In this document: positions 1-64,000 of the stretch, one piece after another
Layout: every line of letters begins with the position of its first letter
How positions within the stretch are numbered: position 1 is the first letter of the stretch
The notes under the pieces: generated by a model
Databases searched by the model: none
The model's input: the letters and a program-made list of their open reading frames with translations, nothing else
What the model was told of the DNA's origin: nothing
Source of the DNA: Nemopilema nomurai
Taxonomy: Eukaryota; Cnidaria; Scyphozoa; Rhizostomeae; Rhizostomatidae
DNA: 64,000 bases
Direction of reading: 5' to 3'
Assembly: GCA_003864495.1 (NCBI GenBank)
Contig: ML133366.1
Location: 1,030,871 to 1,094,870 of the forward strand
Position numbers and translations under genes: made by a program

Positions 1-2
1 CT

Positions 3-197
3 CTTGATAAAAGTTTTAAGATCTTAAAGGAGAGGAGCAGAGTGCACTGGAGCATCATCGCTGCTGAGGGGGTTTCTTTTCCATTTGATGGAGTACCATT
101 CATACCGGCAGGTACTGTGCACTTTCAGTGCCACCAGGGCAAAGATATCGATGAGAAAACAAAAGATCAAAGAAAAAGATTGCTAGATGAAAATGAG
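3..197 (+). pseudogene. MULE-domain gene, 5'-most visible exon
   Basis: The frame is open from the window edge to a GT donor at 198 and reads FDGVPFIPAGTVHFQC, then a basic stretch ending in DENE. In the related protein family a 'FDGVPF' segment precedes the Cys-containing DNA-binding-like region. The exon ends in phase 0, matching the next exon at 576. The gene starts outside the window. Confidence 0.55.
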
Positions 198-575
198 GTA
201 AAACGTTAATCATTTTTAAGTTTTTGTTAAGTATCACATGTCACCATTAGGAAAAATTGTATAAAAACGCTCTTGTTGCACACAGAGTAATTTCCAGTGC
301 AGCGTATCATAAAATGAAAAAAATATGCTGAGACATTAAAAAGAAAGGCATTCTAGACAGGGACCCAGTGTTCTCCGAAGTAGATATTCCTGGCAGTGTC
401 TTGATAGTGATAGATCAGGCAACTTTAAAGAAGTGAAAAAGAAAGACGGATTTCTCAACAAAATTTAAAGTATGTTTATACAAAAATTAAATAATTTCTT
501 AATGCATAGGCTACATTTCACAAAAAAGTATTCTATGTATGTTATGTTACTCCAATATATGTATGTGTTTTACAG

Positions 576-686
576 GAGCCCGATCATACATTTAGAAAAA
601 GACGCACTATGGTTCAGTCGTCCAAAAAACTTGGTTGTCCAGCAAAAGTTTTCATCTCAAGGGTGATCAGATTCCCTCAGTATAAG
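576..686 (+). pseudogene. MULE-domain gene, Cys-motif exon
   Basis: A 37-codon exon between an acceptor (TTTTACAG, ending at 575) and a donor (GTATGC at 687), phase 0 at both ends. It encodes KKLGCPAKVFISRVIRFPQYK minus its ends, the characteristic segment of the family. A decayed further exon may follow at about 910-1073 (reads RLKEDLKQGNE in one frame, with frame changes), but I cannot fix its limits. Confidence 0.6.
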
Positions 687-1403
687 GTATGCACTCCATT
701 GTGAAAAGTCGAATTTTTTATTACTGGAATTATGATTCAAGTGTTTTATATTGTTGCTATTTCGGGCCTTTGAGCTAGCACATCTGTTTGTTTGAGTGCA
801 AAATGCCCCTGGAATTTAATATTTTCAAATATATACCACTGCCTCATCCACCTCTTTTTCAGCAGCTATTTTCTTTTTAGCAAATAATTTAATCAATTAA
901 TATTTTCAGGTTGAGTTGGCAGCCGATGGGACAAGCCTGAAAGAAAAATTAGATCTGCAGCTGCACGGTTAAAAGAAGACCTGAAGCAGGGCAACGAAAT
1001 AAAAGCTACTCAAGAATATGTGCTCAAGTTGCCAGATATTTAGGCCCATCGATTTCACGATACAGAATGAGAGGTACAATTAAAAATAATATAACTTTAG
1101 AGCTGAATATTGTGTTTTGACAACTATCCTGTTATAACAGGAACAACCTAGGATTTGTTCAAGGTTTTGAACAAGGAGTGATAACGGCCCCGCCCCTAAA
1201 ACACAAAATCTAGCAAACAATTTCGGAAAATTTCACTACTTCGTCGGAATTTCAGGAAGATTTTAAGGCACCAAAAACTATCAATCTTTTTACGAAATAT
1301 TCATCAATTTCGTAGCCAAATTTTTGATTGTTTTTATAAATCATTATCTCTTGTTTGATTCCCATGATCGAAGAATGCTTCACCAGAGTCTTTCTTTTTA
1401 TAG

Positions 1404-1682
1404 GGTGCTGACTTGAGAGAACTGGGCCGATATAATAGATGAGTAGATGAAGATATAATAAAAAAAATCAAGGAAATGGGCCGCGCGGATAACGGATTAT
1501 GTCGAGGCAAGGCACCACCATGTCAATCAAGACGAAGATATCATCCAACGGATAACGATATTCGTAATATCTTAAACGCATCGCGACTTGGAGAGAGAAG
1601 AGCTCCTGATGACCAATCAAACTTGGGGTTTAAATGCAACGAATGGAAAATTTCACATCCAGATGATTTCATATTTTACAGG
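1404..1682 (+). pseudogene. MULE-domain gene, exon with premature stop
   Basis: The acceptor TTTTTATAG ends at 1403 and the donor GTGAGA begins at 1683. The frame reads GADLRELGRYNR, then TGA at 1440-1442, then continues through RRRYHPTDNDIRNIL to HPDDFIFYR. The YxPTxxDIRN block is a family hallmark just upstream of the transposase core. A short candidate exon at about 1756-1840 (KIKLQFTQKEGDQLFKHF) follows in phase. Confidence 0.55.
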
Positions 1683-2450
1683 GTGAGAGAGTACATAATA
1701 TTTAGATTTTTGTGCTATAATTTAAAAAAACAATCTGAGCACAGCAATTTTAGGCTGAAAAGATCAAATTGCAATTCACTCAAAAAGAAGGAGACCAGCT
1801 TTTCAAGCATTTTTGTACCGACGTATCTTCAAAATATTTTCAGTAAACTAACTGTAAACTACTTGTTACTACTAAGTTTTGTGCAGCAGGTCATTTAAGA
1901 TCATCGGGAAATCAATAAAACTTCATTCTAAAACTACTTACAAAATTGCCAGTGGTGACGCCACAGGGTGGGGTGAACATGTCTACCCCAGGTTTCCAAG
2001 AGATTGATTTTCTATTTTCTCGAACTCTGTCGGAAAGCCTTTGGGGGTTGGGTTTATCAGGTCGATTTTGATTTTTCTTTCTTGCAAAAAAGCCCCGGTA
2101 ACGTATAAATACTGCTTGAGAAAGTTGTTTTCCAAAGTCAGAAGATATAAATCAAAAATACTAAAATAGGCGTTTTCCACGTTTTCCGAGAGTCTGAACG
2201 GGGTCACTGAAAATACCAAGTGTTTTTTTAACTTAAAGTGTCTTTGCGCAATATAGTTGATAGTCTGTGGATGGAGTTTTTACATTATAGCAAAAGCTGA
2301 AAGCATTAGAGCAATTGTTCATATCACTGCATATTAGTGAAGTTACTTATAGAAACCATTGATGTTGAGAAGAACTACCGTTAAAACTATGCATTTAACA
2401 TTGCATTTTCAAACTTACTATATGAAGCTTTTATAAATGCACCCTTCTAG

Positions 2451-2964
2451 CCATCAGTGTCAACAAATCAGTCGAAGGACAAATTTCTGTTCATTTACCA
2501 AGTAGAGTGGATGCAGTGCCAACTTTTGCGATATGGTCAAATGTGTCTCATGGATGCAACATATAGGACATGCAGGTGTGCCTTTTGTTTTTATCCTAAT
2601 GACGAAATTGCAGGAAACCTCTCCGCCAACACCTCATATTTATAAGCGGGCAGTTTTATAAAAAAATACCAACATTTTTCGAGTAGTGTTAAGTCTTGTT
2701 AATGATATATAGACCCACTACCCTAGTAGTGATATAAATTTACCTTCCTTATTTATAGGTATGCGTTGCCATTGTTCTTCTTTTGTGTCCGCTCTAATGT
2801 TGGGTACATTATAACTGCAGTGTTCATTCCGGAAAGCGAGAATACGCCATCAATTTTAGAAGTGTTGCAGCTGCTAAAAAAAGAAAACCCTCAACGGCAG
2901 CCAAGAAACATGATGGTTGATTTTTCGCTTGCTGAAATTGGGGCAGTAGAGCAATGCTTCCCAA
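2451..2964 (+). pseudogene. MULE transposase core, two exons (2451-2575 and 2759-2964)
   Basis: The first exon reads FIYQVEWMQCQLLRYG then LMDATYRTC; the second reads YALPLFFFCVRSNVGYI and ends with NMMVDFSLAEIGAVEQCFP. Joining across the GT-AG intron 2576-2758 restores the expected TYRT-R-YALPLFF transition in frame. The two Asp (LMDATY and MVDFS) are positioned like DDE residues 1 and 2 of MULE-type transposases. The second exon ends at an AA|GTAAGG donor, and that donor is part of the target duplication of the MITE that follows. Confidence 0.7.
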
Positions 2965-2972
2965 GTAAGGAT
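2963..2972. repeat. Target-site duplication of the MITE, left copy
   Basis: AAGTAAGGAT, identical to 4100-4109. It contains the AA|GTAAGG splice donor of the host exon. Confidence 0.8.
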
Positions 2973-4099
2973 CGTCGATTCTGAAAGACTGAATACTCCA
3001 AGAACAGGCTGAACACCTCAAGAACACCCAGAGAACACCCTAAGAACAAGCGATTAAGCGGCTGAACACCCTTTAAAACACATCAAAATCGGCATATCAT
3101 TCGAAAAATAATTTGGTCAATCAATAAAAATTAATTTTGGGGCGGGAAAGGGCCTGATCAGTCTAATGCTGTTGGTGTTGTTACAACCAACTGACGTTTT
3201 GCGCGTTAAAAGTGTGAACGGGGGTTTGTACACGGGAACAATATCGAGTTTGACTCCCTTTGTTTTGAAAATCTTTCACATCCTGTGACAATGTAAAAAT
3301 ACGACACGTCATTTGACTACCCATTGTCTTCCAAACAATTGTTCTTCCCATCCGTTAATTTGTCCAAATGGTCACGGTATGCTAGTGCACGCCAGCTAGT
3401 TTACCAGTGGAAGCAGAACGAGACACACAGCTTCTCTCTTGATGTCCCCAGCTGGTGCATTCGCAGGCCCAATTCCTGGACAGGTTTTTATACGGAATTT
3501 TTGACAAATGAAACAGAAAATGCACAGTGTAGGACTTGTTACAGGGTAGCAGCAGGACCACGAACTACAAATTATTAATAAGTTCCCACTGCTGCCGTAA
3601 ATGCTCGAATCGGACCCCTCAGTTGGTTGGTTTTGGCCATCTAGGGTTGCCTTTGGCGCTTTTTCTTAAATACCGCAAAATTTCGTACTTTTGATAATAA
3701 TTGATTAAATGCTCATAAAGATATTACTGCTAAAATAAACGAAGTCTCTTAACAATATCTTCTTAATATCTTCAATGATTTCGAAACAACGGGAATTTGC
3801 TTGAATGCACAAAGGGAGTCAAACTCGAAATTGCTCCCGTGTACAAACCCCCGTTCACACTTTTAACGCGCAAAACATCAGTTGGTTGTAACAACACCAA
3901 CAGCATTAGACTTATCAGGCCCTTTCCCGCCCCAAAATTAATTTTTATTGATTGACCAAATTATTTTTCGAATGATATGCCGATTTCGATATGTTTTAAA
4001 GGGTGTTCAGCCGCTTAATCGCTTGTTCTTAGGGTGTTCTTGGGGTGTTCTTGGGGTGTTCAGCCTGTTCTTAGAGTGTTCAGTCTTTTAGAAACGACG
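2973..4099. mobile_element. Foldback MITE with about 290-bp terminal inverted repeats, Mutator-like
   Basis: The left arm (about 2973-3264, starting CGTCGATTCTGAAAGACTGA) is repeated in reverse complement at about 3808-4099 (the end reads CGTCGTTTCTAAAAGACTGA when complemented). The element is flanked by a perfect 10-bp direct repeat AAGTAAGGAT at 2963-2972 and 4100-4109. Long TIRs plus a 9-11 bp target duplication are typical of Mutator/MULE-type elements. The 540-bp centre has no convincing gene, so it is non-autonomous. Confidence 0.85.
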
Positions 4100-4234
4100 A
4101 AGTAAGGATACATTCAACTTTTTGTAATTCTCCAACATCTTTTTACAAAATCTGTCGAAAAAAGCAATGACAAGAGAAATAGGGAGTATGATTCCTAGTG
4201 AGAATGCTCTACAACCATTGACAATTTATATATC

Positions 4235-4547
4235 TGTTGTGTCTTTGAGGAATTTTCTAAATACTCCAGTGATCCGTTTGCGTTCAAGTCGAGATCACAG
4301 TAAAAAAACATCGGAAAGCAGTGAACTCAATTTAATAATATTCACATCCAACTTTTGAAAAACTGAATAACATCAAGGCAAAACAAACAACGTTCTAAAA
4401 CACCTTAGAAACATGAAACAAAGTATTCTAAAGGTTCATTGACGATAATTCAACAATAAGGTGACAAGTCCTTTTGTGATTCAACACACGATGCCGCAGT
4501 TCTTTTCTTAATAAATCAGCAGCATCGCAGCGCAACTACACACAACA
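4235..4547 (-). repeat. 3' LTR of gypsy element 1
   Basis: A 313-bp direct copy of 8926-9238 with TG...CA ends. It lies downstream of the integrase region on the element's coding strand. Confidence 0.9.
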
Positions 4548-4737
4548 CCTCCCCACCTAGCCTTGAAGTTCAAGGCGAAGGCGAGAACATCTTCTTAGGC
4601 TTAGGGGCCCGTTTTGATCTTCGTGGGTTGTGAGGACCGTACTCTGGTGTAGCTGGCCTTCTTTCGGTGGCAGATCCTGGCAGTTCCACGGAAGTAGCAG
4701 CGCTAGTCAGAGGTGGAGTTGCTCTCTCTGTAGACGG

Positions 4738-5847
4738 CTACGGAGGAGCTCCGGGATCATCATCTTCTACTGAAGCATAACGCGGCTGCAACTGCTCAAG
4801 GTGTCGTCTCCAAGTAGGGCCTTTTGGCTGTACTCGAACATTGAAAGATCGAGAGCCTTTGCGCTTGATGATTACAGCTGGCACTAAACGACCTTCTTTG
4901 TCTCTTCTAGGACCAAAGTAGAGGGCGTAGACAGGATCTCCGACTTTATAAGATCTTACTACTTTAGAGATAATCTCTTTCTGCTGGGATTTGGTAGCCT
5001 CTCTAGCTTGTTTTCCCTGGGCTGTATGCGCTGGAGACGGTAATAGAGTATCAATCTTGGTTCTAATTTGACGTGAATTCAGCAGTTCACTCGGAGAATA
5101 CCCACTGGAGTTGGGAGTTCTGCGAAACTGCATGAGGAATTCTTGCAGGGCTTTTCTGGGAGGAAGACTTGACTTCTTGAGTGCCTGCTTGAAAGTTTGA
5201 ACAAGTCGTTCAGCTGCTCCATTAGTGGCAGGATGGTATGGAGCTCCGGTGAGATGGACAATGCCTCGCTCTTTACACCAAGTCTGGAATTCGACTGACA
5301 TGAATGCAGAAACGTTATCTGTTACTAAGGTGTGTGGGTAACCGAAATGCGCAAAGTCCTGCTCCAATAGGCCAACTGTAGCTTTGGCTGAAACGGACTG
5401 TGTTGGATGGATGCATGGGTATTTAGAATATGCATCTGTAAGCAGCAACCAGTTTGTACCCATGAAGTTGATCGCATGGTCAAGGTGTAATCTGCTCCAG
5501 GGTTTCTCTGGAAGCATCCATGGGTGAATTGCAGGTTTGGCTGGTCTGTTCTGATGCTGACCGCAAGGTATGCAGTGTCTGCATGTGGCCTCAATATCCT
5601 CATCGATGTTTGGCCAATAGACAGCCGTGCGAGCCAGTTGCTTCATTCGCTGCATTCCAAAGTGTCCTAGGTGAAGAAGTCCCAGAACGTTTCTTCTCAT
5701 GCTTGCTGGAATCACCACTCTCGACCCATGGACTAAACAACCATTACATATGGATAATAAAGTAGCAACCTGTCGGAATCTGTGCATTTCCGTTCCTTCA
5801 TCGTTCTTCTTTGGTTGCCAGCCTTCTCGAATGAATCTCATTACCAT
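4738..5847 (-). CDS. Gypsy integrase, continuation of the same frame (369 codons)
   Basis: It begins immediately after the TGA (5848-5850) in the same frame, so it is not an independent gene. The HHCC zinc-binding region is visible (HLGHFGMQRM through CRHCIPC), followed by the DDE core: Asp in LHLDHAINF, Asp in LVTDNVSAF, Glu in TNGAAERLVQTF. A GPY-like C-terminal region follows (VGDPVYALYFGPRRDKEGRLVPAVI minus its ends). Length is normal for gypsy integrase. Expression would need readthrough or reversion of the stop. Confidence 0.9.
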   Translation of the reverse strand: MVMRFIREGWQPKKNDEGTEMHRFRQVATLLSICNGCLVHGSRVVIPASMRRNVLGLLHLGHFGMQRMKQLARTAVYWPNIDEDIEATCRHCIPCGQHQNRPAKPAIHPWMLPEKPWSRLHLDHAINFMGTNWLLLTDAYSKYPCIHPTQSVSAKATVGLLEQDFAHFGYPHTLVTDNVSAFMSVEFQTWCKERGIVHLTGAPYHPATNGAAERLVQTFKQALKKSSLPPRKALQEFLMQFRRTPNSSGYSPSELLNSRQIRTKIDTLLPSPAHTAQGKQAREATKSQQKEIISKVVRSYKVGDPVYALYFGPRRDKEGRLVPAVIIKRKGSRSFNVRVQPKGPTWRRHLEQLQPRYASVEDDDPGAPP

Positions 5848-8745
5848 TCAGATTATTGGATCCTTTGCTGACTCTCTTGCAAGAGATCCTTGTTCTGCTG
5901 GAGTGACTTTCTCGTCAATTGTCTGTATCTGGCAGACCATAAATGTGTCATCTACACTTTCGTCCTCATCAAATTGTGAATCTTCCTGCAGAGGTAGACG
6001 ACTGAGAGCGTCAGCATTAGCGTGATCCTTAGTCTTCCTGAATTCAATCTTGTAGTTGAATTGGCTTAACATTAGAGCCCAACGAGCCAGTCGGTTAGCA
6101 GCCATTAGAGGAACATCTTTTCCTGGCCCAAATAAGGCTAACAGTGGTCGATGATCTGTGACCAGTACAAACTTCCGTCCAAATAGGTACTGGTAGAACT
6201 TCTTCAATCCAAACACAATTGCCAGCGCTTCTTTTTGGATTTGGCTATAGTTCCTTTGACTTTCTGTGAGAGTTTTGGAGACGTTGGCAATTGGGCGCTC
6301 GCTCCCATCTGGGAAGCGATGAAATAATACGGCTCCAATTCCAACGTTTGAAGCATCGCATGCCAGACCTAGGGTGTGCTTCTCTTCAAAATGAACCATG
6401 AAATTCTCTGAAGAAAGCAAGTCTTTCAGACTTTGGAAAGACTTTTGGTGTTCTTGTTGCCATTTCCACTTGACCGTCTTCTTTGTCAGCTTGTAGAAAG
6501 GCTCTGCTACTGTAGCTAGTTCTGATGGTAGGAATTTGGCATAGAACTGGACAGATCCTAAGAAAGCTTCAAGACTTGATACGTTTGTAGGAGCTGTCAT
6601 TTTAAGAACAGCATCTACCTTAGGACCTTTTGCGATTCCTTGTTGTGACAGTAGATGTCCCAAATACTCAACATATGGCTGGGCAAAGTGACATTTTTCC
6701 TGTCGACAACGGAGACCTTTGTCTTGCAGTCTTTGGAGCAAACGCCGAAGATTGCTCAGGTGGTCCTCAGCATCAATCCCGCTTACAAGGATGTCATCCA
6801 GATAGGTAGCCACACCAGGAAGGTCTACGGTGAGCTGATCCATAATCTGTTGAAAGTATCCGGGGGCAGATTTGATACCAAATGGAAGTATTTTCTGCAA
6901 AAGCACTCCCTTATGAGTGCTAAGTGCTAGTCTTCGCTGACTTTCCGGCGCAAGCTTGATTTGGTTATATGCATCTGCCAAGTCAATTTTGGTGAATCCA
7001 TATCCTCCTCCTAATCTTCTCATAAGATCCTCGGGGAGAGGAAGCGGGTGTTGATGTTCCTCCAGTTGATGGTTGACTGTGACATAATAATCCCCACAGA
7101 CTCTGATCTTGGGTTTATTTTGTCCTGGGAGCACAGCCTTCTTGATAGGAACCACTGGAGTCCCAAATTGACAAAATTGTGTGGCCTCCCATACTCCTTT
7201 TGTTATACCCTTCTGGTATTCTTCTTCCAAATCAGCTTCCATGGCAAATGGAACTGGCCGTGCTTTCCTGAAGATAGGCTGGACATTGGGCTTAAACTTT
7301 ACTTCGAGTTCATAGTCCTGGAGGAATCCTAATTCCGGTTTCCATAAATCTTTAAATTCATTGCACAATTTCTTGCATTTCTCCTGTAGTTTGATGTCGG
7401 CCTTTAGATTGCTAAAGACTGCATGGCATGATTCGACATTGTTGAGTGCTTGGTCTACAGAAATGCCCAGCTCCTTAGTAGCAGTTCGTCCCAATAGGAT
7501 AAGTTCTGGGATTTCTGACACTGTATACTTGATATCACGTGTCTCCTCTGACTCCTGTGTTGACGTTTTGGCGACGAACGTACCAATGATTGGTAAACTA
7601 TGTTTACTTGCTGATTCATAGTGTAAATCAGGCTTCTGAAGATTTGGACTTCCCAAATCCTTCCATGTCTGCTTTGAAATGAAGTTCCCATTCGTTGCAG
7701 TATCCAGTTCTATTGTGCATGTTTGCCATTGGATCTTGATTGGTACTTCCAGCTTTGGCAAGGATCTTTCATTCACTGCTTTGATTTCATGGATGAGTTT
7801 TACCGGCGTCTTTGAGCTTTTAATAGTTGCAGAATTTTTATTTCTGCATACCTTCGAGATGTGTCCTTTGATTCTGCAGAAGTGGCATTCTGAGTCCTTG
7901 AAACGGCATTGTGGTGCTTGGTGGGTTTCAACACCACAGCGGTAACAAGCTGATTTGCCTGTCTTCGACTTGGTTTCCATTGCTTTGTTAGAGGGCCGTA
8001 GAGCGACCTTGTGTACAGATTTTGGCCTAGCCCCATAAACCGTGTCTTTAGCCACTTTAGCTGCATCCTCTGTTTCTGTGGCAATTTCAATAGCCCTAGC
8101 AAAATCCAGTTCGTCGTCCTTGACCTTAAAGAGGGTTTTAAGCACTGCCTCATTGTTTACAGAACAAATAAAACGAGATCTAAGTGCTTCATCCTGAGGA
8201 TCCTTGATGGATGCAAAACCACAGGTGGCAGCATCTTGGCGAATACGTGCCGCAAGCTCCTGTAGCGTTTCACCTGGCTTTCTGCGCATATCACTCCAAA
8301 ACTTGAAGCGTTCGTGTACAAAAAATCGTTTGGGGTCATATTGCGTCTTCATGAAATTTACAATTTCATCCATGCTAAGATCATTAATTTGCTTGGGTGG
8401 ATTCTGCTGTTTTGCCAAATTTCCCAGTAACCGGTAAACATCCTTAGATTGATTAATTAGGAAAATTTGAGCCTTTCTATCGTCATTAACATTATGTGCA
8501 CCAAAAAATGTCAAAAATCTATCGTAGTAGTCTGGCCACAATTCACTTGTAGAATCAAATGGTTCGAAAACAGGTACTGAAGGTAATGTAGAAGTAAAAT
8601 GTGCAGTTCCTGATTCTGAAAAAGACATTGTTAGCAGAAGAGCCTTCATTTGTTCTTGATGAGCTGCCGCTTGAGCTTCCATTTGTTTTTGCTGATTTGC
8701 AATTTGCAATTGCATTAATTCGATTAATTTTGCAGTTTCAGACAT
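5848..8745 (-). CDS. Gypsy gag-protease-RT-RNase H polyprotein (965 codons, then TGA)
   Basis: Gag occupies residues 1-300 and ends with two CCHC zinc knuckles (267-280 and 287-300). A retropepsin-like segment follows near 346, but its active-site triplet reads DTA (ELDTATNGNF) rather than DTG. RT covers about 480-700, with the catalytic YLDDILVSG at 648-656. RNase H has ACDASNVGIGAV and the TDHRPL motif. The frame ends at a TGA directly before the integrase frame, which continues in the same register, so this is one polyprotein with a nonsense codon or readthrough site. The DTA triplet suggests an impaired protease, unless it is a family variant. Confidence 0.9.
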   Translation of the reverse strand: MSETAKLIELMQLQIANQQKQMEAQAAAHQEQMKALLLTMSFSESGTAHFTSTLPSVPVFEPFDSTSELWPDYYDRFLTFFGAHNVNDDRKAQIFLINQSKDVYRLLGNLAKQQNPPKQINDLSMDEIVNFMKTQYDPKRFFVHERFKFWSDMRRKPGETLQELAARIRQDAATCGFASIKDPQDEALRSRFICSVNNEAVLKTLFKVKDDELDFARAIEIATETEDAAKVAKDTVYGARPKSVHKVALRPSNKAMETKSKTGKSACYRCGVETHQAPQCRFKDSECHFCRIKGHISKVCRNKNSATIKSSKTPVKLIHEIKAVNERSLPKLEVPIKIQWQTCTIELDTATNGNFISKQTWKDLGSPNLQKPDLHYESASKHSLPIIGTFVAKTSTQESEETRDIKYTVSEIPELILLGRTATKELGISVDQALNNVESCHAVFSNLKADIKLQEKCKKLCNEFKDLWKPELGFLQDYELEVKFKPNVQPIFRKARPVPFAMEADLEEEYQKGITKGVWEATQFCQFGTPVVPIKKAVLPGQNKPKIRVCGDYYVTVNHQLEEHQHPLPLPEDLMRRLGGGYGFTKIDLADAYNQIKLAPESQRRLALSTHKGVLLQKILPFGIKSAPGYFQQIMDQLTVDLPGVATYLDDILVSGIDAEDHLSNLRRLLQRLQDKGLRCRQEKCHFAQPYVEYLGHLLSQQGIAKGPKVDAVLKMTAPTNVSSLEAFLGSVQFYAKFLPSELATVAEPFYKLTKKTVKWKWQQEHQKSFQSLKDLLSSENFMVHFEEKHTLGLACDASNVGIGAVLFHRFPDGSERPIANVSKTLTESQRNYSQIQKEALAIVFGLKKFYQYLFGRKFVLVTDHRPLLALFGPGKDVPLMAANRLARWALMLSQFNYKIEFRKTKDHANADALSRLPLQEDSQFDEDESVDDTFMVCQIQTIDEKVTPAEQGSLARESAKDPII

Positions 8746-8925
8746 GTTGATAATCCGACAGGTTGCTAATAGCTTCGCTTAAAATCGAACGTGAATAAAA
8801 TCTAATACCGTGCTTACCGGATTATTGAAGCTGTATAAAAAAAGTTGAATACGACCTGTTGATTTTCTTAGGTGAGTTGTTTCTAAAATGATGATAGCAT
8901 CCTACTGACTGGGCCAATTAACTCC

Positions 8926-9238
8926 TGTTGTGTCTTTGAGGAATTTTCTAAATACTCCAGTGATCCGTTTGCGTTCAAGTCGAGATCACAGTAAAAAAAC
9001 ATCGGAAAGCAGTGAACTCAATTTAATAATATTCACATCCAACTTTTGAAAAACTGAATCACATCAAGGCAAAACAAACAACGTTCTAAAACACCTTAGA
9101 AACATGAAACAAAGTATTGTAAAGGTTCATTGACGATAATTCAACAATAAGGTGACAAGTCCTTTTGTAATTCAACACACGATGCCGCAGTTCTTTTCTT
9201 GTTAAATCAGCAGCATCGCAGCGCAACTACACACAACA
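8926..9238 (-). repeat. 5' LTR of gypsy element 1
   Basis: The copy upstream of gag on the coding (minus) strand, expected to hold the element's promoter. The first internal bases contain TGGCCCAGTCAGTAGG about 11 nt inside, a weak candidate primer-binding site that I cannot assign to a tRNA. Confidence 0.88.
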
Positions 9239-9388
9239 ATATCAATCTGGCTATTAATGTGAAAGCCAAATGGTAGTCATGACTGATTCATAAGACGGAG
9301 CTTAATATCGGGTTCCTGAAGTCACTTCATATCAAAAGAGGGTACAATCATAATTAGTTTTTCCATCTTTTTTATCTTCACTCCATAG

Positions 9389-9632
9389 GGGCACACATTC
9401 ACTTATGTGACTTTCATTGCGAGAAAGCATGGAACGAACAGTTGTCAAAAGGAAGTCATGGCGTGTGTGAGGCTAAAGGAGAATGTTCTTAGCTATCTAA
9501 GGAGCATTGCGAATAGCAGAGAGCAAATCCATGCTGGAAAAAAACATTTGCATTTTACAAGAAAGCCAACCTTGGAAAAAATCTGAGCACCTGCGCAAAA
9601 ATTTCTCTGAGTTCTGGGAGCTTCAGTTAACG
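9389..9632 (+). pseudogene. MULE-domain gene, exon after the transposon-filled intron
   Basis: The acceptor CTCCATAG ends at 9388. The leftover base of the exon ending at 2964 plus GG completes a codon, then AHIHLCDFHCEKAWNEQL follows in frame, as expected after the 'CFP' of the MULE core. A frameshift near 9460 moves the coding frame to one reading KENVLSYLRSIANSREQIHAG. The donor GTAAGA begins at 9633. Confidence 0.65.
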
Positions 9633-9945
9633 GTAAGATAGTTTGGATAGACTACTGAAATAAGACTTTTTAATGACAATATATTTGAATGGTTGAATCA
9701 TTTCCTCGAGTTATTTACACTCATACAGACCCTCAAACTATATGTTGTTCATGGTATAGGGTTTGAAAACTCACATTTATAACGCCAAATGTTAATGAAA
9801 AATTCACTTCAAGATATGGTTTTTAAAAAATAATAATTAGATTCTTAAAACGTAATGCAGTTATTTAACAGGCAAATGCCGAAGCCTAACATCAGTTGGA
9901 TTTAATTAATTACCTTCTGTTTAAGAAATGCGTCAGATTTTACAG

Positions 9946-10101
9946 AGACGAATCACTGCGTGTAGCAATTTACACAAATAATGGCACAGAGGGACAGAAC
10001 AATTGGCTTAAGACATCATATTTGGAAAGCAGAAGAAACAGCTCAATTTCAGATCTTGTCGATATAGTTTAGAGCCAGTTCTTGCCGGATAGCTACAAGA
10101 A
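9946..10101 (+). pseudogene. MULE-domain gene, NNG exon with stop
   Basis: It follows a TTTTACAG acceptor and precedes a GTAAGT donor at 10102. It reads RVAIYTNNGTEGQNNWLK, then SYLESRRNSSISDLVDIV, a TAG, and SQFLPDSYK. The TNNGxExxNxxLKxxYL block is the conserved segment after the transposase core in this family. Confidence 0.65.
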
Positions 10102-11580
10102 GTAAGTAGACTGATAACTCAAGACATATGATGTCTATTACTGCCAGGCGCGGAGCTAGGCAGAAATCAGACTGCCGCACATGGGGTTTAGTTGCAAGAT
10201 GTGGTATTATACGCATGCGCAGTACGTTACCATAGGCCGATGACGTGACCTATATTAAGCTAATAAAAACAACCATTTACTGACCTGTTTTACAATACCC
10301 GGTACCGTACATGCCTTAGTGTTTACAATATGAAAGCTAGATCATCTGACAAAATTGATTATAATTTGTAGTATTTTTCATGCTTTTTCAAAAACATTTT
10401 AAGTTTTTTAATAATTAGATCACAATATTAGTAAATTCACTTACTTCAGCTGAATGTCACTAGACTAAAAGGGGAAGACTCCCTTTCAACAAAGCCTGCA
10501 ACTCTAATCTTTGATGACTCTAAACGCGTTGTCACTCACATGTTTAAGCCAGGGTAGGTCCATCAATGGTTCCTAATTGATTTATCTCCAAAACTAAGCT
10601 GACATGGCGCTCTTTAGAACTGACCAGGAGAAATGTCAAAGTAATCAAACTACGGATTATTGACCAGGATATATGTTTCGGATTATTGGTAAAGCCCGAT
10701 CGTCGTTCCACCTAGCAGTTTTCGAATCTATCTACATCAGCACGAAAAAACTGCTACTTGTTGGGGATATTATTCATCAAAGTCTGAAGGAATTTTCTAG
10801 AATTATGGCACCCCCCAGTTTTACTTCTTTAGAGCATGCGCACTAGATAATATCCGAAGGAAATCCTCTCGCAGGACGCAGGTATGAATTTGAAAAAAAT
10901 GGCGGGAAAGATACGCTTAGATTTGTTTACAGCGACTTTGTAATGCAAACTATGATCATGGTAGCTGAAGTATGGAAGCGCTGAAACTTTTTTGCCCTTT
11001 GAATGATGATGTTTATTAATACAGAGACGATAAAATATTTACATGGCAGCTTGAAGCACCATCGTAGGGAAACAAGGCCAAGCTGGTTTCTTTTATCGGA
11101 TTGAAGTAAACAAAGAACTTTTTGACTGTTTATGTATGTATACGGGATATGTTTTATACTTTACTGGACACCCTTCTATCAAGATGTTCTTACTATCGCG
11201 TTGCTGGTTAAACGATTTCAAGTGCAGATATAGGCAAAAGTTTACAAATAATTTGATCTCTACTATGAGAACGTTGGGAGTCGTTATAATGGTGACATGA
11301 GACAGCTTGTTAACCATAGAAAATGTTTACAATAACGAAAAGGCACTTCTCCAGCAAGTGTCATTACTAAATTACGGAATACTTTTCTTTATGAAAATAA
11401 CTTGAATAATGAATAAATAAATCAATAAATCAAATATCACTTTTCTAACAACTTATGGTAAAGCAGAGGGCACCTAGTTTTGAAAGAACTAAGAAAAAAC
11501 TTTGAACTGTGTTTGGTTTGTACTCTTGTAATCTGAGCCTCACAAGCATCTTCACCACGTCAAGGTAACAGTCCCAGACG
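10102..11580. other. Non-coding stretch
   Basis: No supported gene: AT-rich sequence with only short random frames. It could be the continuing intron of the MULE-domain gene. Confidence 0.4.
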
Positions 11581-11873
11581 ATGTCAACCTATGTACAATA
11601 TTTACATTATATATGTACAAACAAAATAGAACAGAACAGCATCATTTGATGCAACAAAACAATTTTTCAAATGAACTAAAAAATTTGTCAACAGAACAAA
11701 ACATTTTAAGCCAATAATATTATACATAGTATACAATTTCTCCAAAAAAACAGAATCAAAGCCTACTTTTCTCTTGCAACCATTCCTCGAAATTAAATAG
11801 GGCTTGCAAAGATTCATTTAAGCAACTTTCAGGCTGGTTATTGTCTTGATTGGAAGTTGCAAGGTCCAGATCA

Positions 11874-13877
11874 CTAATCTTTTTGCCCTAATGTTATGTT
11901 AAAGATGTTGTCAGCACTTATATTCATGTATGACATATCAAACAAAACACTTTGCGATTCAGTAAGTTCATGACAATCTACCGCTTCTCTATCAACAAAA
12001 TCACTGCAACCGCAAGCAATATCATTTTGTTCTTTCAAAAGCTTATCAACCTCTTCCAAGGTGATTTGTGGACCATTTTGATCTACGTCCATGTTGAGCT
12101 TTGGTCGCAACCCACCATTACATTCTTCAAAGCCAAACTCAAGGGGATCTAGGTAATCAATAATGGGCTCAAAGGCTTGGTCATATTCGTTAGCTTGGAA
12201 AATGGCTCTACAGAATATTCCTTCGAGGGCACCATCAACTGGCATCACTTTCTCCAATTGACCTTTTCCATATTGGTACCCTATATCCCTCAAAAGCTTC
12301 AAGTTTGGTTGTCCACTATCAACTACTGAGTCCCATGTGATGTTACCTAATTTTCTTATTTGAACTCGATAAATATGGAAATATATGCATGCATAAAGTA
12401 AGTAGAAAGACTTCCTGCATGATACACTGTCAGACAATTTTCCATGTTGGTCTACTAAAGATGGTAAAAGGTTGTTTTTGCATGCATTACTAAAAACTGA
12501 GAGGGCTAAAGGTTTTGTTACATGTCTAATTGCAGGATTCTTGTCATTCCCAGTAAATATACTTAATGCACCGAGGCTCTCAATGGGATTTGATATGTTG
12601 GGAAATACATCAGAATTACTAAGCAGATCATAGAGTTTTGAGACATCAATATAGAATTTCATCTTTATCTTAGAGTTAGATGTTTTGAACTCATCAACAG
12701 TGGCTTCCTTTTTGGTTTTCTTAGTTGGCTTTCCTGATGCAACATCTACTAATTTGTCATGAACAGAACAATATAACTTAACACGGTGGTTGGATAGAAC
12801 TTCCATGATAAGTCTCTGTTCTAACAGGAGAATAGTAACATTGTCTGCTTCAGGGCAACTAATGATGATGGCACTACCCTCTTTGATGTTTGTGTTGTTT
12901 TTTAAATAACGTTTCATTGCAAAGAAGACAACTGTGTCTGCCTCTGCATGAAAACATCTATAATCATCATTTACCACCTTGATGTTACCAAAATGGTCAA
13001 CTGAATAGGCAGTGTATAGATCAAAATTGCCACCAATAATGACATGGGTACAGTTATGTGGAATTCTTTTTGACTTCAAAAAATTTATATCTTGACAAGA
13101 TTTGACGTATGATGTTAGAATCTTTTGTCTCCCGCTATCCCTTTCCATCCATCTAGTGCTAAAACCTTTGATTTGCTCTTTGTTGTTTATCTCAATGCCA
13201 GTGTATTCTAGAGGTGATGTGGGTACTGACGCTCGTGTTATTTCAGTACAGCCTTTAGTTTTATCAGCACGTCTATCAAAAGTTTGTATGAGAGTGAAAT
13301 GCCTGTCTTTGTTTGCAAATTTATGAAGATGGGGAATCACTGACTGTTCAATAATATAGCTACTCATGTCCTTATAGCTACAGTTTGGTATTTTTAGATG
13401 TCGGAAGTCAAACATACAATCTCTGATCATGCAAGTTACATCCCCTAGAGAACTTGTGCTTTCAAGAAAAGAAGTATGATTAAGGAATGCAGGCTCAAAA
13501 TTTGTGAAAAGCCAAGATGTTAAGTCAGCTTTCTTGGCAAAATGCAGGCTATACCCATCTTTCTTTAATAGCTGCAATGGATTACAAGTTGAAGACATGG
13601 TTACTTGCATACCAGTAGATTGCAAGAGGAGATCTGTCATGACCTCAACTTGTTGTTGTGCATTACTTAGGGCAGCTCTCTGTTGCCTAGATGTTATTGG
13701 CCTGGCTACAGTAAGTACTTCAGAGAATTTTGGATTTTGCAGCTTCCAACCTGCCTCCTGTGTTATTTTAACACTTACAAATTTATCAAGGCAGTCCTGA
13801 CCAACCTGTCTAACATTACTAAGGTCAGCATTTATAACTACTTCTGGATTATGCATTGATTGTATACCAGAAATCAC
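11874..13877 (-). CDS. Giant gene segment 5: PIN/FEN1-like C-terminal region (667 aa)
   Basis: The C-terminal half carries acidic motifs spaced like PIN/FEN1-type nucleases: HVIIGGNFDLYTAYSVDHFG, then RCFHAEADTVVFFAMKRYL, then IIISCPEADNVTILLLEQRL, and YIDVSKLYDLL, followed by LGALSIFTGNDKNPAI. Related animal proteins carry HEEADT, SPDTDV and FTGCDTTS at the same places (from memory). In this copy the usual DTDV Asp pair reads EADN and the GCD reads GND, so catalysis may be lost or altered. It ends with an acidic tail (EEVDKLLKEQND and following). Confidence 0.5.
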   Translation of the reverse strand: MISGIQSMHNPEVVINADLSNVRQVGQDCLDKFVSVKITQEAGWKLQNPKFSEVLTVARPITSRQQRAALSNAQQQVEVMTDLLLQSTGMQVTMSSTCNPLQLLKKDGYSLHFAKKADLTSWLFTNFEPAFLNHTSFLESTSSLGDVTCMIRDCMFDFRHLKIPNCSYKDMSSYIIEQSVIPHLHKFANKDRHFTLIQTFDRRADKTKGCTEITRASVPTSPLEYTGIEINNKEQIKGFSTRWMERDSGRQKILTSYVKSCQDINFLKSKRIPHNCTHVIIGGNFDLYTAYSVDHFGNIKVVNDDYRCFHAEADTVVFFAMKRYLKNNTNIKEGSAIIISCPEADNVTILLLEQRLIMEVLSNHRVKLYCSVHDKLVDVASGKPTKKTKKEATVDEFKTSNSKIKMKFYIDVSKLYDLLSNSDVFPNISNPIESLGALSIFTGNDKNPAIRHVTKPLALSVFSNACKNNLLPSLVDQHGKLSDSVSCRKSFYLLYACIYFHIYRVQIRKLGNITWDSVVDSGQPNLKLLRDIGYQYGKGQLEKVMPVDGALEGIFCRAIFQANEYDQAFEPIIDYLDPLEFGFEECNGGLRPKLNMDVDQNGPQITLEEVDKLLKEQNDIACGCSDFVDREAVDCHELTESQSVLFDMSYMNISADNIFNITLGQKD

Positions 13878-13935
13878 TTCTGCTGCTTGTCTGTTTCATC
13901 TATGAGATGTCTCAAGCCCTTAAACCAACATGCTC

Positions 13936-14511
13936 TTAAACTAGAAGGGAATCTATTTTAAATGGATGGAATGAATAACCTTCTTTTGACTTGTCAATAC
14001 CTAGTTCAAGTTGTAGGTTTTTGTGACAGTTTTGACGCTCTTGAATCATAGAGGCTTTGTTCAAAACATTTTCGACAGTTCCAAGTTTAAAACAGTTTTT
14101 GGCACTATTATTGAACATTGCCTCTAGATTCTGATCTTGAGGGCGGCAGTGCCCAGGTTTTGATGACTTATTTGCTACCCACAACTTCATAACTGCTGTT
14201 TTTTCATGACTTCTCAAATGTTCCATATCTCTAACATGATAGCACAAGGCAGGTGCATAGTTTATACCACGCGTTGTGAACTGCAAAGGGATTATTAGTT
14301 TTGTAAAGAGCATATCTAGCTCAAAGTCACCAAACTTTTGTGCTTCAAGAAGGCCTAGTACTGCAAGTCCCTCACAGAAAAGGTAATTATGAATAACAAT
14401 AAATGCAGGTTGATTTTGTGATTGTTCAAGGCAGTAGTCTCTTACTTTTAAGATGTCAATATCAGCAAAAACCTCTTTGTCATTAGCATATAGAATAGAG
14501 AGTTCAATCAA
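13936..14511 (-). CDS. Giant gene segment 4: DUF6589-like region (191 aa)
   Basis: Reads PLQFTTRGINYAPALCYHVR, then KTAVMKLWVANKSSKPGHCR, PQDQNLEAMFNN and KLGTVENVLNKASMIQE. This order resembles the C-terminal part of DUF6589 proteins, a transposase-like eukaryotic family; the match is from memory and tentative. After the stop at 13936 the register changes twice within about 60 bases, then continues as segment 5. Confidence 0.4.
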   Translation of the reverse strand: MIELSILYANDKEVFADIDILKVRDYCLEQSQNQPAFIVIHNYLFCEGLAVLGLLEAQKFGDFELDMLFTKLIIPLQFTTRGINYAPALCYHVRDMEHLRSHEKTAVMKLWVANKSSKPGHCRPQDQNLEAMFNNSAKNCFKLGTVENVLNKASMIQERQNCHKNLQLELGIDKSKEGYSFHPFKIDSLLV

Positions 14512-14664
14512 TCACGTCATGATAATAAAACTGATTTGATGCATCAAAATCCTTCATTGAAAGTAGAAATTGAACTTTGGAGGCACTAGGGCTATCAAGG
14601 AAAGCTATGGCATGCTTCTCTAGATGAAATTTGTTGTAGCGCTTGCACAGTTTTTCATGAAAGT

Positions 14665-15717
14665 TTATGGAATGAACCAAGAAAAGGAGTGGAAATGAAG
14701 AGAATGAAATAAAGAATCAATGTGTGCCCAGACTTGATAGTCAGCGCCAAAGATTATTGATTTTGATATGGGTGGATAGTCAATCCAACTAAATGGTTGA
14801 TCTAAAATTGAAACAAAAGACCAATTCCATATAAAATCATAGAATACCTTTCCCTGTTTAGAAGCAAGAAGAACCTCAAGTTTAGAGATGATAGATTTTG
14901 TTGTAAAAATATCTCTCAAAAAGAATGACATGGGCAGCAATGCATGAAGATTATTTATTAACTTCTCTAAATTTTGACAATTGATATGACCATCAAATAG
15001 TGTTTTACAGAAGAATTGGTTTATTTTTACTGTTACAAAGAAAACACTTTCATTTCCAACTGTTTGACTCAAAATTTGGAGAGATTTCTTAAATTGTAGC
15101 AATGCCTTTTCAAATTCTTTGTTTAATGTCAAGATAACCCCCATCTGATTTAAGAATGATGCCATTATACTATGATGAGGTGGCAATATATTGCTTATAA
15201 TTTCAAATGCAGACATAATTTCCTGAATGGAGGTTGTAACATCACCTTGGGATGCTAAAGCAGAACTCAAAATACTTTTAACACAAGCATTATGGTAAGA
15301 CCCAATCAGATCACTGGTAGGATAAATATTATTTAGCATTTCAATGCAATCTACTTCTCTGCCTAGTTGTAAATATATAACTGAAACATTAATGAGCAAG
15401 CAGTTCTGAAGAAACTGCTTCGATTCTTTCTTGGCCCATTGGAAAATGTCTGAATCAAAAGTTTCACTCATTTCTATCTGCATCCATGAATTTAAAAGTA
15501 AATCTATGGATCTATTCAAAAAACCTTGCTTTCTAAAAAATTCTGCTAATATGAAATTAATTATAATCTTATCAGTCCCAGTAATTTGATCGCTGCTTGC
15601 ATTTACAGCAAGAGATTCTAAAACTTTCGTGGCATGGAATATCCCCTTTCTATCATCCTTTAATTTTTCAATTATATTGTGTAGCACTTTCTGTGGATCT
15701 GCTACAACATTTTGCAA
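14665..15717 (-). CDS. Giant gene segment 3: TPR-like helical repeat region (350 aa)
   Basis: Alternating helices resembling tetratricopeptide repeats; the clearest is FLNQMGVILTLNKEFEKALL followed by QFKKSLQIL, at about residues 187-215. Such repeats bind partner proteins. Near 14680 the frame is lost and continues in another register (KLCKRYNKFHLEKHAIAF, then SKVQFLLSMKDFDASNQFYY) until about 14512, where the next frame takes over. At least two indels lie here. Confidence 0.45.
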   Translation of the reverse strand: MQNVVADPQKVLHNIIEKLKDDRKGIFHATKVLESLAVNASSDQITGTDKIIINFILAEFFRKQGFLNRSIDLLLNSWMQIEMSETFDSDIFQWAKKESKQFLQNCLLINVSVIYLQLGREVDCIEMLNNIYPTSDLIGSYHNACVKSILSSALASQGDVTTSIQEIMSAFEIISNILPPHHSIMASFLNQMGVILTLNKEFEKALLQFKKSLQILSQTVGNESVFFVTVKINQFFCKTLFDGHINCQNLEKLINNLHALLPMSFFLRDIFTTKSIISKLEVLLASKQGKVFYDFIWNWSFVSILDQPFSWIDYPPISKSIIFGADYQVWAHIDSLFHSLHFHSFSWFIP

Positions 15718-15719
15718 TT

Positions 15720-16493
15720 CTATGCTGCCAGGATTTGTGAACTCAACAAATCCCCAGGGAACAAAGTATGGTTGAGGGGCATGATGTTTAATGTGGGATC
15801 AACTGTTTGAAAAATCTTGTTGAAATGCTTGGATGCAAAAAGTAAAGGAGAACTAGCCACACTAGGGATGTAGCAAAGTTCATTTAACCCATAGTCGTTA
15901 GATGTCAAATCAAGAAGTTTCTTAACATCACGAGCATCTGAGGAGCATAGTTTTTCCATCCTTAGAAAAACAGTTGTACTCTCATCTAAAACATCAACAC
16001 TGTCTAAAATCCTTTCTGAAGGTTTCTTGTCACCAAAGTGAGGGAGCTGCTGAAAGTTTTCATTATTTTCAGCAGATTGGGCAAGGACCCTCACCAATTC
16101 ATCACAAGAAAGATAACTGTGCAGCTGTACAACTTTTTGCATGCATTTGTTGAGAAAAAATGCTTCCTTGGCCTTATCATCATCAGTTAAGTGGAAACAA
16201 GATTTGTCAATAAAATGACTTGGCTTTCTTTTGTGTAGATCTAATATTGTATAATCACCCTTTATAAATTCAAGCTGTGATGTTAGAAAGTGAGTCAGTC
16301 TTTCGGCATTGTGTATAGTGGTGGACTTCAACATGGTTTCCAAATTGTCACACTCAATCCAATGCATATTTGACTCTGTACTTTGTAAAGCTGCCCTTAT
16401 TCCAACTTTGTTCCACAGTTGCCTAGCTAACTTACTGTCTTTAATGTCTTTAGCATAGGAAAATGAAAGACCTGTCCTATTTAAAACAGTCAT
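15720..16493 (-). CDS. Giant gene segment 2: unrecognised helical region (257 aa)
   Basis: It overlaps segment 1 by 4 nt in another frame, most simply a 1-2 base indel in one original frame. The protein is rich in Leu, Ser and Lys, with no catalytic motif, signal peptide or membrane segment that I recognise. Apparent conserved-looking stretches are NAERLTHFLTSQLEFIKGDY and SCDELVRVLAQSAENNENF. It ends two bases before segment 3 begins. Confidence 0.45.
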   Translation of the reverse strand: MTVLNRTGLSFSYAKDIKDSKLARQLWNKVGIRAALQSTESNMHWIECDNLETMLKSTTIHNAERLTHFLTSQLEFIKGDYTILDLHKRKPSHFIDKSCFHLTDDDKAKEAFFLNKCMQKVVQLHSYLSCDELVRVLAQSAENNENFQQLPHFGDKKPSERILDSVDVLDESTTVFLRMEKLCSSDARDVKKLLDLTSNDYGLNELCYIPSVASSPLLFASKHFNKIFQTVDPTLNIMPLNHTLFPGDLLSSQILAA

Positions 16494-17980
16494 AAGTTCT
16501 TGCTACATGTTAGTGAAACTTCATTCGAAACAACTTTTTGGGTTTGATTTATTGCCCTTGGCTCAATAAGTTTTTCTCTGATCCCAATGATGGCAAGCAA
16601 TTTGAAAAGGTTTTGCTTATCTTTCCATCTATCTAATTTAAGGTTACCATTGCTAGCAATAACAAGATCAAAAAGTAGAAGAATAAAGGGTGTGCTGAGC
16701 ACTTCGGTTCCCACCCTAAAGTCAGACACAGAAAATGTCTGGCCCTGGAAAGCTTTTCTTGAGTTAAGGCACTGAGTGAAGATGGTATTAATATTCTTTG
16801 CAGCAAAATAAATAAGAACTTCTAGAGCATTGGGTTTTCTATTTTCACCAAATAGTTTAAGAAGCTGACAGAGATCACTGTTTTCACTGCCATTGACAGA
16901 AAACTCATGGCTTAACTGCATTATAATTCTTTGAGGATCAAGGTCACAATTGTAAGCTCCCTTTACATTAGAACAGTACATGTTGATTGCTTTGAAAGAC
17001 TCTTTAAAGGATTTCCCATTCAATTTCCTATCAACCCAGTAATGGTGCTTTAATAACCTCTCCCAAACATTTTCAGACTTTAAATAATTCAAAACACTAG
17101 TAGTAAATCCTTTGCTAGTTCGGGCAAGCCTTTGTAGATCATAATAACCAAGGAAATTAAAAATTTTGAAAACCAAGCCTTCTTTACTGTCATTACACAT
17201 TGAAAAAACGGAGATCTCTTCATGACATGACTGTTCTTTGTCAAATTCTGGTATACCAGTGCATCCAAGGTCCTCATCAAAATTATACCCTAGAGATTCC
17301 TTCAAATAGTAGTTATAATTATACCACTTTTTCCAATGATCATGACATATGAACCTATCAAATGGATCACCTACATTTTCAAGATGGTAATAAGTTATAA
17401 GAAGTAGGGTGCTTTGAATGTCTATTATGCCTGACCTTGACCCTCTAGATTTCTGCCTTGCCAAAGTCTTAAGTTTTCTGTTACCAAAACAGCCTTCAAC
17501 AATACATTTGCTGTTTAACTCTTCTTTGCTTGCCTCATCAGTTTTGGATGCTAACTTATGAAACTGAGAGGAATTAACTGGAGAAAATCTAGAAATACCA
17601 TGTTTTGCTGACAATGGTGTTGATATCTTTTGCCTTTTAATAACAAAACTTTGCAGGGGACTAGTAGGGGGAGAAAACAATTCCAAGACAGGATCACTAC
17701 CTTCATTGGGTAAAGAGGAAGCTTCGAGTCTACTATCATTAGGTGGATCAATAGGAGCATTCATGAGAATTTTATTGGCATATAATTCTGTTTCGTGCTT
17801 GGAACAGATATGCTTCTCCATCCTCGTTGCATTCAAGCCTCGAAAGAAAACTGCACAATAGTTGCAATGATAGTGACTCTCCGTTGTTTTAAGCATGCAC
17901 CTAGTTCGGTTACAATGCCTTCCAATTCTCGTGTCCTTACAAAAGAAGGTAAAATGATCCTGTACTTGGAACCCCGCCAT
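16490..17980 (-). CDS. Giant gene segment 1: zinc-binding plus F-box-like protein (496 aa)
   Basis: An ATG-initiated frame. Residues about 25-62 contain CNRTRC, then a C-X2-C-X14-H-X4-H finger (CNYCAVFF through HICSKH), possibly DNA-binding. Residues about 160-235 hold more conserved Cys/His (CIVEGCFGNRK, FICHDHWKKWYNYNYYL). Near 268-316 an F-box-like segment reads VFKIFNFLGYYDLQRLAR and ends with VWERLLKHHYW, matching the F-box pattern of a leucine-rich helix pair followed by W-x-x-L. F-boxes usually recruit SKP1/cullin ubiquitin ligases; whether this one does is unknown. The frame ends 4 nt into the next frame. Confidence 0.55.
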   Translation of the reverse strand: MAGFQVQDHFTFFCKDTRIGRHCNRTRCMLKTTESHYHCNYCAVFFRGLNATRMEKHICSKHETELYANKILMNAPIDPPNDSRLEASSLPNEGSDPVLELFSPPTSPLQSFVIKRQKISTPLSAKHGISRFSPVNSSQFHKLASKTDEASKEELNSKCIVEGCFGNRKLKTLARQKSRGSRSGIIDIQSTLLLITYYHLENVGDPFDRFICHDHWKKWYNYNYYLKESLGYNFDEDLGCTGIPEFDKEQSCHEEISVFSMCNDSKEGLVFKIFNFLGYYDLQRLARTSKGFTTSVLNYLKSENVWERLLKHHYWVDRKLNGKSFKESFKAINMYCSNVKGAYNCDLDPQRIIMQLSHEFSVNGSENSDLCQLLKLFGENRKPNALEVLIYFAAKNINTIFTQCLNSRKAFQGQTFSVSDFRVGTEVLSTPFILLLFDLVIASNGNLKLDRWKDKQNLFKLLAIIGIREKLIEPRAINQTQKVVSNEVSLTCSKNL

Positions 17981-17999
17981 ACTACAGAGGATCAGCCAG

Positions 18000-18530
18000 T
18001 TAAAAAACCAAGACTACGCTAAGAGTGTACCATGCACTAGGTCAAGGCTATTTGCTTACAAGGGCTCTACAGGCCTATTCTGACGATCATAATCAGCCTG
18101 TGCCCTGTTTCACCTTGCCCAGGCTGATATCACACTCTATCTGGGCAAACCACCACGCAAAAACACTGCACTAAATAGACAGAACTACGCAAAACATCCA
18201 TGGCTGACTTCCATAGCGCGACGAGTGAATTTTTCCGGGAACAGCAACCACATTCGCGCGAATTTGATTTCGTACTGCGCAAGTGCCAATGAAGTATGGC
18301 CAATCAGACTTGACTTGAACTTCTTTGTCTTAAACAAAAGGGGGACATCGTTATATCCCCAACAATACTGTGTAGACAAAAGGAGTTCGTTTTCACCTTA
18401 GGACTCCATTGGTAACATTCTCAATAGGCAAGCGGCACTGATTGGTCAACCTATACAGTCACGTGCTCGTGTTTCTGATTGGCCTATTTCGATCCACAAC
18501 TGTGTATATATATTTCCTAGCGTAGAGTTT
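18000..18530. promoter_or_regulatory. Candidate promoter region upstream of the giant gene
   Basis: About 500 bp with higher GC than its surroundings, containing CCAAT boxes in both orientations (GGCCAATCAG near 18298, CTGATTGGTC near 18438, CTGATTGGCC near 18476), a CACGTG near 18461 and a TATATATA run near 18505. This is suggestive of a promoter, possibly bidirectional; nothing here proves activity. Confidence 0.3.
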
Positions 18531-18627
18531 TAATCTATGTTCTGATGTTTTAAACTCCGAAGAGTGTCAGACGAAAAGCTTTAGTTTACTAAATGTTTGC
18601 TTTTTCAAAGCCATAATCAAACAACAT

Positions 18628-19741
18628 ATATCTGCATCTTTGCGATTGGGCAATCCAGGTTTTACCATCATACCTTTCACCACTGAAATATTATGGTACC
18701 AAAAGACGACAGGAGTCATATTTAAATAAAGGAAAGAACCTACAAATTATCAGGTTTAAGAGGTGGTTATTAATATATTTCATTTTCTCCGTTTTGTACA
18801 CTCCGTATAAGGGAAGTCTGTAAAACTGTTCATAAATCTGGATTCAGTTCTTTGATAAAGACAAGGCTGGCAATAAAATAAGGTAACTCTGTAAAACTGT
18901 TCATAAATCTTGATTCAGTTCTTTGATAAAGACAAGGCTGGCAATAAAATAAGGTAACTCTGTAAAACTGTTCATAAATCTGGATTCAGTTCTTTGATTA
19001 AGACAAGGCTGGCAATAAAATAAAGTAACTCCGTAAAACTGTTCATAAATCTGGATTCAGTTCTTTGATAAAGGCAAGGCTGGCAATAAAATAAGGTAAC
19101 TCTGTAAAACTGTTCATAAATCTTGATTCAGTTCTTTGATAAAGACAAGGCTAGGCAATAAAATAAGGTAACTCTGTAAAACTGTTCATTAATCTGGATT
19201 CAGTTCTTTGATTAAGACAAGGCTGGCAATAAAATAAAGTAACTCCGTAAAACTGTTCATAAATCTGGATTCAATTCTTTGATAAAGACAAGGCTGGCAA
19301 TAAAATAAGGCAACTCTGTAAAACTGTTCATAAATCTGGATTCAGTTCTTTGAGAAAGACAAGGCTGGCAATATCTGCATCTTTGCGATTGGGCAATCCA
19401 GGTTTTACCATCATACCTTTCACCACTGAAATATCATGGTACCAAAAGACGACAGGAGTCATATTTAAATAAAGGAAAGAACCTACCAATTATCAGGTTT
19501 AAGAGGTGGTTATTAATATATTTCATTTTCTCCGTTTTGTACACTCCGTATAAGGGAAGTCTGTAAAACTGTTCATAAATCTGGATTCAGTTCTTTGATA
19601 AAGACAAGGCTGGCAATAAAATAAGGTAACTCTGTAAAACTGTTCATAAATCTTGATTCAGTTCTTTGATAAAGACAAGGCTGGCAATAAAATAAGGTAA
19701 CTTTGTAAAACTGTTCATAAATCTGGATTCAGTTCTTTGAT
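18628..19741. repeat. 71-bp tandem repeat array within a 743-bp higher-order duplication
   Basis: A 190-bp leader block (18628-18817) is followed by eight 71-bp units (18818-19370). The leader is then repeated (19371-19560) and followed by about three more units (19561-19741). Units contain AACTGTTCATAAATCTGGAT and GACAAGGCTGGCAATAAAAT and differ by a few bases. The array stops within about 20 bp of the 3' end of the hAT gene. Confidence 0.95.
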
Positions 19742-19759
19742 TCAGAAACCCGGATTTTG

Positions 19760-22627
19760 TTAATAAAGCTCTGAATACAATACGTCATCGTTGGGTTCTA
19801 GCTCATTATCAGAATTAAGAAGGTTGCGAAGAGTAAGCCTTCTCTCGTGCTTGCGGGAAAATAAGTCGATAATCTCATTAACGTTGATACTAATATCACG
19901 GTGTGTGTATAAGGTTGCCGTGCGGCGTGTGTAGGCTTTGACAAGTCGTATGGCAGAGGCAGATCTTTCGCAAGTACAGCTTGACACTGGAAGAACAGCT
20001 AAGATCCGAAGAGCAGTGGAAATGTTTGGAAAGTAGATCGAATTTGTTACTTTGATTGTTTCAGCGATGGTGTCAGGTAGCAGGTCATCTGGTGTGTTTG
20101 TCCACAGAGACTCCCAGTTATCAACTTTGTGAGAAATGTTTGAGATATCTGGAAGATCGCCGGCATACTGGCAACAAAAATTTTCAAAATCTTTTTTCCA
20201 CTTCTTGTCAAGGTGCTGAAACTTCACTTTCTTTTTTAGCTTGATGCATGATGATTGCACGTTTTCACAAGACTGCCTGTCCTCTTTCATTTGTAGGGAC
20301 TCCGCGTTATCATTAGAAGTTTCTACCTCTTCATAAGATCTTTTTCGACCAATTAATTGGTTTTCACTGTACTCAGATTTCATAATTGCTGGCACAATGG
20401 ACAGACCATTCAACGCAATACAGTTTTCTGCTGAAAATCGCGACAATAATGCTTCAAGCAGATGGTCTAAGAAAGGAATAGACACATTTATTTTATAATG
20501 AGAGGAAACGTCAGAAGATGGGGCATTATTTCTGTACCTCTGTGAATTGCAGGTTCTGTAGGCCATAATAGGAGCCTCTACTCTATTTGCTATATCACAC
20601 GCGGTCTGAAACCATTCTTGATGGTAAATATCAATATTATCTCTTGCTGTTTGTAAAGATCTTGTCATTGTTTTTACCATCCTCAGTCCTTTTAAAATAT
20701 CAACTTGTACACCTTGAAGCTGCTCGGTAGCTGTATGTGTATACCCAAGGCAATTTCTTACAATGATCAGCGTTATTAAAAAATTAAAATTAAGAAGAAG
20801 GGTCCAAAAAGAGTATGCTTCACCAGCACATGTCCTCCATTTCCCATCCTTGTTACTACCAATGACAAACATTGTTTCTACAATGGCTTCATACATCTCT
20901 AGAAACCTTGCCAAGCCATCAATGCGCACAATCCACCTTTTGCGGCAAACATCCAATAACTTTGTGTATTTGCAGCCTGGGTTGAATTTCTTTATGTTTT
21001 CCTCTAACAGCTGTTGTCGCTTGGGAGAATAATTGAAAAACTTGGATATCTGTTTGACTCGATCCATCATGTTACTGACATTCTGGTTTTCAAATGCAGC
21101 AGCAACGCACAAGTTGAGTCTGTGAGATGCACAGTGGGTAAACAGTGCCAAAGGATTCAGGTTCAGGATACGGGCAGCTACACCAGAGTATTTTCCAGCC
21201 ATATTACCGGCTCCATCATAGCACTGACCACGGCAATTTTCAACATCAAGATTCAATTCATTTACCAAACAGTCAATGATCTTATCTTTAAGGGCTTCTC
21301 CTGATACACCCTCATTACAATGAATGAACTTGATGAATCTTTCTTGGATAATATTGCTACCATCAACATATCTGATGACAAGAGGCATTTGTTCCTTATT
21401 GGAACAGTCAGTGACTTCGTCAGCAAGAATCGACAAGAATTTAGACTTTTTTATTTCTGCAATGATCTTATTATTCATTACTTCAGCAGCACAAGAAATT
21501 ATTTCATTCTGGATAGTTTTCGATCGATCTGTGGCATTTTTAGGTGCTGTATCAAAGTGCTCTTTAAGAACTGTATCGCCACTATCAATTCTAAAGTTAA
21601 TCAAGGCTTGGAAATTTCCACTGTTCTCCTTGTCATAATATTTTGAGTCATCCCTATGTCCTCGGAATGGTACATTTCGCCTTGCAAGAAGAAGAGCAAT
21701 TTTTATAAGAGAAGCAAGCTTCATCCTATTTTAGGTGATTTTATCATCAATAATTTTATTCTGAATTGTTTCTATTGATTTAATTTTGTTCTGTTTTACA
21801 TTAAGAAATGACTGCATGGTTGCCAGCGATGTTTTATGAATATCTGACTTGCTGTGCATTTTGAATCTTGAAACTGCACATGACCAATCTTTAAAGGGAC
21901 TTGTCACCAGCCTGTCTACTTTTGATGAATATATACCAATCCTTCTTCCAAAAATGACACAAGGTAAACAAAAGGACCCATCAAGAAATCTGGAATATTG
22001 CAACCAGGGATATTCATTAAGCCATGAAGAAATGAATTTTCTCTTTTTGCCATATATCAGCTGTGTAGGAAAGTTAAAGTCACCATCTGGCCTCCAAACC
22101 TTTTGCCAAATTTCATATTTTTCGTTGTCTGTAAAAGATGCTACTTTACTATAAAAGGATCCAATATCATGATCAGTTGGAATACCATTTTTTGGTGAAA
22201 TATTCTGCTCAGAACAAGATACAGGGGAAGAAACCTCCTCTTGAACAATGATTTCCAGTTCTGAAGATTGCTTTGCAGACAAAGGAAAATAACTTCTAGA
22301 TTGTTTCAAATGAGAAACTGAAGAAGATGCAGGGAACAGAACTTTAGATGACTTCTCTGATGCTGGAGCTGAAGCAGAAGTGGTCTCTTGCTTCACTTTG
22401 ACAAATAATTGCTCTTGCCGAATGAAAGATGGATCATCACTAGCAAAGACAGGAACAATATGGTTTGGCCTGAACAGTGGATTGACATCCTTCTTAGAAC
22501 CCCCCAAGCATGACCATAACAAATGAATATGGGAACTATTATCATCTGGCATTTTACGAGGCTCTATGACTGCATTAAACAATTTAACAGCATACTTTCC
22601 AGATGCAACTCCACCAGTTTGTATCAC
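19760..22627 (-). pseudogene. hAT-family transposase gene (ZMYM1/6-like, TTF zinc finger), one nonsense codon
   Basis: Two minus-strand frames in the same register (21731-22627 and 19760-21724), separated only by a TAA and two codons. The first half ends with a TTF-type zinc-finger region (FLDGSFCLPCVIFGRR, then SPFKDWSCAVSRFKMHSKSD). The second half is the RNase H-like core: FLSILADEVTDCSNKEQMPL (first Asp), GQCYDGAGNMAGKYSGVAAR (second Asp), and the C-terminal dimerisation motif LPVSSCTCERSASAIRLVK with the Glu. About 950 codons fits the family. The first frame is open upstream with no good ATG, so a 5' exon may be missing. No terminal inverted repeats found. Confidence 0.85.
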
Positions 22628-22773
22628 AAGATGGCGGCCAGATGCAATCTCCCACGAGGTAAAATCAAACTTGCCTATTGCGCCTTGTAAAGTTTTGTTA
22701 GTAATTTAATGTTCTTAGAATTCAAAATTTTAATAAAATACGTTCAGGAAGGTATACATTTAATAATTAAGTC

Positions 22774-23588
22774 ATGGATAATAAAGATCCTATTACACCT
22801 GGTATACTCAAGCACATGATGGAAATACAAGATCGGGCCTATCGCTCTTCGCTCCAGTTATTTATGAACAACGTCAAATAAGAAATTAAAGACCTGAGGA
22901 AAGATCTTAATGATGTTGTCAAATCAATTTCATTTCCGAGCAATGATAACGATTCAATAAAAGTTGAGATGAAAGCAAATGCGGCTGCAGTAGCGAACTT
23001 AGCACAAAAGGTAGATCGATTTGAGCATTATGTGAATTAAGGTTTTGAGGACATCGCTGACCACACTGAATATCTGGAAAATCAGTCCAGAAGAAATAAC
23101 CTGAAAATCCTTGGCGTCCCCGAGAGTCCTGATGAAAAATCCTGGGATGAAACTGAAAAGAAAATCAAGGCTTTGGTAAAATCTGAGCTTGGTGTCTCTG
23201 ATGATTTTGAAATAGAAAGGGCACACCGTGTCGGTCGTTTTCAAAAGAATGAGAAAGGTCACAGATGGATTAATGACACCAACCAAGGCCCATTGTTGCA
23301 AAACTGCGATCTTCGAAAACAAAAGAAATGATCGTGAAGAAGGCACGTCAAGTGAAACCAAAGGGAATCATGTTCTTCAATGATTTGTCACAAAGAACAT
23401 TGATGAAACGAAAAGGCCAAGTCAACGACCTCATAAAGGCAAGAGAGAGGGGCAAAGATGCTTTCTTTGTTCTTGACCGTCTAATTATCAAAGGCAAGCC
23501 ACCTGATGTAAATATCAGTCATTCAAGCAATGAGGGAAATGCTGCTGAAGCAGTCGTAAGTGACAATGAAATTACTTTCAAGGACTAA
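22774..23588 (+). pseudogene. LINE ORF1 (coiled-coil RNA-binding-type protein), broken
   Basis: Starts MDNKDPITPGILKHMMEIQD. Stops at 22879 (TAA) and 23038 (TAA) interrupt a coiled coil (EIKDLRKDLNDVV, AVANLAQKVDRFEHYV). The conserved ENQSRRNNLKILGVPE segment of LINE ORF1 proteins follows. A frameshift near 23290 moves coding to the frame reading KEMIVKKARQVKPKGIMFF, to its end at 23588. ORF1 proteins bind the element's RNA as a nucleic-acid chaperone. Confidence 0.75.
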
Positions 23589-23669
23589 AAGTAAAACTTT
23601 AAGGACTGTCATTCAATTAAAGTTGTGTTTCTTTCAGTTTAGTTCATTTGAATGTAATTATTGGCCCTA

Positions 23670-25828
23670 ATGGTTAGAACTCCAAAATATCCATGTGGCA
23701 TCTGCCACAAAAACGTGAACAAAAGTGGCATTCTCTGTAATGCTTGCAAATTTTGGCACCATATGAAATGCAATTACATTTCTCTTTCAGAATATGAAGC
23801 TCTTACGAAAGAACCTGGTGGTCCATGGTTCTGTATTAATTGCACAATAGAATATCATTCATCTGCTTTTCCTTTTGGCTAAATTAAAGATGAAACATTA
23901 TCAAATCTTTTTGATTTTGACAAACCTTCTGTTGTGGATGCATTACCATCATTTGAAATCACCTCTCAACTTACTAACTTGCCTAACCTGCAAGACTATG
24001 ATATTGATGAACACTTACTATCTAATATTGACTCTAGCTATCATACTATTCAAGATTTATCTACCACTGATACTTCTCACAATGATCTTTCCTTCCTTCA
24101 TATGAATATAAGAAGCCTTTCCTGTCATTTTGATGAGCTTCAGACTCTGCTATCCAACTTGAATATTGGCTTCGGTGTTGTTGCTGTTTCTGAAACCTGG
24201 GATTCATTTGAAAGGCCTTTGAGCACTAACGTCGACATCCCCGGCTACACGTTTCTCTCTTCTAAATCTCAAAGTCAAAATGGTGGTGTTGGTCTTTATA
24301 TTAAAACCTGTTTGGGCCCTGTTCCAAGGCCTGACTTGGATAATGACAGTGAGGACTATGAGACAGTATGGGCTGAAATTGAAATTTCCAAGGAAAGCAA
24401 TATTCTGATCTGTTGTGCATATCGCCACCCTAGTACTGAAATTGAAAATTTCACGGACTATATTCAAAAGACTTTATCTTGCCCCTCTGTTGCAAATAAG
24501 CAGATCTTCATCTTAGGTGACTTCAATATCAACTTACTAAATTATGACTCCCATTCTCCTACAAAGGAATTTGTAACTCTTCTTCTTTCTCAACACTTCC
24601 TTCCATTTATAATCCATCCAACACGGGTATCTGACCATTCTCCTAACATTATTGATAATATTTTTTCCAATGTTTGCAATTTTAACACCAGAAGTGGTAA
24701 TATCCTTACTCAAATAGCAGATCATTTTCCTCAGTTTTTGATCGTTCAAAAAGCAGGTATCACCAACAAGACTTTGTCATACTATAAGCATGATTACTCA
24801 AAATTTGATGAAGAACGGTTTCTTACAGATTTTAACAGCCTTAACCTTGAGTACTTAAATGACAGTCAGACTAATGTCAATGCAAAACTTAATAGATTTC
24901 TTACTACTCTTGATGAAATTGTCAGAAATCATGCTCTATTAAAAAAACTAACTAAAAGAGATTTGAAATTAAGAAATAAGCCATGGATAAACAGCAGAAT
25001 CCAAAAAATGATGCGCCTGAGGGATAATATCCTCAAAAAGCTAAGGAAAAAACCTGATGCTTCCCAAAGCCTTCTATACAAAAAGTTTAGAAACAGAGTT
25101 GCCATAGAGCTTAAAAAAAGCAAAACCAATTATTTTCACAATTTTTTTAATGAAAACAGCAAAAACATGAAGCTTTTGTGGACTGGCATTAAGTCAATCA
25201 TTAGTATTAACAATTCTCGGGTAAATGTCATAAACAAGCTCAAGGATGCAAATGGAAATCTAACAACAGATTCTGCAAAAATGGCTACTATTGTTAACAA
25301 TTTTTTTGTCAATGTAGCAGATGGCGTCACAAAAAGAATAACTAGGTCACCAAAATCCCCCTTAGATTATCTTGATAATGAAAATCCCAGCTCATTTTTT
25401 AAAACCCCTTCAGCCCCTTATGAAATATCGGATATAATTGGTGCGTTAAAAACTGGCAAATCCTTAGGCCCCAATAGTATACCCATAAAGTTACTAAAAA
25501 TTCTGTCTCCACATATTTCTTCTCCTCGGTCCCATATTATTAATGAATCATTCCAATCTGGTATTTTTCCTGAAAAAATGCAGCATGCAAAAGTCATACC
25601 ATTATTCAAAAAAGGCTGTCCTGTAACAGTTTCTAACTACAGACCAATATCTCTCTGTGTTTTCAGTAAAATTTCAGAGAAACTTATGTACAAACGCTTA
25701 TACAATTTCTTAGAAGTTCATGAAATCTTGTACAGCCTTCAGTTTGGTTTTCGTGCTTCTCATTCAACAAATCATGCCTTGATTAGTCTAACAGAATATA
25801 TTAAAAATTCCCTAGACAATAAACACAT
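23670..25828 (+). pseudogene. LINE ORF2: PHD finger, APE endonuclease, partial reverse transcriptase
   Basis: The ATG at 23670 opens a PHD-like zinc finger (CGICHKNVNKSGILCNACKF, then WHHMKC and WFCINC). After a TAA at 23880-23882 the same frame continues through the endonuclease: FLHMNIRSLSCHFDEL, VVAVSETWDS, FILGDFNINLL and a SDHSPNI/ADHFPQ block. The RT N-terminal part follows (KVIPLFKKG, NYRPISLCVFSKISEKL, LQFGFRASHSTNHAL) and ends before the FADD box. Removing one stop gives about 720 codons of a normal ORF2; the polymerase active site is absent. The PHD finger on ORF2 is noteworthy. Confidence 0.85.
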
Positions 25829-25944
25829 TCGCGTGCATCACTCGCACTCATGTGACAATCGCTAGGACGGGGTTCGCAAAAGATGAAGGGATGAGGCTCC
25901 CCCGTCCTAGCGATTGTCACATGAGTGCGAGTGATGCACGCGAA
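25828..25944. repeat. Perfect 45-bp inverted repeat with 27-nt loop
   Basis: The arms 25828-25872 and 25900-25944 are exact reverse complements (left arm starts TTCGCGTGCATCACTCGCAC). It sits exactly where LINE ORF2 ends. Perfect identity means it is young or maintained by gene conversion. It would form a strong cruciform or hairpin. Confidence 0.95.
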
Positions 25945-26073
25945 GGATGGCGAGTCATTTTGTCGTTGACAACTTTCGTTTCAAGTGTGCGGTGCGTGGC
26001 TGTGCATTACGTCATTTTTGCTCTCGATGCGAGGCTCTTGTCTTGCCGAGGCTAATCTGCCTAATTTGTTTTG

Positions 26074-26160
26074 GGGTAGTTTTAAGAGGCAATTCTATTT
26101 CCACCGAAGGGGTTTTAAGCCCGCGCAGCGGGGTTTTGGGGGCTAGTCTTCTGTTGTGCC
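26074..26160 (+). repeat. GC-rich inverted-repeat pair, left copy
   Basis: It contains AAGCCCGCGCAGCGGGGTTT and then TGGGGGCTAG. It matches the reverse complement of about 30405-30495 over about 75 bp at roughly 88 % by eye. CCCGC-GCA-GCGGG is a small hairpin. A weaker third copy lies near 27770-27830. Confidence 0.75.
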
Positions 26161-26627
26161 ATAGTATGTTTTAGCAAAATAATGGTCTACTTATATTCAC
26201 GTTCCATTTGCTTCGATAATTATAATTTAAACTAAAATGATATAATTTGAAACCAAACCAAACATCCAGGTCCGTTTTTCCGCTAGGCTGATCTATGGTG
26301 CTCGTCTAAGTCTTTTTGATAGGTTTTTATATTTCGTTCTGTTAGTATTCGACCATTTTTAATTTTTGCTCAACTTTGTTGTCAGTTGTTGCTCTAAATT
26401 ATTTTGGTTTCGATTTGCTTCAAAGGTGCGGTATGGTTAACTGTGGAGTTGTTCAGACGTTATTTCTTAAATGCTGCTTTTTACATTTTGTTCGTATTCT
26501 GTGATCAGAATTTAACTTTTTGGTAATTTCACAAGAAAGTAATACGTATAGGCGAACGCAACTTCAATCAATTGTAAAGTTTCAAGAGGTAGGAGAAGAG
26601 AACGCTTTCTAGATATTTTCATGAGTT

Positions 26628-26855
26628 TTAATCTTCCATATTTAAAAGATCGGCATCAATATTATTGTCTTCTAAACTTTTGTTTATATTTCTCTGCTTC
26701 TTAATGTCCATAATGATATCCCGAATTTCTTTTTGAATGACGGTTAATCGGCATTCTGCGGCTTCCATCTTTCTTTGTATGCGTAGCAATTCGGTGCTTG
26801 TCTTTTCTGCATATTTCTCCAGTTTTTCTAACCTCTTCAAAGTTTGCTCGTCCAT
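26628..26855 (-). CDS. Small coiled-coil ORF (75 aa), hypothetical
   Basis: An ATG-started frame whose product is almost entirely charged amphipathic helix (LKRLEKLEKYAEKTSTELLR, then IQRKMEAAECRLTVIQKEI, ending in an acidic LLNMED). Its heptad-like composition is unlike random translation of AT-rich DNA. No family recognised, no neighbour to support it; it lies between the two GC-rich inverted repeats. It may be chance. Confidence 0.25.
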   Translation of the reverse strand: MDEQTLKRLEKLEKYAEKTSTELLRIQRKMEAAECRLTVIQKEIRDIIMDIKKQRNINKSLEDNNIDADLLNMED

Positions 26856-26899
26856 TCTATTAGGAGGAAAATATAGCTTAGTGATTGTACGAAATTTTT

Positions 26900-29800
26900 A
26901 AATTACAACATTGGAAAAAAGCGGTGTGCGGTGATATGTGTGCAAGTTGACTTCTTTTACAATTTCACATTGGAATAAAATTAAAGGGATTATAAATTGT
27001 CCACGGGATGAAAAGGTTGCCTTCGTTCTTTGGCTTGCTTTTAAAATTTCACTGTGCAATTCATTTCTACAAAACTGGATAGTTGTTAACATTTGAAAAT
27101 TTGTGGAGAGTTGAAGGATTTGTGAAGGAATGAATTAAAAAGAAATGACAATACTTACGCAAATAGTTTTATGTTCTTGAAACGTTGGCTATCTGTAAAC
27201 AGAAGCGGACAGTAAGGTCAAGGTTCAACGTTTGCCGTTGTAATTGTAAAGATGATGGATGAAATGCATGCTCAGAAAGTGTAGAAAATCGACCCTATTA
27301 GGTATCGTAACTTTTTAAATTTGGTAGTAACTTTACTGCAAGTCCTTAAAAAGTGAAGAACTGATACTTACCAGGTGTCCACGCGCCGTGTAGTATTTGT
27401 GTTATCTGTCTCGTCGTTTTGGGATGGGACTTTTTAAAGAGTACCTAGTCATGTGATACCTGTAGATTCGTGTTTGTGGGAACGGAAATAGTGCCAATGT
27501 GCGATTGAAGGTAATGTGTGATTAATTTTCTTCAGGCTGGTTGGCAGGTATATGTGAATTTTAAAAACAACACTAAAGTCGGAAGCTTTGTGTTGGCAGC
27601 GAGGCATGAAGGAAACACGCATAGGATGGGGCCGGGTTATTTCAAACGAATTTTGACACTACCACTGTTTGAGGTGTCTGCAGCTTTGAAGTTAAGTTCA
27701 CGCGAGATGGTATTCTTGGCTTCAATTTGAGGCTGTTGCTTTTTGGGACGGCTATGTATGACGTCAAACTTCGCTTCTAACCGAGGCTGTCGAGCCCGTG
27801 CAATGGGCATTTGTTTGGGGGGCCATTTATGGACCCTTCTATTATCTTGAAACAGTTGAGTCAGCGTAGTACGTTTTGAGGGCTATTGTGTGACAAAACA
27901 TTACTTATTATTTGAAAATACATTAGTTATGGTTTGTTTGTTTCAAAACGAATTTTATTCTTTTGGTTTTTTCCATAAAAAGAGTTGAACTAAAGTCCAT
28001 GAGATTTGCTTTGTATGTGCATTTTGTTTTTGTGCTACATTTTGCATTGCCATCTTTATTGTCTCGTGACGTTGTGCAACTTAGTGTGTGGGTGAACGAT
28101 AAGACCTTATAACGCAGTTGTTTAATGTTTGATTGAATTGAATGATGATCATGACGAAGGATGTCATATTTGCTTGTAATTGATACTTCTAGGGGTGGCT
28201 TGAATAGTCGAATTCTGAAATATGACAGATTATACTTATTTGAAAGCAAGTAGGCCAGAATTTTATACGGGAGTCTTTGTTTAATTTTTCACGCACAAAC
28301 TTTAAAATTGGTCCTCTTTTGTTTGAAAATTGGGATAGATCTTCCCTGGCATTTTTGGCATAATACTTGATTTATGTAGATGGTGAATGTTTTTTGTTTT
28401 GCACTGGGGCATTGTTTAGAGATGTTCTATTTGTTGCTTATCGAGCCAAAGATGCCTAGCTAAAGCAAATACATTAAAAGCCCCTTTTACGAGTATGCTT
28501 GTTGTTTCATTTAATGTTGCCCTGATTGCCTACTTGTTTCATGTCATCTGGAAGACAGGTACGCCGAAGGTTAATGCTGGTAAACATTTGTTTGAAAGTT
28601 TCAAATCTTTTCCAGTGTTTAAAAAGTGTTTTTGAGGTAAGGGAAATATTTTTTTAAACTTGAGCCTCGGTTATTTCAAGTGTATACGAAAATTTTGAAC
28701 CGGATTTATGAAACGTTGCTAAGGAATGAGAGAGTAAAACCTCCAACTGTTATGGTAGGAAATGTAATTAAACTATATTGATTAAAACTACTAAAGATTA
28801 AAAAATTATATTTATATAAAAAAAAACGTAAAACATTAATAATAATGAATGTTTACAATTTTTCCAGTTATATTCTGGTTGGTGCCTTGTTTTTCGTTGT
28901 CTTTTTTTTTTTTTGTGTGGCACCAATTTTATTTTGACTGTGTCTCCTGGTCTACAATAAAAAATATTTTATAAGTCATTTGAACGGAGGCAGGTGGTAA
29001 ATAAAGGTGAAAAATGATCATTCACATCTCAAATTGCCTGCGAAAAATGATCTGCCAAGCTGATAATCTGATATGTATTTAAAGAATAGATTCGTATGAA
29101 TGAATTCATAGATGAAAAAGAAAAATATCTTCTAAAAGCCGTTGAATTCTTAAACAAATAAATAACCTGAAAGACGGTAATGGCGATCCCATAGTTACCT
29201 CATGATCCTGATTCTATTTCCTTCGTCATTGACGAAAAAAAACTTTTCTTCCCTTTTAATACTGAAGGCCTTGCGTCAAATATTTAAAGGCGCCAATTGA
29301 TGGCCGGTATGGAATGTCCTACAAAGATAATTATGTTGATGAATAGCCGTGTAATGGACCACTAACGACTGATAACCGGAGTAAAGTTGCCTGTTTAACT
29401 ACTGTTTCACTGCAAACAAACATCTATCGCCGCATATATTCGAAAGACAAAATTTGCAAACTTTACAAATCTATACTACACAAATCTATAAGTATATAAG
29501 TATGAAAAGAAGTCTTACTTTTGATTTTTTCCAAAAAGGACTTTTACGTATTTCTTTGGTCCTCCATTTTTAAAATGCTTGCTCTGGTCTAAGAGGGTGA
29601 GGTAGTCATTACCCTTTTATATGGTTAAAACAATGGTTTTGTCGGGGAAGTTGACTGAGGCTTTTTTCTATTCTATGTGCTACTATTTAGGGAGGAATGA
29701 TCAATTAGATGACAGATGTTACCTGTTAAAAAAGTTTGCATGCTACTGCTATATTTCAAAGGTGATGGGAGATTGTTTTTCTGTTGTACCGGCCGGACAA

Positions 29801-30400
29801 ATAAGGTATTGTGTCGCAGTTGCAATCACAGGATTGCAAGATTGCAGTTTGACGGTGTCTCGACGCGGTAATCCACTAAGTTGACAATTCGTCAATCTTA
29901 ACACCGCGAAAGGAACTCTTGCCAGTGTGTTATCGGGCCAAGCGATCGCGGCACGAAACAAACAACACGACATGACACCTTCTAACTTGCCAACGGGCTT
30001 GCCAAGTCCGAAAAAGTTGACATGACAAACATGTTTCGTTGACGGTTTACTCATCCTTTGTCATCATCTTTGTAGCACCCCCGGCCAAATGAATTGACCC
30101 ATCTTACAGCTATTCAAGTCTATGTAGACTCTTTCGTTGTCTAAATGTATTTCTAACTTGCTCTTGAAATGGTTCTGACTCTATTAGAGGAGCCCTGCTT
30201 CTAGCCTAAAAAAACTGGCTATAAATGGGAACAAAAGAAATACCAGGTCAAAACTTTTTCATAATCACGCCTCATATTCAGTAGCGATCTTTAATTTGTT
30301 TGTGATCTTGCTTGTTCTAGAAATTTTAACGGCACCGTGAACAAGAGAACAATGTGAGAATGAAGGAAAACCAAATTAAAGATCATTCATCATCATCCAC
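26900..30400. other. Low-information stretch between GC-rich inverted repeats
   Basis: No supported gene. AT-rich, with scattered short frames and a degenerate third copy of the GC-rich hairpin motif (GCCCGTGCAATGGGC near 27797). Confidence 0.4.
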
Positions 30401-30404
30401 CACA

Positions 30405-30495
30405 CAATAGAAATACATAAGCCCCCAAAACCCCGTTGCGCGGGCTTAAATCCCCTTCTGTGGGAGAGGAATTGCCCCTTAAAACTACTCCATAA
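30405..30495 (-). repeat. GC-rich inverted-repeat pair, right copy
   Basis: Contains AGCCCCCAAAACCCCGTTGC and GCGGGCTTAAATCCCCTTCT, the reverse complement of the 26.1-kb copy with few mismatches. Confidence 0.75.
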
Positions 30496-31410
30496 ATATT
30501 AAAATGTCAACAGTTGTGTCTTTGTTTTTAAAAAGGTAGTTCTCGTTTGTTCTTTTGCCTCTTCACGGATGCGCTGGCTAGGTGCACTCTGAGGAAATGT
30601 TCTGAAAAGAAAAAAAAATCGTTACACAAGAAATTCGTTCTTAGGAAGGAAAACAAAGTTTGGCTAGAATAATCTTTAAAATGGCAACTATTACTATATG
30701 TTGAATCCTGTTCAATACATTTTTGGGAAATGGTTGGGAATGTTGGGATTGTTTGCTTTCCTTCGACAGTGCACCCTTACCTTTTTTCCTTCCAAAGAAG
30801 AGTTTGAAATACAGCTTGCAAAACTACTAATGTCTATATGCAGAGAAAAGTTGAATTTGTTGCCGGATGCATTAGTGAAAAGCCTGAACACCACGTCAAG
30901 GGGCATCCTTTGTTCAAGGTTTCCTTTTTTAATGGCAGTTTATTTGGGAAATTTTCTATTGAATAGTTCCTTCTAATAACTATAAACACCATGTTAGGGA
31001 AATTTGGGAGTTGGGGAGTTAAACTGCCATTGAGCAAAGGAACTACACCTTCCCATAGGCAACATCGGGGAAGATGTCAAGCATAACTCAAAAACTGTTC
31101 CATGAAGAAATGTATTGAATAGAGCAGTAGAAGAGGAGTAGAAATACAGAGTAGTCTAGTGTTGAAAGAAAAGGAAGAGAAGAACAGTATAAATAATGAT
31201 CATGTTGGGGCTCACTGAGTACACTATTTTAGTGTTTAGACAGAAAATATGGATCCAGGGGTATCAGGATCAAAGATCAAGATACCCCATGGGTGAGTGC
31301 AACACAGTGTAGCACTCACCTCCTATACATTTCGGTGGATCGGGAGCCCCAAGCATGTATAGGCGCCTGCTGATCAAGAGTGATCAATCTTGGGATGATC
31401 AAAATTATAC

Positions 31411-32120
31411 TTTATTTGAATTAGTGCACTATCATTCAGTAGAAAAGATATGAGTATGGGTCAGAAGGTATCAGAATTACAGCCAAGTAGTCTGGCAATG
31501 AAGGATAGAACATGCTGAACAGTAGCGTGGAAGATGTAGCTCAACTATTAAGAAATAGATACAGAAGAAGAAATTACAATCAAGAGAAGAAAAGTATAAA
31601 TAATGATCATGTGAGGCTCACTGAGTAGTTTATTTGAATTAGTGCACTATCATTCAGTAGAAAAGATATGAGTATGGGTCAGAAGGTATCAGAATTACAG
31701 CCAAGTAGTCTGGCAATGAAAGGATAGAACATGCTGAACAGTAGCGTAGAAGATGTAGCTCAACTATTAAGAAATAGATACAGAAGAAGAAATTACAATC
31801 AAGAGAAGAAAAGTATAAATAATGATCATGTGAGGCTCACTGAGTAGTTTATTTGAATTAGTGCACTATCATTCAGTAGAAAAGATATGAGTATGGGTCA
31901 GAAGGTATCAGAATTACAGCCAAGTAGTTGGCAATGAAAGGATAGAACATGCTGAACAGTAGCGTAGAAGATGTAGCTCAACTATTAAGAAATAGATACA
32001 GAAGAAGAAATTACAATCAAGAGAAGAAAAGTATAAATAATGATCATGTGAGGCTCACTGAGTACTTTATTTGAATTAGTGCACTATTATTCAGTAGAAA
32101 AGATATGAGTAGGGTTGGAG
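31411..32120. repeat. 218-219-bp tandem repeat, 3.2 copies
   Basis: Units start at 31411, 31629, 31848 and 32066 (partial) with TTTATTTGAATTAGTGCACT. They are nearly identical, so the array is young. A partial unit end also occurs at about 31165-31220. The array abuts the 3' side of the Helitron. Confidence 0.93.
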
Positions 32121-32203
32121 GGTATCAGGATTAGATCACCTAAATGATATCCAAGTGTGGCGTGCAACAAAATGTGTGCATGGAGGTCTATCAGTTTAAT
32201 GGA

Positions 32204-35200
32204 TCATGGGGCATGGGGCTTACTGCAAAACTTCAGGGTAGACAACATTCTTTGTTTTCTGTCCTTCTGGTAGCATGACTTTAATGCCAGCAAATGACTT
32301 AGCCCTTGACATGGCAACGTAGAGTTGGCCATGACTGAAGACAGGCTCAGGTAGATAAACACCAACATACCTAATGACTGGCCTTGGGCTTTGTTGATTG
32401 TGAGACAGTAAGCTAGTCTCACTGGAAACTGGACTCTTGCAATATTGATAGGTAGGGCTGTATCTTGTGATGACATTGTGATTTTGGGTATCATCACATA
32501 CTCACCTCTATGCTCATTTCCTATAATTTCTGCGCAAATAACATGGCGTTGTAAATCTCTTACTATGAGACGGGTGCCATTACAGAGTCCTCTTTTTGGA
32601 TTGATGTTCCTTAATAGGATAACAGTTGCACCAATCTAGAAAAGAAAATTCTTTATTAGAAGTTGAATTTGGAGATTTATCTATGATGGAAAATGACAGA
32701 CACATTTATAAACATTTGAATTTGCAAAATTATCAACAGTAAGGTCTCAATAGAGTTTGAAGTAAATATTTGAAGACAAATACCTTGAGCTGCAACTTGT
32801 GAAGTGGCATTCCTCCAGGTGTTTGTGCATTGAGAAATTCAATTGGATATGCTGCAGCTTCTAGGGTCCTCACTGATTACCCTGTCTGTACTGAGGTATG
32901 TGTGCATAGGTGTTTGCAATCTATCAAGCACCAGCTCATTGATGCGGTGAGTGAACTGATTCTTGGGAGTCAAGCAGCAGCGTTCTGACATTGTTCCAGG
33001 ATCTAGCATTAGGTTTGGCTGTCCTGGTTGTGTTGGTGGATACAAAAAGCTCACCAGCTCATTGAGTGAAGGTAGCAATATGTTTTCTGGTAAGGTGACT
33101 TGGTCAAGGTCATCATGTGGCTCCTCACCATTGCCAAGTCTTAACAGCCAGTCAGCAAAATGCCTGTACTGTTCATCACGTGTGGCTCTCATGTTTACAT
33201 GAAGTTGAAACTTGTTGAAGTGTTGCCACAGAGGAGAATTCTTCAAGCTTTCTTGGACAATGCGTTCTCTACCTGCTCTAAGAACAACTGGGAGAACCTG
33301 TCTGAAATCACCTCCAAGAAACATATACTTACCTCCAAAAGGTTGGTCAGTTTGTGTAATATCTCTCAAGAGAATGTCAACTGCTTTCAAAGCATTTGCA
33401 GGAATCATGAAGCCTCATCCCAGATAAAGAGAGAGGTTTCTAAAAGCTTCTGAGCTCTTGCGCTTTGACGTTTAATGTTACAAGTGGAATCTGGCAGTAA
33501 TGGAATAGGAATCTGGAAAGTTGAATGAGCTGTAGCTCCATTAATCAACAATGTGCCAGCTATCCCAGAATATGCAACACATTTTACTTTCACACCTAAG
33601 GCTTGAAGGTTGTGCACTAATGTGTTGTAAAGAAATGTCTTACCTGTGCCTGCTGGACCATCCACAAAGTAGCAGTTTTGTTCAGATGCTGTTTGTATAG
33701 CATTCATGACGGTGTTGTGAATGTGAAGTTGGTTGTCATTAAGAAGCTGCAGCATTTCTGCTCCCTGTTCTTGCTCACGGATGACATCAATATCTTCATC
33801 TGCATTCTGTGGCTGATTCATATGACAGTTGAATTTTGTGAGAAGTTGTGGACTGTAAGGAACAACCCAAGAGTCATTAACCATGTGGTGACGTAGCTGT
33901 GCCAGGTGCTGTCCTCTACGTCTGTACAAAGGATATCCATTGACATTTAATTCTGTCTCCTGGACCAATGCTTTGGGGAAGTCCTTTTTGCATTGACCAT
34001 CCTGCATGCACACATAATGGGGGTCAAGTTGACCACATGGCCCATGAATCATGTGCTTCTTGACAACTTCATGTAAATGTGCATTCTGTTGTGGATCTGG
34101 AATTTCTGCAGACACCAACATATCAACATCCTCTGCTGTACGTGGTTTGTCGGCATCCAAAAGAAACAGAACCATTTGTGCATGTGGTAAACCCCTTTTC
34201 TGGAACTCAATTGTGTAAACATATGCAATCACATGTCCTAAAACATGTCTCTGAAGCAGGTCACACAAAAGTTCCTTCAGCTTCAGGTGAAAAACACGAC
34301 TGACAATATCTGGCCTGTCATTTGCTGTTTGGTGTGGCAAGATGTTTTCTTGTACCTCAGGCCAGTTTGGGTTAGCAGTCATGGTCAGGAAAATGTCAGG
34401 CTTACCATACTTGGTAACAATTGTCATTGCATCTTGGTAATTCTGATAAATTGATCTTGTGCTCCCTTCAAAGGTGGCAGGTAGAATCACAATGCGACCA
34501 ACGTTTGCATCTTCGGCCTGTGCACGCCTTTCGACGTGATCCATAAGGCCTTGGTAAGATTCCACCCTCATTTGAGTTTGATGCGTTCTTATGTATGTCA
34601 GTTGATTTCCCTCAATCTTTGTGTACGCATCAACCAAGTATTGTTGAAACAGCAATCTGGAGCAATGAATTGCCGAGAAATCCTCACGGACGGCAATGCG
34701 GTATGCATAAAACTCATTCAAAGAGATTCACTCTCTTTGGTTGCGTCCGCGAGCAGCACCTTGTTGTCGGTTGCGTTGGAGATCAATGTTCCATCCAAAA
34801 TCTCCATGAAAGAACAACAAAGGATAAGTCATTGGATCAGCATTGGGAGACGTAATTTTGATTTTTTGTGTGTTGTTGTCAGCAACATTAAAAACGGTAA
34901 TGTCTCGATTAGCTGGATCGGGGGTGCCCCCTCGTCTCCCACGTAAACTGCAGCGATTTCCGTTGCTGTAGGATTGTCATAACGGCGATCCTGGAAAGGT
35001 CGACGCGCAATGATCATCCTCACTTGCGGTACGGGTTTGTTGTTTGCGGCTGCAGCGTCACGTTGTTGTTGTAAAACTTGCCCCATATTCCTGAATTGTC
35101 TTGCATAAGGATTAACAGCCATTAGTTCATCCTGTAGAAGCTGCAAGACATCAGGTCGCAGGTGCGCGTTTCTTGGGTCGTGAATTCGCTCCTGCAATGC

Positions 35201-35809
35201 TTGATTGGTGTCCATTATGTATAGTTGGGAATACTCTGGACGTGTACCTTCAGAGGCATCTGCTGCGCTTGTCAAGTGGTAGGTTTGTCCGTGAATCGTA
35301 ACCACACGGGGTCCTCTACCAGGGAGTTCGTTGACTGTGGCATTCCAAGAAGCCATTGCCAAGGCAGCATTATAGTTGCGAATGTTTTGCAAAAAATGGC
35401 GCGATTGTGGTGTCTCTCTATTAAAAAGTTCCATTACATGTGGCGCAGGTTGTACGATTGGAGGAAGTACCACTTTTCCTCCAAAGCAACACTTGGTGAA
35501 CACATTATGTGCAGTTTGTTCTCCGACAAAAAACTTTGAACCGCAATGCCGGCACGAATTGTCCATCGCCCCAATGTAGTGTTGTGGTAGCAGGTCAAAG
35601 TCTGGTTGCGGTTGTATTTGTTGTTCAGGCAATTGTTCCGCAATTTCGAGTTCCAATGCGTGTAGTTCATTCACCGCTTGGAGAACGTCCTGCACCCCTG
35701 CACCATCATCTTGGGGTCTATCTGCATCAAGGCGGTTGAGATAATATTGTCTTCGCCTTTCTCTATTTCTTCGAGGATCAAAGTTTCCATGTTGTCTTCT
35801 GCGTGGCAT
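32204..35809 (-). pseudogene. Helitron Rep-helicase, internally deleted and frameshifted
   Basis: In order on the minus strand: an N-terminal Helitron-like region with CRHCGSKF (34829-35809), the Rep part with QKRGLPHAQMVLFLLDADKP (the His motif) at 33405-34721, then a Pif1-type helicase: Walker A DGPAGTGKTFLYN, FIWDEAS, GGDFRQVLPVVLRAGRE and [10 protein letters not shown]. The segment after KFNCHMN jumps to helicase sequence, so the Rep C-terminus with its catalytic Tyr (YLYKYVYKG-type) and the helicase N-terminus are missing. Frameshifts near 34935, 33405 and 32380, plus an in-frame TGA near 34730. A clean GT-AG intron lies at 32636-32783. Rolling-circle function is lost. Confidence 0.88.
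32636..32783 (-). other. Spliceosomal intron in the Helitron helicase
   Basis: GTATTT donor and TTTTCTAG acceptor on the minus strand; removal joins LHKLQLK to IGATVILLRN in the conserved helicase order. AT-rich, 148 bp. Confidence 0.7.
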
Positions 35810-35839
35810 CTTTCAATGCTAGTGATCATAAATAAAGTT

Positions 35840-37795
35840 TGCAGCTTGAAAAATCCCCTTATTCTAAAAAGCCATTTAAGGGGCTGCAAGAAGCTTTCAA
35901 CATTTTCTAACAAACGTATTTGCAAACGTATAAGCTTCATCGAACAAAATGCAGCCAATTAATCAAACGCGTAATCTCTCCTGCCCTATACGACGAGTTA
36001 CGTAGCGATGTTTCTGGCAAGAAGTTCTCCGTTCTCATAGATGAGTCAACAGATGTATCATGCAAGAAATATTTGTGTGTAACAGTGCGATATATCAGCG
36101 AAAAGCAAGAGAAAATTTGCACAGCATTTATCAGTTTAGTTTCCCTCGTAAGCGCCACTGGGGAAGATATATTCAATGCCTTAAAACTAAGTCTTGAAGA
36201 TGCTGGATTAAACTTAGAAGATTGTGTTGGCTTGGCATGCGATGGAGCATCTGTAATGGTCGGAAAGCATGACTCTGTTTATTCCAGGATGAAGATAGTG
36301 TCTCCAAATTGCATCCTTATGAAATGTATCTGCCATTCACTCTCCCTATGCATAAAACATGCTTTCGAAAAACTCCCTGCTAATCTTGGATTTTTGCTGA
36401 GCGAGATCCCAAAATGGTTTTCAAAAAGCACACTAAGACGTGAAGCATACAAAGATCTCTTCAAGATGATCAATGGCGATGATGAAACCGTGAAAGTAAG
36501 TGGCGCCTTTCAGAAGAATTCCACAACAAGATGGCTTGTCAGAGGCAAATTGCTGTACAGCATCTTAGTAAGTTGGGAAGAGCTAAAAACCTACTTCTCA
36601 ATTGCCGAAATAGAAGCTGATGCTTCTAGAAGATACAAAGCACGTTTAATTGCAGAAATGATGAAAGACAATGTGAATAAATTGTATTTTCACTTCGTTA
36701 CACCCATAGTAAACGAATTTGAAAGGATAAATGCATTTTTCCAAGCAACAGACCTAGATCCAGACTGTATGATTAAAGAACTGAATTTGTTCCATAACAG
36801 CCTGACCAGTCGAGTTTATCTCCCTGATGGCAGCCACGTAGCATCAGATAAAGTTGGTTATGGTGCTAAGTACATATTTGAACGCAACGAAATGATGGGG
36901 AGGAAGCAACTTACTGCTCAACAAGGAAGGGAAATTGATGCAAGATGCCATCACTTGTTACTGGAGGCTGCAGCTCAAGTAGCAAAGCGCTTACCAGATT
37001 CCAATGCGATTTTTCAATCCATTGCATATCTTAGCCCCTCGAGTGTACTCAGTCAAGTGGAATGTATGCCATTGGCAAAGTTGCCCATGCAGCACCTTAT
37101 TCAAGGCGATGTTCTGTCAACTATTGATGAACAGTATCGAAAGATAAAATTTATTGACTGGGCCAAAGAGATGAAGGAAGGAATACCACAAGATTCCTCA
37201 AAATTTTGGGCTGCAATATTCTTATACAAAAACGCCCTGGGCGAGAGGCCATTTAAAGAACTCGCAAGCTATGCACTGTCATGCCTCACAACACAACCAG
37301 CAATGCTGTCGTCGAAAGAATATTTTCTTACGTTACTGCAGTCAAAACAAAGCCAAGGAACAAGATGTCTCCTGTCATGCTTGAGGCAATCGTGCGCATC
37401 AAAACGAATTTGCATTTCGAAAATAAATGTTGCAAAGACTTTCGTGTCATTCCAAGGATGTTAGAGCTGTTCAATTCGTCCATGTATGCAACAGAAGGAA
37501 TAAATGAAGATGATGATGATGATGTGATGATGCAAGATGAAAGCTTGTGTGAAACTTTGTTATTTTTGCTTCATGCTTTGTTTGTTATTAACTTTAAATT
37601 TGTTCTTGTTTATCTTTTATAATTGTTCAGTTGCTTTCAGCTCTGGAGGTTCATGATGTGTTTTCCTAATGTATATCTACGCATGCGCATAGCGATGCTT
37701 CATGACGTCATTTTAGTTTGGCCTATTTTTGACCAATTTGGCCACTTTTTTAAGCTGGTTTGGCCTGCTCGTTTCCAGACCATCTGGCAACCCTG
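35840..37795 (+). pseudogene. hAT transposase relic with 3' terminal repeat
   Basis: The frame from about 35920 to 37280 encodes a hAT core: FSVLIDESTDVSCKKYLCV (first Asp), LACDGASVMVGK (second Asp), KCICHSLSLCIKHAFEKLP, then a one-base shift near 37290 into the frame reading TTSNAVVERIFSYVTAVKTK (dimerisation motif, Glu). A DDDDD-rich tail ends the protein. The N-terminal zinc finger is absent where the Helitron adjoins. At 37780-37795 the element ends CCATCTGGCAACCCTG, i.e. CAGGGTTGCCAGATGG inverted, a typical hAT terminus; the left terminus is missing from the adjoining sequence. Confidence 0.85.
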
Positions 37796-38051
37796 ATTGG
37801 GCCATCAAATGTAACCAAAAATAGTGAGAAGCTCTTCACTATAATAAGTGGCAGGAGAAATATCAAGTTTGGTTGGGGTCAGAAGATTACCTACCCACCT
37901 GTCAATGCAAGGACAACAAATAAACAAACTACCTTGCAAACATATCATTGCAGTGGTACAAATGCCAGGTATTGGCTGGGAGGCCCTTGGATCAAGCTTC
38001 ACAAAAAGCCTCAATTTACACTTGACCTTATTTTGTGAAGCCAGCAAATGA
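37796..38051 (+). pseudogene. SWIM zinc-finger exon of a MULE-domain family gene
   Basis: Translation across a frame change gives KNSEKLFTII, then EKYQVWLGSEDYLPTCQCKD, then KLPCKHIIAVVQMPGIGWEA. C-X-C...C-X-H is the SWIM zinc finger, which follows the MULE domain in this protein family. It starts directly at the hAT terminus, so the hAT inserted into or beside it. In-frame stops occur, so it is not functional as it stands. Confidence 0.6.
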
Positions 38052-38198
38052 TAAACCTCAGCACACTGCTGATGCAAGCAATCCTGATGACTGTCTTGAT
38101 GAGAAAACCGAAGTTTTGCTGCCAGAGACTAAAAATCCACCAATTCAACCGGATTCACACAAAAAACAGAGCCAGTTGAAATAGCCAAACAAAATACA

Positions 38199-39475
38199 AT
38201 GGTCCCGATCAAAAGAAGAAATGAGCGGTCCATACTAACAAGTAACTGTGTGCAGTCATTAAAGATGCTGCATGATCTTATTAGCTTCAAGATAAAAAGG
38301 TGTTCACTGATGAATCAACAAAATGATAAATCAAATCTTGTCGTATACAAGAAAGCATCAAAAAAGGCAAATTCTCTCACTTTGAAAGATGAGACACTTT
38401 CACCAAAAAGAAAACAGGGAAAAGGTACTCAATAACATCTGCTGAAATAAACATAACAGATTTCAAGAAGGGTTGGGGCTGCTGCAAAAATGAGAAAGAA
38501 AAGGTAAATATAACTGCTAAACAATGTAGAGAGATAACAAGAATTAATGTTGAATTGATCCCGGAACAGCCAAATGAGACCAATGTCTGGGTTGAGATTG
38601 ATGGATAAAGCTAGCCAGTGAACTTAAAGCTGTGCTTGACTATGAGTTTGGTTGGCTATCAGACGAACATGTGGATGCTGCACAACAGCTTATCAAAATT
38701 TGGGAACTGGAATTGGAGGTTGGTTGCAAGATTTTGTAAGCAGAGGAAACAGGACTTTATTAGGATAATCTGTAATATAATTTTCAAATATAATGATCGC
38801 AATTGAATATGGGTTTTGATTTATTTAATATAATTTTACTTTAATTTATCAATTGTCCATTTGATTTCATTTCTATAGTTGAAAATCTCTTTTTGCCAGA
38901 ATATCAAAGCCTTATGAGCCATTTTTCACTCTAGTTGTTAGTATTTGAGGCACTGTAAACTTATAATTCTCCATGTTTGTAGGTCTTAACACATTACAGC
39001 AATGGGTAACTTCAAGAAGGTGAATGTTGCCCCAGCATTAAATCAGAAAATTCAGTGTCATAACATTGGAGGTCACTGGTAACTTCAAGCAGTGTTACTG
39101 GCAAGGTAATTGTGTATGAAAGCTTGTCGACACGTTTGAATGATGCTTTGAAACGCAAGATTGTCCATTTGTATAAGCATTTGGCTACAGATGATTGTCA
39201 ATTGGAGGTAACTGTCATTTTAAGCAGCTTCAAAGAGGTGGCTGTGACTGTGGACTTTATTGCATCGCAAACGCTGTTGCACTTGCCAGTGAAAAGATCC
39301 TACTTCCCTTGAACTGGCATCAAGAAAAGATGCGAGAACATTTGCCGGAATGCTTTGAGCAGAAAGTCATTACTTTTTTCCACATTCCAAGAAAACATCA
39401 CTTGCAAGAAAGAAGTGTACATGTGGAGCACTTTTGGCATTTGCTTGATAGCATATACCGGCTACCAAGGTAAAA
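38199..39475 (+). pseudogene. ULP1/C48-type protease fragment, broken
   Basis: About 38605-38740 reads FGWLSDEHVDAAQQLIKIW, the substrate-groove segment of ULP1-like proteases in mobile genes. At 39050-39470 IGGHW (catalytic His) is followed by VIVYESLSTRL (Glu where Asp is usual), then, after a frame change, KQLQRGGCDCGLYCIANAVA with the catalytic Cys, and KMREHLPECFEQKV. SUMO-protease-like domains are common passengers of MULE and Helitron genes. Frame changes near 39220, and an in-frame TAA after the HW, show decay. Confidence 0.6.
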
Positions 39476-40358
39476 AATGCAGTGTTTGTTCAATTGCTAC
39501 CATATGACTAGCCAATGCATAAAGTTGTCGGCAAAGCAAGCTGCTGCACTTGTAACAAACGATATTTTTTTTTGTCATAGATGTGAACATTGAATTAAAC
39601 TTAAATAGAATGTGTAACAACAATTATAGAAAATTAAGGTTAGCATTTAAAGGCAAAGTCTTAAATTCCCCCACGAGACAACATATATCAAGCAACTAGC
39701 TATTATCAAGCAACATAAAATTAATGCTGCTGGCCTAATGTAATTCCAAAAAACATTTTGCTCTATGATTGGCAATACTCTTTGACCAATTGAACGCTAA
39801 TTCTATTGAATAATCAAAGTCATCTTTCCAAGTATAGGCGACGCCTTTATCTTAGTTTTGAAGCTACATGCCATTCTTTATCTTATGTATTAAACTAAAT
39901 GATGCATATCATCCTTAATTCTACATTCTACCTGCCTGGGTTTGACTAAGAATATAATTTTGCATTAGGGAAAATGAGTTTACTACTTTTGTGTCAAATT
40001 CTGAGCTTTGCATTCAAGTATTTGTTACTTGCATATGTGCCACAATTGTTACTTGTACAGTTTGTTACAAATCTTAAAACAGTACCGGAGCCTGTCTAAT
40101 AAAATATATTTTAAAATTCGGACGATTGATCCAAGATTCACAGATTCCGTTGGAGAGCCTACCCAGCGTATCCTACTTTTTACATTTTTTCTCTTAAGCA
40201 TGATTCCTGTAGCAGAATATCCAAAAATTTTCAAGCATTTAATACATACTGGATCTAACATCGGTTAACAGTCATTCTATCGTTTCATCAAGCCAGAAAC
40301 CTCCGCCATTGCATGTAACCTCCATCTTATTCCACGTAGTCCTCGGTTTCATAGATGT
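39476..40358. other. Non-coding stretch
   Basis: AT-rich; only short random frames and no repeat that I can define. Confidence 0.4.
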
Positions 40359-41075
40359 ATGACGTCATGTACGTTAGCTGACTATGATCTAGCGCCGACC
40401 AACTTTCTCGTCACATTTCTTAAAGAGAACTGTTTACGTCTCATCAGAATACCAACAATTTATGTTGAAACCCAAGTCAACGATATGCCCATCATTATTA
40501 GCGCAACAGATACCAACGTCCTGGTTTTGATGGTGCATATCTATTCATGGAGGGATATCGATTGTCCATGGCAAATGAAAATAGACTATTAAAATTTTGT
40601 CAACGTTACCAAAATTGCTGATCACATCGGCTCGAAGCATGTAATATCTTTCCAGCTTTTCACAGCATAACTGGATGTCACACAACCACGGATGATAGTC
40701 TGCTAGCAGCCAAAGAATTCTTTCGAATTATCATGTATAATGGAGAAACAAAAGAAAGCTACCTAGATTCAAGAGTAAGTATGTAGCAAAGGCAAAAACT
40801 GAAATCTAGGGAGGGAATAATTGCGGATGAAACAGTGCTATTCAACACCTTAAGCGAAGTTGGCTGCAATGCAATAGTACAATGCATATTTTGTGTCATT
40901 GAACTGAGAGCTAAATTGATTTCCCTACCATTGACGAAACTTTTGGATGGAGTCAAAATGTCGGTTTCATCAAGCCATTGTGGTATTGGTGCAGCCAGTT
41001 TCCACCATATATGACAAACATTAACGAAGGGGCAGGAGTTAACTAAGCAGTTAATATTAAAAGTTGATTAGCAAT
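40359..41075 (+). pseudogene. PIN/FEN1-like relic
   Basis: One frame reads MPIIISATDTNVLVLMVHIY; about 120 nt on, after frame changes, NIFPAFHSITGCHTTT is visible, followed by VLFNTLSEVGCNAIVQCIF. These match the DTDVLVL...LPAFHAITGCDTTS core of a PIN-like family (from memory) also represented by the giant gene's C-terminus, here on the opposite strand and far more decayed. Confidence 0.5.
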
Positions 41076-41079
41076 TTTT

Positions 41080-43780
41080 CTTTTTTGAAACTTAGCACCT
41101 CTGCATTGCCGACATTTATCTACTAGTTGTTTCCAAAATAGCTCTATAAACCTGATTCCAATTTCTTATCGTTGATTGGTCTTCCTGCCTTACTTCGTCA
41201 GACTGTTTTTTTAGACGCAGGAGTGCACTTAGATGGAGAGATTTGGTCGCGCAATGAACAGGAACCCCTACAAAAACGAATTAGAACAAAATAGGCAGAA
41301 GAACGGTGATGGAATTTGGAGGTTGAGAGTTTGTTTACAATTTTGTCTTCAGAAGATAAATTTGATGAAGCAGGAGAAAAAGATGAAGAACAAGAAAAAG
41401 GAGCAGAGAAAGAAGACTATGATAATTATTATGATAATGACTGAGATTCAGACAGCAGTTTTGGGGACCTTCACTAACAATACTGCTTTGCGCAGAAAAG
41501 CATTTGTTTTTTGGCCGAGGACCATATCACTATTTGTTTAATGTGGTATCGACTATAGCGACTTAGAGCACATCAGAATATCTTGGTATTTAAATAATTG
41601 GCAAAAAAGGATATGTGGAAGCAAAATGGTAAATTCTAAATATCCATTATGAAGGGAAATGGTAAAAGATAATTTTTACGAAATATTTACAAAAGATATA
41701 GTTACTTGCTTAAAGAAATAAAAAACTTACTTTTCGTGTAAGAATATGCCTATTTTATTCTTAAATATATTTTGAAAATCTGTCATTTTGCAATTGAGCC
41801 ACCAAGTGAAGTTTGGTTCTGTAATGTCTAGAGGCCCTAAAACCGTTTTCAGAACTTTGATTGCACAATTTTTCCAATTTTCCTCGCTTGGGACCTGTTT
41901 ATGAAGTCAGGAGAGCTGCAAAGGTCTGCCCTAGTTCTGTCTTAACATCTAATACCAGATGTTTGCAATCAGAATAGGGTGCTGAGATTTTAAAAATTTC
42001 AATTCTTCAGACATTTTTCAAATAACAATAGTTCTCAGCTGCAGAGAGTAAATGTCAACTGAATATTTTTGTCCAAAAGCTGAATAGCTGCTAGTTATTA
42101 AATCTTCGGTCCAATTAATAGAGATAAACTAATCAAGCACACCTTTCAATGCCAGAAAAATATATTAGTAACTTACTATGGAAGTCCCTGCCTTATCAAA
42201 TTCCTTAAATACGTCATATAATAGTTGGTAATCAAACGATTCCATTTCACTTATGGGGAAAGAAAAAGCAAGCAATGTGTCTTTGACTTATTCTATGGGT
42301 TACACCTGGAAATTAACGTTAGGAAAAATACTAGCTTGCAAAATGTTGTACAAAGCTGATCATTGTGCAAAAAATTTCAAGAATTTTCAAAACAGGTTTT
42401 GAGCTCTAAAGGGTTTTAAGGTAAGTATTGCAGACACCAAAGCAGACCACAACTGCTATTTATCTCACAACTTTAAGACTTTGGGAAATCCCAGGAAAAA
42501 ATCCAGCTCAGTGAATCGCTAAATAGAAATATACTAGTGAAAAATGCCGCTACATATTCTCATTAACAAACTATGCGTTATGATTAAATTGCAACCGATT
42601 GAATAACTTTTGCAATCACCCTGTGCAACTTTCCAGTTTTTAGTTCTCGCTTAAATAATGAAAGGGATGCAAAACTGAAAAAATACAAAACTGTTCAAGT
42701 TTCGTTTAATAACATGTGCGCCCCTCCAAAGTACGCTTCCCATAAACTCCTAACTCTTAGGGGCAAAAGGCCATCTGAGTCTCATTATCGCGCTAAGAGT
42801 GCGTTGTTAAAAGATAAAAAGGCCGTTTTTCTGAGGGTACAAAAACTAGTACCATAAAATAATCCTACATTGGGTAGGGGTCGTACTTGGGCCTAGCTTT
42901 GCTTGGGCCTAGCTAGTAGACTGTACACATTAACAATGTCAATTCAAAAAGTATACTTGCGCAATCAAGCAAAGTTTTGGACACTAGGCTTGACATTACT
43001 CAAAATACGATACCCTTATATCATGCAAATAGATCACTCAGTATTTCCACAAACCACAATGTATCACAACTCGTTATCTTGCGACCTTGCAAGGATAATA
43101 CACACAGCTCGATTCAATTAGATTAACCTAATCAATTAGAATAGTCCCCACCCTTTATAGAGTGAAGTTTGAATGACGCAGCTGGTCATTCTTGCCAGCT
43201 TTGCAACGTTGGTCATCCCTGCCACGCTACATGCATTAACATCATTGTTTGCAAAATGATAGAAATAAAATGGGATCAGTTTTATGACAAAAAGTACGGA
43301 AGGTAAGGTAATTGTAATAATGACTGCTTATATTTCATGCATATCAGCAATGTTACAGCACCAAGTAATCTAAAAAATTAAAAATAATTTTCAGAATAAT
43401 CGCATAATACTCAGAACCATATGAGAATGATTTTGTTCATAGTCATCATGCTACAGTTATAAGATAGGACTACTCCATTCTCAAGCCTGCTTTTTCTGAC
43501 TTTATTGCACACTATCACTTTCCTTTGTATAACAACGTAAACTGAAAATGTAACTTTTGCTGTTGTAGATGTTGGAGATTATAATGAACATCAATATAGT
43601 AAGGTAAGGTACCAGGATAATAATGATGGTATATAATGAATATAATTACTTAAAGTGCTGGCATTATAATGAAGTTGTGAACAAATGTTGATTACATTTT
43701 GGTGCAAAAATGTACATTTCTCGCTCTGCCATTGGTAATGGGTCTTAAGTTTCTTGAATGATTTTGGGGTTTATTTCTTC
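41080..43780. other. Non-coding stretch
   Basis: About 2.7 kb with no supported gene. One short basic frame (41233-41541) has a lysine-rich low-complexity run and no recognisable domain. Confidence 0.4.
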
Positions 43781-43784
43781 TAGA

Positions 43785-45545
43785 ATTCGCCATTAATCAA
43801 GGAAGTAAGTTTTGGCAACAACCCTACTGTATACCTAGGGCTGTCCGAGGAGGAGTTCGGGATTGTTGGTGTGGACAGGAAAGGCTATGTTTGCCATCCC
43901 TGTTGCTTTCGCAAGCACTGCTACTGTCACTTCAGGGCATTCAGTGGAATATGCGCTGAAGCAGACACAGCGTCTGAGCGATTAACGGCAATGGTAGATA
44001 GGGTCTTTGGCGACTGGAAGAGTTGGATGGGCAACGACAGATCTACAAATAAGCGTTATGAATGGAAGAATGACCGATGTTTTTCATACAATCAGACGAC
44101 GGAAGGTTGACTCTGATCCCCGACATTGCCGGAGAAGTATGTGCACCCTGCAACACGTTTTTCAAATCCAGGCTATTCTGGGAAAGTGCCAGAAAAATCG
44201 TGACTCGGAGCTCCAACAAATACGCAGGAAATAATGTCAAAAAAGACAAACTAAAACGTTATCTTGCTAGGACCAGACTAATATCTACTTCAAATCGCAT
44301 ATAAGAATACTCAAGGATTTTCCTACCTAAAACTGTATACATATATAACACATACAACATATGTTTCAGTTTCTTGACGAAAATCTCCAAACTGCGACTC
44401 CAAACAAGACTATTGCAGGTCGAGCAGGTGAATTTTGAAAATGGGGAATTTGTGATCGGCAATGATGTTCTCAAGGGCTACTTGTTCAGATTCCTTACTG
44501 GAAACAGGTTTGTATCCCAAAAACAAACCCTTTGCCTTAATCTGACATAATCATATCATCAGAAATTTCAATAGATGATATGGAAACGTTGAATATTATA
44601 AACCAGTGATTTTACCATCGTGAAGTCTAAGTTTTACAAACGTATCTCTTTCCCCGTTCCCACTTGCAGCCAATAATTCAGTTTCCTACATTGTGCATCG
44701 CTAATAAATCTCGCATGAAAACGATTTTTGTATTCTAATGTGGATAACTTTCTATTTGCATAGCTCAAGCTTAGTTTGCTTCTAGATTCCATGCCGTACA
44801 TAGCCACCAAGTAGAAACAATCAACTACCAACAGTGGCGCATGTTGAGGTATGCATTTCTTGACATCATGGATATCGACTACTGTGATAGCATAATGTGT
44901 CAGATCTGTCAGCAGCACACAACCATTTTATCCTGCGATGCAACTACGCTTGGCTTTTGCCGAGAGTATGCAACAGAAATTTCTCTACCGACAGATGCTA
45001 TGGAAGGTGTATGTCTTTCAGGAAGATGAGTATTTTGCAGCTTTTAGATTGACATAAATCTATTGCAATTAATTGGAATACGATAACTACAGACCTGTTT
45101 CATCATTATCGAAGAATTGCTAGCATTCTGTTAGTTCAAAAGCAAAAATTGCGATTAGCTATCCTGTATATTGGATCTAGATAACGAGTTTCTTACCTCT
45201 ACTTATTACTCTACTAGTTTCAAGGAAAGAATATTCCTAAAGAGGTACGAAGTACGCATGCAACTTGACAAATACTGCATGACGAATGTGTGTAATGAGG
45301 AGATCCAGCTAACACACAAATTGTTTCAAAGCGAGCAACCAGCTTTGTCATCATTTCTTTTGTGGTGTGAGAAAGAGTTTGACTTCTGGCACAGCATCCC
45401 GCCACCTGTGCAATCTCTGCTGACATGCATCTCATCGACCTCTCCTGTCTGCTCCTATTGCCCACCTACAGATGTGGTCCACAGAGCCCTGGATGATATT
45501 GAAAGTTGCGACCAGATAGGGGACAACTTGCCAGCTTTGCTATGA
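43785..45545 (+). pseudogene. Cys-rich transposon relic (KDZ/CxC-like), several exons
   Basis: Scattered plus-strand coding pieces: a Cys/His cluster (YVCHPCCFRKHCYCHFRAFSG) at 43.87 kb; VDRVFGDWKSWMG; then in another frame GRLTLIPDIAGEVCAPCNTF at 44.1 kb; DYCDSIMCQICQQHTTILSC at 44.9 kb; and FKERIFLKRYEVRMQLDKYC with a helical tail at 45.2-45.5 kb. The pattern of CxC clusters around a helical region resembles cnidarian genes related to KDZ transposon-associated CxC proteins. No catalytic core is visible, so the family call is tentative. Confidence 0.35.
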
Positions 45546-47160
45546 TGTGCTAGCAACCAATCGGGTCGCTTAAGATGCCAGTTGAGTGGATAGATCTACT
45601 GAAAGAGTTAAAAATCAACAGCTGAAAGCCGTATATTACGACACAATACGAGCTCGTTGCTGCTTATGAACTTAAGAGTCGGGAAACTTTCAAAGAGACT
45701 TTTTTTCGTGTTGGCCTAGAGTTTGTGAAAGTGGCGTTTACAGAAGTGACGGAGAAAAGGAGAAGATCACCACTGACTGTACAAAAAGTCACAAAGGACA
45801 GTCATTAATGCCTGGAATACTTACGATTTACTGCCAACACAGTTAGTAAAGTATTTAGTTCAGCATGCTAAAAAGCAAAAATAGTGGTATTGCGAAGGTA
45901 CACAAGAGACATTTATTAAAAAAATTTGTATGAATAATATTTAAAAGAGACATTTATGAAATTTAAATTTGATGACAGCTAGGGTACAACCCAGGTCTTA
46001 TAATGTGAAGTATAGACTTATGACTTTTTCTTTTTTAATGGCTGCATGTTATTCCAGGTGTTTCCTATGGTTTCCAAGTAATGGATTACCGAGAACCGCC
46101 AAAAATTCCCTTCCAACAAGGTTGGTTTGTCTTCCTTATTTTTTCAATATTTACGATACATGCAGCTCCTCATAAACATTGAACTGAATGACATCATAGA
46201 ATTTGTTTGGCTCTAGGTCCGCAAGCCATCATTTACGACAAGACATGTTCTTTGCACGCCTACTGATAAGGTCACGACCCTAAATTCTTCAAAGAAACAA
46301 AAGTCGCCGTTGATCGATTACACTGGAAGAATTGCAAAGGTTTTTACAAATACGTTGCTCCAATTAGGCAGGAATACATAATAGCAAATCTATAACCGAT
46401 GGGAAATGCAACAAAACATCTGATTCACATCAACTTTTCCGTAATATGGGTAATTCTGTAACTTGTAAATACTTTGTACCTTTACAGCATGTGCAAAAAG
46501 CTACGACATGTCTTTGTACTGAAAGATTTCCAGCATTAATTGCCAAATAAATGAACAACGAAATGCTGGTCTAAAGAAGCTTGAAAATCAAGTTATCTAC
46601 ATGTCCGAGTAGAGGTTTTAGAAGCATGTCAGACAGCACATCTGGTATAAGAACTTGGCATTAACAAATAATATATCAAAACTGAGGTATGTATATAAAG
46701 CATTATTTGCTTTAAGTGCACCCACAATAATAATCATCGTAGATTTATAAGATTTTACTTAAGTTAGAAAATTAGAAACATATTTCTCGTTTTTCATTTA
46801 CACAAAAAACAAAGCTAATCACTGACATACCTGAGAGTTTCAAGGTACATGGTGGTCTTTCATGCTCAATATGGTAGTCTTTTCTAAAAGAAATGATCTT
46901 GTAATAACCTTGATTTCATCAAGAAATCGCTGAGAATTAGCTATGCCAATGCTGTTGGAAACAAAGGATGTTTAAAATACTTTCATCTCTACTTTCAGAT
47001 AAGTCGTGGATAACTCACGAGAATTGTCCATGCAAGTGCAAGCATGATTGGTTCCTCTCGGCTTACAAGAAAGACTTAAAGCTTAGAGGGAATTTCTGGT
47101 TAAAAAATCAATTAAAAAAATCAGATGATTATTTTCAAAACCAGATTATAAAGGCATGAA
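45546..47160. other. Mostly non-coding stretch
   Basis: No supported gene. An open piece at about 46216-46382 (FTTRHVLCTPTDKVTTLN) could be another exon of a relic, but nothing identifies it. Confidence 0.35.
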
Positions 47161-47174
47161 AGTAATTTGGAACG

Positions 47175-48221
47175 AAAGGTATTGGAATTTTTAAACTTCC
47201 AGCGGCAAATAACTACGAAAAAAGAAATGGAGGGAACTTCTCCTGAACGAAATAACGAGGAGCAGGGTACTGGACAAGGCCTTCAAAGAAAAAATGAAAA
47301 ATGACAGAGTCTTTATATGTGAAAAACATTTCCTACCATGGCAAATAGAAATTTGTAAATATCTAGCATTCGATTTTATAGCCTGCTTAAATTTGTGATT
47401 TTCCTATAGTATACCTTTTTCATAAACATTTACTTGATTGTTGAAAGATCAATCGCGAGTGAACCTTGGAGCCAGCGGTGTAGGAGCCTAGGCCTGTCTA
47501 TTTTATCATGAGTACATTTTTAGGCCCAAAACAATTTTAAAACTGTAAGCCCACCGTTTTCAATATAAATTTCGTTCCGACGGCACTGCATGTTTGCAAA
47601 AACGATATTTTCTTATCCTGCGAATACTTTGTCAGAACATCTGAAATAAAAATATACCTTATGCATTGTGTGAATTGATCTAGGATTGTGTATATTGGCC
47701 TGTCTAAAAGAATATCAATTTGTATCCAATTTTGTTCCCTTTATATTTGATTCAAAGATGAAAGGGCTGAAGCCTGGGGCTCTAACAAGTAAATGCCAAT
47801 AAAAAGCTTCCAGAAAGAGAGAAAAGAACGAAGGCACATTCCTATGGGTAGAGATTTGTTACCGGAAGAGGAATCCAAAAATATGATTTATAAATCTTTT
47901 GATGAGTTATGCCAGAGGGTGAAGGCACAAAGATTTGATGGAATTTGGTCTCCTGATATCTCCTGTGATATGGCAGGAATCAAGAAATTTGAATTTCCTT
48001 TCATACTGCCCAAATAAGAAATTATAATTGATGCAAGCTTGGGTTTTTCTGTTTCAATTTATGGATGGCTTCTGCCTGATGACCATCATATCTACAAAGT
48101 GAATAGAAGATCAATGCAAAATATAACTGTTTCCAATTTGTTGAAAATGGTTGAGTCATATGAAATTTGCTGTGCTTTGACAAACAAAGAAATTTCCTCT
48201 AAAGTGGTCAATCATGTTTGA
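47175..48221 (+). pseudogene. THAP-domain gene relic
   Basis: At 47180-47395, KGIGIFKLPAANNYEK shifts frame at an A-run and continues KKWRELLLNEITRSRVLDKA, then NDRVFICEKHFLPWQIEIC: the C-terminal half of a THAP zinc finger with its final C-X2-H. About 400 bp on, MIYKSFDELCQRVKAQRFDG, then SPDISCDMAGIKKFEF and SLGFSVSIYGWLLPDDHHIY appear with one stop, resembling the linker of THAP-containing transposase-like proteins. THAP domains bind DNA in P-type and Kolobok transposases. Confidence 0.5.
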
Positions 48222-48878
48222 CTCACTTTTAATGGAAGATGATGAGCATTCCGGGTTGCGTGTCTTTTTAATCCTGCTTTGCTCTTGCACACTTTTTCAC
48301 AATTTTTACACTTGTAATCATCAATTTCAGTCTTAAATAAATGTTTGCAATAAGAAACTCAACAAATCCTCTCACAGTATGTTAAAGAATATTTATCAAA
48401 TGCAATTTTAAAATTGCAATTTTGTTAATGGTATAAATAATTCAATGTAAGTGTCTAACCGATTTAATTACAGCGAATAAAACAAAGCAGAGGTAGCTCT
48501 GGGGGCCTAAGATCGATTCTGAGAAAGCTACTCGAGCTAATTGAAAGATTTGATTTATTGAATATGTGAAACTAGTACAACATTGGAAACTGAATTGGTT
48601 CTCGCTGAAACCTTGGGTATCAAGGATTTAATTTTTCTCAAGTGTACATTTACTTTGATCTTACAAAATCTATTGTATACGGATGTTGATGTCTCAATGC
48701 AGAAAACATACCAACATATCAGGGTCCCAAATAATGGCCGATTAGAAAAAAGAAAGCTGAACAGCATTGCCGACTTAATGGAATCAATTTTCTGATCTTT
48801 CAAGAAAAATTAAAAAACGGAAGTATTTTCGTCAGTGGTAAATTTTGTTGAGAGACCAAGCAAGATGGAAAAATTCAA

Positions 48879-49484
48879 GGTAGTCACGAAATCCCACCCG
48901 TTGCAACCAGGTCACGTGATACAATGACCATCAGATATCCGCACGGAGAAATATTTTGAATATAGCGCTGCGTGCTTTGCCTGCCTTCGAAGCTATGATC
49001 CTGTTTGCGCAAGAACAGTTTTTTCTTTTGCCTGAGGTTTTCTCGAGAATGATGACCCTTCTTACACAGGTCTGGTTACCTAAATGTCAATATGCCTTTT
49101 CAAAACATCACTAGAACAACCTAGTCAATAATTAGGCATATGCCATATGATGAGTAGGCTATGGCTATCTAGTAGATGCAAAATGTAGCGTGTTAATTAA
49201 TTAGTCAATAATTAGGCATATGCCATATGATGAGTAGGCTATGGCTATCTAGTAGATGCGAAATGTAGCGTGTTAATTGTAGCTCTGGCCAGTTACACTT
49301 TACCTAAAAAATTATCAGTAACAGTGTTTTTCTTACTCTTACTCGTTTGTGTTTCATGAGTCGTGTGACGTATTTGACGCGTCACCACGTACGTTCCAAC
49401 CGAAACGTATCTTTCGCGAAATAATGTGAGCGGAAATAACTGGTCATGTGACCTGGTTGGAACGGGTGGGATTTCGTAACTACC
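48879..49484. mobile_element. Small MITE with 41-bp terminal inverted repeats
   Basis: 48879-48919 (GGTAGTCACGAAATCCCACC...) matches the reverse complement of 49444-49484 with three mismatches. It contains an internal 80-bp tandem duplication (49122-49201 and 49202-49281). I cannot define a clean target duplication, so the superfamily is unknown. Confidence 0.75.
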
Positions 49485-49836
49485 AAGAATCAACCAGTAG
49501 TCGTTAGAAATACGAACGTGACCCTTATCAGTCCTTGATCGGTTTAAAGAGCATATGAAACGAAAATTTTTATTTCACCGTCTGACTAAATCAAGTACAC
49601 TGATTACGAAAATAACCTTAAAATTTTCGAAAGACGTGTACTTTCTTAGTTACAGCTGTTTCAAGGTCGATTTTTTGCTTCAAAATCTGTCATTAGGGAT
49701 TCGGTCGAGTTTGACAGGAATTGACGTAAAGTGGTTGTGTTAGTGAAAAGTTTAGATTGCTTTCTAACAAGAAACTCTACGGCGGAGTTTTACTTGTGAC
49801 CATGTTATCATGTCAGACAGCGAATGCTAGAACTCA

Positions 49837-50057
49837 ATGGCTTCAGTTTTTGAAGAAAGTCAAGAAGAAGAGGTTATAGGTGCTACTGGTGGGCTTTTTT
49901 GCCATACCAGAACGAACAACTTGTTTCATCTGGGGAAAATTCGGACGCGAAGCCAGGCGAAGCTGGCACGGCGATCGAAAGAGACCAGGCAGAAGATGAG
50001 GATACAGCCTTCCTAATTGCCTGATCGACGGCGAGGAATTATTCCTCTGAATGAATG
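49837..50057 (+). pseudogene. P2X7-like ballast-domain gene, first-exon relic
   Basis: An ATG opens MASVFEESQEEEVIGATGG, then the register shifts to PYQNEQLVSSGENSD, and near the end IIPLNEW runs up to TG|GTGAGT. The same pattern (PYQ-E..., acidic stretch, W codon split TG|G at the donor) is seen in exon 1 of the gene at 51285, where the next exon starts with the Cys cluster. No second exon follows here. It is tail-to-tail with the P-like transposase gene. Confidence 0.5.
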
Positions 50058-51284
50058 GTGAGTAGGATAAATCGTCATTGAGTTTTAAAGTTAAAAATTC
50101 CGTATTCGCTTTGCATTGTGGCTGTTTTCAGGTACCATAACCTGATTAAAGTTTTCCAAACGTTTTGTGGGCAAAGTTAAAATATGACTTGTCAAAACGA
50201 AAACGGCCAGGGGTTGGTTTATATTTTGATTGTTATTAATTAAACTTAAACTTGTACTCCAGCAAGTTATTTCGTACTGACTTGAGAAGATGTGGAGGAT
50301 TAAAAATAACAAAATATTTTTTGCCTCTTGTTTCAAAATAAGGCTTTTCCACAGAAACACCTTGGTTATTTGCAAAGGAAAGAAAGTTGGAAATCTGGCC
50401 ACTTCTTATGGAAAGAACTGTCAACCCCATTGCCTCTAGGTGGATAAGTGCTTCACTGATAATGCCCTTCAATCTGTCTGATGAACAAGATTCATTTAGG
50501 AGGAAATAGGCAACAGGTTGCTTCCAGTTTTTGTTGCAAGAAGGCCAGAAGAATTATTATCTCCATAATCTTCTGTGCCAATCATAGAATCCTTGGAGAT
50601 ATCATAGAACTAATGATTTTTCAAGGATATTTCATCCATTAAAAGAGAATAGATTATTGCACCAGGGGAAAGTGAAGCTAGCAGCTTCTTTGTAAAACCA
50701 GCTTCTGATGACAGGTGAAAAAGTTTGGATAAAAACCTTATGCCATTCCACTAATGTTATATAATGTCAAAGCCCATGCTTTAAAATTATTATCAAACTT
50801 TTCCTTTTAGATTTTGAGATAGAGAACTTAAGCTGTTGCTTCAAAAAGCGCACAAGATCAGGAGAAATTATTCCATCTAGCAGTTTAAGTGTTTTTTGTG
50901 TCCTCTTTGCTTTGCTTATTTGTCCTATTCGCACAGTTGTAGTCTTGTTCAATTTGTGGGACAATCTACGAAGCTGTTGAAACTTTGATCTTAAAGTGGT
51001 TATGACATGTTTTTCAAGATATTGGGTTTCTTCCTTTCCCAAAAAATTTAAGCTTTTCTGGTTAGTTTGATGCCAAATTTTCCAAGATATAACGTTCCAA
51101 ACTATATTTAATTTTTTTTAAAAAGTACTGTGTGTGGGACGTTTTCAAAATTAAACATGGGCGGCGCGTGACGTCATAAGTAGGACACTTTCGGGATGTT
51201 AACATTTTGAACAGACATAGGCCCTAGTGCAGCGTGTGATTTCATTCGTGTCGCGAGAAGATAGTTTTAATAAGCAACACTGCA

Positions 51285-52295
51285 ATGGCTTCAAGTGATT
51301 CAAACGACAGTATCAGAACGGTATCTGATGGCGATATCAGTAGTGAATGTTCAAGCGGAGGCGATTACGGAATTGTGAACATGGGGGCAAATCTTCCTTA
51401 TCAAGACGAACCTCTCGCCATTCCTGGCCATTTTTTAACTTCGAAGAAGACAGAGACGGAATCCCACGCGATGTTTTGGAAGCCAGGTCTGAGAATAGAA
51501 TCGCGGTTGCAGACTGGTATGTTTAGCTTAAATTATTCAACATTTCCAAATTTTAGTTGATTTGTGTAAATTATTTTATAAAATGCATGTCATATCATTA
51601 ACTTTTAGGCCATTCACCCTAGCGTATTTTTTATTCAGGTGTAATTGTAACGGTTGCAAAACTGAGCACTTGGTTGGGGCTCTAGAATTTCGTTGCTGCC
51701 AAGAAGTGAATGAAGCAGGTGGAAAGTTGGTGTTTGAGGGTCGAGAGGACATCAGCTGTTTCACTCGACACGAAGACTTGGTTGCAATGACAAATGCTCT
51801 TGTGCTGACTCAAGTTGGACCATTGCTGAAGGATAGCAGTGGCCGTTCTTATAAACAACGCACAGGGCAAAGCAAGAATGAGTAAGATCCATCGAACAAC
51901 ATTATTCAGTTATAACAATCAAAAGCATGTTAAAGGAATGCATTTCAAACTTCTAATTACTTCAAGTATGGGAAAATGATCCACCTCTGAATAATAATTG
52001 CCCTTTGTTGAAATTTTGCCAATAAAGACAAAAATTCGAAACTGAGTAATACTTATCTAGCCTGATTCTTTCAGGAATATTTTGCAAGGGGCCAAAATGA
52101 TCATAAATAGACAGTTTTTATTATTATTTCAGGTATCTAAGGGCAGTTGCATACCGCTGGATTGCCAGGTGGCTATTTGGTTACATTGGATGGGACAACC
52201 GAAGAGCCCTTCCTGCTTGTGTTTATGAGCATATTCGCTCTAAATTTCCATCGCACCAAAATACAGGGTTTGCCCAAGCACTGGGGCAACAATGA
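51285..52295 (+). pseudogene. P2X7-like ballast-domain gene inside the Kolobok, three exons, one-base frameshift
   Basis: Exons 51285-51516, 51639-51881 and 52133-52295 have GT-AG junctions and matching phases. Exon 1 starts MASSDSNDSIRTVS with an acidic N-terminus and LPYQDEPLA. At a T6 run (51431-51436) the register is lost; one more T would restore FNFEEDRDGIPRDVLEA up to the W split TG|G. Exon 2 carries CNCNGCKTE, then EFRCCQEV and SCFTRHEDL, the Cys/His cluster of the P2X7 cytoplasmic (ballast) domain. Exon 3 reads YLRAVAYRWIARWLFGYIGW, then RRALPACVYEHIRSKFPS, the typical C-terminus. No channel segment is present. In vertebrate P2X7 this domain binds zinc and GDP; its job here is unknown. 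Confidence 0.75.
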
Positions 52296-52855
52296 GATGG
52301 AAAGGTTGGTATCTTCTTTTGCCATTTCAAGATGCTTTTTCCCAAATTTTATGCTGTTTCTGTTCTTGAAAAACTATGTCTATATGATACCAGTATATAA
52401 AGTTACAATTTTGTTTAACAAAGCATTAAACAAATTTTATTACTTTTTGATCATATACAGACTGTCACAGGGTTATAATTTGTATGAGTTGAACATTTTC
52501 ATCAAAAATCTTTATGTTCATAATGACGGCGACATCCATTGAATTACTGCTCATCAGGACAATGATCACGAGGATGCCCTTCTTTCAATCGTTTGCATTT
52601 CTTGCACTTTGGTTTTGCCCTTGTTTGCTTTGGGTTGGCACTTTCATTTGTGTCCAAAGACTCTATGAGTTGATGTTGTTCCGTCTCTGTTGATGATAAA
52701 ACAATATGTCATAGGCTGTCAGAGGGAATGTAAATATTGCTCTTGATCAGATTAGGCTTCAGTTTATGAAACAAAAAGCCAATCATTATTCCACTGAGCC
52801 AAACAAGTATTATGACTATTGGAATAAGTATTTATATCTATATCTGTCTCAATGT

Positions 52856-55800
52856 TTAATCAACAATATCTAGTTCTTCTAGATAGAGATGTTGTAACTG
52901 ATTATTCCTTATAATAGACATACCACTTGGGAAAAGTTGAGTGACAGTTGATTTCCTTTGCATTTGGTGACTAATTGCCTCTTCTCTGCTTCGTCTATTT
53001 TCAAACTGGCTTGTCAGTGACTCTGGGGCGTCTTGTTTATATTTTGCAAATGTTGCAGCCAGTTCATGTTTTTGGGTTCCAATCATAACTTCCTTGATAC
53101 TATTTACATAATATAAAAAAAACATGCAAGTTTGATATGTCTGACTTTCCTTCATATGAACCGATATATCTTCCTGTCTGCTTGGCTCATGATTAATTAT
53201 ATAATATGCTTACACAGATCAGGAATGCAGTGGTAAAAGAAAATATACAAGATTGAGTGAAAGTTGTGAGACAATGAACAATGGTCATTAAAGAAGCTAT
53301 TCAACAAAGGAGAAGAAAATGAACCTTGCAGCTTCAAATATGAATAACTTACCATACGTTGGAGGAATTGCTACTTCGCGAACTACCTCATCACCAAGTT
53401 TATATTTCGGATATATTACATTATAGTATACATCTCCAGTTTCATTTCTACGTTTTGCTCTATTTACATTTTCGTTGAAGTGCAGGATGGCCAGTGCATG
53501 TCTATAATAAAAGAAATAATGTCATGCTAAGTCATGAAAATTAAACTTTTCCCCTCCATCACTTAACAGAGAAGTTGCAGTCATAGTTTTGTGTTTGGTA
53601 GATGGTTACCTGCATTTTGTGCCAAGCCATGAGAAGTGTGTCATTTTTGGATGCCAGTGATTCAGTAGGGAATGGAACTCCTCGAGACAGCTTGTCTGGG
53701 CATCTGATGACAACTTCTTTATGTCACCCAAGATTCTCCTGTTCATCAGTATCAGATTTAATCGATCATAAACTGCTGTACCTTTGGAAAAGAATGGAAG
53801 AATGAATTTGTGTCCTGAATTACAAGAACTTTGATTTACAAGGCATAAACAGATTTTTAGAATACAAGCATCAGCTGCAAAAGCATCAATTCCTTAATAT
53901 TGCTACTGAGTCTCCAGACAGTCACCCTTTACCTGAAAATCACTAACAGATCAACAACTTGATAGCTAAGTCTTAACCTACAAAGTTGATGCCATTGAAG
54001 ACCACTTTTTACCTTTGTATATCCAATCACGGGGTTCAATTTCAGCATGTGCACATTCTTTGAAAAGCTGAGTGCTTGTCTGTGACGTGACGTGCAAATG
54101 ACTTCCATTTTGCCAGAATTAGCTCACCAAATCCTTGTTTTGTCGATGTGGCACACCAGTAGAGATGCTTTTCGATCCCTTTTATCCATGCTGTGATAGG
54201 TTCATTGCCCTTCTCCTTGCTGGCCTTCAGAAGCTGTTTGGTGATACTTTTTGATACATGCCACAGGTCGTGATAATGATTTGTTTCAGGCTGTGATGTT
54301 CTGCTCCACTTTGCAATGCCTGTGTGACGATCACTGATGAAGTTTTTTATGGTAAGGCCCGTATTTTGTATGAAATGGAAACATTTTTGTCCACCCAATA
54401 GTTCCATTTTACTGCTGCCACCAGCCTCATTTGCCTGATAATTAGAAGTTTTTTATTATATTTACTTTGCCAAGGATTTGACTACCCAAAGACATTATGC
54501 CACTGTACACAATATCAATTTTTGTAAATTGAAGATAATTTTTTCCAATGGTTAAGTTGCAACATGTATGAATAAGATTATACAGCCTTCCCTTACTGGA
54601 TATAGCAATCTTATCAATGTCCACTATGACATTTTGAAAATGGTTTGGAGTTTAAAATGTGTACACTAAGGCCTCTGAATCTGGAAAGTGCTTGGGACTA
54701 AATATATGGGCTCAGTTTCTTGAAGTATAAAAAACAATGTCAAATATTTTCAACAAAACTGAGTTTCATATTGGTATTTCATATTGGTAGGCTCTATTTC
54801 ACATTAGTTGTTTAAAAACTAAATACTATTGTTGCCTTGAATGTGAGCTACAGTTTTAAATATATTTGTATATTTTATTAAATACTACCTGTACTACTTC
54901 AAAGTGAATTAGTTTTGACATTGAATTGCAGAACATGGTGTATGACCCATATTTGGCACTGTGACCCATGGAGTCAAATCGTCCGTCTCCTGACCACTGT
55001 GCATCCTTAATGCTCTTTATTTTTTCAATCAATGAATCTCGATTTCTTTCCCATTGCAGTAAAACAGATGGAATAAGAAACTGCCTTTGATGCCTGAAGA
55101 AAGTGCGGATTGTTATTGCTGCCAACCTCATGTGCTTGAACATCAAGAACACTTGGCTGATGTTAACGCCTGAAGTTAAAATCCCAAAACTCATCATTAA
55201 ATTACCAGCAGGGATACTTCCAAGCACAAGTGGCTGACTTCTCCACTTAAATTCATTTTTACATTTCTTACATGTCTGTATAACAGTAGCCATTGACCCG
55301 GTTTGTTTGATTGTAACTTCCGGACTATCTTCTTTGCAATTGAAACAGAATTGTTGGAAGATCTGCATCAGCATTCCAAAAAACACAATAAATTTTGGTT
55401 GGTCAACATCCTTAGTGCCAAGTTCACATCTGTAAGGCAAATCAAATTTTTTAGTTTAAAGTCGCTAATGTATTTTAAATTGATAATAGAGAAATACAAC
55501 ATAGTTTTTACTTGCCACGCCAAGAAAAAGTAGTCTGGATTTGCAAAAACTAATCTAGATTTGCAAATACGAGGGACTCATTTTATATTAATGGTTAATA
55601 AGGAATTATTTTCTTTCACAGACCTTTAGCACCCAAAATTGATGCCTAAAATTCAATTTACTTACCTTACAGTATTTTGAGAGTTTTCTTTTGACATATC
55701 TGTTTCTTCATCTGATGAAAATTCGTCCTCCTCCAGACTTGTCCAGTCTGTGTCATTCTCATTAAATTCATCTTCTTCATTATCATCATCCTCATTGTCA

Positions 55801-57110
55801 TCATCACAACCAACAGACAATTCTGAGAATGTTCTCTTTCTTGCCAACGTTGTGTCTTCATTCTCATCACTGCTCTGTTGCTCCAAACTTTGGTCTTTGG
55901 GCAAGCCCTATTTTAAATCAAATTGAATCAATTTACAGAAAAAGATAATCCCAAAAATAGTGGATACATTAACAATCATGTAGAAACTAGAAGAGATTTC
56001 TAAAAAATGGTAATTTGGGGGACCTTGCATTCCCTGGGAGGTACTCTTTTAAAAATTAATTCCCCAGAGGATCATTATCTAGATTTGCAAATACGTTTTT
56101 TCCTCGACCACATTTAAAAAACCAAAATATACAGTGTCAGTATACCGTTTACCTCCACAAATGGTAGCGTTTTCCGAAATATCCCCCTGCTGCCTTCCCC
56201 TCCCTCCCAATTAGTTTCCTTCCGGTTTAAGCTAATAGAAGTAAAAGTAGAAAATTATAAAAATACATATTTTTAAAACTTATTTTTGCACTGTAATTTG
56301 TGCATGTGCAATTTCTAAATTTCTAAATTATAGATGAAGTTGTACGTACACCACTCCTTAAATCCAACAGTTCTTGGAGATCGTTTTTTCGTTTTTTTGC
56401 GTAGTATAATTGTTTTTGAAGTTTGACAATTTTCCTCTGCCTGATATGACATTTATCGCAATCTTTCATGCAAGCCTGTTCACGATTTTCTGCGTTGTAT
56501 ACTGGTACTGGTTCATCATCTGAGTCGCAATTTGGCTGATACGAGTCTGACAAAAACTCACGGACCTCTTTCTCTTCGTTTTTACTGCTATCTTCGTTAT
56601 TAATGTTTCGAATTATCTAAAATAAGAGGAAAAATGAAATTTTGTATTTACTTTTTTATCTTAAACGACTAAGAAAATTACGTTTGAAATATTTTATTTA
56701 ATGTACGAAATGTAAACAATAGGCCATCTTACCTGTCTTTTCCCGCGGTCTGGCAGTTTCTCGTCTTTTTTGCTTTCATTTGCAGCATCCACAGTTGGAA
56801 TAGCATCCGGCTTTAATTTTATCTTCATTCCCAAAGATATCGCCACATCCCGTCGTGTAGTGAAGCAAGAATCTTCGAAATGAACTCCACACAAAATGGC
56901 TTGATTTGACTCGGGAGTCCAATTAGGCCGATGCCGGCGAATGAAGCGTACCCATTTACTGAACCTCTCTGGGTATTTATTTTTATCGGGGAAATGGTGT
57001 ATGGATTGACCGAGTGTGTACTGGCTGTTTCCACAACTAACTCCTCCTGGGCCACCCGCTACACATCGTTTACCGGTGTCACGTTTGATGTATGTTCCTT
57101 TGGTCGCCAT
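52856..57110 (-). pseudogene. Kolobok THAP-DDE transposase gene, eight exons, one frameshift
   Basis: Exons (minus): 57110-56733, 56616-56350, 55907-55666, 55429-54889, 54434-54013, 53781-53610, 53501-53353, 53169-52856; all junctions are GT-AG with agreeing phases. Exon 1 is a THAP domain (CVAGGPGGVSC, FPDKNKY, KWVRFIRRH, ILCGVHFEDSCF). Exon 2 has a CDKCHIRQ motif and coiled coil, exon 3 is very acidic. The DDE core: WSGDGRFDSMGHSAKYG (Asp), NFISDRHTGIAKW (Asp), DLWHVSKSITKQLL, and QTSCLEEFHSLLNHWHPK (Glu). Exon 7 has ILHFNENVNRAK. A register change near 54060-54075, between HVTDKHS and FKECAHAEIE, is the only break. An alternative ATG lies at 57194. Confidence 0.8.
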
Positions 57111-57136
57111 TACGAAAAGACTAACAGCTGATTTTT

Positions 57137-57339
57137 GTGTCCTACTTATTGCGTCATCAGACCACGTGCTTAATTGAAAAAGTTCGCGTGTCATTCAATA
57201 AAACTCTGAACTTTGAAATGGCGTAAAATCAAAACGGATTAATATTTTTGAATTCTGTTTTTTGCTTTTGATTTCAAATGAACAAAAGTTTCAATTTTGG
57301 TAGAAGACTAAGAAATGACGATGAGATGTCATAACCACT
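57137..57339 (-). promoter_or_regulatory. Kolobok right end / transposase promoter region
   Basis: About 200 bp between the right terminus and the THAP-gene ATG. It holds the inverted subterminal block (57137-57154), a TGACGCAATA-like site and CACGTG. The left end mirrors it upstream of the P2X7-like gene, so the two genes may share related promoters. Confidence 0.4.
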
Positions 57340-58807
57340 TTAAGAGACCTTTTATTTTAACTTTCTATGAGTGTTTGATGTTAAATTAAGAGGTGTATGA
57401 GAAGATTGGGTAACTTCAGGCCTAAAACCTTCAACAACAAGAGGAGCACCTGAATAACTGAACTGACGTTGGCCTGAAATAGAAGTATAACAAGTATAAG
57501 AAATTTGAAGAATTAAATAAATGCAAATTGACAAAGAGCTCAATAAATAGTAACAGTAAGCTTTACACAAATGGCATATGTGAGAATAATATTTTTATTG
57601 CTGTTAGTACTTAACCAACAATTGTCTGTTCTACCTTCAGAAATTGGTGTTCCTTTATCTCCTCTGGGGTCCGGGTTCTCTTCGTTGAAAGTATCTATTA
57701 ATAGGAAATCATGTATATACAAAAATTATATTTATTTTGTTGTTGTTAGTCACTATTGGAAATATAATCATGGCCTTTTGTTGCTGCAGTGGGTAACATT
57801 TTTCTGACCTGCATTCTGATATACCAGTGTGTGTGTCAAATATCTGTCCTGATTTAATTGGAAAAGTATATTTGTCAAATGTGGGTGAAAAATAAGTAGA
57901 ATAGACTAACAAGTTATTGAAGCACTTCCAGAAAGAAAAAATGTACCATTAGGAAAGGGTAGATTTTATTATTAAGTAAAAAGTTGCAAAGAAAATCAAA
58001 CAATAGATATACTTGTATCACAAGCAGTACATATCTTGCCATCATGACTTTCAGAATTTACAGGCTGCTCAATTTTTGTTTCTCTGGCAGTACTAAAAGA
58101 GTCAGGAATATTCTTAGTTTAAAACAAGCTGTGAAATTATTTCGTCAACAAAATGACAAAACATTACCATATAAGCATTACAATGAAATAAAAGATCCAA
58201 AAATATTTCTCAAACATACTTTACGGTTTTTGCAGTTGATTCCTTCAATTCAAATTTCATTACAATTCGAAAGGATGGCCAAAGCAAGCAAAAAATAGTT
58301 GCATCAACTCACTTGGTTGACGAAAAGGTAGAGGCCTTTTACTGCCGATCATGGGAGGTGGATTCGGCACATTAAAATTGTCGGTTTTGCGTTCAAGCAA
58401 GGCGTTTACGCTCATTTTTGAATTTGGGCAAAAATTCGGGTTCGAAATGCAAAGAGCATTCGTAACAATTCTTGCTTAGATAGGATGGCGTTTTGTTCAG
58501 CAAGTCGTGTCTTCGGATGCTCTGAACCCATTCACTTCACCTTTAAACAAAAAATTCTAGCTTTATTCTGTCAACTATATAATAGTAACAGATCACGTGA
58601 AATTTTAATGGTCACAAAAAAGGTTTACCTGGTGTTTCCTACAGGTTTATTGATTTAGAGTGTTTCCTACCTGGTGCTGTCTGATGGAAGCCAGAAAAAA
58701 TTCAACTCCGGGTTTGCAACAGCGTTCTTGCTGCATTTCACTGCCGAACAGTAAGCTCCCCTCCTCTTCTTTTTACGCTCTTGTTGTTTGATACCAGTAT
58801 CCGACAT

Positions 58808-59396
58808 ACTGATTATTGATCTTGACGACGAAAAATGTTGTGTGTCTTGAGGCCTTTTCCGCGAGAAATACGAGCTTAATCTCGATCTAGTGCTTTAAAA
58901 CTTCTTAATCTTGCGCCAAATAATTTAGGCTTCAAAGAATCCTTGTGTGCGTTCTGCCTATCACTATTCTGTGGCTCAGACGATGGTGTATTCCTATCGC
59001 ACCAAATTCATAATCAGCATATGATGAGTCGAGGGAGACTTTGAAGGGTGGTTTTGTCAAACTCCAAAAGTTGGTTTTAACAAAGAGCTACAGCAAAGTG
59101 CAATGGTATGTTTAAATCTTGTTTGATGCTATTTTGCAACAACAAATGCTTCCACCACTCAGCTATTTTCTTTGTTTTGGAGACCAGTCAGCATTTTCAA
59201 GATGACATGCAAGCTATGTGTAATGGGTGCAAGAAGTGATAGTGCAACTTCCAACAGAAAGTTTTAAAAATGCATCAATACCTCGCTGCATGGAAAGACA
59301 GTCTCCAGGGGATTTCGATGAAAATACAAAGGTATGGATGTTTATACCAGGGGCGGCTGGGAGTAATTTTGTTATTATTGCATCTGAAAAAGGTAC
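58808..59396. other. Non-coding stretch upstream of the P-like gene
   Basis: No gene supported. It would contain the promoter and 5' end of the P-like element; I could not find its terminal repeat. Confidence 0.35.
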
Positions 59397-59401
59397 ACAT
59401 G

Positions 59402-59589
59402 TGTAGTAAGATTAACTACGATATTGACCTAAAGTTAGGCTTTAATCAACAATAAATCAAAGCTAAATGACAAACATGGCGGCCACTGATACCAACGACC
59501 GCTGACAACAACAATGGCTGGCCCACAGGCCACAGGGAACTAAAAGTCATGAAATATGTCCATACAAGTGAATATCATTTATTATGACA
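59402..59589 (-). repeat. 3' LTR of gypsy element 2
   Basis: Direct repeat of 63022-63209 with several substitutions; TG...CA ends. Confidence 0.9.
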
Positions 59590-59602
59590 TTCACCCTGTC
59601 CT

Positions 59603-60720
59603 TTAAATATCAAGTCTATCAACGTGGCGCCTGATTCGCTCAGAGCGCAGCAGAAGGGTGTGCACAGAATTAGCAGGTATACTAGCTTGGTGGGTTGTTG
59701 TTGGTACGTCTTGTTGTACAGAAGAATCTACAGTTGTAGTTTCTGGCACACAATCTTGAGGCTGAATTTGAACTGGACTTGTAGATGCGGGTTTGGGTGC
59801 AAGATGCTTTGTCGACACAGTTTTCTCTCTACCATTAGGATAACATACAAAGGCATAGTGGGGGTTTGCCTGGAGAAGCTCCACCTCGTCAACGAATGAT
59901 TCAGTTTTATTTGTGCGGACATCACGCTTGAGGAGCACAGCACCAGAAGAAGATCGTCTAGCAAACCTGAACAATTGAGGAGCACAGCACCAGAAGAAGA
60001 TCGTCTAGCTCATGGGGTGTCTCATTTGTGGCAGTACAGAGCAATGACCGTATGGAAGGGAGAGCATCAGGTAGAACAACCTGCCAATACTTGGTATGAA
60101 ACTTCTTAGATTTCAAGAATGTTTCGATAGCCTTCCAAACGATACCATTATATCTTTCAACCTGGCCATTTCCAGCATGTTGTTCGACTTGTGGCGATCC
60201 CTTTTTCTCTTAGAAATGCTTTTAGCTCATGACTCATGAAGGATGTACCACGGTCTGAGTGTACATATGCTGGCATGCCAAACAAGGAGAATAGAGTAGT
60301 GAAGCACTTGATTACTGTAGAAGTTGTTATATCTGAGCATGGGAACACAAATGGGAATCTTGAATATTCATCCACTACATTCAAGAAATACCTGTTTTCA
60401 TTGTTGCTTGGCAATGGACCTTTGAAGTCGATATTTAGTCTTTCAAATGGTTGAGTTGCTTTAATAAGTGGGCCTTCCTCTGGCTTGTGATATTGGGGCT
60501 TAGATTCTGCACAGATTTGACACTGGTTTGTGACACGCTTTACCCCCTCCATGGAATAAGGTAAGTTCTTGCTACGAACCAAGTGGTAAAGCCTGGTAAC
60601 AGCAGGGTGGCACTGTGCCTCATGAGGGTATACAGGGAATCTTGAAGTGCAGCGGCACAAGTTCTCTGGAGAGTGCCTCAGGAAGTACATTCTCCTTTCC
60701 TGGCCGGTATACGATATCAA
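59603..60720 (-). pseudogene. Gypsy 2 integrase, split by frameshift and duplication
   Basis: 60157-60720 carries the zinc-binding domain (EAQCHPAVTRLYHLVRS, CQICAESK) and the core Asp residues (LNIDFKGPLPS, YVHSDRGTSFMS). After a shift near 60170 the frame reads GNGQVERYNGIVWKAIETFL (Glu) to TNETPHE. A 47-bp duplication (units at 59928 and 59975) then breaks the register before the C-terminal part at 59603-59974 (RRSSSGAVLLKRDVR and following). Confidence 0.82.
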
Positions 60721-62413
60721 AGCTATAACATACTAGTTCAAGCCGCCAACACATGATTTTGTCGTTCTTTATTTTACCACGTTTGCGCTGATCAAACATG
60801 TAAGATACAGGCTTCTGGTCAGTTCTCAGTGTGAAGTGTCTTCCTGTCAGGAAATATCTCCAATGCCTGATTGCTTCAATGATAGCTTGTGCTTCCTTTT
60901 CTATAGAAGCATGCTTAAGCTCACTCCCTTGTAGTGAACGAGAGAAGAAAGCGACAGGCCTGCCATCTTGACTGAGTGTGGCTGCTAGTGCCACGTCAGA
61001 TGCATCGGTTTCGACTTCAAACAGTACAGTTTCATCAATGGCGGTAACAAATGCTTCTTCTACAGTTTTCTTTAAATTGTCAAATGCAGTAACAGCTATA
61101 GGTGGCAGAGGGAATGACTTGGAGCTTGTAAGTGGCTTGACACGGTTGGAGAACTCTGGGATCCATTGGGAGTAGTAGGAGAACAAACCAAGACACCTGT
61201 TGAGGGATTTAGAATCATGAGGCACAGGTAGGTTACCCAGAGGGCTTAGTCTCTCTGGATCTGGACGAATAATGCCTTCTTCAATTTCATATCCAAGAAT
61301 AGGAAGTTTCATGGTTGGAAAGACGCTCTTTGAGTTGTTGTAACAGATTTTCTTTTCCTTTGCTTCAGCAAGAAACTTTTCAAGGTTTGCATCATGTTCT
61401 TGTTGATTTTTTCCACAGATAGTGATGCTATCCAAGTAAGGGAATACAGCACTAAGGTTGTTTTGTTCAATAAACTTCATCATCTCACGCTGAAAGCAAG
61501 CAACCCCATTTGTGACCCCAAACGGGAGTCGTGTGAACTGATAAAGTTTGTTACATGCTTCGAAGGCTGTATATTGCTTATCTTCCTCTTTGAGAGGAAC
61601 CTGATGGTAAGCGCTTCGTAGATCAATTGTGCTGAACAATCGGTACTGAGCAATGTCATTTACCAAGTCATTTATCCTTGGTAACGGAAAGGCGTCAAGC
61701 TGCGTGAAGCGGTCAATAGTTTGGGAGTAGTCGATAGCAAGTCTCTTTTTATGGTTACCATGCTTGGTCACGAAAACTTGTGCTCTCCAAGAGGAGTTGC
61801 TTGGTTCTATGATCCCTTCTTTGGGTAGCCTTTCAACCTCTCCTTCAATGAACTTTAAATCATCCCTGCTGTAACGACGAGATTTGCTTGGAATTGGGTG
61901 ACAGTTCTCAGTTAGATTTGCAAAAGGCTCAGGTGGATCCATGTTAAGGGTACTGAAACCGCAAACTGACAGTGGGGGTTGGCTGCCCCCATACTGAAAT
62001 GTAAGGCTCTCATGTTGTGACTGGAAGTCCAGTCCAAGTATAAGATCAGAACAGAACCCAGGAAGGACAGAAAAGCAAAGGTTGGAGTATTTCTGGTTCT
62101 GGTATTCAAGGTTAGCGCTACAAGTTCCTGTAACATTGGCTGATAAGGCCGTAGAAGCCATGGAAACAGCACTACTAGATGGTTTCACAGTCAGTCCAGC
62201 CCTTTTAACTAGATTTGGGTGGATAAAACTCTCAGTGCTGTCACTGTCAAATAGTGCATTTACATTCCAGTTTACTAGGCTGATTGTAGCTGTTGACTTT
62301 GAAAGAGACCCAGGACTTTGAGTAGCGGCTATTACAGGTGAGTGTAGAGATGCTAACACCCTTGAGGTAGCTTTACTTTGACAAACTTTGGCATAGTGTC
62401 CCTTTTTTGACAC
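60620..62413 (-). pseudogene. Gypsy 2 protease-RT-RNase H
   Basis: Begins with the end of a zinc knuckle (KKGHYAKVC). The retropepsin triplet reads DSD (ALFDSDSTESFIH) instead of DTG. RT is complete (RLAIDYSQTI, FSTIDLRSAYHQVPL, TRLPFGVTNGVACFQ), but the active site is YLDSITICG; relatives of this clade often have YLDN, so this may be one step from a family variant. RNase H follows (ETDASDVALAATLSQDG, RTDQKPVSYM, DALSR-type end EALSR). The frame runs out at the integrase zinc domain. Confidence 0.85.
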
Positions 62414-62993
62414 TTAGCACATGTAGCATCAGCAGGAATAGCAGCATGTTGAGTGTGTTTGGAGTTGAATATGACTCGGAACTCTTCATGGCTGGCTCAA
62501 GAGATATAGCCTGATCAAACATTTTTTTTAAGTCGAGGGTTTTGTTTACCAAAAGTCTTTGGCGTATGATATTGGACTGTAATCCAGAAATAAATGCATC
62601 TCTTATACTCTCTTCACAGTATTGTACAGCTGTGACGTTCTTGAAGTTGCAATCTTTGCTTAATGCTTTCAGGGCTTGTAAATATTCGTCCAATGTTTCA
62701 GTTGGAGCTCGTTTCCTAGTAGCTAAAAGATGACGAGCAAAGACTTCGTTTTTCGGTTTGATAAAGAGAGTCTGAAGTGCTTCAATCGATGTTTTATAAT
62801 CTTCACAATCTTCTATGTGTTGAAAGATACTTGGGGAGACAAAATTGGATAAGACTGCAAGTTTATCTAAACCTTCTTGTGGTAAAACGGCAAGGAAATT
62901 ATCAAACGTACGTTTCCAGTAAAGCCATTCCTTCGCCGCTGTTCCACTGTTTGGATCGGTTTCTAGTCGCTCTGGCTGTAAGACTCTATCCAT
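62373..62993 (-). pseudogene. Gypsy 2 gag
   Basis: Starts MDRVLQPERLETDPNSGT. It contains the gag helical core (WLYWKRTFDNFLAVLPQ, ARHLLATRKRAPTETLDEYL, IRDAFISGLQSNIIRQRLL). The last part shifts register so that the CCHC knuckle is split between this frame (residues near its end) and the start of the pol frame (KKGHYAKVCQSK). A frameshift between gag and pol may be either a decay event or programmed; other breaks make decay more likely. Confidence 0.8.
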
Positions 62994-63021
62994 GTCCTCT
63001 TGAGAATATTGTTGATTAAAT

Positions 63022-63209
63022 TGTAGTAAGATTAACTACAATATTGACCTAAAGTTAGGCTTTAATCAACAATAAATCTAAGCTAAATGACAAACATGGT
63101 AGCCACTGATACAGATGACCACTGACAACAACAACCGCTGGCCTACAGGCCACAGGGAACTAAAAGTCATGAAATATGTCCATAGAAGTGAATATCATTT
63201 ATTATGAAA
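63022..63209 (-). repeat. 5' LTR of gypsy element 2
   Basis: Copy upstream of gag on the coding strand. The terminal CA has become AA. Confidence 0.88.
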
Positions 63210-63214
63210 ACATG

Positions 63215-64000
63215 TGTGGAGGTGTGGAGATGCTGCAAACTCCATTACCCAATTTTATTAAAGCTTTACATAAATTATGCATTTTTAAAACATTTAAGTC
63301 TTATATAGTATAAAATAAATATATAGTACAAAGTTGTCATATATACTAAATGAAAAGCCCTGAAAATAAGGCAAATTGGTCTGATCAAAAGCAAGATCTA
63401 TTTAGTCAGAATTCGTCAGAATATTTTTAGCCTTTCGCAATGTAGGTTTTTACCTCTCAAATGCAGTTTTTGAATAATTTCTAGTAAAATAACAGGAGAT
63501 AAACTATATACCTTCCTATTGATTTCAAAACTGTATTATGATTTCGCTAAAGTTGTGAAATGGGATTGAAAACCTCCTTGCAAAATTTTACTGAAGCATT
63601 GGTGCAGCCGAAGAATTGGGCTAGCACTGTAGTTACAGAAGATAAGGCATCATGTCAAATAAGCAAAGAAAATAGCAATTATCCACTTTCTTGAAAACCT
63701 TTCAAAACAATGACGGTTATATGCCTTTAATCTATTTACAACATTATCTTTAAAAGAAGGCATCAAAATGCTATGTTCTACTTGTAGAAAAACAAGCTGC
63801 TCTTTTCAACTTTGCTGAAGTTTGGAGCGAGAGGCTGAAACCACTCATTTCATGCAGATTGAGGCTGACGCTTGTCAAGGGAATTGCTACAGCAAGCTCA
63901 AGCTAAATAGCCATTATATCAGGTAGAGCTGCTTCGAGCTCGTCCTTTTTGATGACCAACAGGAGGTCTTGGATATTTGCTGCTCCTTTGGATATTTCCC
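63215..64000. other. Non-coding stretch at the right edge
   Basis: AT-rich; I see no gene, repeat or element end. Confidence 0.4.

Follow-up and report, generated by a model that had tools for sequence, protein, structure and literature searches.

Positions 50995-57339 of the window, by which we mean the whole 64,000-nucleotide stretch of Nemopilema nomurai DNA analysed here, are a DNA transposon of 6,345 bp, and we consider it very probable that it is one copy of a cut-and-paste Kolobok of the Kol0 type with two genes, the second of which, KolX, encodes an accessory protein. In the sections of Kojima and Bao 2022 (PMC9587614) that treat the gene, it is named KolX, placed in the Kol0 lineage of Kolobok elements and likened to the ballast domain of the P2X7 receptor; in the open-licence literature the word KolX was found in that paper alone. 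Since the link between KolX and P2X7 is already in print, the window element is a further member of a described type. What is new here is that both genes of the window copy have broken frames and that its KolX does not appear to be of the type nearest to P2X7.

The element begins with AGTGGTTATGACAT and ends with the exact reverse complement of the same letters. Its terminal inverted repeats (TIRs) are perfect over 14 bp (left, 50995-51008, plus strand, starting with 5'-AG; right, 57326-57339, minus strand, matching the left at 14/14 bp) and lie between TTAA target-site duplications at 50991-50994 and, directly outside the right TIR, at 57340-57343, just as a sequence-only reading of this DNA had described. 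Given 120 TTAA pairs nearby, the chance expectation for such TIR matches is about 1.3e-6. The termini, AG...CT, fit the 5'-RR and YY-3' ends that PMC9587614 gives for the Kolobok superfamily, unlike piggyBac. The latter uses TTAA too, and is ruled out here by the 5'-AG ends together with the transposase motifs. Further inside, a subterminal inverted repeat has a left arm at 51169-51188 (plus strand, 174 bp from the end), which contains the 8-mer TGACGTCA, and a right arm at 57137-57156 (minus strand, 183 bp from the end); the two arms are 90% complementary.

The left flank (50500-50992) and the right flank (57345-57800) have one other match each, both on contig C56 (G000:C56) and adjacent to one another. 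There the DNA is continuous across the junction with one TTAA, and the flanks are 99-100% identical to those of the window. Because C56 reads straight through with a single TTAA, the element was inserted precisely and TTAA was duplicated, as in Kolobok; because the flanks are so nearly identical, the insertion took place after the two flank copies had split. The insertion interrupts a minus-strand gene for a P-element-like (THAP9-like) transposase (Pfam, PF21787), and an open frame spans the empty site. We also considered whether C56 is the other haplotype of the window. This was not supported: the stretch 30001-34000 is a repeat, and among the matches listed for it the C56 positions are wrong for a second haplotype. 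We therefore read the empty site on C56 as probably another copy of the P-like gene. The element would have inserted into one member of a near-identical pair of P-element-like genes, and both of its own genes are now broken.

The transposase gene occupies the minus strand, with a THAP domain recognised by profile search (Pfam PF05485, E 9.4e-13). Our model of it was drawn by hand and has nine exons, the borders of exons 2 and 8 and the starts of exons 6 and 9 being approximate: exon 1 with the THAP domain (56733-57111), exon 2 (56347-56616), an acidic exon 3 (55666-55907), exon 4 with the first catalytic D in GDGRFDS (54889-55429), exon 5 with the second D and a DLWH motif (54013-54434), exon 6 with the final E in CLEEF (53610-53782), exon 7 (53353-53501), for which an exon 59% identical is present at loci L083 and L084, exon 8 (52924-53099), and exon 9 with a Cys/His tail and the stop (52544-52690). 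The earlier reading was right that a THAP-DDE gene lies on the strand opposite the ballast gene, and its count of eight exons gives way to the nine of the hand model. The putative catalytic pattern, picked out by eye as GDGRFDS, SDRHTG, DLWH and CLEEF, agrees with the DDD/E of Kolobok transposases, including a C/DxxH between the second D and the last E. Of the zinc finger that Kolobok transposases have downstream of C/DxxH, some C/H positions are visible in exon 5, where the window copy carries a deletion. Mutator and MULE were the only transposase families matched in Pfam, both below the cut-off. Among 6341 candidates, 57 transposase relatives were found at E 0.001 or better, with query coverage of up to 99%; coral and jellyfish proteins rank highest, several of them containing a THAP domain, and fish, lancelet, ticks and worms contribute a few more.

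Convergent with this gene, on the plus strand, is a ballast gene of three exons: exon 1 (51285-51516, with the start at 51285), exon 2 (51639-51881), which holds six of the seven ballast cysteines, and exon 3 (52133-52295), with the seventh cysteine and the stop. The assignment made from the sequence alone, a three-exon gene with the P2X7 cytoplasmic domain, is supported by PF20478, which matches window exon 3 by itself (E 2.3e-6, 28.1 bits) and the spliced protein of a second copy, on contig C1, at E 7.1e-11 (42.8 bits against a curated cut-off of 23.5); window exons 1 and 2 searched alone gave no Pfam match. In the C1 copy the gene comprises 212 codons. All seven ballast cysteines, for which zinc binding is predicted, are present in both the window and the C1 genes, and in an alignment of 12 proteins five of the seven are invariant and two nearly so. 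Of the 12 relatives found, the closest comes from Rhopilema and shares 65% identity across 88% of the query. With the PF20478 match and cnidarian relatives, the second gene encodes KolX, as expected of a Kol0 element. Elsewhere, a KolX match at C56:658129-658275 sits within an open frame of 2406 amino acids.

Genome queries with about 300 bases of each element end returned four places each, a number that counts the window itself and matches that are partial or diverged. The C1 copy is 99% identical over the whole 6.3 kb and has its own TTAA pair and the same ends. Relative to it, KolX exon 1 of the window has a frame break, and a short deletion, seen against both C1 and a copy on C133, changes the frame of transposase exon 5. 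The window element is an ordinary, broken copy with both of its own genes disrupted; since neither gene is intact, it is not shown to make either protein. In the C1 copy the KolX gene is open, but the transposase is broken by a frame change and a stop, and its presumed catalytic E is altered. The C133 copy has no left part in the stretch fetched, ending within the transposase gene so that the ballast gene is not covered; it adjoins sequence that by eye resembles the end of a hAT transposase. The C168 copy matches 2.4 kb of the left part at 93% identity and carries stop codons in KolX. As to the two findings that the sequence-only reading had named as evidence against its view, namely copies without the ballast gene and separate insertion borders of that gene inside the element, the sole other full-length copy, C1, carries the ballast gene at this position, and no such borders were seen.

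Is KolX intrinsic to the transposon? The genome searches scored 150 of 225 candidates for transposase exon 4 and 150 of 335 for KolX. The 150 exon 4 matches formed 116 transposase clusters, and 150 of 155 KolX matches plus 44 PF20478 matches formed 122 ballast clusters; pairs were accepted up to 6 kb apart. Among the matches listed, 60 of the 122 ballast clusters are convergent with a transposase cluster within this distance, 4 are divergent and 2 in tandem. When positions and strands were randomised within the span of each contig (1000 draws), the convergent count was 2.7 on average and reached 10 at most, a comparison that overstates the number of independent cases, copies within a family being non-independent. 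On the other side of the ledger, 56 of the 122 ballast clusters have no transposase within 6 kb, and 51 of the 116 transposase clusters no ballast gene, again among the matches listed. Some partners were missed, since only part of the candidates was scored; the unpaired clusters may be explained partly by this limited search depth and by decayed copies, and one-gene elements may also exist.

Seven ballast loci were examined further, six of them unpaired in the earlier count (L009-L013 and L037) and one convergent (L024). In five of the seven (L009, L010, L012, L013 and L024), pieces of a convergent Kolobok-type transposase lie on the far side; those at L009, L013 and L024 match at E 8e-9 or better, that at L010 at E 0.003, and that at L012 was recognised by its likeness to L009 and L010. 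No transposase piece was found beside the ballast locus at L011, and at L037 a THAP exon lies on the same strand as the ballast gene. A cysteine-rich segment upstream of the ballast ORF at L010 has no Pfam match at E 0.1. Separately, we observed one high-copy type of element without a transposase.

These counts bear on the possibility that KolX began as a host gene, which a single Kolobok family picked up and has carried along as a passenger. The ballast domain does occur in host genes, P2X7 and Nanor (PMC9587614, in its sections on KolX), and the 56 lone ballast clusters among the matches listed would suit a passenger; but the convergent layout is found again in families with a transposase exon 4 about 29-67% identical to that of the window, ballast genes of two other clades (B and C, below) also stand in it, and the conservation between families is not expected of a passenger. 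Between KolX families, pS is 0.79-0.91 and pN 0.27-0.31 (8 pairs from five loci in three families), with synonymous sites saturated; transposase exon 4 behaves likewise, with pS 0.72-0.85 and pN 0.21-0.32 (14 pairs, six loci). In these pairs KolX is conserved between families. Within families the picture is one of few changes: window and C1 differ by 0 synonymous and 5 nonsynonymous changes, L083-L084 and L086-L087 show 2 or 3 nonsynonymous changes and no synonymous one, and C1 and C168 have pS 0.029 and pN 0.030. Within-family dN/dS was dropped as a test of selection on account of too few changes; these differences do not look selected and are as would be expected of copies decaying after insertion. 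We regard a passenger as highly improbable. The recurring layout likewise rejects host DNA trapped by chance, and upholds, with the conservation between families, the earlier view that the second gene belongs to the transposon.

How might the two proteins work? In the Kolobok that we propose, the THAP-DDE transposase of an active copy would bind the element ends, excise the element and reinsert it at TTAA. KolX would be a transposon-encoded and probably zinc-binding accessory protein that is made from a separate start close to the left end and assists the element at some step. Our best guess for that step, of which we are far less sure than of what the element is, is that KolX may act in trans as a cofactor of the transposase-DNA complex. 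We know of no experiments on KolX. It is also possible, though we think it unlikely, that KolX serves the element by some route other than the transposition reaction itself, such as regulating transcription or countering host silencing. The domain is cysteine-rich and presumably binds zinc, Nanor is suggested to act in transcription in the part of Rump et al. 2020 that concerns it (PMC7016195), and the starts of both genes adjoin the matching subterminal repeats, the left one with its 8-mer; these repeats, however, could equally be transposase-binding sites.

A more specific version of the cofactor reading may be built by analogy. According to the relevant sections of PMC7016195, which traces the ballast or ZCD domain (PTHR36981) across animals in a main text that nowhere uses the words transposon, transposase or transposable, the P2X7 ballast binds guanine nucleotides, and five rat residues are named for GDP binding; PMC7776569, in the part that concerns it, describes how P transposase uses GTP to position transposon ends. 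KolX could then be a detached, guanine-nucleotide-dependent subunit of Kolobok, a counterpart in trans of the GTP domain of P transposase, from which the P2X7 ballast would have been inherited via clade B. By a weak alignment (E 0.0094), window-type KolX keeps two of the five rat residues (R546 and R578, and not H547, R574 or K583), and we think this version improbable.

The relation to P2X7 was assessed with unrooted trees of 29 and 28 ballast domains, L009 being omitted from the smaller. They sample 8 of the 12 KolX relatives (without P0004, P0006, P0011 and P0012), 2 of the 4 distinct P2X7 sequences, and 9 of 20 proteins from the set containing a Hydractinia protein named P2X purinoceptor 7-like; Nanor is not included. 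Clade A unites the window KolX (represented by the C1 copy) with two more loci and eight proteins from databases (support 100/99 and 100/100). P2X7 joins clade B, which includes L010 and the Hydractinia protein, with support of 94/88 in the 29-domain tree and 98/93 in the 28-domain tree. Clade C (L014, L015 and L018) falls between A and B. L009 and P2X7 were joined in the 29-domain tree, with a program warning of long branches, and P2X7 still grouped with clade B after removal of L009. The alternatives are borderline rejected, at p 0.052 for A with P2X7 and p 0.054 for C with P2X7. Several clade B copies are convergent with Kolobok-type transposases.

That elements of the window's type were the source of the P2X7 ballast would fit the shared domain, the seven cysteines kept and the published Kol0 origin, the last as given in the KolX sections of PMC9587614. 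We nevertheless judge such a source very improbable: P2X7 groups with clade B and not clade A, and in the PDB the clade B ORF of L010 matches P2X7 at E 4.2e-14, whereas window-type KolX reaches E 0.0094 at best, a weak likeness. With the alternatives borderline rejected, the window KolX thus seems not to be of the type nearest to P2X7. Members of clades A, B and C all adjoin Kolobok-type transposases, which fits an origin of the P2X7 ballast in transposon-borne genes, via a clade other than that of the window. The sequence-only reading had offered a Kolobok as a plausible mobile source of this ballast; in outline this agrees with the literature, and for the window's own gene it is not supported. 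Its description of the ballast as of obscure origin has been overtaken, the pertinent sections of PMC9587614 already deriving P2X7 by fusion with KolX and regarding zebrafish Nanor as a likely domesticated KolX.

The closest described system is Kol0 Kolobok (Kolobok-1_XT), which, as set out in part of PMC9587614, shares TTAA, 5'-RR/YY-3' ends, and a DDD/E transposase with KolX, cnidarians being among its listed hosts. The window element differs as a jellyfish family, likened to Kol0 by description; beyond that account, we count the convergent layout across a single genome and place two more ballast clades beside Kolobok-type transposases. The P2X7 ballast (ZCD, PF20478) has in common with KolX the seven cysteines and the aligned R546 and R578, but KolX is a separate small transposon protein without the channel part. 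Zebrafish Nanor, compared by its description in PMC9587614, is a stand-alone ballast protein like KolX, but a host gene. The P element/THAP9 transposases have a THAP and RNase H-type DDE design like that of the window transposase. To our knowledge, these systems have no KolX. In a zebrafish P-like case the target duplications are 8 bp, as reported in the corresponding part of PMC7776569, in contrast to TTAA in the window element. The window element itself sits inside a P element/THAP9-like gene.

The ballast belongs to an inflammatory receptor, and a 2023 abstract calls its function unknown. Its descent from a transposon protein is in print, in the literature surveyed here in two short sections of PMC9587614. 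If the nucleotide-cofactor reading were true, the P2X7 ballast would be an inheritance from a transposition cofactor. This jellyfish genome contains many Kolobok families and ballast genes from three clades or more, including one near P2X7, and may thus be a place to test the original role of the domain.

Seventeen of the ballast (KolX-like) loci that we compared, L020-L023, L025-L036 and L038, represent copies of one high-copy element of about 1.5-1.6 kb, which is flanked by TTAA on both sides in all 15 copies with printed ends and whose terminal inverted repeats start with AGGAGAACTGACACGC. This L020-type element holds a KolX-like gene, found to be broken in the one copy that was translated, and no transposase was seen in it across the 17 loci.

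The window element itself splits a P-element-like (THAP9-like) transposase gene, which occupies 50236-50990 and resumes from 57344 onward; the empty-site contig, C56, carries another copy of this gene without the insertion. A match to KolX exon 2 (58% identity) is also present in this assembly at G000:C56:658129-658275, within an open frame of 2406 aa. Among the matches listed, those to the transposase and to KolX are concentrated on few contigs (C1, C2, C45, C143, C133 and C56), and the same contigs hold the majority of the matches listed for a repeat at 30001-34000 of the window, which has at least 71. In the clade B locus L010, a Cys-rich segment (794-1078) lies upstream of the ballast ORF; a Pfam search with this segment gave no match.

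In the window family, the 8-mer TGACGTCA precedes the KolX match; in the window element it lies in the left arm (51169-51188) of the subterminal inverted repeat, whose right arm is at 57137-57156. It is likewise 5' of the KolX match in all six loci L014-L019. In 16 of the 17 L020-type loci it occurs twice, towards both ends. It is absent from L009-L013, L082-L084, L086 and L087, and it additionally occurs at three unrelated places in the window. The 8-mer may serve as a promoter element or as a site bound by the transposase.
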